This document shows, piece by piece, positions 1-39,662 of a DNA stretch of 39,662 nt. Under the pieces are notes generated by a model, which worked only from the letters and a program-made list of their open reading frames with translations, did not search any database and had not been told where the DNA came from. Numbering within the stretch: position 1 is the first letter of the stretch; each line of letters starts with the position of its first letter. Where the stretch lies: assembly GCA_021205725.1 (NCBI GenBank), contig JAJPWY010000020.1:1-39662 (forward strand). The letters are read 5' to 3'. The DNA is from Clostridiales bacterium (GTDB lineage: Bacteria; Bacillota; Clostridia; Oscillospirales; Oscillospiraceae). The translations under genes were made by a program, and so were the position numbers.

Positions 1-27
1 CAATCCAATAATGCTTAGCCATAAATG

Positions 28-435
28 TTACAAAAACGCTTGACCAGAACACAGCTTGGTGGAGTAGCGGCTGACCAGGCTGGAGAACACCAGGCTGAAC
101 ACGGCGCTGAGCACCATGGCCAGAATCAAAATCCACAGCCGGGTGGCGTCGGCGTTTACCGCAATGTCCACCGTCACGATATCCACCAGATACTTGCTGA
201 TGACGGAGGACAGCAGGCTGAGAGACGAGCTGACGATGCCCAGGACGGTGTAAAAGACGATGACCCACTTGTACTTCCGGCTAAAGGAGAAGATCCACTT
301 CCAATCCCCGAAAAAGTCCCGGAAGGTGCCGTCGTCGATGAGGTTGATGATATACTGGACTGCCTTGGATTTGAACAGTCGGTTGAGCCCGGAGAAATTC
401 TCAACGTCTCCGGGGCGTTTGATGTCATCTGGCAT
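28..435 (-). pseudogene. ABC exporter, N-terminal transmembrane fragment (truncated)
   Basis: The 135-residue product begins with a soluble stretch, then has hydrophobic helices at about residues 56-77 and 99-120. It resembles the first third of the membrane domain of ABC exporters of the peptide/lipid type, which usually run to about 600 residues with an ATPase domain. No ATPase part is present: a TAA stop at 28-30 ends the frame. The start ATG overlaps the end of the radical SAM gene and has a GGAGG site just upstream, so translational coupling is likely. The inferred role is export of the peptide encoded upstream. The sequence from about position 52 down to 1 is AT-rich and does not continue the family, so the gene looks interrupted (insertion, deletion or assembly join) rather than naturally short. 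Confidence 0.65.
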
Positions 436-1579
436 TCAAGATATCCTCCAATTGGCGCACATGCTCCGCTCTTTCCTCTGCCGGAAGCTGTTCCAGCAGG
501 ATATCCAGCATGGCGTCAGTGATGTCGCACAGGTATTGGGGCTTACGATGAATATCTCCGCATTCTCCCAGACAGGAGGCGGCACAGGACTGACAAAAGA
601 ATTTTTTGGGGCAGCGGTTACATTCATCACAGTTGGAAAGCGACTGTACCTCCGCCACGATTTCCCGCCATGCGGAGAGAAAATCCGACTGTCTCAGGTC
701 AACAGAGGGCGTTTCCAGCATGCCGCAGGCGGTCAGGTTGCCCTGCCAGTTGACCCAAAATCCGGAGCGTGCAGCGGAGCAGGTAAAGCCCTGATTCATG
801 ACCACATTCCCGTGTGGCGTTTCCATCTGTTTCAGCAGCAGCCGGGCCTGTTCCTCCAGGGTGGTGCCGGGGTTGCGCAGGATGGTGGCCTTGAGCCTGG
901 TCTCCGCCGCCTCACGGGGCGACATGCGGGACTGATAAAACCGTTCATTTTCGTTGGAACGCATTCCGGGCGGGAACAGATAGCTTGCTGGGACAAAGGG
1001 AACCTCCAGCTCCCGGGCCAGCTTCACCATGTCCTCCAGGTCGTTACGGTTTTCTCTGGTCAGGGTAAAATTCAATCGCAGCATGACATTGCGTTCCAGC
1101 AGCAGACGAACGGCGTTTACGGTCTGTGTAAATCCCTTTGGATTGTGGCACAGCCGATCATAGGTCTCATTGCTGGCCCCGTACAGGGTGACGTTCAATC
1201 TGCGGCAGGGATTCTCCGCAAAGAAATCCGCCCATTCCTCGTCGATCAGCGTAGCGTTGGTGTTGACGGTCAGAATGAATCCCATCTCCCGCAGGGCCAG
1301 ATACAGCGCCCGGAATTCCGGATACAGCAGCGGCTCCCCGCCCGTTATCAGCAGGAACAGAACCCCTGCCTCCTTTGCTTCCTGAGCGATATGAAGCCAT
1401 TCCTCTTTTGTCAGCAGAGGTTGCTCCAGCTCAGAGACATTGTGCCGGACATAACACATATTGCAGTTCATGTTGCACAGGGGCAAAAGCTCGAATCCGC
1501 CCCCCAGGGGATATCGCAATGCGTCCGCCTTTGCCCGGAGATAGTCCTCTACCGGGCTTTCCGTTTCATACAGTTCCAT
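425..1579 (-). CDS. Radical SAM/SPASM peptide-modifying enzyme
   Basis: A 384-aa protein with the radical SAM CX3CX2C cluster motif at Cys35, Cys39 and Cys42, a GGEP motif about 50 residues later, and a Cys-rich SPASM-type C-terminus (CDECNRC, then CQSC and further Cys) that should bind auxiliary [4Fe-4S] clusters. Enzymes of this kind cut S-adenosylmethionine to a radical and install crosslinks or other changes in ribosomal peptides. The ATG at 1579 is chosen because GGAGG lies 10 bases upstream; a longer in-frame extension to 1702 overlaps the kinase gene and has no such site. It overlaps the kinase by 14 bases and the exporter fragment by 11, so the genes are one transcript. The particular chemistry cannot be read from sequence. 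No PqqD-like recognition domain is apparent. Confidence 0.9.
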   Translation of the reverse strand: MELYETESPVEDYLRAKADALRYPLGGGFELLPLCNMNCNMCYVRHNVSELEQPLLTKEEWLHIAQEAKEAGVLFLLITGGEPLLYPEFRALYLALREMGFILTVNTNATLIDEEWADFFAENPCRRLNVTLYGASNETYDRLCHNPKGFTQTVNAVRLLLERNVMLRLNFTLTRENRNDLEDMVKLARELEVPFVPASYLFPPGMRSNENERFYQSRMSPREAAETRLKATILRNPGTTLEEQARLLLKQMETPHGNVVMNQGFTCSAARSGFWVNWQGNLTACGMLETPSVDLRQSDFLSAWREIVAEVQSLSNCDECNRCPKKFFCQSCAASCLGECGDIHRKPQYLCDITDAMLDILLEQLPAEERAEHVRQLEDILNAR

Positions 1580-2441
1580 GAGGCTTTTCCTCCAAATATT
1601 GGCGCAGAGTCCAGACCGCCGTGGGCTCCATGGTGCAGTCCAGACCGACAATATCGGCGTTGTTTGCCAAATCCTCCGCCAATTCGAACGCCTGAGCCAC
1701 ATCCTCGGCGTTCCATCGGTTTACCGTAGTCTCGCTGTGCAAGGCAAGCATTTTCTCCACGGGAGAGAGCGGGCGCACGCTGTCCTCCATTGCCTGTCGC
1801 AGCACCGCAATGGCCCGGAGAGGAACGCAGACATTCACGCAGTCTGTAGAGGTGCCGTGCCAGGGAGAGCCGGTGACCACCCACTGCCCGTCCCGCTTCC
1901 ACAACAGGTTCCGGTCGCCATTAAAGGGCGACGCATCTGTGTGCCGTTTCCACAGGTCTGCCTGGGTGCTCTTTCCTGTCCCGGAGGGAGCGCTGAACAG
2001 AATGGCCTTGCCCTGATAGATTACGCTGGCGGAGTGAAGAAGAAAGGCGTTTTCTTTCAGAAGAAAGTGCTCAATGCCGACCATGCTGTTCAGGTTTTGG
2101 GTGGGCGGAGCGCTGCCCTCCAGCAGGGAGAGCTCGACGGTGTTCGGGCCGGACTGAAACGACCGGGCGAACAGTTTCTTTTGGGGATCGACGGTATAAT
2201 AATAATACCGGCACTCCCGCCCGTCAAGGAGATAGACCTGCAGACCGGAAAAGTCGTAGACCATCCGGCCCTCCGGCGACAGGGCCGGAACCCGAGTCAT
2301 ATGGACAGAGTAGGTAGCGGTATGCCCTGCCTCCGTCTGCCAGTTTTCCGCATCCGGCCACACAGAGAGCAGAGCATCGTCCCCCCAGTAGCGCAGGGCC
2401 AGCGGCCCAATGCGAATGGTCACCTCACGGCCTTTGTTCAT
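1566..2441 (-). CDS. HPr-kinase-like P-loop protein of RiPP locus
   Basis: A 291-aa protein. Residues 150-159 (SAPSGTGKST) form a Walker A loop, preceded by LLHSASV (134-140), a pattern seen in HPr(Ser) kinase-like proteins. The first 110 residues resemble the variable N-terminal part of the HprK-like proteins encoded beside lasso-peptide and radical SAM peptide genes; in paeninodin biosynthesis such a kinase phosphorylates the precursor. A role in phosphorylating the peptide encoded at 2514-2912, or in an ATP-dependent recognition step, is therefore inferred. The start is supported by GAGGAGG 6 bases upstream. It is separated from the precursor gene by a strong hairpin and overlaps the radical SAM gene. 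It is not the housekeeping HprK, which lacks this context. Confidence 0.8.
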   Translation of the reverse strand: MNKGREVTIRIGPLALRYWGDDALLSVWPDAENWQTEAGHTATYSVHMTRVPALSPEGRMVYDFSGLQVYLLDGRECRYYYYTVDPQKKLFARSFQSGPNTVELSLLEGSAPPTQNLNSMVGIEHFLLKENAFLLHSASVIYQGKAILFSAPSGTGKSTQADLWKRHTDASPFNGDRNLLWKRDGQWVVTGSPWHGTSTDCVNVCVPLRAIAVLRQAMEDSVRPLSPVEKMLALHSETTVNRWNAEDVAQAFELAEDLANNADIVGLDCTMEPTAVWTLRQYLEEKPHGTV

Positions 2442-2453
2442 GGCTGCCTCCTC

Positions 2454-2492
2454 AAAAAAGCCAGAGAGCGCCGCAACGCCCTCTGGCTTTTT
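2454..2492 (-). terminator. Hairpin terminator/attenuator between precursor and kinase
   Basis: An 11-bp stem (one G-T pair) at 2460-2487 with a 6-base loop, flanked by A6 and T5 so that it can work in either direction. On the minus strand it follows the precursor stop and precedes the kinase site by only a few bases. In peptide gene clusters, partial termination here makes far more precursor than enzyme; that role is inferred. Confidence 0.85.
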
Positions 2493-2513
2493 CTCAATTT
2501 TATTTCCGATAGG

Positions 2514-2912
2514 TCAATAACTCAGGTTTGTCTGAATTGCGCCAGTATCCGTATCATAGTCAATTGCGGCATAATGCCAGCCCGATGGTACTTGAGAAGT
2601 ACTTGAATAGTAGCCAGCTTGAACAACAAGGGTTGCCAAGAAAGCAGTCAAAGTATCATCCGGTTTACCGCTACTGCCCGTATCGCCTGCATAAGTATAC
2701 CAGACAAGATAATAACTACCGTCATAGGGAACAATTTTAGCACTTGTAGTGCTACAACCGCTGGCATAAACCGTCTCCGTCTGTTTACCAATTTCACAGT
2801 AAACCGTCACCTGCCCGGCAGTCGTCCCCGGCGTATAGGTGCACTGGGCCACAGCCTGGTTCATCAAGAACTTCTGCAACACCACCACCGGCACCTCATA
2901 TGTCTTCTTCAT
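2514..2912 (-). CDS. Candidate RiPP precursor peptide (132 aa)
   Basis: No known name is recognised. The 132-aa product opens MKKTYEVP and has a hydrophobic KFLMNQAVAQ segment at residues 14-23, which looks like a leader; Lys-Lys-x-Tyr-Glu-x-Pro starts are common in putative Clostridial peptide precursors. From residue 24 on it is rich in Tyr (14 in all), Ser, Thr and Gly, with Cys at 24, 39 and 53, and ends Leu-Ser-Tyr. GGAAGGGGGA lies before the ATG. The gene has a consensus promoter and is followed by a terminator-like hairpin, then kinase, radical SAM and exporter genes. That layout is the main reason to call it a precursor. It is long for a RiPP precursor, so a small secreted or structural protein modified by these enzymes is the alternative. 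Confidence 0.65.
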   Translation of the reverse strand: MKKTYEVPVVVLQKFLMNQAVAQCTYTPGTTAGQVTVYCEIGKQTETVYASGCSTTSAKIVPYDGSYYLVWYTYAGDTGSSGKPDDTLTAFLATLVVQAGYYSSTSQVPSGWHYAAIDYDTDTGAIQTNLSY

Positions 2913-2929
2913 CTCAAATATCCCCCTTC

Positions 2930-2947
2930 CGCCGGTACACCCCGGCG
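2930..2947 (-). promoter_or_regulatory. 5'-UTR hairpin abutting the precursor ribosome site
   Basis: On the minus strand CGCCGG, a 6-base loop, then CCGGCG forms a perfect 6-bp G+C stem directly upstream of the GGAAGGGGG ribosome site. A second small stem (GGAAG-4-CTTCC) lies at 2978-2991 in the same leader of about 88 nt. They may protect the mRNA or tune translation; no known riboswitch class is recognised. Confidence 0.5.
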
Positions 2948-3007
2948 TATCATGCTTGTCTATTCCCGGGGAGATGCGGAAGACACCTTCCCTTGTTTGT
3001 CTCCTTG

Positions 3008-3036
3008 ATTATAGCCCCGTTTTTTCAGGGTGTCAA
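3008..3036 (-). promoter_or_regulatory. Perfect sigma-A promoter for the peptide locus
   Basis: Reading the minus strand, the -35 box TTGACA (3036-3031), a 17-base spacer and the -10 box TATAAT (3013-3008) match the vegetative consensus at every position. Transcription should begin near 3001, about 88 nt before the precursor start. A fully consensus promoter implies strong expression unless a repressor acts. Confidence 0.9.
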
Positions 3037-3139
3037 CCCCTACAGGCAAAATTTTCCACATTCCGTAACAAATTTTTTATACTTTTCGCAGCGCCCTTTC
3101 GGGTGCGCCGGGGTGGGTGCGAATCCGCAAAATCTCTCT

Positions 3140-4177
3140 TTAACCCTCGACAGTAGAGCCGGAGCCGTAGATGAACTCCTTCAAATCCGCCCGGAGCAAA
3201 TCCCAGTTAGTGGGCACCAGCACGGCCATCTTCCGGATGGTCTGGCTGGAATAGCTGCCGTCCTCGGGGACACGGTATTCCTCGATGGAGTCCGTCCCCA
3301 GGTTGTAGGCGGTGAGGGCGAGAGACAGAATCTCGTCGTTGTTCATGTCGGTGGTGATGTCGTCGGCCACCGTCTCATACAGGGCCCACAGGTCGGTAAA
3401 TTCCTGATCCTTGAGCTGACTGAAAATGGCCTGTATCACCGCCCGCTGGCGCTGGGTGCGGCCGAAGTCGGAATAGGAGCCGTCCTCGGTGTTGACGTAG
3501 CGGATACGGGCGTAGGCCAGTGCCTCCTCCCCGTTGAGGAGGTTGTAGCCCGCCGTCAGCCCAGAGAAGGAGTTGCCGCCGCCCTTGCTGCTGTATTGGC
3601 TGTTGCCGGAGAGGTAGTTCACCTCGGACTGGGTGAGCTTAATGGTCACGCCGCCGATGGCGTCGATGATCTCCTGGAAGCCGGTGAAGTCCACCTCTAC
3701 ATTGTAGTCGATGGTGATGCCGAAGTTGGTCTCGATGGTGGAATCCAGCAGGTCGAAGCCGCCGAAGGCATAGGCGGCATTGAGCTTGTTGTCGCTGTAG
3801 CCGGGAATCTGGACATAGAGGTCACGCATGAGGGAGGTCATTTTCAGGGCGCCGTTGGTGGTGTCCACCGTCAGGATAATCATGGTGTCCGACCGGGCCC
3901 GCTGGCCCGCTACCCGGGTGTCCTGGCCCACCAGCAGGATGTTGGTCACGCCCTCCACCGTCTCCACGCCCTCCACGGTGCCGTAGTCGATGGAGCTGCT
4001 GTCGATGGTGTCCTCCTCGTCGGTGTCCTCCTCAAAGTCCTCGGTGGTGTACTCCGTCTCGCTGGCGGTGACACGGTTGATCTTGTTGAGCTGCACCTGC
4101 AAAAAGGCGTATGCGCCAATCACCATCAGGGACAGAACGGCCAAAATGACCAGTACGACCTTCCTTAATTTCGACAT
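3140..4177 (-). CDS. LytR-CpsA-Psr (LCP) family cell-wall ligase
   Basis: A 345-aa protein with a short cytoplasmic start, one membrane helix at about residues 7-27, an acidic Ser/Thr/Glu/Asp-rich linker (about 37-75), then the LCP domain (about 78-240). Visible family signatures are NILLVGQD near 79, the RSDTMIILTVD segment with its Arg and Asp, SLMRDLYV, and DFGRTQRQR near 240. LCP enzymes transfer lipid-linked anionic glycopolymers to peptidoglycan on the outer face of the membrane. The ATG follows an upstream GGAGGT-like site. It has its own promoter and a hairpin in the leader. No convincing terminator separates it from the peptide locus downstream, so some read-through is possible. The polymer it attaches cannot be told. 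Confidence 0.92.
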   Translation of the reverse strand: MSKLRKVVLVILAVLSLMVIGAYAFLQVQLNKINRVTASETEYTTEDFEEDTDEEDTIDSSSIDYGTVEGVETVEGVTNILLVGQDTRVAGQRARSDTMIILTVDTTNGALKMTSLMRDLYVQIPGYSDNKLNAAYAFGGFDLLDSTIETNFGITIDYNVEVDFTGFQEIIDAIGGVTIKLTQSEVNYLSGNSQYSSKGGGNSFSGLTAGYNLLNGEEALAYARIRYVNTEDGSYSDFGRTQRQRAVIQAIFSQLKDQEFTDLWALYETVADDITTDMNNDEILSLALTAYNLGTDSIEEYRVPEDGSYSSQTIRKMAVLVPTNWDLLRADLKEFIYGSGSTVEG

Positions 4178-4237
4178 CTGCTGTCATGACCTCCAGTCAA
4201 AAAGAGCGCCGCCGTATCCGGGCGACTATATTACAGG

Positions 4238-4261
4238 GCGCAAGGGAGAGCTCCCTTGCGC
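4238..4261 (-). promoter_or_regulatory. Perfect inverted repeat in LCP mRNA leader
   Basis: A perfect 10-bp stem (GCGCAAGGGA / TCCCTTGCGC) with a 4-base GAGC loop. It lies about 13 nt downstream of the predicted LCP transcription start and 60 nt before the gene. No T-run follows it on either strand, which argues against a terminator; an mRNA-stabilising hairpin or an operator is more likely. Confidence 0.6.
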
Positions 4262-4280
4262 TCCGAAACAAACTGCTGTC

Positions 4281-4309
4281 ATTTTAATCTCTTTTCCCCC
4301 ACCCGTCAA
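4281..4309 (-). promoter_or_regulatory. Sigma-A promoter of the LCP gene
   Basis: On the minus strand TTGACG (4309-4304), a 17-base spacer and TAAAAT (4286-4281): one mismatch in each box. A GTCCC-GT-GGGAC inverted repeat lies about 22 bases upstream at 4331-4342 and may be a regulator site. Confidence 0.8.
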
Positions 4310-4483
4310 GGGATTTTCTCCTCTTTTTCCGTCCCGTGGGACAAAAAAGGCATTTTGCCCCTCAACCCCTGTTTTTTGACCGCCGGGATACTCTAATTTG
4401 CCGTCTGCCGTCCCACTTTTTTCAGTTTGGCTTTAACCTTTTCGGCCAGTTCCAAGAAAATTCATAAAATCTTCATTTCCGTA

Positions 4484-4492
4484 TGGTACAGT
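4484..4492 (+). promoter_or_regulatory. Possible extended -10 promoter of dnaK paralogue
   Basis: TGGTACAGT fits an extended -10 element (TGnTACAGT); no good -35 box is seen 17-18 bases upstream. The 60-nt leader that follows can fold into a G+C hairpin around 4507-4536. No CIRCE (HrcA) repeat is visible in 4178-4559. The rest of this 380-bp gap holds the LCP promoter and inverted repeats and no gene. Confidence 0.4.
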
Positions 4493-4559
4493 AACGCCAT
4501 ATCAGGAGCGCCGTCCGGCCAGATGGCGGCGGACGCTTCGTATACGAGGAACTGTCGTC

Positions 4560-6377
4560 ATGAGTCGTATTATCGGGATCGATCTGGGCACCACCAACAG
4601 CTGTGTGGCGGTGCTGGAAAACGGGAAGCCTGTCATTATCCCCAACGCCGAGGGAAACCGTACCACCCCCTCTATTGTCGCCTTTACCAAAAACGGCGAA
4701 CGGCTGGTGGGCGATCTGGCCAAGCGTCAGGCGGTGACCAACGCCGCCGGAACCGTCTCCTCTATCAAGCGGGAGATGGGGACGGACACCCGGCTGGAGC
4801 TGGGAGGCAAGCGTCGCACTCCCCAGGAGATCAGCGCCATGATCCTTCACAAGCTGAAAACGGATGCGGAGGCCTATCTGGGCGAGACGGTGAGCGACGC
4901 CGTCATCACCGTCCCCGCCTATTTTAATGATGTGCAGCGGCAGGCCACCAAGGATGCCGGGCGCATCGCCGGGCTGAACGTCCGGCGTATCATCAACGAG
5001 CCCACGGCGGCGGCCCTGGCCTACGGCCTCGACCACGGGGAGAGCCAGAAGATCATGGTCTACGACCTGGGCGGCGGCACCTTCGACGTGTCCATCATCG
5101 AGATTGGGGACGGCGTCATCGAGGTGCTGTCCACCTGCGGAGACAACCATCTGGGCGGCGACGACTTTGACCAGCGACTGACCAACTATCTGGTCAGCGA
5201 GTTCAAGCAGCAGACGAAGTACAACATCGCCAAGGATCCCATGGCGCTCCAGCGGGTGCGGGAGGCGGCGGAGAAGGCCAAGAAGGAGCTTTCCGCCTCC
5301 ACCACCGCCAACGTCAACCTGCCCTTCCTGGCCCAGGGTCGCTCCGGGCCTCTGCACATGGACATCACCGTCACACGGGCGGTCTTTGAGCAGCTGACCC
5401 GTGACCTGGTGGAGCGCACCACCATGCCGGTGCAGACCGCCCTCAACGACGCCGGGCTGTCCGTCTCCCAGCTGGGGCGGGTGCTGCTGGTGGGCGGTTC
5501 CACCCGGATGCCCGCCGTCCAGGATCACGTCCGCTCTCTGGTGGGTATGATGCCCAGCAAGGGACTGAACCCGGACGAGTGCGTGGCTATGGGCGCCGCC
5601 ATCCAGGGCGGCACGCTGGAGGGCTCCCTCATCGCCGGAAATACCGGAAACGGGATGTCCTCCTCCGGAGCCGGGCAGGAGATTTTGCTGCTGGACGTGA
5701 CGCCCCTCTCCCTGTCCATCGAGACGGTGGGCGGCGTAGCCACCCGGCTCATCGAGCGTAACTCCACCCTGCCCGTCCACTACTCCCAGATCTTTACCAC
5801 CGCTGCCAACTTCCAGACCAATGTGGAGATTCATGTCCTCCAGGGAGAGCGGCCTATGGCCCGGGACAACAAGACCATCGGCAAGTTCCGGCTCACCGGC
5901 ATCAAACGGGCTCCCCGGGGCGTTCCTCAGATCGAGGTCACCTTTGACCTGGACACCAACGGTATATTAAAGGTCAGCGCAAAGGATCTGGGCACTGGCC
6001 GGGCCCAGGAGATCGTCATCTCCTCCAGCTCCAACCTGTCCGAGGCTGAGATCCAGCAGGCCATCCGGGACGCTGAGGAGTACGCCGCCGCAGACAGCCA
6101 GCGGAAGGAGGCCATGGAGGTTCGCAACCAGGCGGAGACCCTGGTGATGGAGACCAAGGAGGCCATCCGGGTCTGCGGCAAGGAGCTGAACAAGGCAGAT
6201 CAGAAGCAGGTGAAAAACGATCTGGCCAATCTGGAGCGGCTGGTGAACCGGAACCGTCCGGAGAAGATGACAGCCGACGCCCTGCCGGAGATGAAGGCCG
6301 CCATGGAGCAGCTCCGGCGCTCCTCTGCCACTCTGTCCCAGCTGTATGCCAGCCATCAGTCCTCCGGGCAGAGCTGA
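4560..6377 (+). CDS. dnaK: DnaK-type Hsp70 chaperone with linker insertion
   Basis: A 605-aa Hsp70. The nucleotide-binding domain shows [10 protein letters not shown] (5-14), [11 protein letters not shown], the [10 protein letters not shown] phosphate loop and LVGGSTRMP; the interdomain linker [10 protein letters not shown] (376-385) and a substrate-binding domain with a helical lid follow. It would bind unfolded protein in the cytoplasm in an ATP-driven cycle. Two things are odd. About 16-18 Gly/Ser/Asn-rich residues (roughly 356-373) lie just before the linker, where DnaK normally has only a few. The C-terminus ends HQSSGQS without the acidic tail usual in DnaK. It has no grpE, dnaJ or hrcA neighbours but sits before XpaC/TelA/TPM genes, so it may be a specialised paralogue; whether it is the only DnaK in the genome is unknown. 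Confidence 0.93.
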
Positions 6378-6402
6378 GATTCTCCCCTTTCCCTTCTTTT
6401 TC

Positions 6403-6431
6403 TTGACGCACATCATAAGAGCAGATATAAT
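6403..6431 (+). promoter_or_regulatory. Sigma-A promoter for xpaC-telA-TPM genes
   Basis: TTGACG (6403-6408), 17 bases, TATAAT (6426-6431); only one mismatch to consensus. It lies just after the dnaK paralogue, so the next three genes can be expressed separately from it. No terminator hairpin is seen between the two, so read-through is also possible. Confidence 0.88.
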
Positions 6432-6486
6432 AAAAAGCGGAATTGTTCATGATTCCGAACACCCCTTTTGAGAGGAGGCAGCGCCT

Positions 6487-7125
6487 TTGAAGGTCATGAA
6501 GCGGGAGCGCTCTCCCTGGCCGGTCTATTTCATCGCCTTGGTCTGGATCTTTGCCGCCTTTGCCGTTGGCATCCACACCGTCTGGGGCTATCTGGCCACT
6601 GCAGCGGTCTCTGTCGCCGCCTATTTCATTGGCCGGGCTATCTTCCCCGACCGGCAGGTAGAGACGGAGATTCCCGATCCGGAGCCGGCAGACCCGACGC
6701 TGGCCGCCCTGAAAAAGGATCGGGATCGGGACGTGGGGGAGATCCGCCGTCTGAACGACAACATCGAGGATCCGGAGATCTCCGCCCATCTGGATCACAT
6801 CGAGCAGGTCACCGGGAAGATTTACGATTACTTGCTGGAGCATCCGGAGAAGCGGACGCTGGTGCGCCGTTTTCTGGACTACTATCTTCCCACCACCATC
6901 AAGCTGCTCAACCGGTACGACCGGATGGACAGCCTGGGTCTTTCCGGTGACAACGTCAACGCCACAAAGGAGAAGATCAGCGCCATGCTGTCCACCGTCT
7001 CCGTGGCCTTTGACAAGCAGCTGGACAGTCTGTTCCAGGACGACTATATGGATGTATCCGCCGAAATCACCGTGCTGGAGCAGATGATGGCCCAGGAAGG
7101 TCTGACCGGCGGCGGAATGCAGTAA
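6487..7125 (+). CDS. XpaC-like membrane protein (5-bromo-4-chloroindolyl phosphate hydrolysis family)
   Basis: A 212-aa protein with two N-terminal membrane helices (about residues 12-28 and 32-52) and then a long helical cytoplasmic region. Order, length and the segment LEHPEKRTLVRRFLDYYLPTTIKLL-like core (kept here as a description of residues about 117-142) fit the XpaC family, which in Bacillus is encoded next to a TelA homologue, as here. Its biochemical function is not established; a role in cell-envelope stress is inferred from its partners. A TTG start is chosen because AGGAGG ends 8 bases upstream of it (6473-6478), while the first ATG (6496) would be 17 bases away. Confidence 0.82.
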   Translation: MKVMKRERSPWPVYFIALVWIFAAFAVGIHTVWGYLATAAVSVAAYFIGRAIFPDRQVETEIPDPEPADPTLAALKKDRDRDVGEIRRLNDNIEDPEISAHLDHIEQVTGKIYDYLLEHPEKRTLVRRFLDYYLPTTIKLLNRYDRMDSLGLSGDNVNATKEKISAMLSTVSVAFDKQLDSLFQDDYMDVSAEITVLEQMMAQEGLTGGGMQ

Positions 7126-7186
7126 ATTCACCTGACACTCTGAAATCCTGACACAATTCAAATCAGACAAATTGGAGGAGAGAAAC

Positions 7187-8338
7187 ATGAGCGAGATCAA
7201 TCTGACCCTAGACCCCAGCGGCGATGCCGCTGCCCAGGCCCCTGCCGCACCCACCCTGACCCTGAATCCGGAGGCCGATACCGAGAAGAAGCCGGAGGCT
7301 CCTGCCGTCGATCTGGACGAGCAGCTTTTGAGCGACGCCGAAAAGAAGGTCGTCAACGATTTTGCCAAAAAGATCGATCTCCGGGACTCCGCCCAGGTGC
7401 TCCAATACGGAGCCGCCGCCCAGAAGAACGTAGCCGACTTCTCCTCCAGCGCCCTGAGCAAGGTCAGCACCAAGGATTTGGGCGAGGTGGGCGACACCCT
7501 CTCCTCCCTGGTGGTGCAGCTGAAAAACAACGCCCCCGGTGAACAGAAGAAACGGGGCTTCTTTTCCCGGGGCAAGGTCAAGCTGGACGAGATGAAGGCC
7601 CAGTACTCCAAGGCCGAGGCCAACGTGGACGAGGTCACTAAGATTTTGGAGCAGCACCAGGTCGCTCTGATGAAGGACGTGGCCATGCTCGACCAGATGT
7701 ACGACCTGAACCAGCAGTATTATAAGGAGCTGACCATGTATATCCTGGCCGGCAAGAAGAAGCTGCAAGAGGTTCGGGAGGGCGAGCTGGCAGACCTGCG
7801 CAAAAAGGCGGAGACCACCGGCCGTCAGGAGGACGCCGAGGCCTATAACGACTATGCCAACATGGTCAACCGCTTTGATAAAAAGCTCCACGACCTGGAG
7901 CTGACCCGAATGGTTTCCATCCAGATGGGCCCCCAGACCCGGCTGCTCCAGAACAACGACACCCTGATGATTGAGAAGATTCAGACCTCCCTGGTGAACA
8001 CCATCCCTCTGTGGAAGAGCCAGATGGTGCTGGCCCTGGGTCTGGAGCGCTCCCGTCAAGCCACCGCTGCACAGTCGGCAGTCACCGATATGACCAACGA
8101 GCTGCTGAAGAAGAACGCCGAGATGCTCCACATGGGCACCGTCGCCACCGCCAAGGAAGCGGAGCGCTCCATTGTGGATATCGAGACGCTCCAGCACACC
8201 AACCAGGAGCTGATCTCCACCCTGGACGAGGTCATCTCTATCCAGCAGGAGGGCTCCCAGAAGCGCAAGGAGGCCGAGGCGGAGCTCAGCCGCATCGAGG
8301 GCGAGCTGAAGCAAAAGCTGCTCTCCCTGCGTGGATAA
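7187..8338 (+). CDS. TelA-like toxic anion resistance protein
   Basis: A 383-aa, soluble, strongly helical protein of the TelA/KlaA family (Bacillus YaaN/YceH type). The first 50 residues are Ala/Pro-rich and likely disordered; the rest is coiled-coil, with segments such as RGFFSRGKVKLDEMKAQYSK near 125 and QMGPQTRLLQNND near 246 that are typical of the family. Homologues are linked to tellurite, bacteriocin and envelope-stress tolerance, but the mechanism is unknown. The ATG at 7187 follows GGAGGAG by 6 bases; an in-frame TTG at 7172 overlaps that site and is rejected. It lies 61 bases after the XpaC-like gene and 42 before the TPM gene, as one operon. Confidence 0.9.
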   Translation: MSEINLTLDPSGDAAAQAPAAPTLTLNPEADTEKKPEAPAVDLDEQLLSDAEKKVVNDFAKKIDLRDSAQVLQYGAAAQKNVADFSSSALSKVSTKDLGEVGDTLSSLVVQLKNNAPGEQKKRGFFSRGKVKLDEMKAQYSKAEANVDEVTKILEQHQVALMKDVAMLDQMYDLNQQYYKELTMYILAGKKKLQEVREGELADLRKKAETTGRQEDAEAYNDYANMVNRFDKKLHDLELTRMVSIQMGPQTRLLQNNDTLMIEKIQTSLVNTIPLWKSQMVLALGLERSRQATAAQSAVTDMTNELLKKNAEMLHMGTVATAKEAERSIVDIETLQHTNQELISTLDEVISIQQEGSQKRKEAEAELSRIEGELKQKLLSLRG

Positions 8339-8380
8339 TATTTCGCTTCTGTCACGGAGTCAGAAAGCAGGTGAATTCCC

Positions 8381-9457
8381 GTGAAAGCGCTCAATGCATT
8401 GAAAAAATTCCCGGTGGCTGTGGCCATCACCGCTCTGATCGTGGCGGGCTGCATTGCCTACAGCCTGTTTGTGGCACCGGTAGCCGTGATCGACGTACAG
8501 GTCGGGAACTGGGTGCAGGATGACGCAGATGTTCTCTCCGACGACACCGAGGAGACGCTTCGGGCCTACGACGAGGAATTTGACAGCAAGTATAGCAGCG
8601 TCATCGCTGTGGCCACCATCTCCTCCTCCCGGGGCTGGGAGCTGGAGGACTATGCTCTGGAGCTGGCCACCGATTGGGATCTCACCGCATACGATGTGGT
8701 TCTCGTCCTGGATATCGGCGGACAGGCGGTCTATATGGTGGACGGCGGCAGCTTGACGGAGCTGGACTCCACTGCGGCGACCACCGAGACCATGGCCGCA
8801 GATTTTTACGCCGGAGACTACGACAGTGCGGTGCTCAGTCTGTTCTCCTATATGAACGACTGGTACGCCGGTCACTTTGCGGACGGTTCCGGGGACGACG
8901 CCTATTACGGGGAGCCATACGATTACTATTACGATGATTACTACTACGACGATTACTACTATGGCGGTTCCGGGTTCAGCCTGTTCGGACTGATTTTGAT
9001 CCTGGTGGTGGTCTTTATCGTCCTCTCCCAGATCGAGCGGCGCCGTTACGACACCTGGTACAGCCAGTACGGACACATGGCTGCGCCTCCGGTGCTGTTT
9101 GTGCCCATCTTCCCTTGGCATCGACCGGGAAGCGCCTGGTTCCGCAGAATGGGTCGTCAGCCGCCCCGTGGCCCCGGCGGGCCCGGCGGTCGGGGGCCGG
9201 GCGGCCCAAGCCCAAGAGGAGGCGCAGGTGGGCCTCGTCCCGGCGGGCAGAGCCGGGGCGGCAGCTTCGGCGGAAGCTCCCGTGGCGGCGGCTTCGGCGG
9301 AAGCGGCAGCCGGGGCGGTGGCTTCGGAGGGAGCTCCAGAGGCGGCGGCTTCGGTGGCGGCAGCAGTCGGGGCGGCGGCTTCGGAGGAAGCTCCAGAGGC
9401 GGCGGCTTTGGCGGCGGCGGAGGCCGTGGGGGTGGCTTTGGCGGCGGTCGCCGGTAA
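8381..9457 (+). CDS. TPM-domain membrane protein with RGG/FGG tail
   Basis: A 358-aa protein starting at GTG. An N-terminal signal anchor (about 12-34) is followed by a TPM/YgcG-type domain (about 40-165; VQDDADVLSDDTEETL, then VVLVLDIGGQAVY). Next come a striking Tyr/Asp-only stretch (about 180-194), a second membrane helix (about 197-216) and a 95-residue tail of Arg-Gly-Gly and Gly-Phe-Gly-Gly repeats. TPM proteins often end in Gly/Ser, but this tail is Arg- and Phe-rich, like RGG motifs that bind RNA or drive condensates. Helix order predicts the TPM domain outside and the tail in the cytoplasm. TPM proteins act in envelope or photosystem maintenance elsewhere; the function here is unknown. 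It is last in the XpaC-TelA unit and is followed by a strong terminator. Confidence 0.85.
   Translation: MKALNALKKFPVAVAITALIVAGCIAYSLFVAPVAVIDVQVGNWVQDDADVLSDDTEETLRAYDEEFDSKYSSVIAVATISSSRGWELEDYALELATDWDLTAYDVVLVLDIGGQAVYMVDGGSLTELDSTAATTETMAADFYAGDYDSAVLSLFSYMNDWYAGHFADGSGDDAYYGEPYDYYYDDYYYDDYYYGGSGFSLFGLILILVVVFIVLSQIERRRYDTWYSQYGHMAAPPVLFVPIFPWHRPGSAWFRRMGRQPPRGPGGPGGRGPGGPSPRGGAGGPRPGGQSRGGSFGGSSRGGGFGGSGSRGGGFGGSSRGGGFGGGSSRGGGFGGSSRGGGFGGGGGRGGGFGGGRR
9240..9455 (+). repeat. In-frame tandem repeats coding the RGGGFGGSS tail
   Basis: About seven imperfect copies of a 24-30 base unit, such as cggggcggtggcttcgg, run in frame at the end of the TPM gene. Third-position differences between copies suggest selection on the protein sequence rather than very recent duplication. 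Such tracts can change length by slippage. Confidence 0.8.
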
Positions 9458-9487
9458 AGCTCCTCAGCTCATAGACAAAAACACACA

Positions 9488-9520
9488 GACACCCTGCGGA
9501 ACGATACTCCGCAGGGTGTC
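9488..9520. terminator. Bidirectional terminator between TPM gene and pyk
   Basis: A perfect 13-bp stem (GACACCCTGCGGA / TCCGCAGGGTGTC) with a 7-base loop, followed by TTGTCGTT on the plus strand and, on the minus strand, by TGTGTGTTTTTG. It lies between two convergent genes and should serve both. Confidence 0.88.
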
Positions 9521-9538
9521 TTGTCGTTGTGGAAAAGC

Positions 9539-10993
9539 TCAGATTGTCTTGTCCTCAAGCACGATATGTGCCTTCAGCAGATTGGTATACCCGGTGGCCC
9601 CCAGAGGGACGCCGGCGGTGATGATGATACGGTCTCCCGCCTGCACCAGATGCTCCTTCACAGCAGTCTCAGCGCAGAGAGAGAAGATGCGGTCGGTGGA
9701 GCTGACCTCCCCGGTCAGGCAGGGCACAACGCCCCAAAGCAAATTCATCTGACGGCGGGTCTTTTCCCGGAGGGTGATGGCCACTACGCCACAGGCAGGC
9801 CGGAACCGGGAGATGAGCCGGGCGGTATGTCCGGATGCGGTAGCGGTGACAATGGCCTTGGCGTCCAAATCCATGGCGGTCAGGCAACAGGTATGGGTGA
9901 TGGCGTCGCTGATGGCGTTCTGGGTGCCGATGCCGCTGACCTTGCCATAGCGGTTCTGGAACCGGTGCCAGTAGTCGATAGAGGCCTCCGCCTGGGCGAC
10001 GATGGAGGTCATGGTCTCCACCGCCTCCACCGGGAATTTGCCGCTGGCAGTCTCTCCGGAAAGCATGACGCAGTCCGCCCCGTCAAAAACGGCGTTGGCC
10101 ACGTCGGATACCTCCGCCCGGGTGGGCCGGGGGTTGCGGATCATGGAGTCCAGCATCTGAGTGGCGATGATGACCAGCTTGCCCTGCTGAACCGCCGCCT
10201 TAATCATCCGCTTCTGCTGCACCGGAACCTGGGCGGCAGGAATCTCCACTCCCAGGTCGCCACGGGCCACCATAATGCCGTCAGACTCGGCCAGGATCTC
10301 CTCCAGGTTGTCCACGCCCTCCTGATTCTCGATTTTGGAGACGATCTTCACGCTGTCTCCGCCGTACTTGTGCAGCACCGCGCGGATGGCCCGGACGTCC
10401 TCCGCTTTGCGGACGAAGGAGGCAGCGATGTAGTCAAAGTCCTGCTCCACGCCAAAGCGGATGTCCTCCTCGTCCTTCTCTGTGAGGGCGGGGAGATGAA
10501 TGGAGACACCGGGGATGTTGATGCTCTTGTGGTTAGACAGGGTGCCGCCGTTAACCACAGTGCAACAGATATCCTGCCCCTGAATGTCCCGAACCTCCAG
10601 ACCGACAAGGCCGTCGTCGATGAGGATTTTGGTGCCCGGTGCGACCTCCTCGTTGAGCCTGTCATAGGTCACGGAGACGATGTGCTCGTCCCCTGCCACG
10701 CTGCGGGTGGTCAGAATGAACTCCGCTCCGTTTTCCAGAGTCACGCTCCCCTGAGCGAAGGTACGGATACGGATTTCCGGGCCCTTGGTGTCCAGGATGG
10801 TGGCAACCGGTGCGCCCATGGAATCCCGCACGGCTCTCAGGCGGTTCAGCGTCTCCAGATGGCTGGCGTGATTCCCATGGGAAAAATTGAACCGTGCGCC
10901 GTTCATACCGGCCAGAATAAGCTGGCGAATCTGCTCTGCGCTGTCTACCGCAGGGCCCAATGTACAAATCACCTTGGTTTTTCTGACTTCCAT
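9539..10993 (-). CDS. pyk: Pyruvate kinase
   Basis: A 484-aa glycolytic enzyme that makes pyruvate and ATP from phosphoenolpyruvate and ADP in the cytoplasm. The N-terminus has KVICTLGPA, then [38 protein letters not shown] and [12 protein letters not shown], all classical active-site segments, followed by the regulatory C-terminal domain. There is no extra PEP-utiliser-like C-terminal domain as in some Bacillus enzymes. The ATG at 10993 follows GGGGAGG; a longer frame to 11017 has no ribosome site. It is monocistronic: it has its own promoter (11048-11076) and ends at a shared terminator. It supplies pyruvate for the fermentation suggested by ptb-buk and the hydrogenase. Confidence 0.97.
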
Positions 10994-11047
10994 ATCCGTT
11001 CCTCCCCATCTGCGCATCTGACTTCCATTTTCCTTTTTTACACTTAT

Positions 11048-11076
11048 ATTTTACATGATGCACACAGGAATTGCAA
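11048..11076 (-). promoter_or_regulatory. Promoter of pyk
   Basis: On the minus strand TTGCAA (11076-11071), 17 bases, TAAAAT (11053-11048), 55 bases before the start codon. It diverges from the promoter of the purine nucleoside phosphorylase gene, about 100 bp away. Confidence 0.75.
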
Positions 11077-11180
11077 GCAGTTCCAGCATCATAGAATAGA
11101 CAGTTATTGATGAGGAACGTGGTGTATTTTCGGTGTTTTGACTCTGATTCCCGATTTTTCCAAAAGGAGGCGGTTTCCGG

Positions 11181-11209
11181 TTGCAATTCGGTGGCGATCG
11201 GTGTAAAAT
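11181..11209 (+). promoter_or_regulatory. Promoter of purine nucleoside phosphorylase gene
   Basis: TTGCAA (11181-11186), 17 bases, TAAAAT (11204-11209), with AAAGGAGG before the ATG. The boxes are identical to those of the divergent pyk promoter, including TTC after the -35, which may mean common control. Confidence 0.75.
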
Positions 11210-11247
11210 GGTAGAACCTGATTTTAGACAGTGTAAAGGAGGCTCCC

Positions 11248-12072
11248 ATGAATTTCACCATTGAGCAGTACAACGAGAGCGTAGACTATCTTCGCAGCCG
11301 TCTGGACGGCTTTCAGCCCCGTATTTTAATGATTTTGGGCTCCGGCCTGGGTTTTCTGGGCGATCAGTTGGAAAACCCCATCGCCGTCTCCTATGAGGAT
11401 ATCCCCCACTTCCGCCCCTCCACCGCCCCGGGTCACAAGGGGCAGTTCCTGTTCGGCACCCTGGAGGGCAAGCCGGTGGCCGTCATGCAGGGCCGGATGC
11501 ACTACTATGAGGGGTACTCCCTCCAGGAGGTCACATACGCCGTCCGGGTCATCCGTCTGCTGGGGGCGGAGGATATGATCGTCACCAACGCCGCAGGCTG
11601 CGTCAACGAGAGCTGGTCTGCCGGAACGCTGATGCTCATCACCGACCACATCAAAATTGCCCTGGAGTCGCCTCTCCGTGGCCCCAATCTGCCGGAGTTC
11701 GGCCCACGGTTCCCGGACACCACCACCCTGTACACTCCGGAGTACCAGGCTTTGGCGAAGCGTGCCGCCGCAGAGCTGGATATTCCTCTGCAAGAGGGCG
11801 TCTATATGTACTTCCCCGGCCCCCAGTATGAGTCCCCCGCAGAGGTGCGGGCGGCCCGTATCCTGGGTGCTGACGCCGTGGGGATGTCCACCGTGCCGGA
11901 GGCTCTGGTGGCACGGCACTGCGGCATGAAGGTGCTGGGCTTCTCCCTGCTGACCAATATGGCCGCCGGCATCCTGAATCAGCCTCTCAGCGAGGAGGAG
12001 GTGCTGGAGTCCGCCGCAGCCGCCAGCGAGCGCTTCTCCCGGCTGGTACGGCGGTGCGTGGCGGAGCTGTAA
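11248..12072 (+). CDS. punA: Purine nucleoside phosphorylase
   Basis: A 274-aa enzyme of the trimeric PNP family, which splits inosine or guanosine with phosphate to give the base and ribose 1-phosphate for purine salvage. Visible motifs are the phosphate loop GSGLG (31-35), GHKGQ, MQGRMHYYEGY, VTNAAG, and the purine-site stretch around ESPAEVRAARILGADAVGMST, with LLTNMAAG near the C-terminus. Length is normal. AAAGGAGG precedes the ATG. The next gene begins 95 bases on with no terminator between, so it may be first in a run leading into the flippase-MazG block. Methylthioadenosine phosphorylase is less likely because of the GMSTVPE sequence typical of PNP. Confidence 0.94.
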   Translation: MNFTIEQYNESVDYLRSRLDGFQPRILMILGSGLGFLGDQLENPIAVSYEDIPHFRPSTAPGHKGQFLFGTLEGKPVAVMQGRMHYYEGYSLQEVTYAVRVIRLLGAEDMIVTNAAGCVNESWSAGTLMLITDHIKIALESPLRGPNLPEFGPRFPDTTTLYTPEYQALAKRAAAELDIPLQEGVYMYFPGPQYESPAEVRAARILGADAVGMSTVPEALVARHCGMKVLGFSLLTNMAAGILNQPLSEEEVLESAAAASERFSRLVRRCVAEL

Positions 12073-12167
12073 GGCGCAAATCTCACCGGACTATTCTTTT
12101 TTCCTGGGCAGTTGGATAGAATCTCACCAGTAGAGAGGGATCCATCGCCCGGGCAAGGAGCGTTTTT

Positions 12168-13760
12168 ATGTCAAACAAGCAGAAGCAGAATACCTTTTTC
12201 GGTGGTGCAGCGATTCTGGCCGTCGGCATTGTCCTGGTCAAGATCATCAGCGCTGTCTACAAGATGCCGCTCATCAACATCCTGGGCAGCGGTTATACCG
12301 ATTTCTCCAACGCCTTCAACGTTTTCAACATCCTGCTCATGATCTCCACGGCGGGCATCCCTGTGGCCATTTCCAAGATGATCTCCGAGGCCAACGCCCA
12401 GGGGCATCAGAACCAGGTACACAAGATCTTCCGGGTCTCGCTGCTGTTCTTTATGGCGTTTGGGGCGGTTTGCTCCCTGGCCATGTTTTTCTGGGCGGAC
12501 ACCTTTGCAGAGCTGCTGGGCAATCCCAAATCTGCCCTGTGTATGCGGGTGCTGGCTCCCTCCGTGTTCCTGGTCTCCGGCATTGCCGCCTTCCGGGGCT
12601 ATGCCCAGGGCCACTCCCACATGACTCCGTCCTCCGTCTCCCAGATCATCGAGGCGCTGTTTAAGCTCATCGTGGGTCTGTCCCTGGCTATGTTCCTCAT
12701 CAACAGTGGCAGCGACGAGTCCACTGCCGCCGCCGGAGCTATTGTGGGCGTCACCGTCTCGGAGCTTGCGGCCCTGTGCTATCTGGCGGTGGAGTATTTC
12801 CACACCCGCCGCCTGGAGCCTGCCGTCTCCAACGACACCCCCTGGGACAGCAAGCGTATCCTGAAAACCTGTCTCACCCTGGCCATCCCCATCACTCTGA
12901 CCAGCTCCGCCACCTCCATCCTCACCACCATCGACACCTCCCTGATTCAGAACCAGCTGCAAAATGCGGTGGGACTGACCCTGGACGAGACCAGGAGCCT
13001 GTACAGCCAGTACAGCGGCGTGCTTACCGTCTACCAGATCCCCTCCGCACTGATGGCAGCTCTGACCGCCTCGGCCGTCCCCGCCATTACGGTCTATCTG
13101 GGCCAGAAGAACCGCAGAGGCGTCTCCCGGGTGGTGGGTTCCTCTCTGAAAACCGCAGCCATAGTTGCATTTCCCTGCGGTGTGGGCATGATCGTCCTGG
13201 GAACGCCCATCGTCAAGCTGCTCTTCCCCTCCCTGACGGCGGACATTGCCGGACCTATCCTCTCCATTCTTGGGGTGGCCAGCATTGCGGTTTGCCTCAT
13301 GCTGGTGTGTAACGCCATTTTGCAAGCCCACGACATTCTGTATGTCCCCATCGTAACCATGGTGATCGGCGGGGTCATTATGGTGCTGTTCGACTACTTT
13401 GTGGTGGCCATCCCGGAGATCAACATCTTTGGCTCCCCCATTGGCTCCTGCATCGGCTACGGCATCACCTGCCTGCTCGATCTCATCGTCCTTAAGCGGG
13501 TCGTCCCCCACTGTCCCAGCTTCCTGGGGCTGTTCACCAAACCGCTGATCGCCTCTGTGGTCATGGGGGCGGGGGCCTGGGCCTGCTACGGACTGCTGTT
13601 TAAGCTCACCAGCAGCAACACCATTGCGCTGCTCCTGGCGATTATGGTGGCGGTGGTGATCTATGTTGCCCTGCTGCTACTGCTCAAAACCATCACAAAG
13701 GACGATCTGACACTGATGCCCAAGGGCGAGACCATCGGCCGTCTGCTGCGTATCAAATGA
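12168..13760 (+). CDS. MOP-superfamily polysaccharide/lipid flippase (SpoVB/YabM-like)
   Basis: A 530-aa integral membrane protein with about 14 hydrophobic helices spread over its length and a short basic start. It resembles the SpoVB/YabM/MurJ-like branch of the multidrug/oligosaccharidyl-lipid/polysaccharide flippases, with the ISTAGIPVAISKMISE segment near residue 62 and GYAQGHSHMTPSSVSQIIE near 145 that are characteristic of Clostridial SpoVB-like proteins. Such proteins flip undecaprenyl-linked sugars or cell-wall precursors across the membrane. The position upstream of mazG and an S4 gene matches the Bacillus yabM-yabN-yabO order. Which lipid it carries, and whether it acts in sporulation, is not settled by the sequence. 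Confidence 0.88.
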   Translation: MSNKQKQNTFFGGAAILAVGIVLVKIISAVYKMPLINILGSGYTDFSNAFNVFNILLMISTAGIPVAISKMISEANAQGHQNQVHKIFRVSLLFFMAFGAVCSLAMFFWADTFAELLGNPKSALCMRVLAPSVFLVSGIAAFRGYAQGHSHMTPSSVSQIIEALFKLIVGLSLAMFLINSGSDESTAAAGAIVGVTVSELAALCYLAVEYFHTRRLEPAVSNDTPWDSKRILKTCLTLAIPITLTSSATSILTTIDTSLIQNQLQNAVGLTLDETRSLYSQYSGVLTVYQIPSALMAALTASAVPAITVYLGQKNRRGVSRVVGSSLKTAAIVAFPCGVGMIVLGTPIVKLLFPSLTADIAGPILSILGVASIAVCLMLVCNAILQAHDILYVPIVTMVIGGVIMVLFDYFVVAIPEINIFGSPIGSCIGYGITCLLDLIVLKRVVPHCPSFLGLFTKPLIASVVMGAGAWACYGLLFKLTSSNTIALLLAIMVAVVIYVALLLLLKTITKDDLTLMPKGETIGRLLRIK

Positions 13761-13782
13761 GTCGGGGAGGTACACAATAGAT

Positions 13783-14583
13783 ATGGTTTCCTTTCCACAG
13801 AAGGTGCATTACGATCTGAATGACTTCCGCCAGATTATCGCTATTCTCCGGCACCCCGGCGGCTGCCCCTGGGATCAGGCCCAGGATCATCACTCCATCC
13901 GCCGCAACTTCATTGAGGAGGTCTACGAGGCCTGCGAGGGCATCGACAACGACGACCCTGTCCTGCTCCGGGAGGAGCTGGGGGACGTGCTGATGCAGGT
14001 GTTGTTCCACGCCTCCATCGAGGAGGACGCAGGGCGGTTCGACATCGACGACGTGGCAGACCAGGCGGTGAAAAAGCTAATCTTCCGGCACCCCCATGTC
14101 TTTGGCACGGTGGATGTCTCCGGCACCGAGGAGGTGCTGACCAACTGGGATCAACTCAAGCGGCAGGAGAAGCACCAGGAGAGCTATACCGACACTCTGG
14201 ACGCCGTAGCCCGCACCCTTCCCGCTCTGTGGCGGGCGGAGAAGGTGCAGAAAAAAGCCGCCAAGGCCGGATTCGACTGGCAGGGGCTGGATGGCCCCAT
14301 GGACAAGGTTCGGGAGGAGACCGACGAGCTTCAGGCTGCCGCCCGGGGCGACGGCGACCCCGCAGAGGAGCTGGGCGATTTGCTCTTTGCGGCGGTGAAC
14401 GCCGCCCGGAAGTTAGACATCGACCCGGAGGACGCTCTCAATGCCGCCACAGAAAAGTTCATCGCCCGCTTTCGGCGGGTAGAGGAGCTTGCCCCATCCG
14501 ACATGACCACCCTGCCGCTGCCCACGCTGGAGGCGCTGTGGCAGCAGGCCAAAACACAGGAGGAACCCCATGAACAAGACTGA
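13783..14583 (+). CDS. mazG: MazG nucleoside triphosphate pyrophosphohydrolase
   Basis: A 266-aa protein with two tandem MazG folds. The first contains CPWDQAQDHHSIRRNFIEEVYE followed by the metal-binding EELGDVLMQV; the second repeats the pattern with REETDELQAA and EELGDLLFAAVNAAR. MazG hydrolyses (d)NTPs, including damaged ones, to NMP and pyrophosphate, and in E. coli lowers ppGpp. It corresponds to the MazG part of Bacillus YabN, but without the extra N-terminal methylase-like domain. It lies 22 bases after the flippase gene and overlaps the HU gene by 14 bases, which implies a single transcript. Confidence 0.95.
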   Translation: MVSFPQKVHYDLNDFRQIIAILRHPGGCPWDQAQDHHSIRRNFIEEVYEACEGIDNDDPVLLREELGDVLMQVLFHASIEEDAGRFDIDDVADQAVKKLIFRHPHVFGTVDVSGTEEVLTNWDQLKRQEKHQESYTDTLDAVARTLPALWRAEKVQKKAAKAGFDWQGLDGPMDKVREETDELQAAARGDGDPAEELGDLLFAAVNAARKLDIDPEDALNAATEKFIARFRRVEELAPSDMTTLPLPTLEALWQQAKTQEEPHEQD

Positions 14584-14845
14584 ACTGATCCAACAGGCCG
14601 CCGTTCAGACCGGCATATCCCGCAAGGACATTGAGACGGTGCTCAATACCGCTATCAACCTGATGACCGACTCTCTCTCCCAGGGAGAGAAGGTACAGCT
14701 GGTGGGCTTTGGAACATTTGAGACAAAAGAGCGCCCGCCTCACACCGCACGTAACCCCAAGACCATGGAGCAGGTGGAGGTTGGAGCGACCCGCACCGTC
14801 ACCTTCCGTCCGGGCAAGACCCTGAAAGGGTCTGTTGCCCTGTGA
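14570..14845 (+). CDS. hup: HU-family nucleoid protein
   Basis: A 91-aa HU/DNABII protein: MNKTELIQ start, GFGTFE (about 44-49), the DNA-bending arm with ARNPKT (61-66) and a closing basic VTFRPGKTLK. It forms dimers that bend and compact DNA. AGGAGG lies inside the end of mazG, 6-8 bases before the ATG, and the genes overlap by 14 bases, so HU is translated from the MazG transcript unless a hidden promoter lies within mazG. In Bacillus the same position between yabN and yabO has no HU gene. Confidence 0.96.
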   Translation: MNKTELIQQAAVQTGISRKDIETVLNTAINLMTDSLSQGEKVQLVGFGTFETKERPPHTARNPKTMEQVEVGATRTVTFRPGKTLKGSVAL

Positions 14846-14858
14846 GAAAGGGTCAGTC

Positions 14859-15098
14859 ATGCGTCTGGATAAATATTTAAAGGTGTCCCGGCTCATCAAG
14901 CGGCGCACTGTGGCTAACGAGGCCTGCGACGCCGGACGGGTCGCCGTCAACGGGCGTCCCGCCCGGGCCAGCTATGAGGTGAAATCCGGCGACGAGCTGG
15001 AGATCCAGTTCGGTCAGCGCACCCTCAAGGTGCGGGTGCTGACCGTAGCCGACAACGTGGGCAAGGCGGACGCCGCTGCCATGTATGAAGAAATTTAA
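14859..15098 (+). CDS. rqcP: S4-domain RNA-binding protein RqcP/YabO
   Basis: A 79-aa protein made up almost wholly of one S4 RNA-binding domain: MRLDKYLKVSRLIKRRT, then AGRVAVNGRPA and SGDELEIQFG. This matches YabO, renamed RqcP, which helps RqcH extend stalled nascent chains with alanine on the large ribosomal subunit; E. coli Hsp15 is a related protein. The ATG at 14859 is preferred to an upstream in-frame codon because GAAAGG lies 7-10 bases before it and the family begins MRLDKYLK. It follows HU by 13 bases and is closed by a terminator. The yabP, yabQ and divIC genes that follow in Bacillus are not here. Confidence 0.9.
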   Translation: MRLDKYLKVSRLIKRRTVANEACDAGRVAVNGRPARASYEVKSGDELEIQFGQRTLKVRVLTVADNVGKADAAAMYEEI

Positions 15099-15107
15099 CC
15101 CATTTCA

Positions 15108-15139
15108 AAATCGCCTGCGCAGACAGCCGCAGGCGATTT
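15108..15139 (+). terminator. Terminator after rqcP
   Basis: A perfect 12-bp stem (AAATCGCCTGCG / CGCAGGCGATTT) with an 8-base loop, 10 bases after the stop codon; the T-tract is short (TTTCGATTGTG). Confidence 0.8.
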
Positions 15140-15229
15140 CGATTGTGTCAGCAGTCTTTTTTCGGTGGGGATTTTTGAACCGGCTTCCATATTCATGAAA
15201 AAATAAGCTGATTCATTCCTCCAAATGGA

Positions 15230-15258
15230 TAGACAAACCCCCGATGATGTGTTACAAT
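15230..15258 (+). promoter_or_regulatory. Promoter of DUF2442-HTH gene
   Basis: TAGACA (15230-15235), 17 bases, TACAAT (15253-15258), one mismatch in each box. A leader of about 137 nt follows, containing an AAAGGGA ... TCCCTTT pairing (about 15275-15317) that could fold; no known riboswitch is recognised. Otherwise nothing else is seen in 15140-15400. Confidence 0.7.
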
Positions 15259-15401
15259 ACAGACGTAATACGATAAAGGGAAGTTTCTCGCTCGGTTTTC
15301 TCGTTGAGGGCTCCCTTTTCATGTGCCAAACCCCGTCCTGCTCTTTCCCCAGTTCTTCCAGCCTGATGTGGCGGGGTGCGCTCAAAGGAGTTTGTTGGAG
15401 A

Positions 15402-15848
15402 ATGGAATATCAGAAGATTATCGCCGTCGTTCCCCTGTCCGAAGGCCGTCTTTTGGTTTGCCTGTTGGACGGAACCATCTATCTCTGGCGCTATCAGCTT
15501 CTTCCCTGGGACAAGCCGGAGCCCCATCCTCTCAGTGAAAACGAGATGTTTCAACAGGTCGCTATCGAGGCCGGGGGCCGGGGTATCACCTGGCCCTGCG
15601 GATTCCGTTGCTCTGCGGATGAGGTGCTCAGAGCCGGTTCCCTGCTCCCGCTGGATCGGAATGACTTCCTTCTGTTCTGTCGGTATAGCATCCTCTCCAC
15701 CAGTGAATCCGCCGAGCTGCTCAACTGCACCCGGCAGAATATTGACAGTCTGGTGCGTCGGGGACGACTCACCCCGGTCAAGACCTACGCCCGAAACAAG
15801 CTGTTCCTCCGCTCCGACGTGGTGCGTCGGCTCTGGATGGAGGATTAA
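15402..15848 (+). CDS. DUF2442-like plus helix-turn-helix protein
   Basis: A 148-aa protein not recognised by name. Residues 1-85 resemble DUF2442 (an IIAVVPLSEGRLLVCLLDG strand pair, a FQQVAIE segment, then ITWPCG). Residues 95-148 look like an excisionase/MerR-type winged helix with STSESAELLNCTRQNIDSLV and RNKLFLRSDVVRRLW. DUF2442 is often found beside toxin-antitoxin genes, and some members carry an HTH, so a small DNA-binding regulator is likely, perhaps of itself. AAGGAG lies 11 bases before the ATG at 15402; an upstream in-frame start at 15225 lies in the promoter and gives a low-quality extension. It has its own promoter and terminator, and no toxin-like partner is adjacent. Confidence 0.7.
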   Translation: MEYQKIIAVVPLSEGRLLVCLLDGTIYLWRYQLLPWDKPEPHPLSENEMFQQVAIEAGGRGITWPCGFRCSADEVLRAGSLLPLDRNDFLLFCRYSILSTSESAELLNCTRQNIDSLVRRGRLTPVKTYARNKLFLRSDVVRRLWMED

Positions 15849-15874
15849 AGCCTCTCAAAACGGATTTTTTATGC

Positions 15875-15907
15875 AAAAGGCCGCTCCCGTAAATGGAGCG
15901 GCCTTTT
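15875..15907. terminator. Bidirectional terminator between regulator and buk
   Basis: A perfect 13-bp stem (AAAAGGCCGCTCC / GGAGCGGCCTTTT), 7-base loop, with a T5 run on the plus strand and, on the minus strand, a tract ending in TTTT from the stem itself. It separates convergent genes. Confidence 0.9.
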
Positions 15908-15931
15908 TGGTCATATCGGGTGTATGATGCC

Positions 15932-16999
15932 TTAATATTCCTTTGCTGCTTCCTCGCCTCTGAGCACCCGTAGTCCGCCCTGAGCCAGGGCCAGCAGCTC
16001 GTCCTCGCCGGGATAGACGGTGAAGGGAGCGATCCAGCCGATCTTCTCATACAGCTTTTCCCGGGTCAGGGGGGAGTAGGCGATGCCGCCGGTGAGGATG
16101 ATTTGGTCCACCTTGCCGTCCAGCACGGCGGCCATGGCTCCGGCGTCCTTGGCAATCTGATAATAGAAGGCGTCCAACACCAGAGCGGCCTGGGCGTCTC
16201 CCGCCTCTGCACGCTTTTGCACCTCCTGGGCGCTGTTGGTGCCCAGATAGCCGTTAAAACCGCCGTTGCCACAAATCTTTTTGTACAGCTCTTTCTCGGT
16301 GTACTTCCCGGAGAAGCACAGCTTGATGAGATCGCCCACAGGAACCGTCCCCGCCCGCTCCGGGGAGAAGGCGCCCTCGCCGTCCAGAATGTTGTTCACG
16401 TCCACGATACGGCCCTTCTGATGGGCGCCCACCGAGACGCCGCCGCCCATATGGATAACGATGAGGTTCAGCTCCTCATAGGCAAATCCGTTCTCCTTGG
16501 CGAACCGCCGGGCCACCGCCCGCTGGTTCAGGGCGTGGAAAATGCTCCGCCGGGGCAGCTCCGGCATACCGGACAGCCGGGCCACGTCGGTCAGCTCGTC
16601 CACCACCACCGGATCCACGATATAGGAGGGCACGCCGATCTCGTCCCCGATCTCACGGGCCAGAATACCCCCCAGGTTGGAGGCGTGCTGTCCCTGTACC
16701 CCCGCCTTCAAATCGGCCAGGAGAGCGTCGCTGACGGCGTAGGTGCCGCCGGGGATGGGCTTGAGCAGTCCGCCCCGGCCTACGATGACATCCAGGGAGC
16801 GGATGTCACAGTTCTTCTTTTTCAGAAAGTCCAGGATGATCTCCTTGCGGAAATCCTTCTGGTCGATGATGGAGGCATAGCGGGAGATCTCCTCCGTGGA
16901 GTGCCGGAGCGTCTCCTCAAACAGCAGCGTCTCGTCCTCAAAGACGCCGATCTTGGTGGAGGTAGAGCCGGGATTGATAATCAGGCTTTTGATCGACAT
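15932..16999 (-). CDS. buk: Butyrate kinase
   Basis: A 355-aa acetate/butyrate-kinase-type enzyme (ASKHA fold), normal in length for Buk. It converts butyryl phosphate and ADP to butyrate and ATP. The N-terminal [15 protein letters not shown] phosphate loop, [15 protein letters not shown] near 75, [13 protein letters not shown] near 190 and the ILTGGIAYS adenosine segment near the C-terminus all fit. It follows ptb by 16 bases with GAGGAG before the ATG. The pair is the Ptb-Buk route of butyrate formation; activity on isobutyrate or other branched acids cannot be ruled out. Transcription ends at the shared terminator. Confidence 0.95.
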
Positions 17000-17015
17000 G
17001 ACGATTTCTCCTCTC

Positions 17016-17936
17016 TCAGTTCTGGCCCTTCATGGCCTCGGCCACCACCGCCGCCAGAGCGATGGAGTTTACCTTGGTCTGGAAGGAGTCGGAACGGCTG
17101 GTCAGGATTACCGGAACCTTGGTGCCGGTGAGGATACATCCGTTTTCCACCTTTGCCGTGTGAACCAGGCACTTGTAAACCAGGTTTCCGGCGTGGATGT
17201 CCGGGAACAGCAGCACATCGGCGTCTCCTGCAATCTTCCGCCCGGTGGCGCCCTTGTGGGCCGCTGCCTCCGGGTCGATGGCGATATCCAGGGAGAGGGG
17301 GCCGTCCACGACGCAGCCGGTGATCCTGCCCTTCTCGTTCATCCGGGTGAGCTCGGCGGCCTCTACCGTGACCGGCATCTTGGGGTTCACCACCTCCACG
17401 GCAGCCAGCGGAGCCACCTTGGGGTTCTCGATGCCGCAGGCGTGGCAGACAGCCACCGTATTCTCAATGATGTGAACCTTGTCCTCCAGAGTGGGATAGG
17501 TCATAAAGGCCACATCGGTGAGGAAAAGGAGCTGTTGAATGCCCTCCACCTCGAACACCGCCACGTGGGACAGAGGCTTACCGGTGCGCAGGCCCACCTC
17601 CTTGTCCAGGACGCTTTTCAGGAATCCCTTGGTGTCCAGCAGACCCTTCATATACATATCCGCCACCCCGTCGTGGGTCAGCTTTACCGCAGTTCGGGCG
17701 GCTTGGGTATGATCCGGCTCGTTGATGATGCGGTAATCATCCGGGTCGATGTTCAGGCCCTTTGCGATGGCCCGAATTTTCTCCTCATCGCCCACCAGAA
17801 TGGCGTCGGCAATGCCCTGCTCCCGGGCGGCGTGAACCGCCTCCAGAACGGCCTCGTCCTCTGCCACCGCCACAGACACCGTCTTTTTGCCGCACTCCTT
17901 CACATGGGAGATCAGTTCGTCAAAGCTGGTAATCAC
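17016..17936 (-). CDS. ptb: Phosphate butyryltransferase
   Basis: A 306-aa enzyme of the phosphate acetyl/butaryl transferase family, which turns butyryl-CoA and phosphate into butyryl phosphate and CoA. Recognisable segments are [20 protein letters not shown] near 88, LSHVAVFEV near 122, [11 protein letters not shown] near 138, [14 protein letters not shown] near 214 and [16 protein letters not shown] near 240. The start is GTG, with GAGGT 9 bases before it; the ATG just upstream at 17943 is in another frame. It is the first gene of a two-gene operon with buk and has its own promoter. Confidence 0.95.
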
Positions 17937-18017
17937 TGTCCATGCACCTCGTATCTGATATTCAATGTTTTGTCATGATCTGGCGCAGAAAGTATCTTCC
18001 CTCCTGCGCATGTTAAA

Positions 18018-18046
18018 ATAATAACACTTCCCATGGGACGGGTCAA
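18018..18046 (-). promoter_or_regulatory. Promoter of ptb-buk
   Basis: On the minus strand TTGACC (18046-18041), 17 bases, TATTAT (18023-18018). The spacer contains the palindrome CCCATGGG. The leader is about 75 nt. It diverges from the aldolase promoter about 100 bp away; the 290-bp gap holds both promoters and no gene. Confidence 0.8.
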
Positions 18047-18144
18047 GAGCTTGGGCTCTTTTCTCCCATCTACAAAAAAGTCCCTCTCCCCTGCCCTCTG
18101 TTTTCGTCAGAAAGATGTGTTTCCGATTTTTTCCGCTCTTTTTC

Positions 18145-18173
18145 TTGACAGAAACAGGCAAGGGCGGTATTCT
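18145..18173 (+). promoter_or_regulatory. Promoter of HMGL-like aldolase gene
   Basis: TTGACA (18145-18150), 17 bases, TATTCT (18168-18173): a perfect -35 and a -10 with two mismatches, 53 bases before the ATG. Confidence 0.78.
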
Positions 18174-18225
18174 ATTAAAGGTCTGCGTCTGACAGACCCT
18201 AACGAACTGGAACGAGGTGCCTGCT

Positions 18226-19203
18226 ATGAATGCCAATCTGATCTCCTATGTACCGAATCTGAGAGTGCTGGACTGCACCCTGCGGGACGGCGGACTGGTC
18301 AACGATTCCCAATTTTCCGACGATTTCGCCAAAGCCCTCTATCAGGCCGATCTGAAGGCCGGAGTGGACTATATGGAGTTCGGTTATAAGTGCGATAAGA
18401 AGATTTTCAGCCCCGACCGATACGGCAAGTGGAAGTTCTGCGATGAGGAGGACATCCGGGCTATCGTGGGGGACAACGACACCGACCTGAAAATTTCCGT
18501 TATGGCGGACGTGGGCCGGTGCGACTACAAAAACGACATCATCCCCAAGGCGGACAGCGTCATCGACACCATCCGGGTGGCCACCTATGTCAACGCAATC
18601 CCCACCGCCATTGATATGGTGGAGGACGCCAAGAACAAGGGCTATGAGGCCACGGTGAACATTATGGCCGTCTCCAAGGTCAACGGAGAGGATCTGAAAA
18701 ACAGTCTGGAGCTGCTGGGACAGTCCAGTGCGGATGTGATCTATCTGGTGGACAGCTTTGGCTCCTTCTACCCGGAGCAGATTCGTCGGCTCACCGACCA
18801 GTATATGGAGGTCGCTGACAAGTACGGCAAAAAGGTGGGCATCCACGCCCACAACAACCAGCAGCTGGCCTTTGCCAACACCATCGAGGCCATGAACAAA
18901 GGGGCTGGCGCCACCTATCTGGACGCCACCGTCAACGGACTGGGCCGGGGTGCAGGGAACTGCCACCTGGAGGGCCTGCTGAGCTTCCTCCGCAACCCCA
19001 AGTATAAGACTATCCCCATCCTGAAATTTGTGGAGAGCTATATCCTGCCTCTCCGGGAGCAGGGACTGACCTGGGGCTATGACATCCCCTACCTTCTCAC
19101 GGGACAGCTCAACGCTCATCCCTCCTTTGCAATCAAGTTCATCAAGGAGGGCAGAAAGGACTACTACAATTTTTTCCACGAACTGCTGGATGACACACTG
19201 TAG
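18226..19203 (+). CDS. HMGL-like TIM-barrel aldolase
   Basis: A 325-aa member of the DRE-TIM (HMGL-like) family. The metal/enolate motif LDCTLRDGG lies at residues 15-23, and the C-terminal metal-binding HAHNN is near 207-211. It is nearest in look to 4-hydroxy-2-oxovalerate aldolases, but there is no acetaldehyde dehydrogenase partner, and a C-terminal domain ending FIKEGRKDYYNFFHEL differs from BphI/DmpG. Related proteins are common in anaerobes and some are tied to surface sugar synthesis. Substrate is not known. The ATG at 18226 has GAGGTG 6 bases upstream; a GTG at 18217 overlaps that site. The gene is single, with its own promoter and terminator. Confidence 0.75.
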   Translation: MNANLISYVPNLRVLDCTLRDGGLVNDSQFSDDFAKALYQADLKAGVDYMEFGYKCDKKIFSPDRYGKWKFCDEEDIRAIVGDNDTDLKISVMADVGRCDYKNDIIPKADSVIDTIRVATYVNAIPTAIDMVEDAKNKGYEATVNIMAVSKVNGEDLKNSLELLGQSSADVIYLVDSFGSFYPEQIRRLTDQYMEVADKYGKKVGIHAHNNQQLAFANTIEAMNKGAGATYLDATVNGLGRGAGNCHLEGLLSFLRNPKYKTIPILKFVESYILPLREQGLTWGYDIPYLLTGQLNAHPSFAIKFIKEGRKDYYNFFHELLDDTL

Positions 19204-19217
19204 TCTATAGACCGCAG

Positions 19218-19254
19218 CAGACCCGCCGAGAGGGACATCCTCTCGGCGGGTCTG
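19218..19254 (+). terminator. Strong terminator after aldolase (twin copy 1)
   Basis: A perfect 16-bp stem with a 5-base GACAT loop, followed by TTGTTA. The outer 11 bp (CAGACCCGCCG / CGGCGGGTCTG) are identical to the terminator at 21090-21123. Confidence 0.9.
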
Positions 19255-19321
19255 TTGTTACATTGGAGCCTGTTCAGCGTTCCCTGAACCTTGAGACCAC
19301 TTGAGGCCAGACTGCCCTTTC

Positions 19322-19350
19322 TTGCTTATAACGATGTGCAGGTGTATAAT
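19322..19350 (+). promoter_or_regulatory. Promoter of the 547-aa membrane protein
   Basis: A perfect TATAAT (19345-19350) with TTGCTT (19322-19327) 17 bases upstream; the -35 is weak (three mismatches). Confidence 0.65.
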
Positions 19351-19400
19351 AAAAGCGGAACAGGCAAAGGCGCGGCTGATTTTGACAAGGAAGCGATGGC

Positions 19401-21044
19401 ATGAAACACTTTTGCGTTACAAAGGAGCGTACTGCAACCGGCAGCTATGGCTACAGAGCAGGACGGGCACAGCAAAGACACACTCTGGTGTTCCGAGTAT
19501 TGACGTTGATACTGCTCATTTTCTACATTGTATTTTCTGGGAAGGAGCTTTATGACGGGACGGAAACCTTAGACCGTGGTTGGGGATATTTTCTGCTGGC
19601 GGTGGGTACGGCCTTCGTTCTGTGCCTGCTTCTTCGGGTTTGGAATGAACTGACCAGACGGCGGGTGGGCCGGGCAGGCCTCCAGAGCCGCCGGGACTAT
19701 AACGACTATCTCTGTCATTGGAGAAAGGATACCGCCACCCGCAACGCATGCCTGCTGGCGATGGCCAGGCTTGATTTATGCCTGGGCCGCCCCGAACAGG
19801 CGTTGGAGGACCTGACCAGGCTTGTCCCGGAGAGGCTGACCAAGGAGCAGTTGAAAACGTTCTATTTCTATCAGGCGGTAGCTGCCCGATTGGATGGAGA
19901 CGAAGCCCTGTGTACGGACGCTCTGCTGCGCTGTAAGACCATCCCCATAGAAAAAGCGGGATACCTGACGGATACGGAGCTGGACGGCCTGTTTGGCGAA
20001 AATGCGTCCGACCGACTGGTGAACGCCGTGACAAACTGGGGAGGCCCGGAACCGAAGCGCTCTGTGTTACTGCCGCTGTGTGTGGCACTGCTGACAGGTT
20101 ATATCGCCTGGTATAACGGGATTGCCATGCTGCTGCCCAGCGGATATGAATACAGGACAGCGTTTGCCGCATTTTCTCTGTTGGTGATTTTCTGGGGCTG
20201 GGCAATACTGGCGCTGACCTTGATTTACAAGCTGACAGGCCGACTTTGGCGGCATTTCCGGCGTATCCCGTCGCGTATCTGCACCGGATTGGTGACAGCG
20301 ATATTGACGCTGTTGGTGTTGGTTTTTCTGGTATGCAACGGACTGTTCCAGGTCGGCCTGCTGGATCCGGAGGAGGATGTAGGCGGCGGGCTGCTGATCG
20401 TCACCCAGGAAAACTACCTGAGGCCGGAGCGCAATACCAACAGCTATTATGAAGCCGACGGCCCCTTCCTGCGCCACTACCATGGTTCGGTGGAGAGCGG
20501 GGATGAGGAAAGCAAGGCCTCCGCTGTGGAGAGCGAGACGGAGAACGGTGAAAGTATTCCTGCCGTAGAAAGCGAATCTCCCGCCGAGGAAGCGGATGAC
20601 GGATCGACAGACGAGGACGCCTACCTGACCGCCGAGGAGCGGGCGGAGACTGCTGCTCAGACCCGTCGGAAGGAGGAGCTGCTGCTGATTGCCCAATATC
20701 TGGCGGATAGCGGAGATCTGGACAGCACGGGACTGGAAGCCCTGGAGCCAACCGAGTCCGCAAAGGGCACCGTCTACGTTATCCTGTGGTCGGAACCATG
20801 GGAGGAAGATGAGACGGTCACCGTCCGGGGTAGACTGGTCTATGACCGGGAGTCGGACAACGGAGAATGTGATATTTTCGTCTACTATGAGGATTACATC
20901 GCCTCCGACGGCAGCGAGGCCAAAAGCACCGCCATCCTGGAATTTTATGCTGTGAATCAGCAGTCCGGTGAGGTCATTCCCGGCGACAAACATAGCTGGA
21001 GCGACGTAGGTTCCGCAGAGTATCGGGAGGCCACCGGAGAATGA
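19401..21044 (+). CDS. Unrecognised membrane protein with TPR-like region
   Basis: No family is recognised for this 547-aa protein. Two hydrophobic helices (about 31-46 and 61-79) are followed by a soluble helical section (about 105-205) with TPR-like phrasing such as LDLCLGRPEQALEDLTRLVP. Three more helices (about 222-245, 253-277 and 293-316) come next, then a long polar tail: a very acidic, Ser/Glu-rich low-complexity part (about 360-420) and a final beta-rich part (about 465-545). The tail is probably outside the cell if the five helices are right. AAGGAAG lies 6-8 bases before the ATG. It is a single gene with its own promoter, and near-identical terminators stand on both sides of it. 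Function is unknown. Confidence 0.75.
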   Translation: MKHFCVTKERTATGSYGYRAGRAQQRHTLVFRVLTLILLIFYIVFSGKELYDGTETLDRGWGYFLLAVGTAFVLCLLLRVWNELTRRRVGRAGLQSRRDYNDYLCHWRKDTATRNACLLAMARLDLCLGRPEQALEDLTRLVPERLTKEQLKTFYFYQAVAARLDGDEALCTDALLRCKTIPIEKAGYLTDTELDGLFGENASDRLVNAVTNWGGPEPKRSVLLPLCVALLTGYIAWYNGIAMLLPSGYEYRTAFAAFSLLVIFWGWAILALTLIYKLTGRLWRHFRRIPSRICTGLVTAILTLLVLVFLVCNGLFQVGLLDPEEDVGGGLLIVTQENYLRPERNTNSYYEADGPFLRHYHGSVESGDEESKASAVESETENGESIPAVESESPAEEADDGSTDEDAYLTAEERAETAAQTRRKEELLLIAQYLADSGDLDSTGLEALEPTESAKGTVYVILWSEPWEEDETVTVRGRLVYDRESDNGECDIFVYYEDYIASDGSEAKSTAILEFYAVNQQSGEVIPGDKHSWSDVGSAEYREATGE

Positions 21045-21089
21045 CCTGTAGCCGTTCATATCAATTTGCAAAGAGAAAACAGTAACAGA

Positions 21090-21123
21090 CAGACCCGCCG
21101 GAGGAGTTCCCTCGGCGGGTCTG
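21090..21123. terminator. Terminator (twin copy 2), shared by convergent genes
   Basis: An 11-bp perfect outer stem (CAGACCCGCCG / CGGCGGGTCTG), with a partly paired top, followed by TTATTG. It lies between the membrane-protein gene and the U32 gene coming from the other side. Confidence 0.85.
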
Positions 21124-21131
21124 TTATTGTA

Positions 21132-22370
21132 CTATGCGTTTTTTGCTGTTAGCTCCGTCTCCCGCCGCAGAATACTCAACGGCGGCACCGGCCCGGGCAA
21201 CTGCATCCGAAAGAGCATCTGGGGATGTCTCGGCTCCTCCAGGGACGTCCCATCCTCCGCCTCCATGACCGGGGCGGGGAAGGATACCGGCTTGCAGTCC
21301 GGGCCGACGATCTCCACCGGGTCCCCGGCGTGGAATTTGTTCCGCAGGCTCAGGGTGGCAAGTCCGTGCTCGTCGCAGCTCTGGACTACGGCGCAGATCT
21401 GCCACTCCCGGAGATAGCGCTCATCCGCCAGATATTGCCCCGGCTGTCCGAACCAGAAGCCGGTGGAATAGGGGCGGTGGCTGATCTTTTCCACCTCATT
21501 CCGCCAGACCGGGTCAAGGGCCTGCCCCGACTTTACGGCGTCGATGACGTGGCGGTAGGCCCCGGTGACGATAGCGGCGTAATAAGCGCTTTTGGCCCGG
21601 CCTTCGATTTTGACGGAGTTCAGGCCCACGTCGTACAGCTCCTGAATGTGGTCGATCATGCACATATCCCGGCTGTTGAGCAGATAGGTTCCCTTTTCGT
21701 CTTCAAAGACGGGGAAGTACTCCCCGGGCCGCTTTTCCTCCATCAGCGTGTAGCGATAGCGGCAGGGCTGGGCGCAGGCCCCCCGGCTGGAGTCCCGTCC
21801 CGTCATGTAGTTGGAGAGCAGACACCGGCCGGAATAGCTGACGCACATGGCCCCGTGGACAAAGGCCTCGATCTCCAGGTCGGCGGGGGTCTTGGCCCGC
21901 AGCTCGGCCACCTCGTCCAGGCTCAGCTCCCGGGCCAGAATGACCCGGCTGGCCCCCAGGTCGTGCCAGGCCCGGGCGGTTTCGTAGTTGCAGATGCTGG
22001 CCTGGGTGGAGATGTGGCGTTTCACATGGGGAGCATATCGTCCCGCCAGGGTAAAGGCGCCCAAATCGGCCACGATAACTGCGTCCACCCCTGCGTCCTC
22101 CAGCACCTCCAGCCAGGCGGGGAGCTCGCTGATCTCATTGTTCCTCGGCATGGTGTTGATGGTGACATGACAGGCGACTCCATGTGCCTTACACAGCTTA
22201 ACAGCCTGATAGATGGTATCCCTGTTGAAATTCCCGGCAAAGGCCCGCATGCCAAAGGACGTTCCCGCCAGATAGACCGCATCTGCGCCATAGGCCACCG
22301 CCATGCGGAGCCGTTCCATGTCCCCTGCTGGAGCCAACAGCTCCAGCAGAGGTGGATTCCCTGCCCTCAT
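21132..22370 (-). CDS. U32-family protein (TrhP/RlhA-like RNA hydroxylation)
   Basis: A 412-aa protein of peptidase family U32. It starts LELLAPAGDMERLRMAVAYGADAVY, and the family signature is near residue 168: EAFVHGAMCVSYSGRCLLSNY, followed by RGACAQPCRY; the Cys residues in these stretches fit the Fe-S binding proposed for the family. Members TrhP and RlhA are needed for hydroxylation of tRNA U34 or of 23S rRNA, with prephenate as a likely hydroxyl source, so RNA modification is more likely than proteolysis. It overlaps mltG by 4 bases (ATGA), and Bacillus likewise has U32 genes close to mltG (yrrL). A second U32 gene and a TrmR-type methyltransferase, present in Bacillus, are absent here. 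Confidence 0.88.
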   Translation of the reverse strand: MRAGNPPLLELLAPAGDMERLRMAVAYGADAVYLAGTSFGMRAFAGNFNRDTIYQAVKLCKAHGVACHVTINTMPRNNEISELPAWLEVLEDAGVDAVIVADLGAFTLAGRYAPHVKRHISTQASICNYETARAWHDLGASRVILARELSLDEVAELRAKTPADLEIEAFVHGAMCVSYSGRCLLSNYMTGRDSSRGACAQPCRYRYTLMEEKRPGEYFPVFEDEKGTYLLNSRDMCMIDHIQELYDVGLNSVKIEGRAKSAYYAAIVTGAYRHVIDAVKSGQALDPVWRNEVEKISHRPYSTGFWFGQPGQYLADERYLREWQICAVVQSCDEHGLATLSLRNKFHAGDPVEIVGPDCKPVSFPAPVMEAEDGTSLEEPRHPQMLFRMQLPGPVPPLSILRRETELTAKNA

Positions 22371-23836
22371 TCGCCCAGATCCTCGTCCTCCACATAGAAA
22401 TCATCATCGGTGATCTCACTGTCGGAGGTGTCGGTGGTGATGCCGTTGCGGTAGTTGTTGAACTCCTCATAGGTGGCGAAGAAGTGGGTCGTATCATCGT
22501 CGCCCAGAATGAAGTAGTAATAGGTGGTGTTGTTGGGATACAACGCCGCCTCTATCGCCTCCATGCCAGGGTTGCAGATGGTTCCGGCGGGGAGCCCCTC
22601 ATAGAGATAGGTGTTATAGGGACTGTCGATGGCTAGATCCTCCTCTGTGAGCTGCTCCTTACGCTCCTCCAGGATATACTGTATGGTGGAGTCCATCTGT
22701 AGCTTGCCCAGGGTCTCACCCGTGGACTGGAGCCGGTTGTAGATGACGGAGGCGATGTCCTTCTGATCCTCGCCGTCGGTCTCCTTTTCGATGATGGAGG
22801 CGATGACCATGATCTCATGCTGCGTGTAGCCCAGCCGTTCCGCCCGCTCCTTCATGTCGGAGTCGAACTTCTGGGAGTAGTTGTAGAGCATTTTGGAGAG
22901 TGCGACCTTGGCGTCCCCGTCCTTATAGAACTCATAGGTGTCCGGAAACAGATAGCCCTCCATCCAGTAGGGGTCGTCCTGCTCCAGATCGGCCAGGAAG
23001 GTGTAATTGAACTCATCATTCAGGGCGGAGTATTCCAGCGCCTCCACCGTGCAGGCCCCCTGATCCTCCAGCAGCTGGAAGATCTCCGCTACCGTGTAGC
23101 CCTCGGGAATGGTGACGGTCACCGTCTCCCGGGTGGTGGAGCTGGTGCTGATGTTGTTGAGCAGGGCGCTGTAATCCATATCTGTGGTCAGCTCATAGGT
23201 ACCGCTGGAGATTTTTTCTGCCTTGTTAGTAAAGGCGGCATAAATCTCAAAGAGATAGGGATAGTCGATTAGTCCGGCGTCCTCCAGCTTGGCAGCTACC
23301 TCGTCGATGGAGTCTCCTGCATCTATGGTCACGCTGGCGGTCAGCTCGTCCTTATTCAGGGCGAGCAGGTCGTTAGCCCAGCGCCAGCCGAAGGTGGCGG
23401 CCAAAAAAGCGATGGAGAGGACGCAGACCACATACAACACCGCCACCAGGAAGGTGACGCCCAGACTGCGGACTTTTGCCCGGCGGCGATGCTGCTTTGG
23501 CTCGGGCTGCTCCTGACCGGGAATGTCCAGCTCCTCCGGAGGAGGCAATGGCCCGTGGCGATGCTCCTGATCCGACGGCTCATAGGGAGGGATGGACTCG
23601 GTCAGTCCCGTAATCTCCTGGGTAGGGGCGTCGGTGACGGGATCGGGAGCCTCCGGCTCGGTATCTTCGGCATCTGCCTCCGGTACAGGACGGGTATCCG
23701 CATGGGCAGACTGTTCACTGGTAGGCAATACGCCCCCCTCCCGGAGTCGGGAAACCAGCTGCTCCCAGTCAATATCGTCAAAGACAGGCTCACCGGAGTT
23801 GGATTCCCGGGGAGTATTCCGCTTATCGTCTGCCAT
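22367..23836 (-). CDS. mltG: Endolytic murein transglycosylase MltG
   Basis: A 489-aa single-pass membrane protein. A long, acidic and Pro-rich cytoplasmic part (1-115), a basic patch (HRRRAK) and a membrane helix (about 125-148) lead to the extracellular YceG domain. The catalytic Glu is E350 in ASIIEKET; YLFPDTYEF near 295, LQMDSTIQY and GLPAGTICNPG also fit. MltG cuts nascent glycan strands and so sets their length at the membrane face. The N-terminal part is much longer than in E. coli but not unusual in Clostridia. AAAGGAGG precedes the ATG, 42 bases after the cyclo-ligase gene. The C-terminus is acidic. Confidence 0.95.
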   Translation of the reverse strand: MADDKRNTPRESNSGEPVFDDIDWEQLVSRLREGGVLPTSEQSAHADTRPVPEADAEDTEPEAPDPVTDAPTQEITGLTESIPPYEPSDQEHRHGPLPPPEELDIPGQEQPEPKQHRRRAKVRSLGVTFLVAVLYVVCVLSIAFLAATFGWRWANDLLALNKDELTASVTIDAGDSIDEVAAKLEDAGLIDYPYLFEIYAAFTNKAEKISSGTYELTTDMDYSALLNNISTSSTTRETVTVTIPEGYTVAEIFQLLEDQGACTVEALEYSALNDEFNYTFLADLEQDDPYWMEGYLFPDTYEFYKDGDAKVALSKMLYNYSQKFDSDMKERAERLGYTQHEIMVIASIIEKETDGEDQKDIASVIYNRLQSTGETLGKLQMDSTIQYILEERKEQLTEEDLAIDSPYNTYLYEGLPAGTICNPGMEAIEAALYPNNTTYYYFILGDDDTTHFFATYEEFNNYRNGITTDTSDSEITDDDFYVEDEDLGE

Positions 23837-23878
23837 GTTGATGCCTCCTTTCGCCCGTACCGGAGACGGGCCGCTCAG

Positions 23879-24457
23879 TTATTCTTTACAGAGAATCGTC
23901 TGATACTCAGTGAGTACCAGCCTGACGCCCAGATCGTGCTCCTCCCGGGGCACCCGATCCAGGAGCAACGCCTGGCGGCACAGGCCCACAGAAAAGCCGG
24001 TATACCGGGCCAGGAACCGGTCATAGAACCCGCCGCCCCGGCCCAGCCGGAACCCTGCCCGGTCATAGCACAGAGCGGGAACCAGCACCAGGTCAACAGC
24101 GTCGGCGGCGAACAGGGGACAGTCCTCCGACGGCTCCCACATCCCGTAGGGGTGACGGACGGCCCGCTCCCGGCCCTGCCAGGCCCGCAGCTCCATCTCG
24201 CCTCCCGGCAGACACCGGGGAAGCAGGACGGTCTTACCTGCTGCCGTAAGCGGTGCAAACAGCTGCTGTGTGTCCGGCTCCCGGCCCATGCCCCAGAACA
24301 GCAGCAGGACATTGCTGTCCGCCACCTGAGGGAGAGCCATCAGCCGGTCAAAGAGCAGTCTGTCGCTCTCTCCCAATTCCTCCGGTGAGAGCGACCGTTC
24401 CAGGGCGCGCACTGTTTCCCGAAGCCGACGCTTCTCCTCAGTCGTTGTAATGGACAC
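23879..24457 (-). CDS. 5-formyltetrahydrofolate cyclo-ligase
   Basis: A 192-aa enzyme (MTHFS family) that converts 5-formyl-THF with ATP to 5,10-methenyl-THF. The basic start TTEEKRRLRETVRAL, LLFWGMGREPDT near 51, LVPALCYDRAGFRLGRGGGFYDRFL near 125-150 (the GRGGGFYDR phosphate/substrate loop) and the closing DLGVRLVLTE fit the family. The start is set at GTG 24457, with an AGCAGGT site upstream, because the family starts here; the open frame runs back to 24631 but that stretch lies on top of the DJ-1 gene and looks non-coding. It overlaps the DJ-1 gene by 20 bases. Confidence 0.9.
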   Translation of the reverse strand: MSITTTEEKRRLRETVRALERSLSPEELGESDRLLFDRLMALPQVADSNVLLLFWGMGREPDTQQLFAPLTAAGKTVLLPRCLPGGEMELRAWQGRERAVRHPYGMWEPSEDCPLFAADAVDLVLVPALCYDRAGFRLGRGGGFYDRFLARYTGFSVGLCRQALLLDRVPREEHDLGVRLVLTEYQTILCKE

Positions 24458-24983
24458 CCATCCGTACCTGCTCGGCGGCCTCCTTGCCACGGAGCACCTC
24501 GACCAGCTCCAGGCCAAAATCGAAGGAGGCTCCGGCGGCTTGTCCGGTGATGAACCGGCCGTCCCGCACCACACGGCGGCCAGTCTTGACCACGGCGGAG
24601 CCCATATCCTCCTCCATGCCGGGATAGACAATGGCGTTGCGCCGATCCAGCAGTCCCAGATGGGCCAGAACGGTGGGGGCGGCGCAGATAGCAGAGATCC
24701 AAATGCCCTGATCTGCGGCCCGCTGAAGCAGAGAGATGGCGGGAATACTGCCGGAAATGACGTTCACGCCGCCCAGTCCGCCGGGCAGCATCACCATTTC
24801 CATGTTCTCAAAGGAAACCTGATCCAAAGTCATGTCCGCCTGGACAGCGATGTTTTGACCGGAGACGACAGTCTTGCCCTCAATCCCCACCAGGGCGACG
24901 TCGATCCCCGCCCGGCGCATCAGGTCGGCGGGGCACAGGGCCTCCACCGTCTCAAATCCATCTCCCAGCAAAATGTAAACCAT
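24438..24983 (-). CDS. DJ-1/PfpI-family protein
   Basis: A 181-aa protein with the DJ-1 fold. The nucleophile is Cys100 in SAICAAP, and Glu14 in GFETVEALCPADLMRRAG stands where the DJ-1 partner Glu lies. Members act as glyoxalase/deglycase-like or redox-sensing proteins and, in other branches, as proteases; the YajL/ThiJ-type sequence here suggests protection from carbonyl or oxidative damage. The physiological substrate is not known. It lies 61 bases after tmk, has GGGGAG 10 bases before the ATG, and overlaps the cyclo-ligase gene. Confidence 0.9.
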   Translation of the reverse strand: MVYILLGDGFETVEALCPADLMRRAGIDVALVGIEGKTVVSGQNIAVQADMTLDQVSFENMEMVMLPGGLGGVNVISGSIPAISLLQRAADQGIWISAICAAPTVLAHLGLLDRRNAIVYPGMEEDMGSAVVKTGRRVVRDGRFITGQAAGASFDFGLELVEVLRGKEAAEQVRMGVHYND

Positions 24984-25044
24984 AGCAACGATTCTCCCCT
25001 CAAATTTTTATCTTTGATCCAGCTGCCAGCCGGGGGTGAATGAA

Positions 25045-25710
25045 TTACAGCACCGATTTCACGGCGGCCCAGATGTCCTCGTGAATCGCCTCGATGCTCC
25101 GCAATGCGCCGTCCTCGGTGCAGGGAATCCGCCGCCAGCCCAAAATGTCCGCCGCACGCCCGGCGCAGGTACGACAGCGAGCCAGGTAGTCCCTGTCCTG
25201 CTCGTGGATGTCGGCGTGGGTGTGGGTGGCCGCCTCCCGGGAGCGGAGAAGGGAGACGGACAGTCCGGTGGGCATATCCAAATAGCACACCAGGTCGGGC
25301 CTGGGCAGCCCAAGCCGCTGATACTCGTACTCATAGAGCCAGCGGAAGAAATCGTCCTGCTCGTCCTCTGGCAGCTTGCTCCCCTGGTGGACGGCGTTGG
25401 AGGTGGTGTACCGATCGGAGACCACCAGGCCGCCGGACTCATACCACCGGCCCCAGTCTTGGCGGTAGGAGGCATAGCGGTCTACCGCATAGAAGGAGGA
25501 AGCGGCATAGGCGTTCACATCTCCCGGATGGGTGCCGAAAGCGCCGGAGAGATAGAGCCGGATCAGGGCGGAGGACTCCTCCTGATACCTGGGAAACACC
25601 AGGCTGCGGAAAGGGAGGCCCTCTGCCTCCAGTTGCCCGGTCAGCAGACGAAATTGGGTGGATTTGCCCGACCCATCCGTGCCCTCCAGGACGATCAATT
25701 TACCTGCCAT
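25045..25710 (-). CDS. tmk: Thymidylate kinase-like protein
   Basis: A 221-aa P-loop kinase with Walker A GTDGSGKST (residues 10-18), VSDRYTTSNAVHQGSKL near 101-117 (the DR(Y) motif that holds the nucleotide) and a lid region after LVCYLDMP. It would phosphorylate dTMP to dTDP. It is a little longer and more divergent than E. coli Tmk, and similar second copies exist in Clostridia, so it might not be the sole one. The ATG at 25710 is chosen because GGAGG lies 11 bases upstream and the family starts M-x-G-K-L-I-V-L-E; a frame extension to 25737 starts before that site. First gene of the operon. Confidence 0.88.
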   Translation of the reverse strand: MAGKLIVLEGTDGSGKSTQFRLLTGQLEAEGLPFRSLVFPRYQEESSALIRLYLSGAFGTHPGDVNAYAASSFYAVDRYASYRQDWGRWYESGGLVVSDRYTTSNAVHQGSKLPEDEQDDFFRWLYEYEYQRLGLPRPDLVCYLDMPTGLSVSLLRSREAATHTHADIHEQDRDYLARCRTCAGRAADILGWRRIPCTEDGALRSIEAIHEDIWAAVKSVL

Positions 25711-25757
25711 GAGGTGAAAGGCCTCCTTTTCCCCCATAGACGGGGCGATACTTTTTA

Positions 25758-25786
25758 ACTATATCATACATGGCCCAAATTGTCCA
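25758..25786 (-). promoter_or_regulatory. Promoter of the tmk-mltG-U32 operon
   Basis: On the minus strand TGGACA (25786-25781), 17 bases, TATAGT (25763-25758): one mismatch in each box, 48 bases before the tmk start. Confidence 0.75.
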
Positions 25787-25809
25787 CTCATCTTTCAGAC
25801 GAAAAAAGA

Positions 25810-25846
25810 GCGCATATGCGCCTTCTTCCTTAAACATTTCATATGA
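25810..25846. promoter_or_regulatory. Paired CATATG palindromes upstream of hydrogenase operon
   Basis: A perfect 12-bp palindrome GCGCATATGCGC (25810-25821) and, 17 bases on, TCATATGA (25839-25846) share a CATATG core. They lie between the divergent tmk and hydrogenase promoters, 30-65 bases upstream of the hydrogenase -35. Operator function is inferred; they match no regulator I can name. Confidence 0.4.
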
Positions 25847-25875
25847 GTTTTTTCAATTGTTACGCCTTCTTGCTA

Positions 25876-25904
25876 TTGACCTTTTTCCCGTGAATCTATA
25901 TAAT
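25876..25904 (+). promoter_or_regulatory. Strong promoter of hydrogenase operon
   Basis: TTGACC (25876-25881), 17 bases, TATAAT (25899-25904): one mismatch overall. A leader of about 90 nt ends with GGAGGAGG before the large-subunit ATG. No other promoter of this strength was seen within the 13 kb that follow. Confidence 0.9.
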
Positions 25905-26000
25905 TACAACGTATGAAAAAAATGAATTCCCGTCAAAATCGCAAATGAAAACGTTTCGGCGTCGGTCGCCCAGGCCGCTGCCGCACGGAGGAGGTTCAAT

Positions 26001-27083
26001 ATGAGTTATACCATCCCCATCGGCCCCTACCATCCCGCACTGGAGGAGCCGATCCACGCCCGTCTCACGGTGGACGGAGAGGAGATCACCGACGCCAGTG
26101 TGTTTGTGGGCTACAATCACCGGGGCATTGAAAAGCTGGCCCAGGAACGGAATTTCATCCAGACCCTGGTGCTGGTGGAACGGGTCTGCGGCATTTGCTC
26201 CCACTCCCACTCTCTGACCTATGCCATGTGCATCGAGCACATCGCCGGGATGGAGGTTCCCAAGCGGGGACAGTATATCCGGGTCATCATCGAGGAGCTG
26301 GAGCGCATCCACTCCCATCTGCTCTGGCTGGGCATCGCCTGCCATATCGTGGGTCACGACAGTATGTTCATGCAGATCTGGAACGATCGGGAGCGCACCA
26401 TGGACACGCTGGAGGCCCTCACCGGCAACCGGGTCAACTACGCCATGAACACCATCGGCGGGGCCCGGCGGGATCTGGACGATGACAAGCGAAAGCTCCT
26501 GATGGAGGCCATGGACGACCTGGAGAAAAAGATGGGGCCCATCACCCACTTCCTCACCACGGACAAGACCCTGGCCATGCGCACCAAGGGGGTGGGCGTG
26601 CTCACCACCGAGGACGCCATCCGGCTGGGGGCCGCCGGGCCCCACGCCCGGGCCTCCGGGGTGGACGCCGACGTCCGCCGGGATGCTCCCTACTCCTCCT
26701 ATGAGGACTTTGAGTTTGCCGTCCCTGTCCAGCAGTCCTGCGATGTCTATGCCCGGGTGGTCATCCGGGTGCAGGAGATCTATGAGAGCATCAAAATCAT
26801 CCGTCAGGCGGTGGACAATCTGCCGGAGGGGCCCATCAACTTGGGCAACAAGATCCCCAAGGTGCCTGCCGGAGAGTTTACCGCCCGGCATGAGGCCCCC
26901 CGGGGTCCTCTGGTCTACAAGGTGGTTACGGACGGCGGCCTCACCAATTACCGGCTGAGCATCCACGTCCCCACCTTCCGCAATGCCCCCACCGTTCCCA
27001 CCATGCTCAAGGGAAACACCGTGGCCGACGCCGGGCTGATCGTGGCCTCCATCGACCCCTGCTTCTCCTGCCTGGATCGGTAA
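26001..27083 (+). CDS. [NiFe] hydrogenase large subunit, group 4 (MbhL/EchE-like)
   Basis: A 360-aa catalytic subunit related to NuoD. All four Ni-Fe ligands are present: Cys63 and Cys66 in RVCGICSHSH, and Cys354 and Cys357 in DPCFSCLDR. This separates it from complex I NuoD and from Mbx/Mbs sulfur-reducing relatives, which have lost some of these. It would reduce protons to H2 using electrons from the ferredoxin and small subunits, on the cytoplasmic side. The protein ends on the DPCxxCxxR motif, with no C-terminal extension to be cut off, and no processing protease gene is in the operon. It is first in the operon, apart from the other catalytic subunits. Confidence 0.95.
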   Translation: MSYTIPIGPYHPALEEPIHARLTVDGEEITDASVFVGYNHRGIEKLAQERNFIQTLVLVERVCGICSHSHSLTYAMCIEHIAGMEVPKRGQYIRVIIEELERIHSHLLWLGIACHIVGHDSMFMQIWNDRERTMDTLEALTGNRVNYAMNTIGGARRDLDDDKRKLLMEAMDDLEKKMGPITHFLTTDKTLAMRTKGVGVLTTEDAIRLGAAGPHARASGVDADVRRDAPYSSYEDFEFAVPVQQSCDVYARVVIRVQEIYESIKIIRQAVDNLPEGPINLGNKIPKVPAGEFTARHEAPRGPLVYKVVTDGGLTNYRLSIHVPTFRNAPTVPTMLKGNTVADAGLIVASIDPCFSCLDR

Positions 27084-27084
27084 G

Positions 27085-27426
27085 ATGCACGAGCTGGCCA
27101 TCACTCAGAGTATTCTGGACATCGCCCAGACCGCCGCTCGGGAACACAACGTCACCCGTGTCCGGGAGGTGCGCATCAAGCTGGGAGAGTATTGCGGCGT
27201 GGTTCCCCAATGTGTTCAGTACTACTTCGACGTCATCAGCAAGGGTACCGTCGCCGAGGGCGCAGTCTTGACAATGGAGCGACTTCCCATCCTCATGCGC
27301 TGTGAGGACTGCCGTTGGGAGGGGCAGGTGGACAAGCTGCACATCGTCTGTCCCGACTGCGGTAGCACCCACCTGAAGCTGCTTCAGGGCAGAGAATTTT
27401 ATGTAGAGAGTTTGGAGGTAGATTAG
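27085..27426 (+). CDS. hypA: Hydrogenase nickel-insertion protein HypA
   Basis: A 113-aa metallochaperone. MHE at the start supplies the Ni-binding His2, and two CxxC pairs (Cys73/76 and Cys89/92) form the structural zinc site. It delivers nickel to the large subunit with HypB. Length is normal. The start lies one base after the large-subunit stop, so the two are translationally coupled, which fits direct use of the product on the neighbouring subunit. Confidence 0.96.
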   Translation: MHELAITQSILDIAQTAAREHNVTRVREVRIKLGEYCGVVPQCVQYYFDVISKGTVAEGAVLTMERLPILMRCEDCRWEGQVDKLHIVCPDCGSTHLKLLQGREFYVESLEVD

Positions 27427-27432
27427 ACTTTT

Positions 27433-28107
27433 ATGGAAATCAAGGTCATGCATCAGGTCATGGAGTGGAACGAGGATGTCAGCGACGCTGTCAAGGCGGA
27501 GCTGTCCCGCCATCGGGTGTGCCTGATCAACGTGCTGGGCTCGCCGGGGGCGGGAAAGACCAGCACCATCGTCTCCCTGGTAGAGCGCCTCCGGTCGAAG
27601 TACCGGATCGGCGTCATCGAAGGGGATATCACCGGACAGATCGACGCCGAGCAGATCGACGCTCTGGGCCTTCCGGTGGTTCAGCTGGATACCGACGGGG
27701 CCTGCCACATCGAGGCCATGAGCATCCAGCATATTCTCCCCCACTTCGACCTGGACAGTCTGGACGTGCTGTTTGTGGAGAATATCGGCAACCTGGTCTG
27801 CCCTGCCGAGTTCAACATCGGCGAGAGCTTCCGTCTGGCCATCCTCAGCGTTCCCGAGGGAGACGACAAGGTGGAGAAGTATCCCCTTATGTTCTCCACC
27901 TCCCAGGCCCTGGCCATCAACAAGTACGATTTGAAGGACTACTTTGGCTTCGACGACGAGCGGGTGGAGCGCAGCGCCCGGGGAATCAACCCGGAGATTG
28001 TCCTGTTCCGCACCTCCAGCCGGGACGGGCTGGGGCTGGACGAGCTGGCAGGTTGGATCTCCCACCGTATCGACGCCGTTCTGTCGTCGGAAGATAAGGA
28101 GGGATAA
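27433..28107 (+). CDS. hypB: Hydrogenase maturation GTPase HypB
   Basis: A 224-aa GTPase that drives nickel insertion with HypA. The G1 loop GSPGAGKT is at 36-43; EGDITGQIDAEQ near 63, the ENIGNLVCPAEF metal-site segment near 117 and NKYDL (base recognition) near 160 follow. The N-terminus lacks the His-rich nickel-storage stretch and the CxxCGC motif found in some HypBs. The ribosome site GGAGG is 15 bases from the ATG, longer than usual. It closes the hyp pair before the membrane subunits. Confidence 0.96.
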   Translation: MEIKVMHQVMEWNEDVSDAVKAELSRHRVCLINVLGSPGAGKTSTIVSLVERLRSKYRIGVIEGDITGQIDAEQIDALGLPVVQLDTDGACHIEAMSIQHILPHFDLDSLDVLFVENIGNLVCPAEFNIGESFRLAILSVPEGDDKVEKYPLMFSTSQALAINKYDLKDYFGFDDERVERSARGINPEIVLFRTSSRDGLGLDELAGWISHRIDAVLSSEDKEG

Positions 28108-28109
28108 TT

Positions 28110-28646
28110 GTGGAAAAACCGTCGAAATTTGCCGTTTGGCTGTCCACCTTCCTCTTTTGTATGCTGTTCTGGCTGCTGCTGACCTGGTCGGTGGAGCCGG
28201 TGGAGCTGATTTTGGGGGCGGTCGTCAGCGCTGTGGTCGCCGCCTTCTCCGGTCGGTTCCTCATTCACAACCGGGCGTTCTATCTGTATAACCCGGTGCG
28301 GCTGGTGATGCTGCTGGTGTACAACATCTTCATCTTCTTCTGGGAGATTATCAAGGCCAACGTGAACATGGCCCGCATCGTGCTCAGTCCCAATCTGGGC
28401 AACTATCAGGCGGGTATCATCCGCATCCCTGCCTCTCCGGACATCAAAAGCGACTACGGACAGGCCATGGTGAGCAACAGCATCACCCTCACTCCCGGCA
28501 CCATCACCATGGACGTGGCCGAGGACGAGGAGGGCAATAACTACTACTACGTTCACTGGATCGATGTGACCGAGACCGACCGGGAAAAGGCCGGCGAGGT
28601 CATCAAGGGCCGGATGGAGCGTTGGATCGGGAGGATTTGGAAATGA
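28110..28646 (+). CDS. MrpE/MbhA-like membrane subunit
   Basis: A 178-aa protein of the MnhE/MrpE family. It has two N-terminal membrane helices (about 8-28 and 31-50), a third near 60-80, then a soluble domain with SNSITLTPGT near 123-132, a hallmark of MrpE. In Mrp antiporters and Mbh hydrogenase it is part of the ion-translocating membrane arm. The start is GTG, 7 bases after AAGGAGGG. It overlaps the next gene by an ATGA. Confidence 0.93.
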   Translation: MEKPSKFAVWLSTFLFCMLFWLLLTWSVEPVELILGAVVSAVVAAFSGRFLIHNRAFYLYNPVRLVMLLVYNIFIFFWEIIKANVNMARIVLSPNLGNYQAGIIRIPASPDIKSDYGQAMVSNSITLTPGTITMDVAEDEEGNNYYYVHWIDVTETDREKAGEVIKGRMERWIGRIWK

Positions 28647-28897
28647 TTGAATTCTTGATTGCGGCGATTGTCTGCGTGATACTGGATCTGTTCCTGCTCT
28701 ACCGCATTTTCAAGGGCCCCACCGCCGCTGACCGGATGTGCGCCGCTGACAGTCTGGATCTGATGTCCGCTCTGGCTCTGGCGCTCTACTCCCTGTATTC
28801 CGGCCGGGCCATCTACATGGACATCGCCCTGGTGGTGGCGCTGCTTGGCTTTGTGGGCACGGTTTTCGTGGCCCGCTATCTGGAGGGGAGGATTTAA
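28643..28897 (+). CDS. MrpF/MbhB-like membrane subunit
   Basis: An 84-aa protein with three membrane helices and the family's YRIFKGPTAADRMCAADSL loop between the first two; the Asp in the second helix side is conserved. Part of the sodium/proton module. The ATG at 28643 has GGGAGG 8 bases upstream and overlaps the MrpE stop; an in-frame TTG at 28622 would overlap MrpE more and bury the site. Confidence 0.92.
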   Translation: MIEFLIAAIVCVILDLFLLYRIFKGPTAADRMCAADSLDLMSALALALYSLYSGRAIYMDIALVVALLGFVGTVFVARYLEGRI

Positions 28898-29241
28898 TGG
28901 CTGTCAGAATCATTGTGGACATTCTCCTGGCCATCGGGCTGTTTTTCCTGATTGTAGGCACACTGGGGTACATCCGTATGCCCGACGTGTTCGGCCGTCT
29001 CCAGGCCTCCACCTGCATCGCCACCCTGGGAACCATTGCGGTGGTGCTGGCAGGGATTGTCTATGCAATCGTGGACGGCAGCGAGGTCATCGCCTACGTC
29101 AAGCTGGGACTGATCCTGGTGCTCATTATGGGCACCAACCCCGTCTCCAACCATGCCCTGTGCAAGGCCGCCTACAAAATGGGCATCAAGCCTGCCAAGG
29201 AACTGGTGATGGACGATTATAAGGAGGATGAGGTGGAATGA
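28897..29241 (+). CDS. MrpG/MbhC-like membrane subunit
   Basis: A 114-aa protein of the MnhG/MrpG family with three helices; GTLGYIRMPDVFGRLQAST near 21-39 and LMIMGTNPVSNHA-like sequence near 77-88 are the family marks. Belongs to the Mrp-type membrane arm. Start and preceding stop share bases (TAATG). Confidence 0.93.
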   Translation: MAVRIIVDILLAIGLFFLIVGTLGYIRMPDVFGRLQASTCIATLGTIAVVLAGIVYAIVDGSEVIAYVKLGLILVLIMGTNPVSNHALCKAAYKMGIKPAKELVMDDYKEDEVE

Positions 29242-29501
29242 ACGGAGTGCTCGTATTTATCCTCAACACCCTCGCCATCGTGGGCGCTGTGGCCGCCGCT
29301 GCCGTGGCTGTCCACGCCGTCCGAATGGTGGACTCGGTGATTGCCCTGGCCGCCACCGGCTCCTTTATCTCCCTGGAGTTCATCCTGCTCCAGGCTCCTG
29401 ACGTGGCCATCGCAGAGGCCAGTGTGGGGGCAGTGCTGTCCACCATCCTGTTTATCATCGCCCTGCGCAAGGTCAACGCCCACAAGGAGGATCGAAAATG
29501 A
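29238..29501 (+). CDS. MbhD-like subunit (MrpA C-terminal-type)
   Basis: An 87-aa, three-helix protein related to the DUF4040 part of MrpA. In archaeal Mbh this part is a separate protein, MbhD, as here; PDVAIAEASVGAVLSTILFIIALRK near 55-79 is the conserved region, with the Glu in the helix likely on the ion path. It overlaps both neighbours by four bases. Confidence 0.85.
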   Translation: MNGVLVFILNTLAIVGAVAAAAVAVHAVRMVDSVIALAATGSFISLEFILLQAPDVAIAEASVGAVLSTILFIIALRKVNAHKEDRK

Positions 29502-29908
29502 AGCTGAAAAAGATCCTGCTCGCCGCCAGCCTGGCCGTTCTCATGGTGTGCGGCGTCTATATGGCGGTGCTCATGGGCACCAGCGAGCCCACCTACGATG
29601 GGTCGAATACCGACCTGTTGGCTCTCTATGAGGATCCGGAGTCCTATGACAACTCGGACGCCGACGGTGTAGCCGCCATCATCGTCAATGAGAATTTGGA
29701 CAAGACCACTGCGCTCAACGTGGTATTCAGCGTCGTCTTTAACTTCCGCGGTTACGATACCATGGGCGAGAGCTTTATCCTCATCGCCGCCATTGCGGGC
29801 TGTCTGGTCATTCTCCGTAAGGCGGCAAAGAAGGCAGTCCCGGCGGATGTGCCGGAGAACGACGTTGAGACAGAAGTTGAGACAGAAAAGGAGGAGGAGA
29901 GCGAATGA
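29498..29908 (+). CDS. MbhE-like subunit
   Basis: A 136-aa protein with one helix at 5-26, an acidic outside loop (about 30-65), the conserved FNFRGYDTMGESFILIAAI stretch (about 81-100, with second helix) and a very acidic C-terminus (Glu/Asp-rich, about 113-136). The FRGYDTxGE motif belongs to the MrpA/MrpB junction, which is the separate MbhE in Mbh hydrogenase. The acidic tail is longer than I would expect. Confidence 0.82.
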   Translation: MKLKKILLAASLAVLMVCGVYMAVLMGTSEPTYDGSNTDLLALYEDPESYDNSDADGVAAIIVNENLDKTTALNVVFSVVFNFRGYDTMGESFILIAAIAGCLVILRKAAKKAVPADVPENDVETEVETEKEEESE

Positions 29909-30393
29909 AAACGGATTCCAACAAGCCGAAGATTCGCCGGAAGGATGTAATCGTCCGCTGTGCGGCGGATGTGTTCCTGCCTCTGGCCTGTATGTTTGGC
30001 TGCTACGTGGTATTCCACGGCAGCTCCAGCCCCGGCGGTGGCTTCCAGGGCGGCGTGCTCATTGCCAGCGCTATCCTGCTGGTTTTCCTGGGCCATGGCG
30101 GCAGTCAGGTGAAGGACTCGTTCAGCTCCCGGCTGCTCCACAGCAGTGAGACGATTGCGGAGATCATGTACGTGGTCATCGCCCTGCTGGGCGTCTTTAC
30201 CGGGCTGAACTTCTGCTTCAACTTCGTCTTTGCCGGATTTGAGATGGAGACCAGCATCCTGATGAACGACGCCGTGGGCTACCACGTCATGGCGGGCATC
30301 ACCTGCCTGCTCATCCTCATGCTGGGCACTCTGGATCCGGCGGAGGAGGGCGACGATACGCCCTCTGACGGAAAGGAGGATATCTCCAAATGA
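29905..30393 (+). CDS. MrpB/MbhF-like subunit
   Basis: A 162-aa protein of the MnhB family with four helices. CYVVFHGSSSPGGGFQGGVLIASAI near 34-58 is the family motif (HG-x-x-SPGGGFQGG). It is part of the Mrp-type membrane arm. The C-terminus is acidic and soluble. It overlaps the preceding and following genes by 4 bases. Confidence 0.93.
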   Translation: MKTDSNKPKIRRKDVIVRCAADVFLPLACMFGCYVVFHGSSSPGGGFQGGVLIASAILLVFLGHGGSQVKDSFSSRLLHSSETIAEIMYVVIALLGVFTGLNFCFNFVFAGFEMETSILMNDAVGYHVMAGITCLLILMLGTLDPAEEGDDTPSDGKEDISK

Positions 30394-30740
30394 TGATTGT
30401 GAACTATATCGGGGCCTTTGCCCTGATCGTACTGGGCATTTACTGCATGGTGGTGAAGCACAACCTCATCAAGACCGTCATCGGTATCGGCCTGGTGGAC
30501 TATGGAGCCAATCTGCTCATCGTCTCGGTAGGCTTTAACGACGGCGGCACAGCTCCCATCTTCAACCTGGAGGAGCTGACCCAGTCCAGCTTTTTCGTAG
30601 ACCCGGTGCCCCAGGCCCTGACCCTGACCTCTATCGTCATCGGCGCCTGCACCACTGCCATGAGTCTGTGCCTGGTCATTATGATTCATGAGCAGTACGG
30701 CACGCTGGATACCCGTAAGATCAGGAGGTTGAACGGCTGA
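30390..30740 (+). CDS. MrpC/MbhG-like subunit (NuoK-type)
   Basis: A 116-aa, three-helix protein related to NuoK. LGIYCMVVKHNLIKTVIGIGLVDYGANLLIV near 17-47 and DPVPQALTLTSIVIGACTTA near 70-89 are the typical segments. In Mbh this subunit is next to the antiporter-like MbhH. Two ATGs in tandem (30390, 30393) follow AAAGGAGG; either may be used. Confidence 0.93.
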   Translation: MMIVNYIGAFALIVLGIYCMVVKHNLIKTVIGIGLVDYGANLLIVSVGFNDGGTAPIFNLEELTQSSFFVDPVPQALTLTSIVIGACTTAMSLCLVIMIHEQYGTLDTRKIRRLNG

Positions 30741-32671
30741 TGGAAAACTTCCCGATTCTTGCCATTATGACCCTGTTCGTGTGCGCCTTCATCGTCTCCC
30801 TGGTGGGCCGCCGTAATGTGGTGGTACGCAATGTGGTGGTGACCATCGCCGTCACCGTCCCCCTGGTCATGATGCTCTGCCTCATCCCCACCGTTTTCAT
30901 CGACGGAGAGACCATCGTCTACTGGCTGGGCAACTGGGCTCCGGAGGCAGACTGGACCATCGGCATCTGCCTGGAGGTGGACGCGCTGAGCCTGTTCTTC
31001 GGCCTGATCGTCACTGTTGCGGTCTTTGTCTCCGGGCTGTACTCCTTCACCTACATGAACCATGACGACAGCCTGGTGAACTACTACACCCTGTTCCTTA
31101 TGCTCTCCGGCTCGGTGCTGGGTCTGGTGCTCTCCGGAGACCTGTTCAATATCTTCGTCATGATAGAGATCATGACCTTTACCGCCGTGGCCCTCACCGC
31201 CTTCCGCAACACCTACGAGGGCGCATTGGAAGGCGCATTCAAGTATCTGGCGGTGGGCTCTCTTGGCTCCACCTGCGTGCTGCTGGGCGTCGCTATGCTC
31301 TACTCCCAGCTCCACACCCTGAACCTGGCCCAGGTCTCCGCCCTGCTCTCCAGCCAGGGCACCAACCCGGTGACCATCGCCGCCTTTGCCTTCCTGTTCA
31401 TCGGCTTTGGCAGCAAGGCGTTCCTGTTCCCCTTCCAACCCCTGGCGGCGGACGCCCACGCAGTCGCTCCCGCCTCCATCTCCCTGATGATCTCCGGCGT
31501 GCTGACCAAGTGCGGCGTCTACGGCATCATCCGTCTGGTCTATGTGCTCTATCAGAACTATGACCAGCCCATCGTCCAGTATCTGGTCACCGGATTCGGG
31601 GCGATCAGTATGTTCGTCTGCGTCACCATGGCCTTTAACCAGCACAACTTCAAGCGGCTGCTGGCCTTCCACTCCATCTCTCAGGTGGGGTATGTCATCA
31701 CTGCTGTGGGCCTGGGCTCCATCCTGGGAGTGGGCGCAGGACTGTACCACGCCATGAACCACACCATCTTCAAGGGCCTGCTCTTTCTCACCGCCGGCGC
31801 TGTTCAGCACCAGACCGGGAGCCTGGATCTGAACCGTCTGGGCGGTCTGGGCAAGCGGATGCCCAAGACCTGTCTGCTGTTTCTCATCGGTGCGGCCTCC
31901 ATCAGCGGTCTGCCGCCCTTTAACGGCTTTGCCTCCAAGTGGATGATCTACCAGGCGGCCTTCCTCCACGGCGTCACCACCAGCAATTTCTACTTCATCT
32001 TTATCTGTGTGGTCGCCCTCATCACCAGCGTCCTGACCCTGGCCTCCTTCATCAAGGTTGCTCAGAGCGTCTTCTTCGGCCAGCTTCCGGAGGAGTACAA
32101 GGACGTAAAGGAGGTTCCCCTGACCATGCGCCTCCCCATGTGGGTGCTGGCCATCCTCTGCATCCTCACCGGCCTTTTCCCGGACTTCATCCAGGAAAAG
32201 CTCCTCACCCCGGCAGTGAACGCTGTCTTTAACGTGGTGGGCTATATCGACGCCGCCATGGGCACCGGCTACGCCGCAGCCAGCGGCGTCACCGCAGCGG
32301 GCATCGAGGGCATCGCCGTCACCGGCACCTGGTCTCCCACCTCCTGGCTGATGCTGCTGTTCTGCATCACCTGCGCCGTGGCTATCGTGTTCCTGCTGGC
32401 CAGCCCGGACGACAAGCAAAAGGGCACCCCCGTCTCCTCTGCCGACGAGACCGTCCAGCCGCTGGACGCCAAGTATGAGCCCTTCTTCTCCGGCGAGGAG
32501 GCTGTCTACTCCCAGGTGGGCGGCAGCGACCTGTTCTGGGGCTTCAAGCACAGCTGGCGGCGTTACTTCCACTTCATGCACGACTGGCACAGCGGCATCG
32601 TCAACGACTACGCCCTCTATGGAGCAGTGGCCATTGCCTTTGTCCTGCTGTTCTGCATCGTGCTGCTGTAA
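30740..32671 (+). CDS. MrpD/MbhH-like antiporter subunit with C-terminal extension
   Basis: A 643-aa NuoL/M/N-type ion-translocating subunit. It has about 14 helices in residues 1-555; EVDALSLFFGLIVTVAV near 76, the FKRLLAFHSISQVGYVIT segment near 307, and the HTIFKGLLFLTAGAVQHQTG segment near 340 hold the conserved Lys and His. MrpD and MbhH usually have about 490-510 residues. Here about 90 more follow: a polar loop (about 555-595), DLFWGFKHSWRRYFHF near 597-612, HSGIVNDYALY near 617-627 and one last helix. This may be an MbhI-type lateral helix and anchor fused to MbhH, since no separate MbhI gene exists. It overlaps MbhG by one base. Confidence 0.94.
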   Translation: MENFPILAIMTLFVCAFIVSLVGRRNVVVRNVVVTIAVTVPLVMMLCLIPTVFIDGETIVYWLGNWAPEADWTIGICLEVDALSLFFGLIVTVAVFVSGLYSFTYMNHDDSLVNYYTLFLMLSGSVLGLVLSGDLFNIFVMIEIMTFTAVALTAFRNTYEGALEGAFKYLAVGSLGSTCVLLGVAMLYSQLHTLNLAQVSALLSSQGTNPVTIAAFAFLFIGFGSKAFLFPFQPLAADAHAVAPASISLMISGVLTKCGVYGIIRLVYVLYQNYDQPIVQYLVTGFGAISMFVCVTMAFNQHNFKRLLAFHSISQVGYVITAVGLGSILGVGAGLYHAMNHTIFKGLLFLTAGAVQHQTGSLDLNRLGGLGKRMPKTCLLFLIGAASISGLPPFNGFASKWMIYQAAFLHGVTTSNFYFIFICVVALITSVLTLASFIKVAQSVFFGQLPEEYKDVKEVPLTMRLPMWVLAILCILTGLFPDFIQEKLLTPAVNAVFNVVGYIDAAMGTGYAAASGVTAAGIEGIAVTGTWSPTSWLMLLFCITCAVAIVFLLASPDDKQKGTPVSSADETVQPLDAKYEPFFSGEEAVYSQVGGSDLFWGFKHSWRRYFHFMHDWHSGIVNDYALYGAVAIAFVLLFCIVLL

Positions 32672-32686
32672 AGGAGGCGGGATACG

Positions 32687-33661
32687 ATGAACGAACTACT
32701 GCTCAACCTGTTCTATGTGCTGGTGTTTCCTGGCCTCCTGTTCTGTATTCTCATGGGCATCCTCCTGGCTGGTCTGGACCGGGTATGGGTTGCACGGATG
32801 CAGCGCCGGGTGGGCCCTCCCCTGCTCCAGCCCTGGTATGACTTTCTGAAATGCTGCGGCAAGGAGACCATCGTCCCCCGGCACGCCAAAAAGGCGGTCT
32901 ACTTCGCCGCCCCGGTAATCGGCTTTGTGGCCCTGATGACCATTTCCCTGTTTCTCCCGGTGGTCAAGGGGAGAGCCGCCTTCTCCGGTACCGCCGACCT
33001 GGTGGTCATTCTCTACCTGCTCACCCTGGTCAGCGTGTGCATGATGGTGGGTGCCTCCGCCACCGGCTCTCCCTTTGCCGGGGTTGGCCTGAGCCGGGAG
33101 ATGGTGGCCATGATCTCCTATGAGCTGCCCTTCGTCCTGGTCATTCTGGCGGTCAGCCGGGCAACTCTGTCCTATGACGCCGGAACCGGTATGCCTCTGA
33201 CCTTCTCCCTCCAGGCCATTATGGAGTATCAGGAGGCCAACGGCCCCCTCATCACCCACTGGAGCCTGATTCCCGCCGCCATCGCCATGCTGTTTGTCAT
33301 CCCCTGCGAGGTGGGAATGCATCCCTTCGACGTGTCCGAGGCGGAGACAGAGATCTGCGAGGGCACCCTGGCGGAATACAGCGGCCCTCCCCTGGCGGTT
33401 TACAAGCTGACCCACATGGTCAAAATGTACATTATGACCGCCCTGTTCTGCGTTCTCTTCCTAGGTGGCCTCACCACCGGTATTCTCTTTTTCGACGTGG
33501 TGATCTTCATTCTGGTCTGCGCCCTGCTGACCTTTATCACCATGAGCCTGCCCCATGCGGTTTGCGCCCGGTTCAAGACGGAACAGGTATTCAAATTCTA
33601 TTGGACCGTGGTGGCCGGTCTCGCCGCCGTCAGCCTGATCCTGGTCTGGCTGGGGCTTTGA
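32687..33661 (+). CDS. NuoH/EchB/MbhM-like membrane anchor subunit
   Basis: A 324-aa protein with about eight helices which holds the catalytic arm onto the membrane arm. The family marks are ARMQRRVGPPLLQPWYDFLKC near 37-57, ISYELPFVLVI near 143, and CEVGMHPFDVSEAETEICEG near 206-225, whose acidic residues lie near the quinone-like cavity in complex I and the ion path in Mbh. AAAGGAGG lies 7-10 bases before the ATG. Confidence 0.94.
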   Translation: MNELLLNLFYVLVFPGLLFCILMGILLAGLDRVWVARMQRRVGPPLLQPWYDFLKCCGKETIVPRHAKKAVYFAAPVIGFVALMTISLFLPVVKGRAAFSGTADLVVILYLLTLVSVCMMVGASATGSPFAGVGLSREMVAMISYELPFVLVILAVSRATLSYDAGTGMPLTFSLQAIMEYQEANGPLITHWSLIPAAIAMLFVIPCEVGMHPFDVSEAETEICEGTLAEYSGPPLAVYKLTHMVKMYIMTALFCVLFLGGLTTGILFFDVVIFILVCALLTFITMSLPHAVCARFKTEQVFKFYWTVVAGLAAVSLILVWLGL

Positions 33662-33673
33662 GGAGGGGTATCT

Positions 33674-34120
33674 ATGTTTGAAAAACTGATCGATAACAGT
33701 ATGGCAAAAAGCCCCTGGATCTTCCACATCAACGCCGGCTCCTGCAACGGCTGCGACATCGAACTGGTCAGCGTGCTGACTCCCCGGTACGATGCCGAGC
33801 GGCTGGGCTTCAAGCTCACCGGCACCCCCCGTCAGGCGGACATCGTGGTGGTCAGCGGCCCGATCACCGTTCAGACCCGTGACCGGCTGGTTCGCACCCT
33901 GGCCCAGGTTCCGGAGCCCCGGGTGGTGGTGAGCCTCGGCTCCTGCCCTCGCTCCGGCAACGTGTTCAAGGGCAGCTATGCCATCGACGGCCCCCTGGAG
34001 AAATATACCCATGTGGACGTCTCCGTGGGCGGCTGCACCCCCAAGCCGGAGGCTATCATGGCCGCCCTGGTTCAGGCTGCCCAGATCCTGGAGGAAAAGA
34101 GAAAGGAGATGCGCAAGTAA
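33674..34120 (+). CDS. [NiFe] hydrogenase small subunit (NuoB/MbhJ/EchC-like)
   Basis: A 148-aa subunit that binds the [4Fe-4S] cluster nearest the NiFe site. Four Cys ligands are visible: Cys24 and Cys27 (SCNGCDIE), Cys91 (GSCPRSG) and Cys121 (GGCTPKPEAI). The single-cluster size is that of group 4 enzymes. There is no Tat signal, so it faces the cytoplasm. It follows the NuoH-like gene by 12 bases with AGGAGGGG before the ATG, and its stop overlaps the next ATG. Confidence 0.95.
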   Translation: MFEKLIDNSMAKSPWIFHINAGSCNGCDIELVSVLTPRYDAERLGFKLTGTPRQADIVVVSGPITVQTRDRLVRTLAQVPEPRVVVSLGSCPRSGNVFKGSYAIDGPLEKYTHVDVSVGGCTPKPEAIMAALVQAAQILEEKRKEMRK

Positions 34121-34614
34121 TGCTTCCCTATCTCACAAAGGCGGTATCCAACCTGTTTCACAAGCCCAGCACGGAGCAATTCCCCGCCGGAGACCCGCCC
34201 AAGGCCGCCGAGGGCTACCGTGGCCGTCTCAGCTATGACCCGGAGAAGTGCGTCAACTGCGGCATGTGCATCCGGGTCTGCGCTCCCCAATGTATGGAGC
34301 GCACCATTGAAAAGCTGGAAAACGGCGACCAGAAGATCACCTTCACCTTTGACATGACTAGCTGCACCTTCTGCTCCATGTGCGCTGATTTCTGTGCCCG
34401 CCACGCCATCACCCTCACCGATGACTATATGATCGTGGGAACCAAGCCGGAGGACTTTCTGGTGACCGGATCCTTTGTCAAAAAGGCGCCGCCTCCCAAG
34501 CCCAAGCTGACTCCGGAGCAGATTGCCGAGATGAAGGCCAAGGCGGAGGCGGCTAAGAAGGCCAAGGCGGAAGCCGCCGCCAAAGCTGCCGCAGCAGCGG
34601 CCGACAATGGCTGA
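34120..34614 (+). CDS. Ferredoxin-like subunit (NuoI/MbhN/EchF) with Ala/Lys tail
   Basis: A 164-aa subunit with two [4Fe-4S] clusters: Cys44, 47, 50, 54 and Cys82, 85, 88, 92. It accepts electrons from soluble ferredoxin and passes them to the small subunit. The last 45 residues are a Lys/Ala/Glu-rich, likely helical tail (from about KKAPPPKPKLTPEQ at 126), which is not part of the fold and might dock ferredoxin or a partner. It overlaps hypF by 8 bases. Confidence 0.93.
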   Translation: MLPYLTKAVSNLFHKPSTEQFPAGDPPKAAEGYRGRLSYDPEKCVNCGMCIRVCAPQCMERTIEKLENGDQKITFTFDMTSCTFCSMCADFCARHAITLTDDYMIVGTKPEDFLVTGSFVKKAPPPKPKLTPEQIAEMKAKAEAAKKAKAEAAAKAAAAAADNG

Positions 34615-36877
34615 GCGCTCCCGCATCCATTTTGAGATCGAGGGCATCGTCCAGGGGGTGGGCTTTCGTCCCTTTCTCCACCGTCTGGCGCTGAAATGCA
34701 ACCTCTCCGGCTGGTGCCGGAATACCGTCTTTGGGGTGGAGCTGGAGGTAGAGGGTACTGAGGAGGCGCTCACCAGGTTTCGTGCCGGACTGCGGGAGGA
34801 GCTGCCTCCCCTGGCCCGGATCGACGTCCTCCGGGAGACCCCCTGCCCTGCTCCCCTGGGAGAGAGCGGTTTCCACATCCGGGAGAGCCGCCGGGAGGGG
34901 CATCCGGACGCCCTCGTCAGCCCGGATATCGCCACCTGCCCGGACTGTCTCCGGGAGCTCCGTGACCCGAAGAACCGGCGATATCGCTATCCCTTTCTCA
35001 ACTGCACCAACTGCGGCCCCCGGTTTACCATCGTCCGGGAGCTGCCCTACGACCGCCGGGCCACCTCCATGGCGAAATTTACCATGTGCCCGGACTGTGA
35101 GGCGGAATACGGAGACATCCGCAGCCGCCGGTATCACGCCCAGCCAAACTGCTGCCCGGACTGCGGCCCTGCGTTGACCTTTTCTCTGCCGGGGGAAGCT
35201 CCTTCCACAGACGACCCCATTGGGCAGGCGACGGCTTTACTTCAAGCTGGGAAAATCGTCGCGATCAAGGGGCTGGGGGGCTTTCACCTGGCCTGTCGGT
35301 GCGACCTGCCGGAGACGGTGGCCGAGCTGCGCCGCCGAAAGCGGCGGGATGAGCGACCCTTCGCTCTCATGTGCCGGGACGTTGCGGCGGCGGAGCAGTT
35401 CTGTCACGTCTCCCCCCAGGAGGCCGCCCGGCTCACCAGTCCCCGTGCCCCCATCGTCCTGCTGCGGAAGCAGCCTGACGTTCCCTCCGGTCTCAGTGAG
35501 ACGGCAGAGCTGGGGGTGATGCTCCCCTATACCCCCATCCACCATCTGCTGATGGAGCAGTTCGACACCCTGGTCATGACCAGCATGAACGTCTCCGATC
35601 TCCCCACCCTCTGTGAGCTGGACGAGGGCAGCGAGACGCTGGCCGACGGGATTTTGTCCCACGACCGGGACATTGTCAACCGCTGTGACGACTCCCTTCT
35701 CCGGGTGTTCCGGGGAACGGATTTGTTCTTCCGCAGGAGCCGTGGATACGCCCCGGAGCCGGTACGGCTCCCGTATGACTGCACCGGAATCCTGGCCTGC
35801 GGAGCCGAGCAAAAGGGCGGCTTTGCCCTCTCACGGGGGCAGTACGCCTTTCTTAGTCAGCACATCGGAGACCTGAAAAACTACGAGACCTATGATTTCT
35901 ACCGCCAGCAGATCAGCCGGTTTGAGTCCCGGTTCGGCGTGGCGGTGAACCGACTGGTCTGTGACCTCCATCCGGACTATCTCTCCACCGAGTACGCCCG
36001 GGAGCGGAGCTGCCGGGAGGGCCTGCCTCTGACTCTGGTACAGCATCACCACGCCCACATGGCCGCTTGCATGGCGGACAACGGCCTGGAGGGGCCGTGT
36101 ATCGGCCTGATCTGGGACGGCACCGGCTACGGGACGGACGGCACCATCTGGGGGGCGGAGTGCCTCACCGGAGATTACACCGGCTTTCAGCGCCGGGGCA
36201 CCATCCGGCCCATCTCTCTCCCCGGAGGGGATGTGTGTACCACAGAGATTGGCCGGGTGGCGTTCAGTCTGCTGTGGGACGCCGGGCTGCTCTCCGGGCA
36301 GGAGGCAGACCGCCCTCTGGCCCGGATGCTGGAGGCCAACGTGAACTGTCCCAGGGCAACCAGTATGGGGCGGCTGTTTGACGGAGTCTATTCCCTGCTG
36401 TTCGGGCGGGAGACCGTCACCTATGACGGCCAGGGGGCCGTTCTGCTGGAGGCCAACGCCGCCGAAGACGAAACTGGAGCCTATCCCCTGTCCTGTTACC
36501 GTATGGACGGGCTGACCGTGTGGGATACCCGGCCTCTGGTGACGGCGCTTCTGGAGGAATTACAGGCAGGAACGGCGCCTGAACGACTGGCCGCCCGTTT
36601 TATGAACACCCTGGTCTCTCTGGCCGTGGCCCACTGTCGGGCCGCCCGGGAGGAGACCGGTCTGGAGCGGGTCGTCCTCTCCGGAGGCGTGTTCCAGAAC
36701 AGCTATCTGCTGCCCAGAGTGGTGGATGCTCTGACGGCGGACGGTTTTCGACCATACTATCACACCTGCGTCTCCCCCAACGACCAGGGCATCGCCTTGG
36801 GGCAGACGCTGATTGCTGCAAAAGGAGGCGGCATATCTGATGTGCCTTGCCGTACCACTGAAACTAACCAAAATTGA
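34607..36877 (+). CDS. hypF: Carbamoyltransferase HypF
   Basis: A 756-aa, full-length HypF. An acylphosphatase-like domain (IVQGVGFRPF near 14-23) is followed by Zn-finger pairs (CPDC and CTNCGP near 105-140, CPDC and CCPDCGP to about 190), a YrdC-like domain (about 195-375; KGLGGFHLACRCD) and a Kae1-like domain (HHHAHMAACMADN near 482, GLIWDGTGYGTDG near 500, LSGGVFQN near 685). It uses carbamoyl phosphate and ATP to carbamoylate the HypE C-terminal Cys, the source of the cyanide ligands on iron. It overlaps the ferredoxin subunit gene and hypC. Confidence 0.97.
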   Translation: MAERSRIHFEIEGIVQGVGFRPFLHRLALKCNLSGWCRNTVFGVELEVEGTEEALTRFRAGLREELPPLARIDVLRETPCPAPLGESGFHIRESRREGHPDALVSPDIATCPDCLRELRDPKNRRYRYPFLNCTNCGPRFTIVRELPYDRRATSMAKFTMCPDCEAEYGDIRSRRYHAQPNCCPDCGPALTFSLPGEAPSTDDPIGQATALLQAGKIVAIKGLGGFHLACRCDLPETVAELRRRKRRDERPFALMCRDVAAAEQFCHVSPQEAARLTSPRAPIVLLRKQPDVPSGLSETAELGVMLPYTPIHHLLMEQFDTLVMTSMNVSDLPTLCELDEGSETLADGILSHDRDIVNRCDDSLLRVFRGTDLFFRRSRGYAPEPVRLPYDCTGILACGAEQKGGFALSRGQYAFLSQHIGDLKNYETYDFYRQQISRFESRFGVAVNRLVCDLHPDYLSTEYARERSCREGLPLTLVQHHHAHMAACMADNGLEGPCIGLIWDGTGYGTDGTIWGAECLTGDYTGFQRRGTIRPISLPGGDVCTTEIGRVAFSLLWDAGLLSGQEADRPLARMLEANVNCPRATSMGRLFDGVYSLLFGRETVTYDGQGAVLLEANAAEDETGAYPLSCYRMDGLTVWDTRPLVTALLEELQAGTAPERLAARFMNTLVSLAVAHCRAAREETGLERVVLSGGVFQNSYLLPRVVDALTADGFRPYYHTCVSPNDQGIALGQTLIAAKGGGISDVPCRTTETNQN

Positions 36878-37058
36878 CGGCAACGACGCCGTGGGCGAGC
36901 TGGAGGGCATCCAGCGTCGTATCCGGGTGGACTTTCTGAAGAACCCCCAGCCGGGAGACTACGTCATCGCTCATGCCGGGTTTGCCATTGAAAAGCTGAA
37001 CGAGCAGCAGGCCCTGGACAATCTCCAGGCCCTCCGGGAGGTTGCGGATGCTCTCTGA
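36840..37058 (+). CDS. hypC: Hydrogenase chaperone HypC
   Basis: A 72-aa protein beginning MCLAVP; the Cys2 exposed after Met removal binds the Fe(CN)2CO unit with HypD and carries it to the large subunit. GDYVIAHAGFAIEKL near 41-55 is typical. The ATG at 36840 is fixed by the invariant MC start and by AAAGGAGG 11 bases upstream; the gene overlaps the end of hypF by 38 bases. Confidence 0.96.
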   Translation: MCLAVPLKLTKIDGNDAVGELEGIQRRIRVDFLKNPQPGDYVIAHAGFAIEKLNEQQALDNLQALREVADAL

Positions 37059-38151
37059 GGCAGATTTCCGCCGTCTCCCAGGCTCTGACCAACTGCTCCG
37101 GGCCATCCGGGAGATGGAGCTGCCGGAGATCCGGCTGATGGAGGTCTGCGGCACCCACACCATGGCCATCGCTCAGGCCGGACTGAAGCAGCTGCTCCCG
37201 CCCCGGATCCATCTGCTCTCCGGGCCGGGATGCCCGGTCTGCGTCACCCCCGCCGGGGTGATGGATGAAATTTTGCATCTCAGCGAAACCCCAGGCCTCA
37301 TCCTCACCACCTACGGCGACCTGATGCGTGTCCCCGGCTCCGACCCGGAGGACAGTCTGCAACGGCGCAAGGCTCTGGGGGCAGATGTCCGGTGGGTCTA
37401 TTCCCCCATGGACAGTCTGGATATTGCCCGGGAAAACCCGGAGCGGCAGGTGGTCTTTCTGGGGGTGGGCTTTGAGACCACCGCCCCCGGCACGGCCCTG
37501 GCAGTGCTGGAGGCAAAGCGGCGAGGGCTGGGCAACTTCTCCCTGCTCTGTCTGCTGAAGCAGACGCCTCCCGCCCTCCGGGCCCTCATTGCCCAGCCGG
37601 GATTCCGGGTGGACGGATTTCTCTGTCCCGGACACGTGGCCACCATCGCAGGTGCGGAGGCCTTCCGGTTTTTGCCGGAGGAATACGGCCTCCCCGCCGT
37701 GGTCTCCGGGTTTGAGGCAGGGGATCTGCTGGTCTCCCTGTACAAGCTGCTCTGCCAAATCCGGGACGGTGCGCCGACATTGGAGAACGAATACACCCGG
37801 GCCGTCTCCCCACAGGGAAACCAGGCGGCCCAGGCGCTGATGGCCCAGGTGCTGGAGCCGTCGGACGATCTCTGGCGGGGGCTGGGAACTATCCCGGCCA
37901 GCGGTCTACGGCTGCGGCGGGAGTTTCAGGACTATGATGCCGCCCGGCGCTTCTCCTTCTCCCCCGCTTCCCGGTCTGAGCTGCCCGGCTGCCGGTGCGG
38001 ACAGATCATCTGCGGACAGCTTTCCCCGACGGACTGTCCCCTTTTCGGAAAGCGTTGTCAGCCGGAGCATCCCGTGGGCCCGTGTATGGTCTCCAGCGAA
38101 GGGGCCTGTGCGGCGACTTACAAGTACGGAGGGGTGGAGGAATGCCTATGA
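37048..38151 (+). CDS. hypD: Fe-S maturation protein HypD
   Basis: A 367-aa protein forming the scaffold on which iron gains its CN and CO ligands. Visible motifs are EVCGTHT near 32, SGPGCPVCVTP near 59, GFETTAPGT near 146, and the Cys-rich C-terminus that holds the [4Fe-4S] cluster (CRCGQIICG, CPLFGKRC, GPCMVSSEGAC). ATG 37048 is preferred to TTG 37042, since GGGAGG ends 6 bases before it. It overlaps hypC by 11 bases and hypE by 4. Confidence 0.97.
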   Translation: MLSEADFRRLPGSDQLLRAIREMELPEIRLMEVCGTHTMAIAQAGLKQLLPPRIHLLSGPGCPVCVTPAGVMDEILHLSETPGLILTTYGDLMRVPGSDPEDSLQRRKALGADVRWVYSPMDSLDIARENPERQVVFLGVGFETTAPGTALAVLEAKRRGLGNFSLLCLLKQTPPALRALIAQPGFRVDGFLCPGHVATIAGAEAFRFLPEEYGLPAVVSGFEAGDLLVSLYKLLCQIRDGAPTLENEYTRAVSPQGNQAAQALMAQVLEPSDDLWRGLGTIPASGLRLRREFQDYDAARRFSFSPASRSELPGCRCGQIICGQLSPTDCPLFGKRCQPEHPVGPCMVSSEGACAATYKYGGVEECL

Positions 38152-39149
38152 ATCAGGATATTATCACGCTGGATCACGGCAGCGGCGGAAAACGTACCGC
38201 CCAGCTCATCGAGGAGCTGTTGCTTCCCGCTTTTCACAACGACGCACTCAGCGCCCTGGGAGACGGGGCGACCCTGAACCTCTCCGGGCCGCTGGTATTC
38301 TCCACCGACAGCTTTGTGGTAGACCCCATCTTCTTCCCCGGCGGGGACATCGGAAAGCTGTCCGTCTGCGGCACGGTGAACGATCTGGCCATGTGCGGCG
38401 GCGTCCCCCGATATCTCAGCCTGTCCTTCCTCATCGAGGAGGGCTTTCCCCTAGCCGATCTCCGTCGGGTGGTGGACTCCATCGCCCGGACTGCTCAGGA
38501 GGCGGGGGTGGAGATCGTCACCGGCGACACCAAGGTGGTGGAGCGGGGCAAGGGAGACGGGCTCTATATCAACACGGCAGGCATCGGAACCCTGGCCTGG
38601 CCCGGCCTGTCGCCGGACGGGATACAGGTGGGAGACGATGTCATCATCTCCGGTTCCATCGGCGACCACGGGGCCGCCGTCATGATGGCACGGAACGGAC
38701 TGCTGGAGGGCAGCACCCTCTCCTCCGACTGCCGTCCTCTCCATGCTCTGGCCAGGGCTGCCCTGGAGTGTGGCGGCGTCCGGGTGCTCCGGGATCCCAC
38801 CCGGGGCGGCGTGGCCACCACGCTCAACGAGTTTGCCCAGAACCGCCCCTTCTCCATTGAGCTGGACGAGGACGCACTCCCCATCAACGCCTCTACAGCG
38901 GCCGCCTGCGGCCTGCTGGGGCTGGAGCCGTTGTACTGTGCCAACGAGGGCAAACTGCTGGCAGTGGTGGATGCCGAACGGTCGGAGGCGGTGCTGGAGG
39001 CCCTGCGCTCCACCCCCGGCGGCGAACAGGCGGCACGAATCGGCCGGGTGACCTCCCGTGCCCCCGGCAAAGTGATTTTGAATACCTTCCTGGGCGGCGG
39101 CCGGGTGCTCTCCATGCTCACCGGCGCACAGCTCCCCAGAATATGCTAA
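38148..39149 (+). CDS. hypE: Thiocarboxamide dehydratase HypE
   Basis: A 333-aa PurM-like ATPase. The start ITLDHGSGGKRT, GDIGKLSVCGTVNDLAMCGG near 63-83, VTGDTKVVERG near 125, LRDPTRGGVATTLNE near 217-231 and the C-terminal PRIC (Cys333), which is carbamoylated by HypF and then dehydrated to thiocyanate, are all present. ATG 38148 follows GGAGG by 7 bases; an ATG six bases earlier is too close to that site. It overlaps hypD by ATGA. Confidence 0.97.
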   Translation: MNQDIITLDHGSGGKRTAQLIEELLLPAFHNDALSALGDGATLNLSGPLVFSTDSFVVDPIFFPGGDIGKLSVCGTVNDLAMCGGVPRYLSLSFLIEEGFPLADLRRVVDSIARTAQEAGVEIVTGDTKVVERGKGDGLYINTAGIGTLAWPGLSPDGIQVGDDVIISGSIGDHGAAVMMARNGLLEGSTLSSDCRPLHALARAALECGGVRVLRDPTRGGVATTLNEFAQNRPFSIELDEDALPINASTAAACGLLGLEPLYCANEGKLLAVVDAERSEAVLEALRSTPGGEQAARIGRVTSRAPGKVILNTFLGGGRVLSMLTGAQLPRIC

Positions 39150-39164
39150 AGGCGGTGTTTTTTG

Positions 39165-39548
39165 ATGCAGACGAATACGAAAATTTCCATCACAAAGGAC
39201 GAGATCGTTCCCACGGCTCAGAAAATGCGGGACGAGGGCCGGACGCTTGTTATGATCCATGGCCATCTGGACAAGGAGGGCAGGCCGGTCATCAGCTACG
39301 ACTACTCCCTGGGTGCGGAGCTGGCCTGCTATGAGGTGGTGGGAGAGGACACCGTCCCCTCCATTGCCCCCATCTACTCCGCCGCCGCCGAGTGGCCGGA
39401 GCGGGAGATCAACGAGCTGCTGGGCTTCACCTTTGAAGGGCTGGACACCAGCGAACGCCTCTTCCTTCCGGACAGCATGCTGGAGGGCAAGGGACAGATC
39501 ATCGTCACCCCCATCAATGTGCTCAAGGAGAAAAACGGACTGCTGTAA
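39165..39548 (+). CDS. NuoC/EchD/MbhK-like hydrogenase subunit
   Basis: A 127-aa protein that resembles the 30-kDa NuoC family as reduced in Ech and Mbh hydrogenases. The WPEREINELLGFTFEGLD segment near 81-98 corresponds to the NuoC ERE-x-x-D/E-LLG-x-x-F signature. It has no Cys and should be a structural part of the peripheral arm beside the large subunit. It lies after all Hyp genes, 13 kb from the large subunit, although in most such operons the two are adjacent. AAAGGCGG lies about 9 bases before the ATG; a TTG codon just before it is rejected. It is the last gene before a terminator. Confidence 0.88.
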   Translation: MQTNTKISITKDEIVPTAQKMRDEGRTLVMIHGHLDKEGRPVISYDYSLGAELACYEVVGEDTVPSIAPIYSAAAEWPEREINELLGFTFEGLDTSERLFLPDSMLEGKGQIIVTPINVLKEKNGLL

Positions 39549-39559
39549 GGCAGTCAGAC

Positions 39560-39602
39560 CGGGCCGCGGGGGGTAGTTTTCCGACCCGGCCCGCCGTTTT
39601 TT
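39560..39602 (+). terminator. Terminator of the hydrogenase-hyp operon
   Basis: An inverted repeat (CGGGCC ... GGCCCG, partly paired inside) at 39560-39593, with a run of six T at 39597-39602, 12 bases after the NuoC-like stop. The final 60 bases of the window show no gene. Confidence 0.75.
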
Positions 39603-39662
39603 GGGGCAGGTTACCACCTTGTAAAATTTGAAACGGCGGGGACCCACTGGAGCGGAAATAAT

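Follow-up and report, generated by a model that had tools for sequence, protein, structure and literature searches.

Organisation of the locus

The minus strand of the window, the 39,662-nucleotide stretch of DNA from a Clostridiales bacterium of the gut that was analysed here, carries in order a promoter-like site, a precursor gene, a terminator-like hairpin and the genes for an HprK-like kinase, a radical SAM/SPASM enzyme (rSAM) and an incomplete ABC exporter. These features are:

3036..3008, minus strand: promoter-like site upstream of the precursor gene, TTGACA-17-TATAAT (12/12 match to the sigma-70-type consensus)
2514..2912, minus strand: precursor gene, 132 aa (open reading frame; leader profile match E 2.8e-9; homologues near the same enzyme types)
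2841..2912, minus strand: leader region with YEVPVV (the [Y/W]xxPx[hydrophobic] RRE-binding motif) and conserved F..N..VA
2520..2522, minus strand: codon of Ser131, the penultimate residue and predicted phosphorylation site (terminal-Ser conservation; PadeK precedent)
2454..2493, minus strand: terminator-like hairpin between precursor and kinase (18-bp stem, U run), likely a partial terminator
1566..2441, minus strand: HprK-like kinase (P-loop), 291 aa, with H136, P-loop K157 and D176 (profile comparisons, family alignment, tree)
425..1579, minus strand: radical SAM/SPASM enzyme, 384 aa (CxxxCxxC C35/C39/C42; C267, C285, C320, C323, C329, C332, C351)
28..435, minus strand: N-terminal fragment of an MsbA-like ABC exporter, 135 aa, cut by the contig end

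The four-gene unit proposed by a first-pass annotation proved to be real and its coordinates were confirmed, except that the ABC gene is only a 135-aa fragment. Neighbouring frames run into each other: the end of the kinase gene and the start of the rSAM gene share 14 bases, and the frames of the rSAM and the ABC protein share 11. The rSAM starts at an ATG (1579) with a GGAGG ribosome site, giving the length of 384 aa used here; a 425-aa frame is merely the longest open reading frame. The contig (C83) begins at window position 1, and therefore the exporter is incomplete and any genes beyond it are unseen. The exporter fragment matches its relatives through 'STKLC' and diverges after that, at the contig edge, and its family type was taken from a full-length relative (L042:10857-12665).

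Counted over both strands, the 1-kb region held four promoter-like sites, as compared with 0.8 in shuffles. The hairpin, which was absent from the output of the consensus scan that listed those sites, folds with -30.2 kcal/mol over a 76-nt stretch (z -3.4), and a hairpin with a T run was found 3' of 42/80 precursors versus 18/192 kinase/rSAM genes. The precursor has the features first ascribed to it, namely 132 residues, Cys at 24, 39 and 53, and 14 Tyr. It matched no Pfam or NCBIfam family and, as sole query, no relative in the genome contigs searched. A 24-residue leader profile matched exactly three places, even at E<=10, in the organism's own 2.1-Mb draft genome, and each lies at a separate kinase/rSAM locus; that genome has three leaders, three rSAMs and three strong kinase matches. 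A chance open reading frame was ruled out by the leader, the promoter, the hairpin and the homologues, which lie near the same enzyme types (L040:8343-8693, L090:3913-4320 and L091:737-1165). The statement that there is no PqqD-like recognition protein holds for the window, which shows neither PqqD nor an SpI-type peptidase and in which the contig edge cuts the locus. It does not, however, hold for the system, as a PqqD is present at the two paralogous loci of this genome and in each of the two closest relatives, and its lack in the window is probably an effect of the contig edge. Judged from these sequence features, the locus is real and a RiPP-type cluster.

Distribution of the family and its precursors

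The unbiased set of related loci comprised 79 named loci that were found by the rSAM alone among the best 80 of 491 relatives. A further 19 loci from the same genus/family were chosen by kinase match, so that their kinase count (19/19) is by construction, and the 98 loci include one duplicate (L111, the same contig stretch as L044). Within the 79 named loci from the best 80 of 491 relatives, a kinase was in the stretch in 66 (at <=100 bp in 54) and a leader-bearing precursor frame was found in 52, whereas the 13 loci without a local kinase came from 12 genomes that all have a kinase elsewhere, those of G453 and G456 matching at only about 1e-48 and possibly being of another kinase type. A leader-motif frame was not found in 28/98 loci. 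Record titles in this set of the best 80 of 491 relatives include Intestinibacter bartlettii, Coprococcus catus, Faecalicatena contorta and Anaeromassilibacillus senegalensis, and the presence of the 79 named loci in other Clostridia rules out a genus-restricted oddity. On gene content, a large family in gut Clostridia carries diverse versions of this gene set.

Linkage was also evident in 300 family genomes, where 34 rSAM matches reached E<=1e-110 and 30 of them lay within 65 bp of a separately found kinase; for nine weaker matches (E 1e-92 to 1e-64) a kinase lay at <=700 bp in three and none was on the contig in six. The same genomes gave 36 leader matches at E<=1e-3, with a kinase within 3 kb of 28 and an rSAM within 4 kb of 25, and of the eight matches away from a kinase, three (G177, G213, G246) sit at the end of a contig or on a short one. 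Precursor homologues thus mostly adjoin the kinase and/or the rSAM, and the RiPP reading of the first-pass annotation is supported by this linkage of leader-bearing precursors to enzyme genes.

The precursors share a leader, [YW]xxPx6Fxx[NSD]xx[IV]A, with the consensus YxKPxxxxExFxxNxxIAAC in this family, and it includes the [Y/W]xxP RRE-binding motif of lasso peptides and linear polyphosphorylated peptides (LPPs) that is described in PMC13381572. The leader motif occurred in 82/5784 candidate frames, whereas 20 shuffles gave 1.5 on average and 7 at most, and the sole match of the leader profile among solved structures was a weak one to the lasso leader TbiA (E 0.87). Two spurious motif frames (L043:12301-12792 and L044:286-399) and the duplicate L111 were removed before precursors were counted. 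From the leader on, the precursors are 67-155 aa long, and more than one was found within single genomes. Their cores form 28 groups with no detectable similarity between groups, while the leader and a terminal Ser are nearly constant. At least two Cys were present in 80/80 cores and at least three in 74/80, counts that are biased by one as the search motif itself demands a Cys. A large secreted protein (about 1,100-2,150 residues) is encoded beside many short-class precursors.

Ser is the last or penultimate residue in 80/80 distinct precursors, and the last in 72/80, as compared with 13/197 called proteins >150 aa from 23 loci, a test that is independent of the search motif. Most members of 23/28 core groups have Ser as the last residue; the window's own group of three precursors ends in Ser-Tyr instead, Ser131 being penultimate. 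The kinase PadeK phosphorylates the C-terminal Ser of paeninodin, and its relatives act likewise, as described in PMC9266682. The early analogy to that phosphorylated precursor fits the conserved Ser in one of the last two positions, the fit being one of residue and the phosphorylation a prediction, and Ser131 replaces the many Tyr residues as the candidate phosphate site. A kinase in the stretch does not predict a last-residue Ser (63 precursors with and seven without it, versus nine and one in kinase-less stretches), which speaks against a simple reading. Since this Ser is equally common without a local kinase (9/10), it characterises the system rather than the kinase beside it, and the rSAM could be what requires it.

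As a control, 23 kinase loci without an rSAM were considered, nine of which had candidate precursors, of 32-63 aa. Only 1/9 ended in Ser (p 1.5e-6 against the rSAM type), a comparison in which some candidates had weak leader scores (L200, 0.23; L202, 0.57 and without the Pro). Three of the nine had one Cys each, located at the leader end (L201), in the leader (L179) and before the first Met (L205).

The kinase, the radical SAM enzyme and associated proteins

The description of the P-loop protein as HprK-like was borne out by profile comparison, which makes it a distant relative of HPrK (E 0.005), and by H136, the P-loop K157 and D176 being kept in 99-100% of 92 family kinases. Lasso kinases are described as having a His-Lys-Asp-Asp motif (PMC9266682), of which the His, the Lys and one Asp are present here and the other aligned position is Gly, the NGDR of the kinase aligning with the ADDR of HPrK so that Gly stands in place of one Asp of the HPrK pair. 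The kinase matched no Pfam family, and NCBIfam kinase models matched it far below cut-off. In the kinase tree, 76/78 kinases located <=1.5 kb from an rSAM formed one clade without any of the 27 from rSAM-less stretches, each set containing one duplicate (L057 and L207, the same locus, are both among the 27).

The identity of the radical SAM/SPASM enzyme was upheld by its match to Pfam Radical_SAM (7.4e-26), and the three Cys of CxxxCxxC and seven auxiliary Cys are each kept in 96-99% of 109 enzymes. Its nearest solved structures are SkfB (4e-23) and 5v1q (3e-17), the latter presumably CteB, and an anaerobic sulfatase-maturating enzyme is also among the nearest (8e-17). SkfB and 5v1q are enzymes of thioether chemistry, and the sulfatase-maturating enzyme oxidises Ser/Cys. 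Our leading guess, a tentative one, is that the rSAM makes cross-links such as Cys thioethers in the core; we rate it a little lower than we otherwise would because the cores are only moderately Cys-rich, with 4.1% Cys versus 2.7% in the kinases of the same loci. Only about 24 residues precede the conserved radical SAM region of the rSAM, which leaves no room for an RRE and rules out a fusion of the two.

A profile of 24 PqqD proteins matched LppB best among solved structures (9x8z, 9.6e-10), followed by the lasso RREs TbiB1, 9x90 and TfuB1. PqqD was present in 61/79 named loci (from the best 80 of 491 relatives), and a discrete RRE/PqqD in 76/98 rSAM loci (not found in 22), including both paralogues in the window's own genome; such a protein is a likelier leader reader than the kinase N-terminus. 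An SpI-type peptidase was identified in 28/98 loci overall and in 24/79 named loci, again from the best 80 of 491 relatives. It occurs at both closest relatives (L040 and L090) and as one copy on another contig of the own genome, and its Ser42, His81 and Asp96 were invariant in 16 aligned sequences. An exporter was detected in 24/98 loci. An NTP transferase, searched for with one query sequence, was found in 20/79 named loci (best 80 of 491 relatives) and in 0/19 loci of the own genus/family; the window itself is cut by the contig edge.

Relation to known systems and proposed pathway

On these comparisons, the LPPs (Popov et al. 2026, PMC13381572), and not lasso peptides, are the known system closest to this one. 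As LPPs are presented there, the likeness extends to a discrete RRE (LppB being the nearest solved structure), a YxxP leader, an HprK-like kinase, variable precursors (35-200 aa in LPPs), polysaccharide genes near some loci and, at a portion of the loci, an SpI-type peptidase and an MsbA-like exporter. In contrast to the operon described here, the LPP gene set in the main text of PMC13381572 is without a radical SAM enzyme, 'radical' and 'SPASM' occurring 0 times in it, and the LPP phosphate is on core Ser3, whereas it is a C-terminal Ser that is conserved here. The full LPP leader consensus given there, YxxPxVLxHQxIxFETxxS, is matched here in just its YxxP part, the remainder being F..N..VA..C instead of VLxHQxIxFET. 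Other differences are the Cys in all cores here and an NTP transferase in only 20/98 loci (one query; best 80 of 491 relatives), and the HprK-like kinases, a type common to both, here form a clade apart from those of rSAM-less loci.

Paeninodin-like lasso systems (PadeK/ThcoK/PsmK) have an HprK-like kinase, a discrete RRE, a [Y/W]xxP leader and a C-terminal Ser in common with this family, but differ from its long Cys-containing cores and its rSAM (PMC9266682). A lasso peptide was ruled out by the precursor lengths (67-155 aa, counted from the leader) and by the own genome having no B2-domain match above cut-off: its one match to the lasso leader peptidase B2 (Transglut_core3), on another contig, scored 20.2 bits where the cut-off is 26. 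Visual inspection of the called genes flanking the three own loci revealed no macrolactam cyclase. The SynChlorMet cassette, of which no mention was found in the literature searched, has the same protein types, namely ScmC (related to HprK and matched by the kinases), the PqqD-related ScmD and the radical SAM/SPASM proteins ScmE and ScmF, but there is usually one rSAM here, and the NCBIfam matches were far below cut-offs (ScmC <=37/125 bits, ScmD 25/100, ScmE 72/400, ScmF 67/400). Maturases of sactipeptides and ranthipeptides (SkfB; 5v1q) are also radical SAM/SPASM enzymes with auxiliary Cys that act on Cys-containing precursors; however, we know of no kinase in those pathways, and the RRE is separate here, with about 24 residues before the conserved radical SAM region. 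No description of this kind of operon was found in the literature searched, and it is best read as a new variant beside LPPs and paeninodin-like lassos.

The likely product of the locus is a peptide modified by two enzymes of unrelated type, the kinase and the rSAM. We infer every chemical step, the step order and the function from what the sequence itself shows, namely the gene set, the leader, the conserved terminal Ser, the conserved catalytic residues and the linkage, and give a probability of roughly 0.7 to a RiPP operon in which RRE-guided phosphorylation of the terminal Ser and rSAM modification of the core would be followed by leader removal by SpI and export. The DNA suggests that the precursor, which has a promoter to itself and a partial terminator separating it from the enzyme genes, would be produced in excess. 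A discrete PqqD-type RRE would bind the Y/WxxP leader and hand the precursor to both enzymes, the HprK-like kinase (poly)phosphorylating the Ser in last or penultimate position (Ser131 in this precursor) and the radical SAM/SPASM enzyme modifying the Cys-containing core. The SpI-type (archaeal-type signal peptidase) peptidase would then remove the leader near the conserved IA..C junction, and the MsbA-like ABC exporter would release the product, perhaps to the cell surface.

A different division of labour is possible, albeit unlikely, in which the kinase and RRE act in an LPP-like manner on a Ser inside the peptide, close to the leader junction, while the rSAM recognises the terminal Ser or reacts with it, for example by oxidising it as anaerobic sulfatase maturases do. 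It would account for the terminal Ser tracking the rSAM type (72/80 versus 1/9 in rSAM-less kinase loci), and the sulfatase-maturating enzyme at 8e-17 is in keeping with it; SkfB and 5v1q outscore that enzyme, however, 5v1q only slightly, and a kinase accompanied the rSAM in 12/12 genomes tested for it. The kinases described in the two cited papers point in opposite directions, LppK acting on S3 of its own core (PMC13381572), whereas PadeK and its relatives target the C-terminal Ser (PMC9266682). That the P-loop protein is no kinase at all, being instead an ATP-dependent peptide-binding or chaperone protein beside an rSAM that is the sole modifier, we consider decidedly improbable. The Gly aligned to one Asp of the HPrK pair, the missing Pfam match and the NCBIfam kinase models far below cut-off favour such a role, but the near-invariance of the His, the P-loop Lys and one Asp (99-100% of 92 proteins), the conserved terminal Ser, and the phosphorylation of peptides by the LPP system (PMC13381572), which has the nearest RRE and a similar gene set minus the rSAM, argue for a kinase.

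Least probable of these alternatives is a pathway to a peptide-derived small molecule or cofactor like PQQ or mycofactocin, with no secreted RiPP. PqqD plus a SPASM enzyme is the core of PQQ-type pathways too, and weak PqqD and PqqE profile matches were obtained. A cofactor would nevertheless be expected to keep a single core, as opposed to 28 dissimilar groups, and several precursors within one genome, an exporter in 24/98 loci and SpI in 28/98 also speak for a RiPP. A more far-reaching form of the RiPP reading, which we offer as a quite unlikely one, is that of a third RRE/HprK-kinase RiPP branch, widespread among gut Clostridia, whose product, a mini-protein crosslinked by radical chemistry, would bear an obligatory C-terminal (poly)phosphoserine whose phosphate fixes the product to the cell surface (to capsule glycan or the large secreted protein), with one enzyme set acting on several scattered precursors.

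If the two-enzyme RiPP reading is right, these operons join C-terminal phosphorylation to radical SAM modification, a pairing not reported in the literature searched. The diverse cores between a near-constant leader and terminal Ser imply that one enzyme set could serve many cores, and the family offers many natural variants as well as a comparison with related rSAM-less loci, which are mostly without the terminal Ser. The family also occurs in named gut strains, such as Coprococcus catus and Intestinibacter bartlettii among the best 80 of 491 relatives.

Gene order of the locus and its distribution

Position 1 of the window is the first base of its contig in a 2.1-Mb draft genome. The first-pass annotation had described a precursor, a kinase, a radical SAM/SPASM enzyme (rSAM) and an exporter gene on the minus strand, and this description was correct. 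The features are, in order of transcription:

3036-3008, minus strand: promoter-like site TTGACA-17-TATAAT, matching the consensus at 12/12 positions
2514-2912, minus strand: precursor gene, 132 aa
2454-2493, minus strand: strong hairpin with U run (folded 76 nt: -30.2 kcal/mol, z -3.4)
1566-2441, minus strand: HprK-like kinase
425-1579, minus strand: radical SAM/SPASM enzyme, 384 aa
28-435, minus strand: ABC exporter fragment, 135 codons, ended by the contig edge

The kinase and rSAM frames overlap by 14 bases and the rSAM and ABC frames by 11, and all three have GGAGG-like ribosome sites. A 425-aa ORF starts too far upstream and was rejected as the rSAM protein in favor of the 384-aa frame. 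Immediately upstream of the locus, on the same strand, is a LytR-CpsA-Psr gene (3140-4177; 4.4e-42). A consensus promoter with a hairpin after the precursor is a common route to precursor in excess of enzyme, and terminator-like hairpins were found 3' of 42/80 precursors versus 18/192 kinase or rSAM genes.

Two further such loci are present in the same genome:

L010 (contig C43): PqqD, 131-aa precursor, rSAM, kinase
L011 (contig C40): PqqD, 254-aa protein with a membrane-anchor-like start, 89-aa precursor, kinase, rSAM

The absence of a PqqD-like protein noted at first pass holds for the window itself but not for the system, since PqqD occurs in both paralogous loci and in the two closest relatives, L040 (kinase identity 52%) and L090 (50%), so that it reflects only what the window shows. 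Both relatives also have an archaeal-type signal peptidase (SpI). The rSAM frame of L090, the closest named relative, is broken in this MAG (5237-5527 and 5531-6388), either through sequencing error or as a decayed gene. A single SpI copy was found in the window's own genome (L218:8839-9447), within a polysaccharide-type locus of a separate contig (C63), and could serve as the peptidase for all three precursors; it adjoins what appear by eye to be genes for a PHP-type CpsB phosphatase and UDP-galactopyranose mutase.

The rSAM alignment was used to scan bacterial genomes, and the best of 491 relatives make up a set of 79 named loci. Their hosts are mostly gut Clostridia, among them Lachnospiraceae, Oscillospiraceae and Erysipelotrichaceae; one further host is a MAG that carries the label Bacteroidaceae. 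In that MAG (L151), three rSAM genes occur with one kinase and three precursors whose leaders are nearly identical, which reflects either horizontal transfer or a mislabelled contig.

Gene counts in the 79 named loci and in 98 loci (the 79 plus 19 of the window's own genus or family chosen by kinase match; one duplicate included); all are lower bounds because contig ends cut many stretches
Kinase <=100 bp from rSAM: 54; 71
Kinase anywhere in stretch: 66; 85
PqqD: 61; 76
SpI: 24; 28
Exporter: 20; 24
NTP transferase: 20; 20
Leader-motif ORF: 52; 70

Thirteen named loci had no kinase in the stretch, and in 12/12 genomes concerned one was found elsewhere (best E 1e-47 to 1e-114); those of G453 and G456, matching only at about 1e-48, may be of the other kinase type. 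The 300 family genomes gave 34 strong rSAM matches (E<=1e-110). An independently searched kinase lies <=65 bp from 30 of these and, for two more, 1.2 and 12 kb away on the contig; none was found for the last two. Three of nine weaker matches (1e-92 to 1e-64) had a kinase <=700 bp away and six had none on the contig. In L042, the kinase gene (9932-10822) is inverted relative to the precursor, rSAM, exporter and PqqD genes, which is either real or an assembly effect.

Precursor leaders, C-termini and cores

The 80 distinct precursors share an N-terminus of [YW]xxP (one F), six residues, F/Y, two residues, N/S/D, two residues, I/V and A, with a Cys within a few residues that was itself part of the search motif. 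This motif was found in 82/5784 candidate ORFs, whereas shuffled ORFs gave a mean of 1.5. A 24-residue leader profile gave 36 matches at E<=1e-3 in 300 genomes, 28 of them <=3 kb from a kinase and 25 <=4 kb from an rSAM gene, and in the window's own genome it matched exactly the three precursors, with no others even at E<=10; it is specific enough for genome searching. Of the eight kinase-distant matches, three (G177, G213, G246) are on a short contig or contig end, and three are orphan precursors (L170, L171, L172; ending in Ser in two and Ser-Ala in one) with no enzyme genes found within 12 kb. The orphans' genomes, G302 and G338, have kinase and rSAM genes elsewhere, and a single set of enzymes may act on several precursors. 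The match in G059 is a 60-aa Cys-free peptide around which no enzyme genes were found, and the stretch around the eighth (G189:C36) gave no leader ORF at the threshold used.

The last residue is Ser in 72/80 precursors versus 13/197 called proteins >150 aa from 23 loci (binomial p about 1e-75, kinship ignored). Most members end in Ser in 23/28 core groups, and all 80 precursors have Ser at the last or penultimate position, with a Ser-Tyr end in the precursors of the window, L040 and L090. As a control, we used 23 loci whose stretch has a related kinase but no rSAM gene (L177, L179, L180, L196-L215), where only 1/9 candidate precursors (32-63 aa) ends in Ser. In the kinase tree, 76/78 kinases <=1.5 kb from an rSAM gene form part of a single clade (support 0.87), from which all 27 other kinases are absent. 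Together, these contrasts indicate that terminal Ser is a feature of the rSAM type in general. However, Ser is as frequent where no kinase is in the stretch (9/10), so its user may be the kinase or the rSAM enzyme. Cys makes up 4.1% of rSAM-type cores, 2.7% of the kinases of those loci and 0.8% of control candidates, a comparison affected by the search motif, which forces one Cys into each rSAM-type precursor; 3/9 control candidates have Cys, one each, at or past the leader end in only one.

Several long cores have, by eye, DxNxDG-like acidic loops (e.g., L044:11245-11607, L100:1846-2283, L108:4479-4907) that recall calcium-binding repeats. A large protein gene (~1,100-2,150 aa, signal-like start) lies <=400 bp from 11/33 short-class precursors (<100 aa) versus 0/47 long-class ones, at L054, L048, L131, L152, L162, L164 and:

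L045:5012-8467
L047:10667-14200
L050:3023-7123
L051:11096-16315
L055:10162-14364

Several further genes of this kind are truncated at the end of the locus or stand ~2 kb from the precursor. Pfam searches of five of these putatively secreted proteins found VWA in two, GH20 in one, a weak Ig-like domain in one and no domain in one.

Enzymes and relationship to known systems

Of 92 kinases, 99-100% retain H136, K157 and D176. The kinase profile matches HPr kinase weakly (E 0.005), with His and P-loop aligned and NGDR opposite ADDR, so that one of HPrK's two Asp reads Gly here, a difference that may bear on the kinase mechanism. The rSAM proteins (n=109) have CxxxCxxC and seven further Cys, each kept in 96-99%, and their nearest solved structures are SkfB and 5v1q (CteB), then sulfatase maturases. 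The SpI proteins (n=16) have invariant Ser, His and Asp and match SEC11-type signal peptidases weakly (E 0.01-0.05); their Ser and His are 39 residues apart, as in LppS (S29, H68), the peptidase of linear polyphosphorylated peptides (LPP), whereas His and Asp are separated by 15 versus 25 (D93). The best solved structure for a profile of 24 PqqD proteins is the LPP protein LppB (9x8z, 9.6e-10), then three lasso leader-binding proteins. Among solved structures the leader profile matches just one, the lasso leader TbiA, and that weakly (E 0.87). According to PMC13381572, [Y/W]xxPx[hydrophobic] is what the leader-binding proteins of lasso, PQQ and LPP systems recognize.

A lasso peptide system was rejected for this gene set. 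The set is similar overall to LPP, but its radical SAM enzyme, differing second half of the leader and C-terminal Ser mean that it is not classed as LPP. The control loci are themselves LPP-like: they have the kinase but no rSAM gene, and most also have PqqD, SpI and an exporter. Their hosts belong to the same family of Clostridia as that of the window; 'Clostrid' does not occur in the main text of PMC13381572. The protein types are also those of the SynChlorMet NCBIfam models, but every score here is far under cut-off, and our literature search found no paper naming that cassette. No HprK-like kinase with radical SAM RiPP system was among the literature matches listed; most subscription papers and bioRxiv lay outside coverage, and an earlier description is possible. 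HPr kinase is mentioned once, in lasso clusters, in the accessible part of PMC4289311.

Proposed maturation route

Most likely, the leader would be bound by the PqqD-type protein, the penultimate Ser131 of the window's precursor phosphorylated by the HprK-like kinase and the core modified by the rSAM enzyme, in either order, after which SpI would cut near the IA..C junction and the exporter release the product. Thioether formation is our leading, though tentative, guess for the rSAM step. According to a lasso review (PMC9266682), PadeK places a phosphate on the C-terminal Ser of the paeninodin precursor, its relatives add <=4 phosphates and PsmN adds hexoses. LPP deletions showed that the +80 Da series depends on the kinase and cleavage on LppS, which on its own did not cleave in the absence of LppB (PMC13381572). 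The LytR-CpsA-Psr gene beside the window's locus and polysaccharide-type genes near some other loci hint at a link to the cell envelope.
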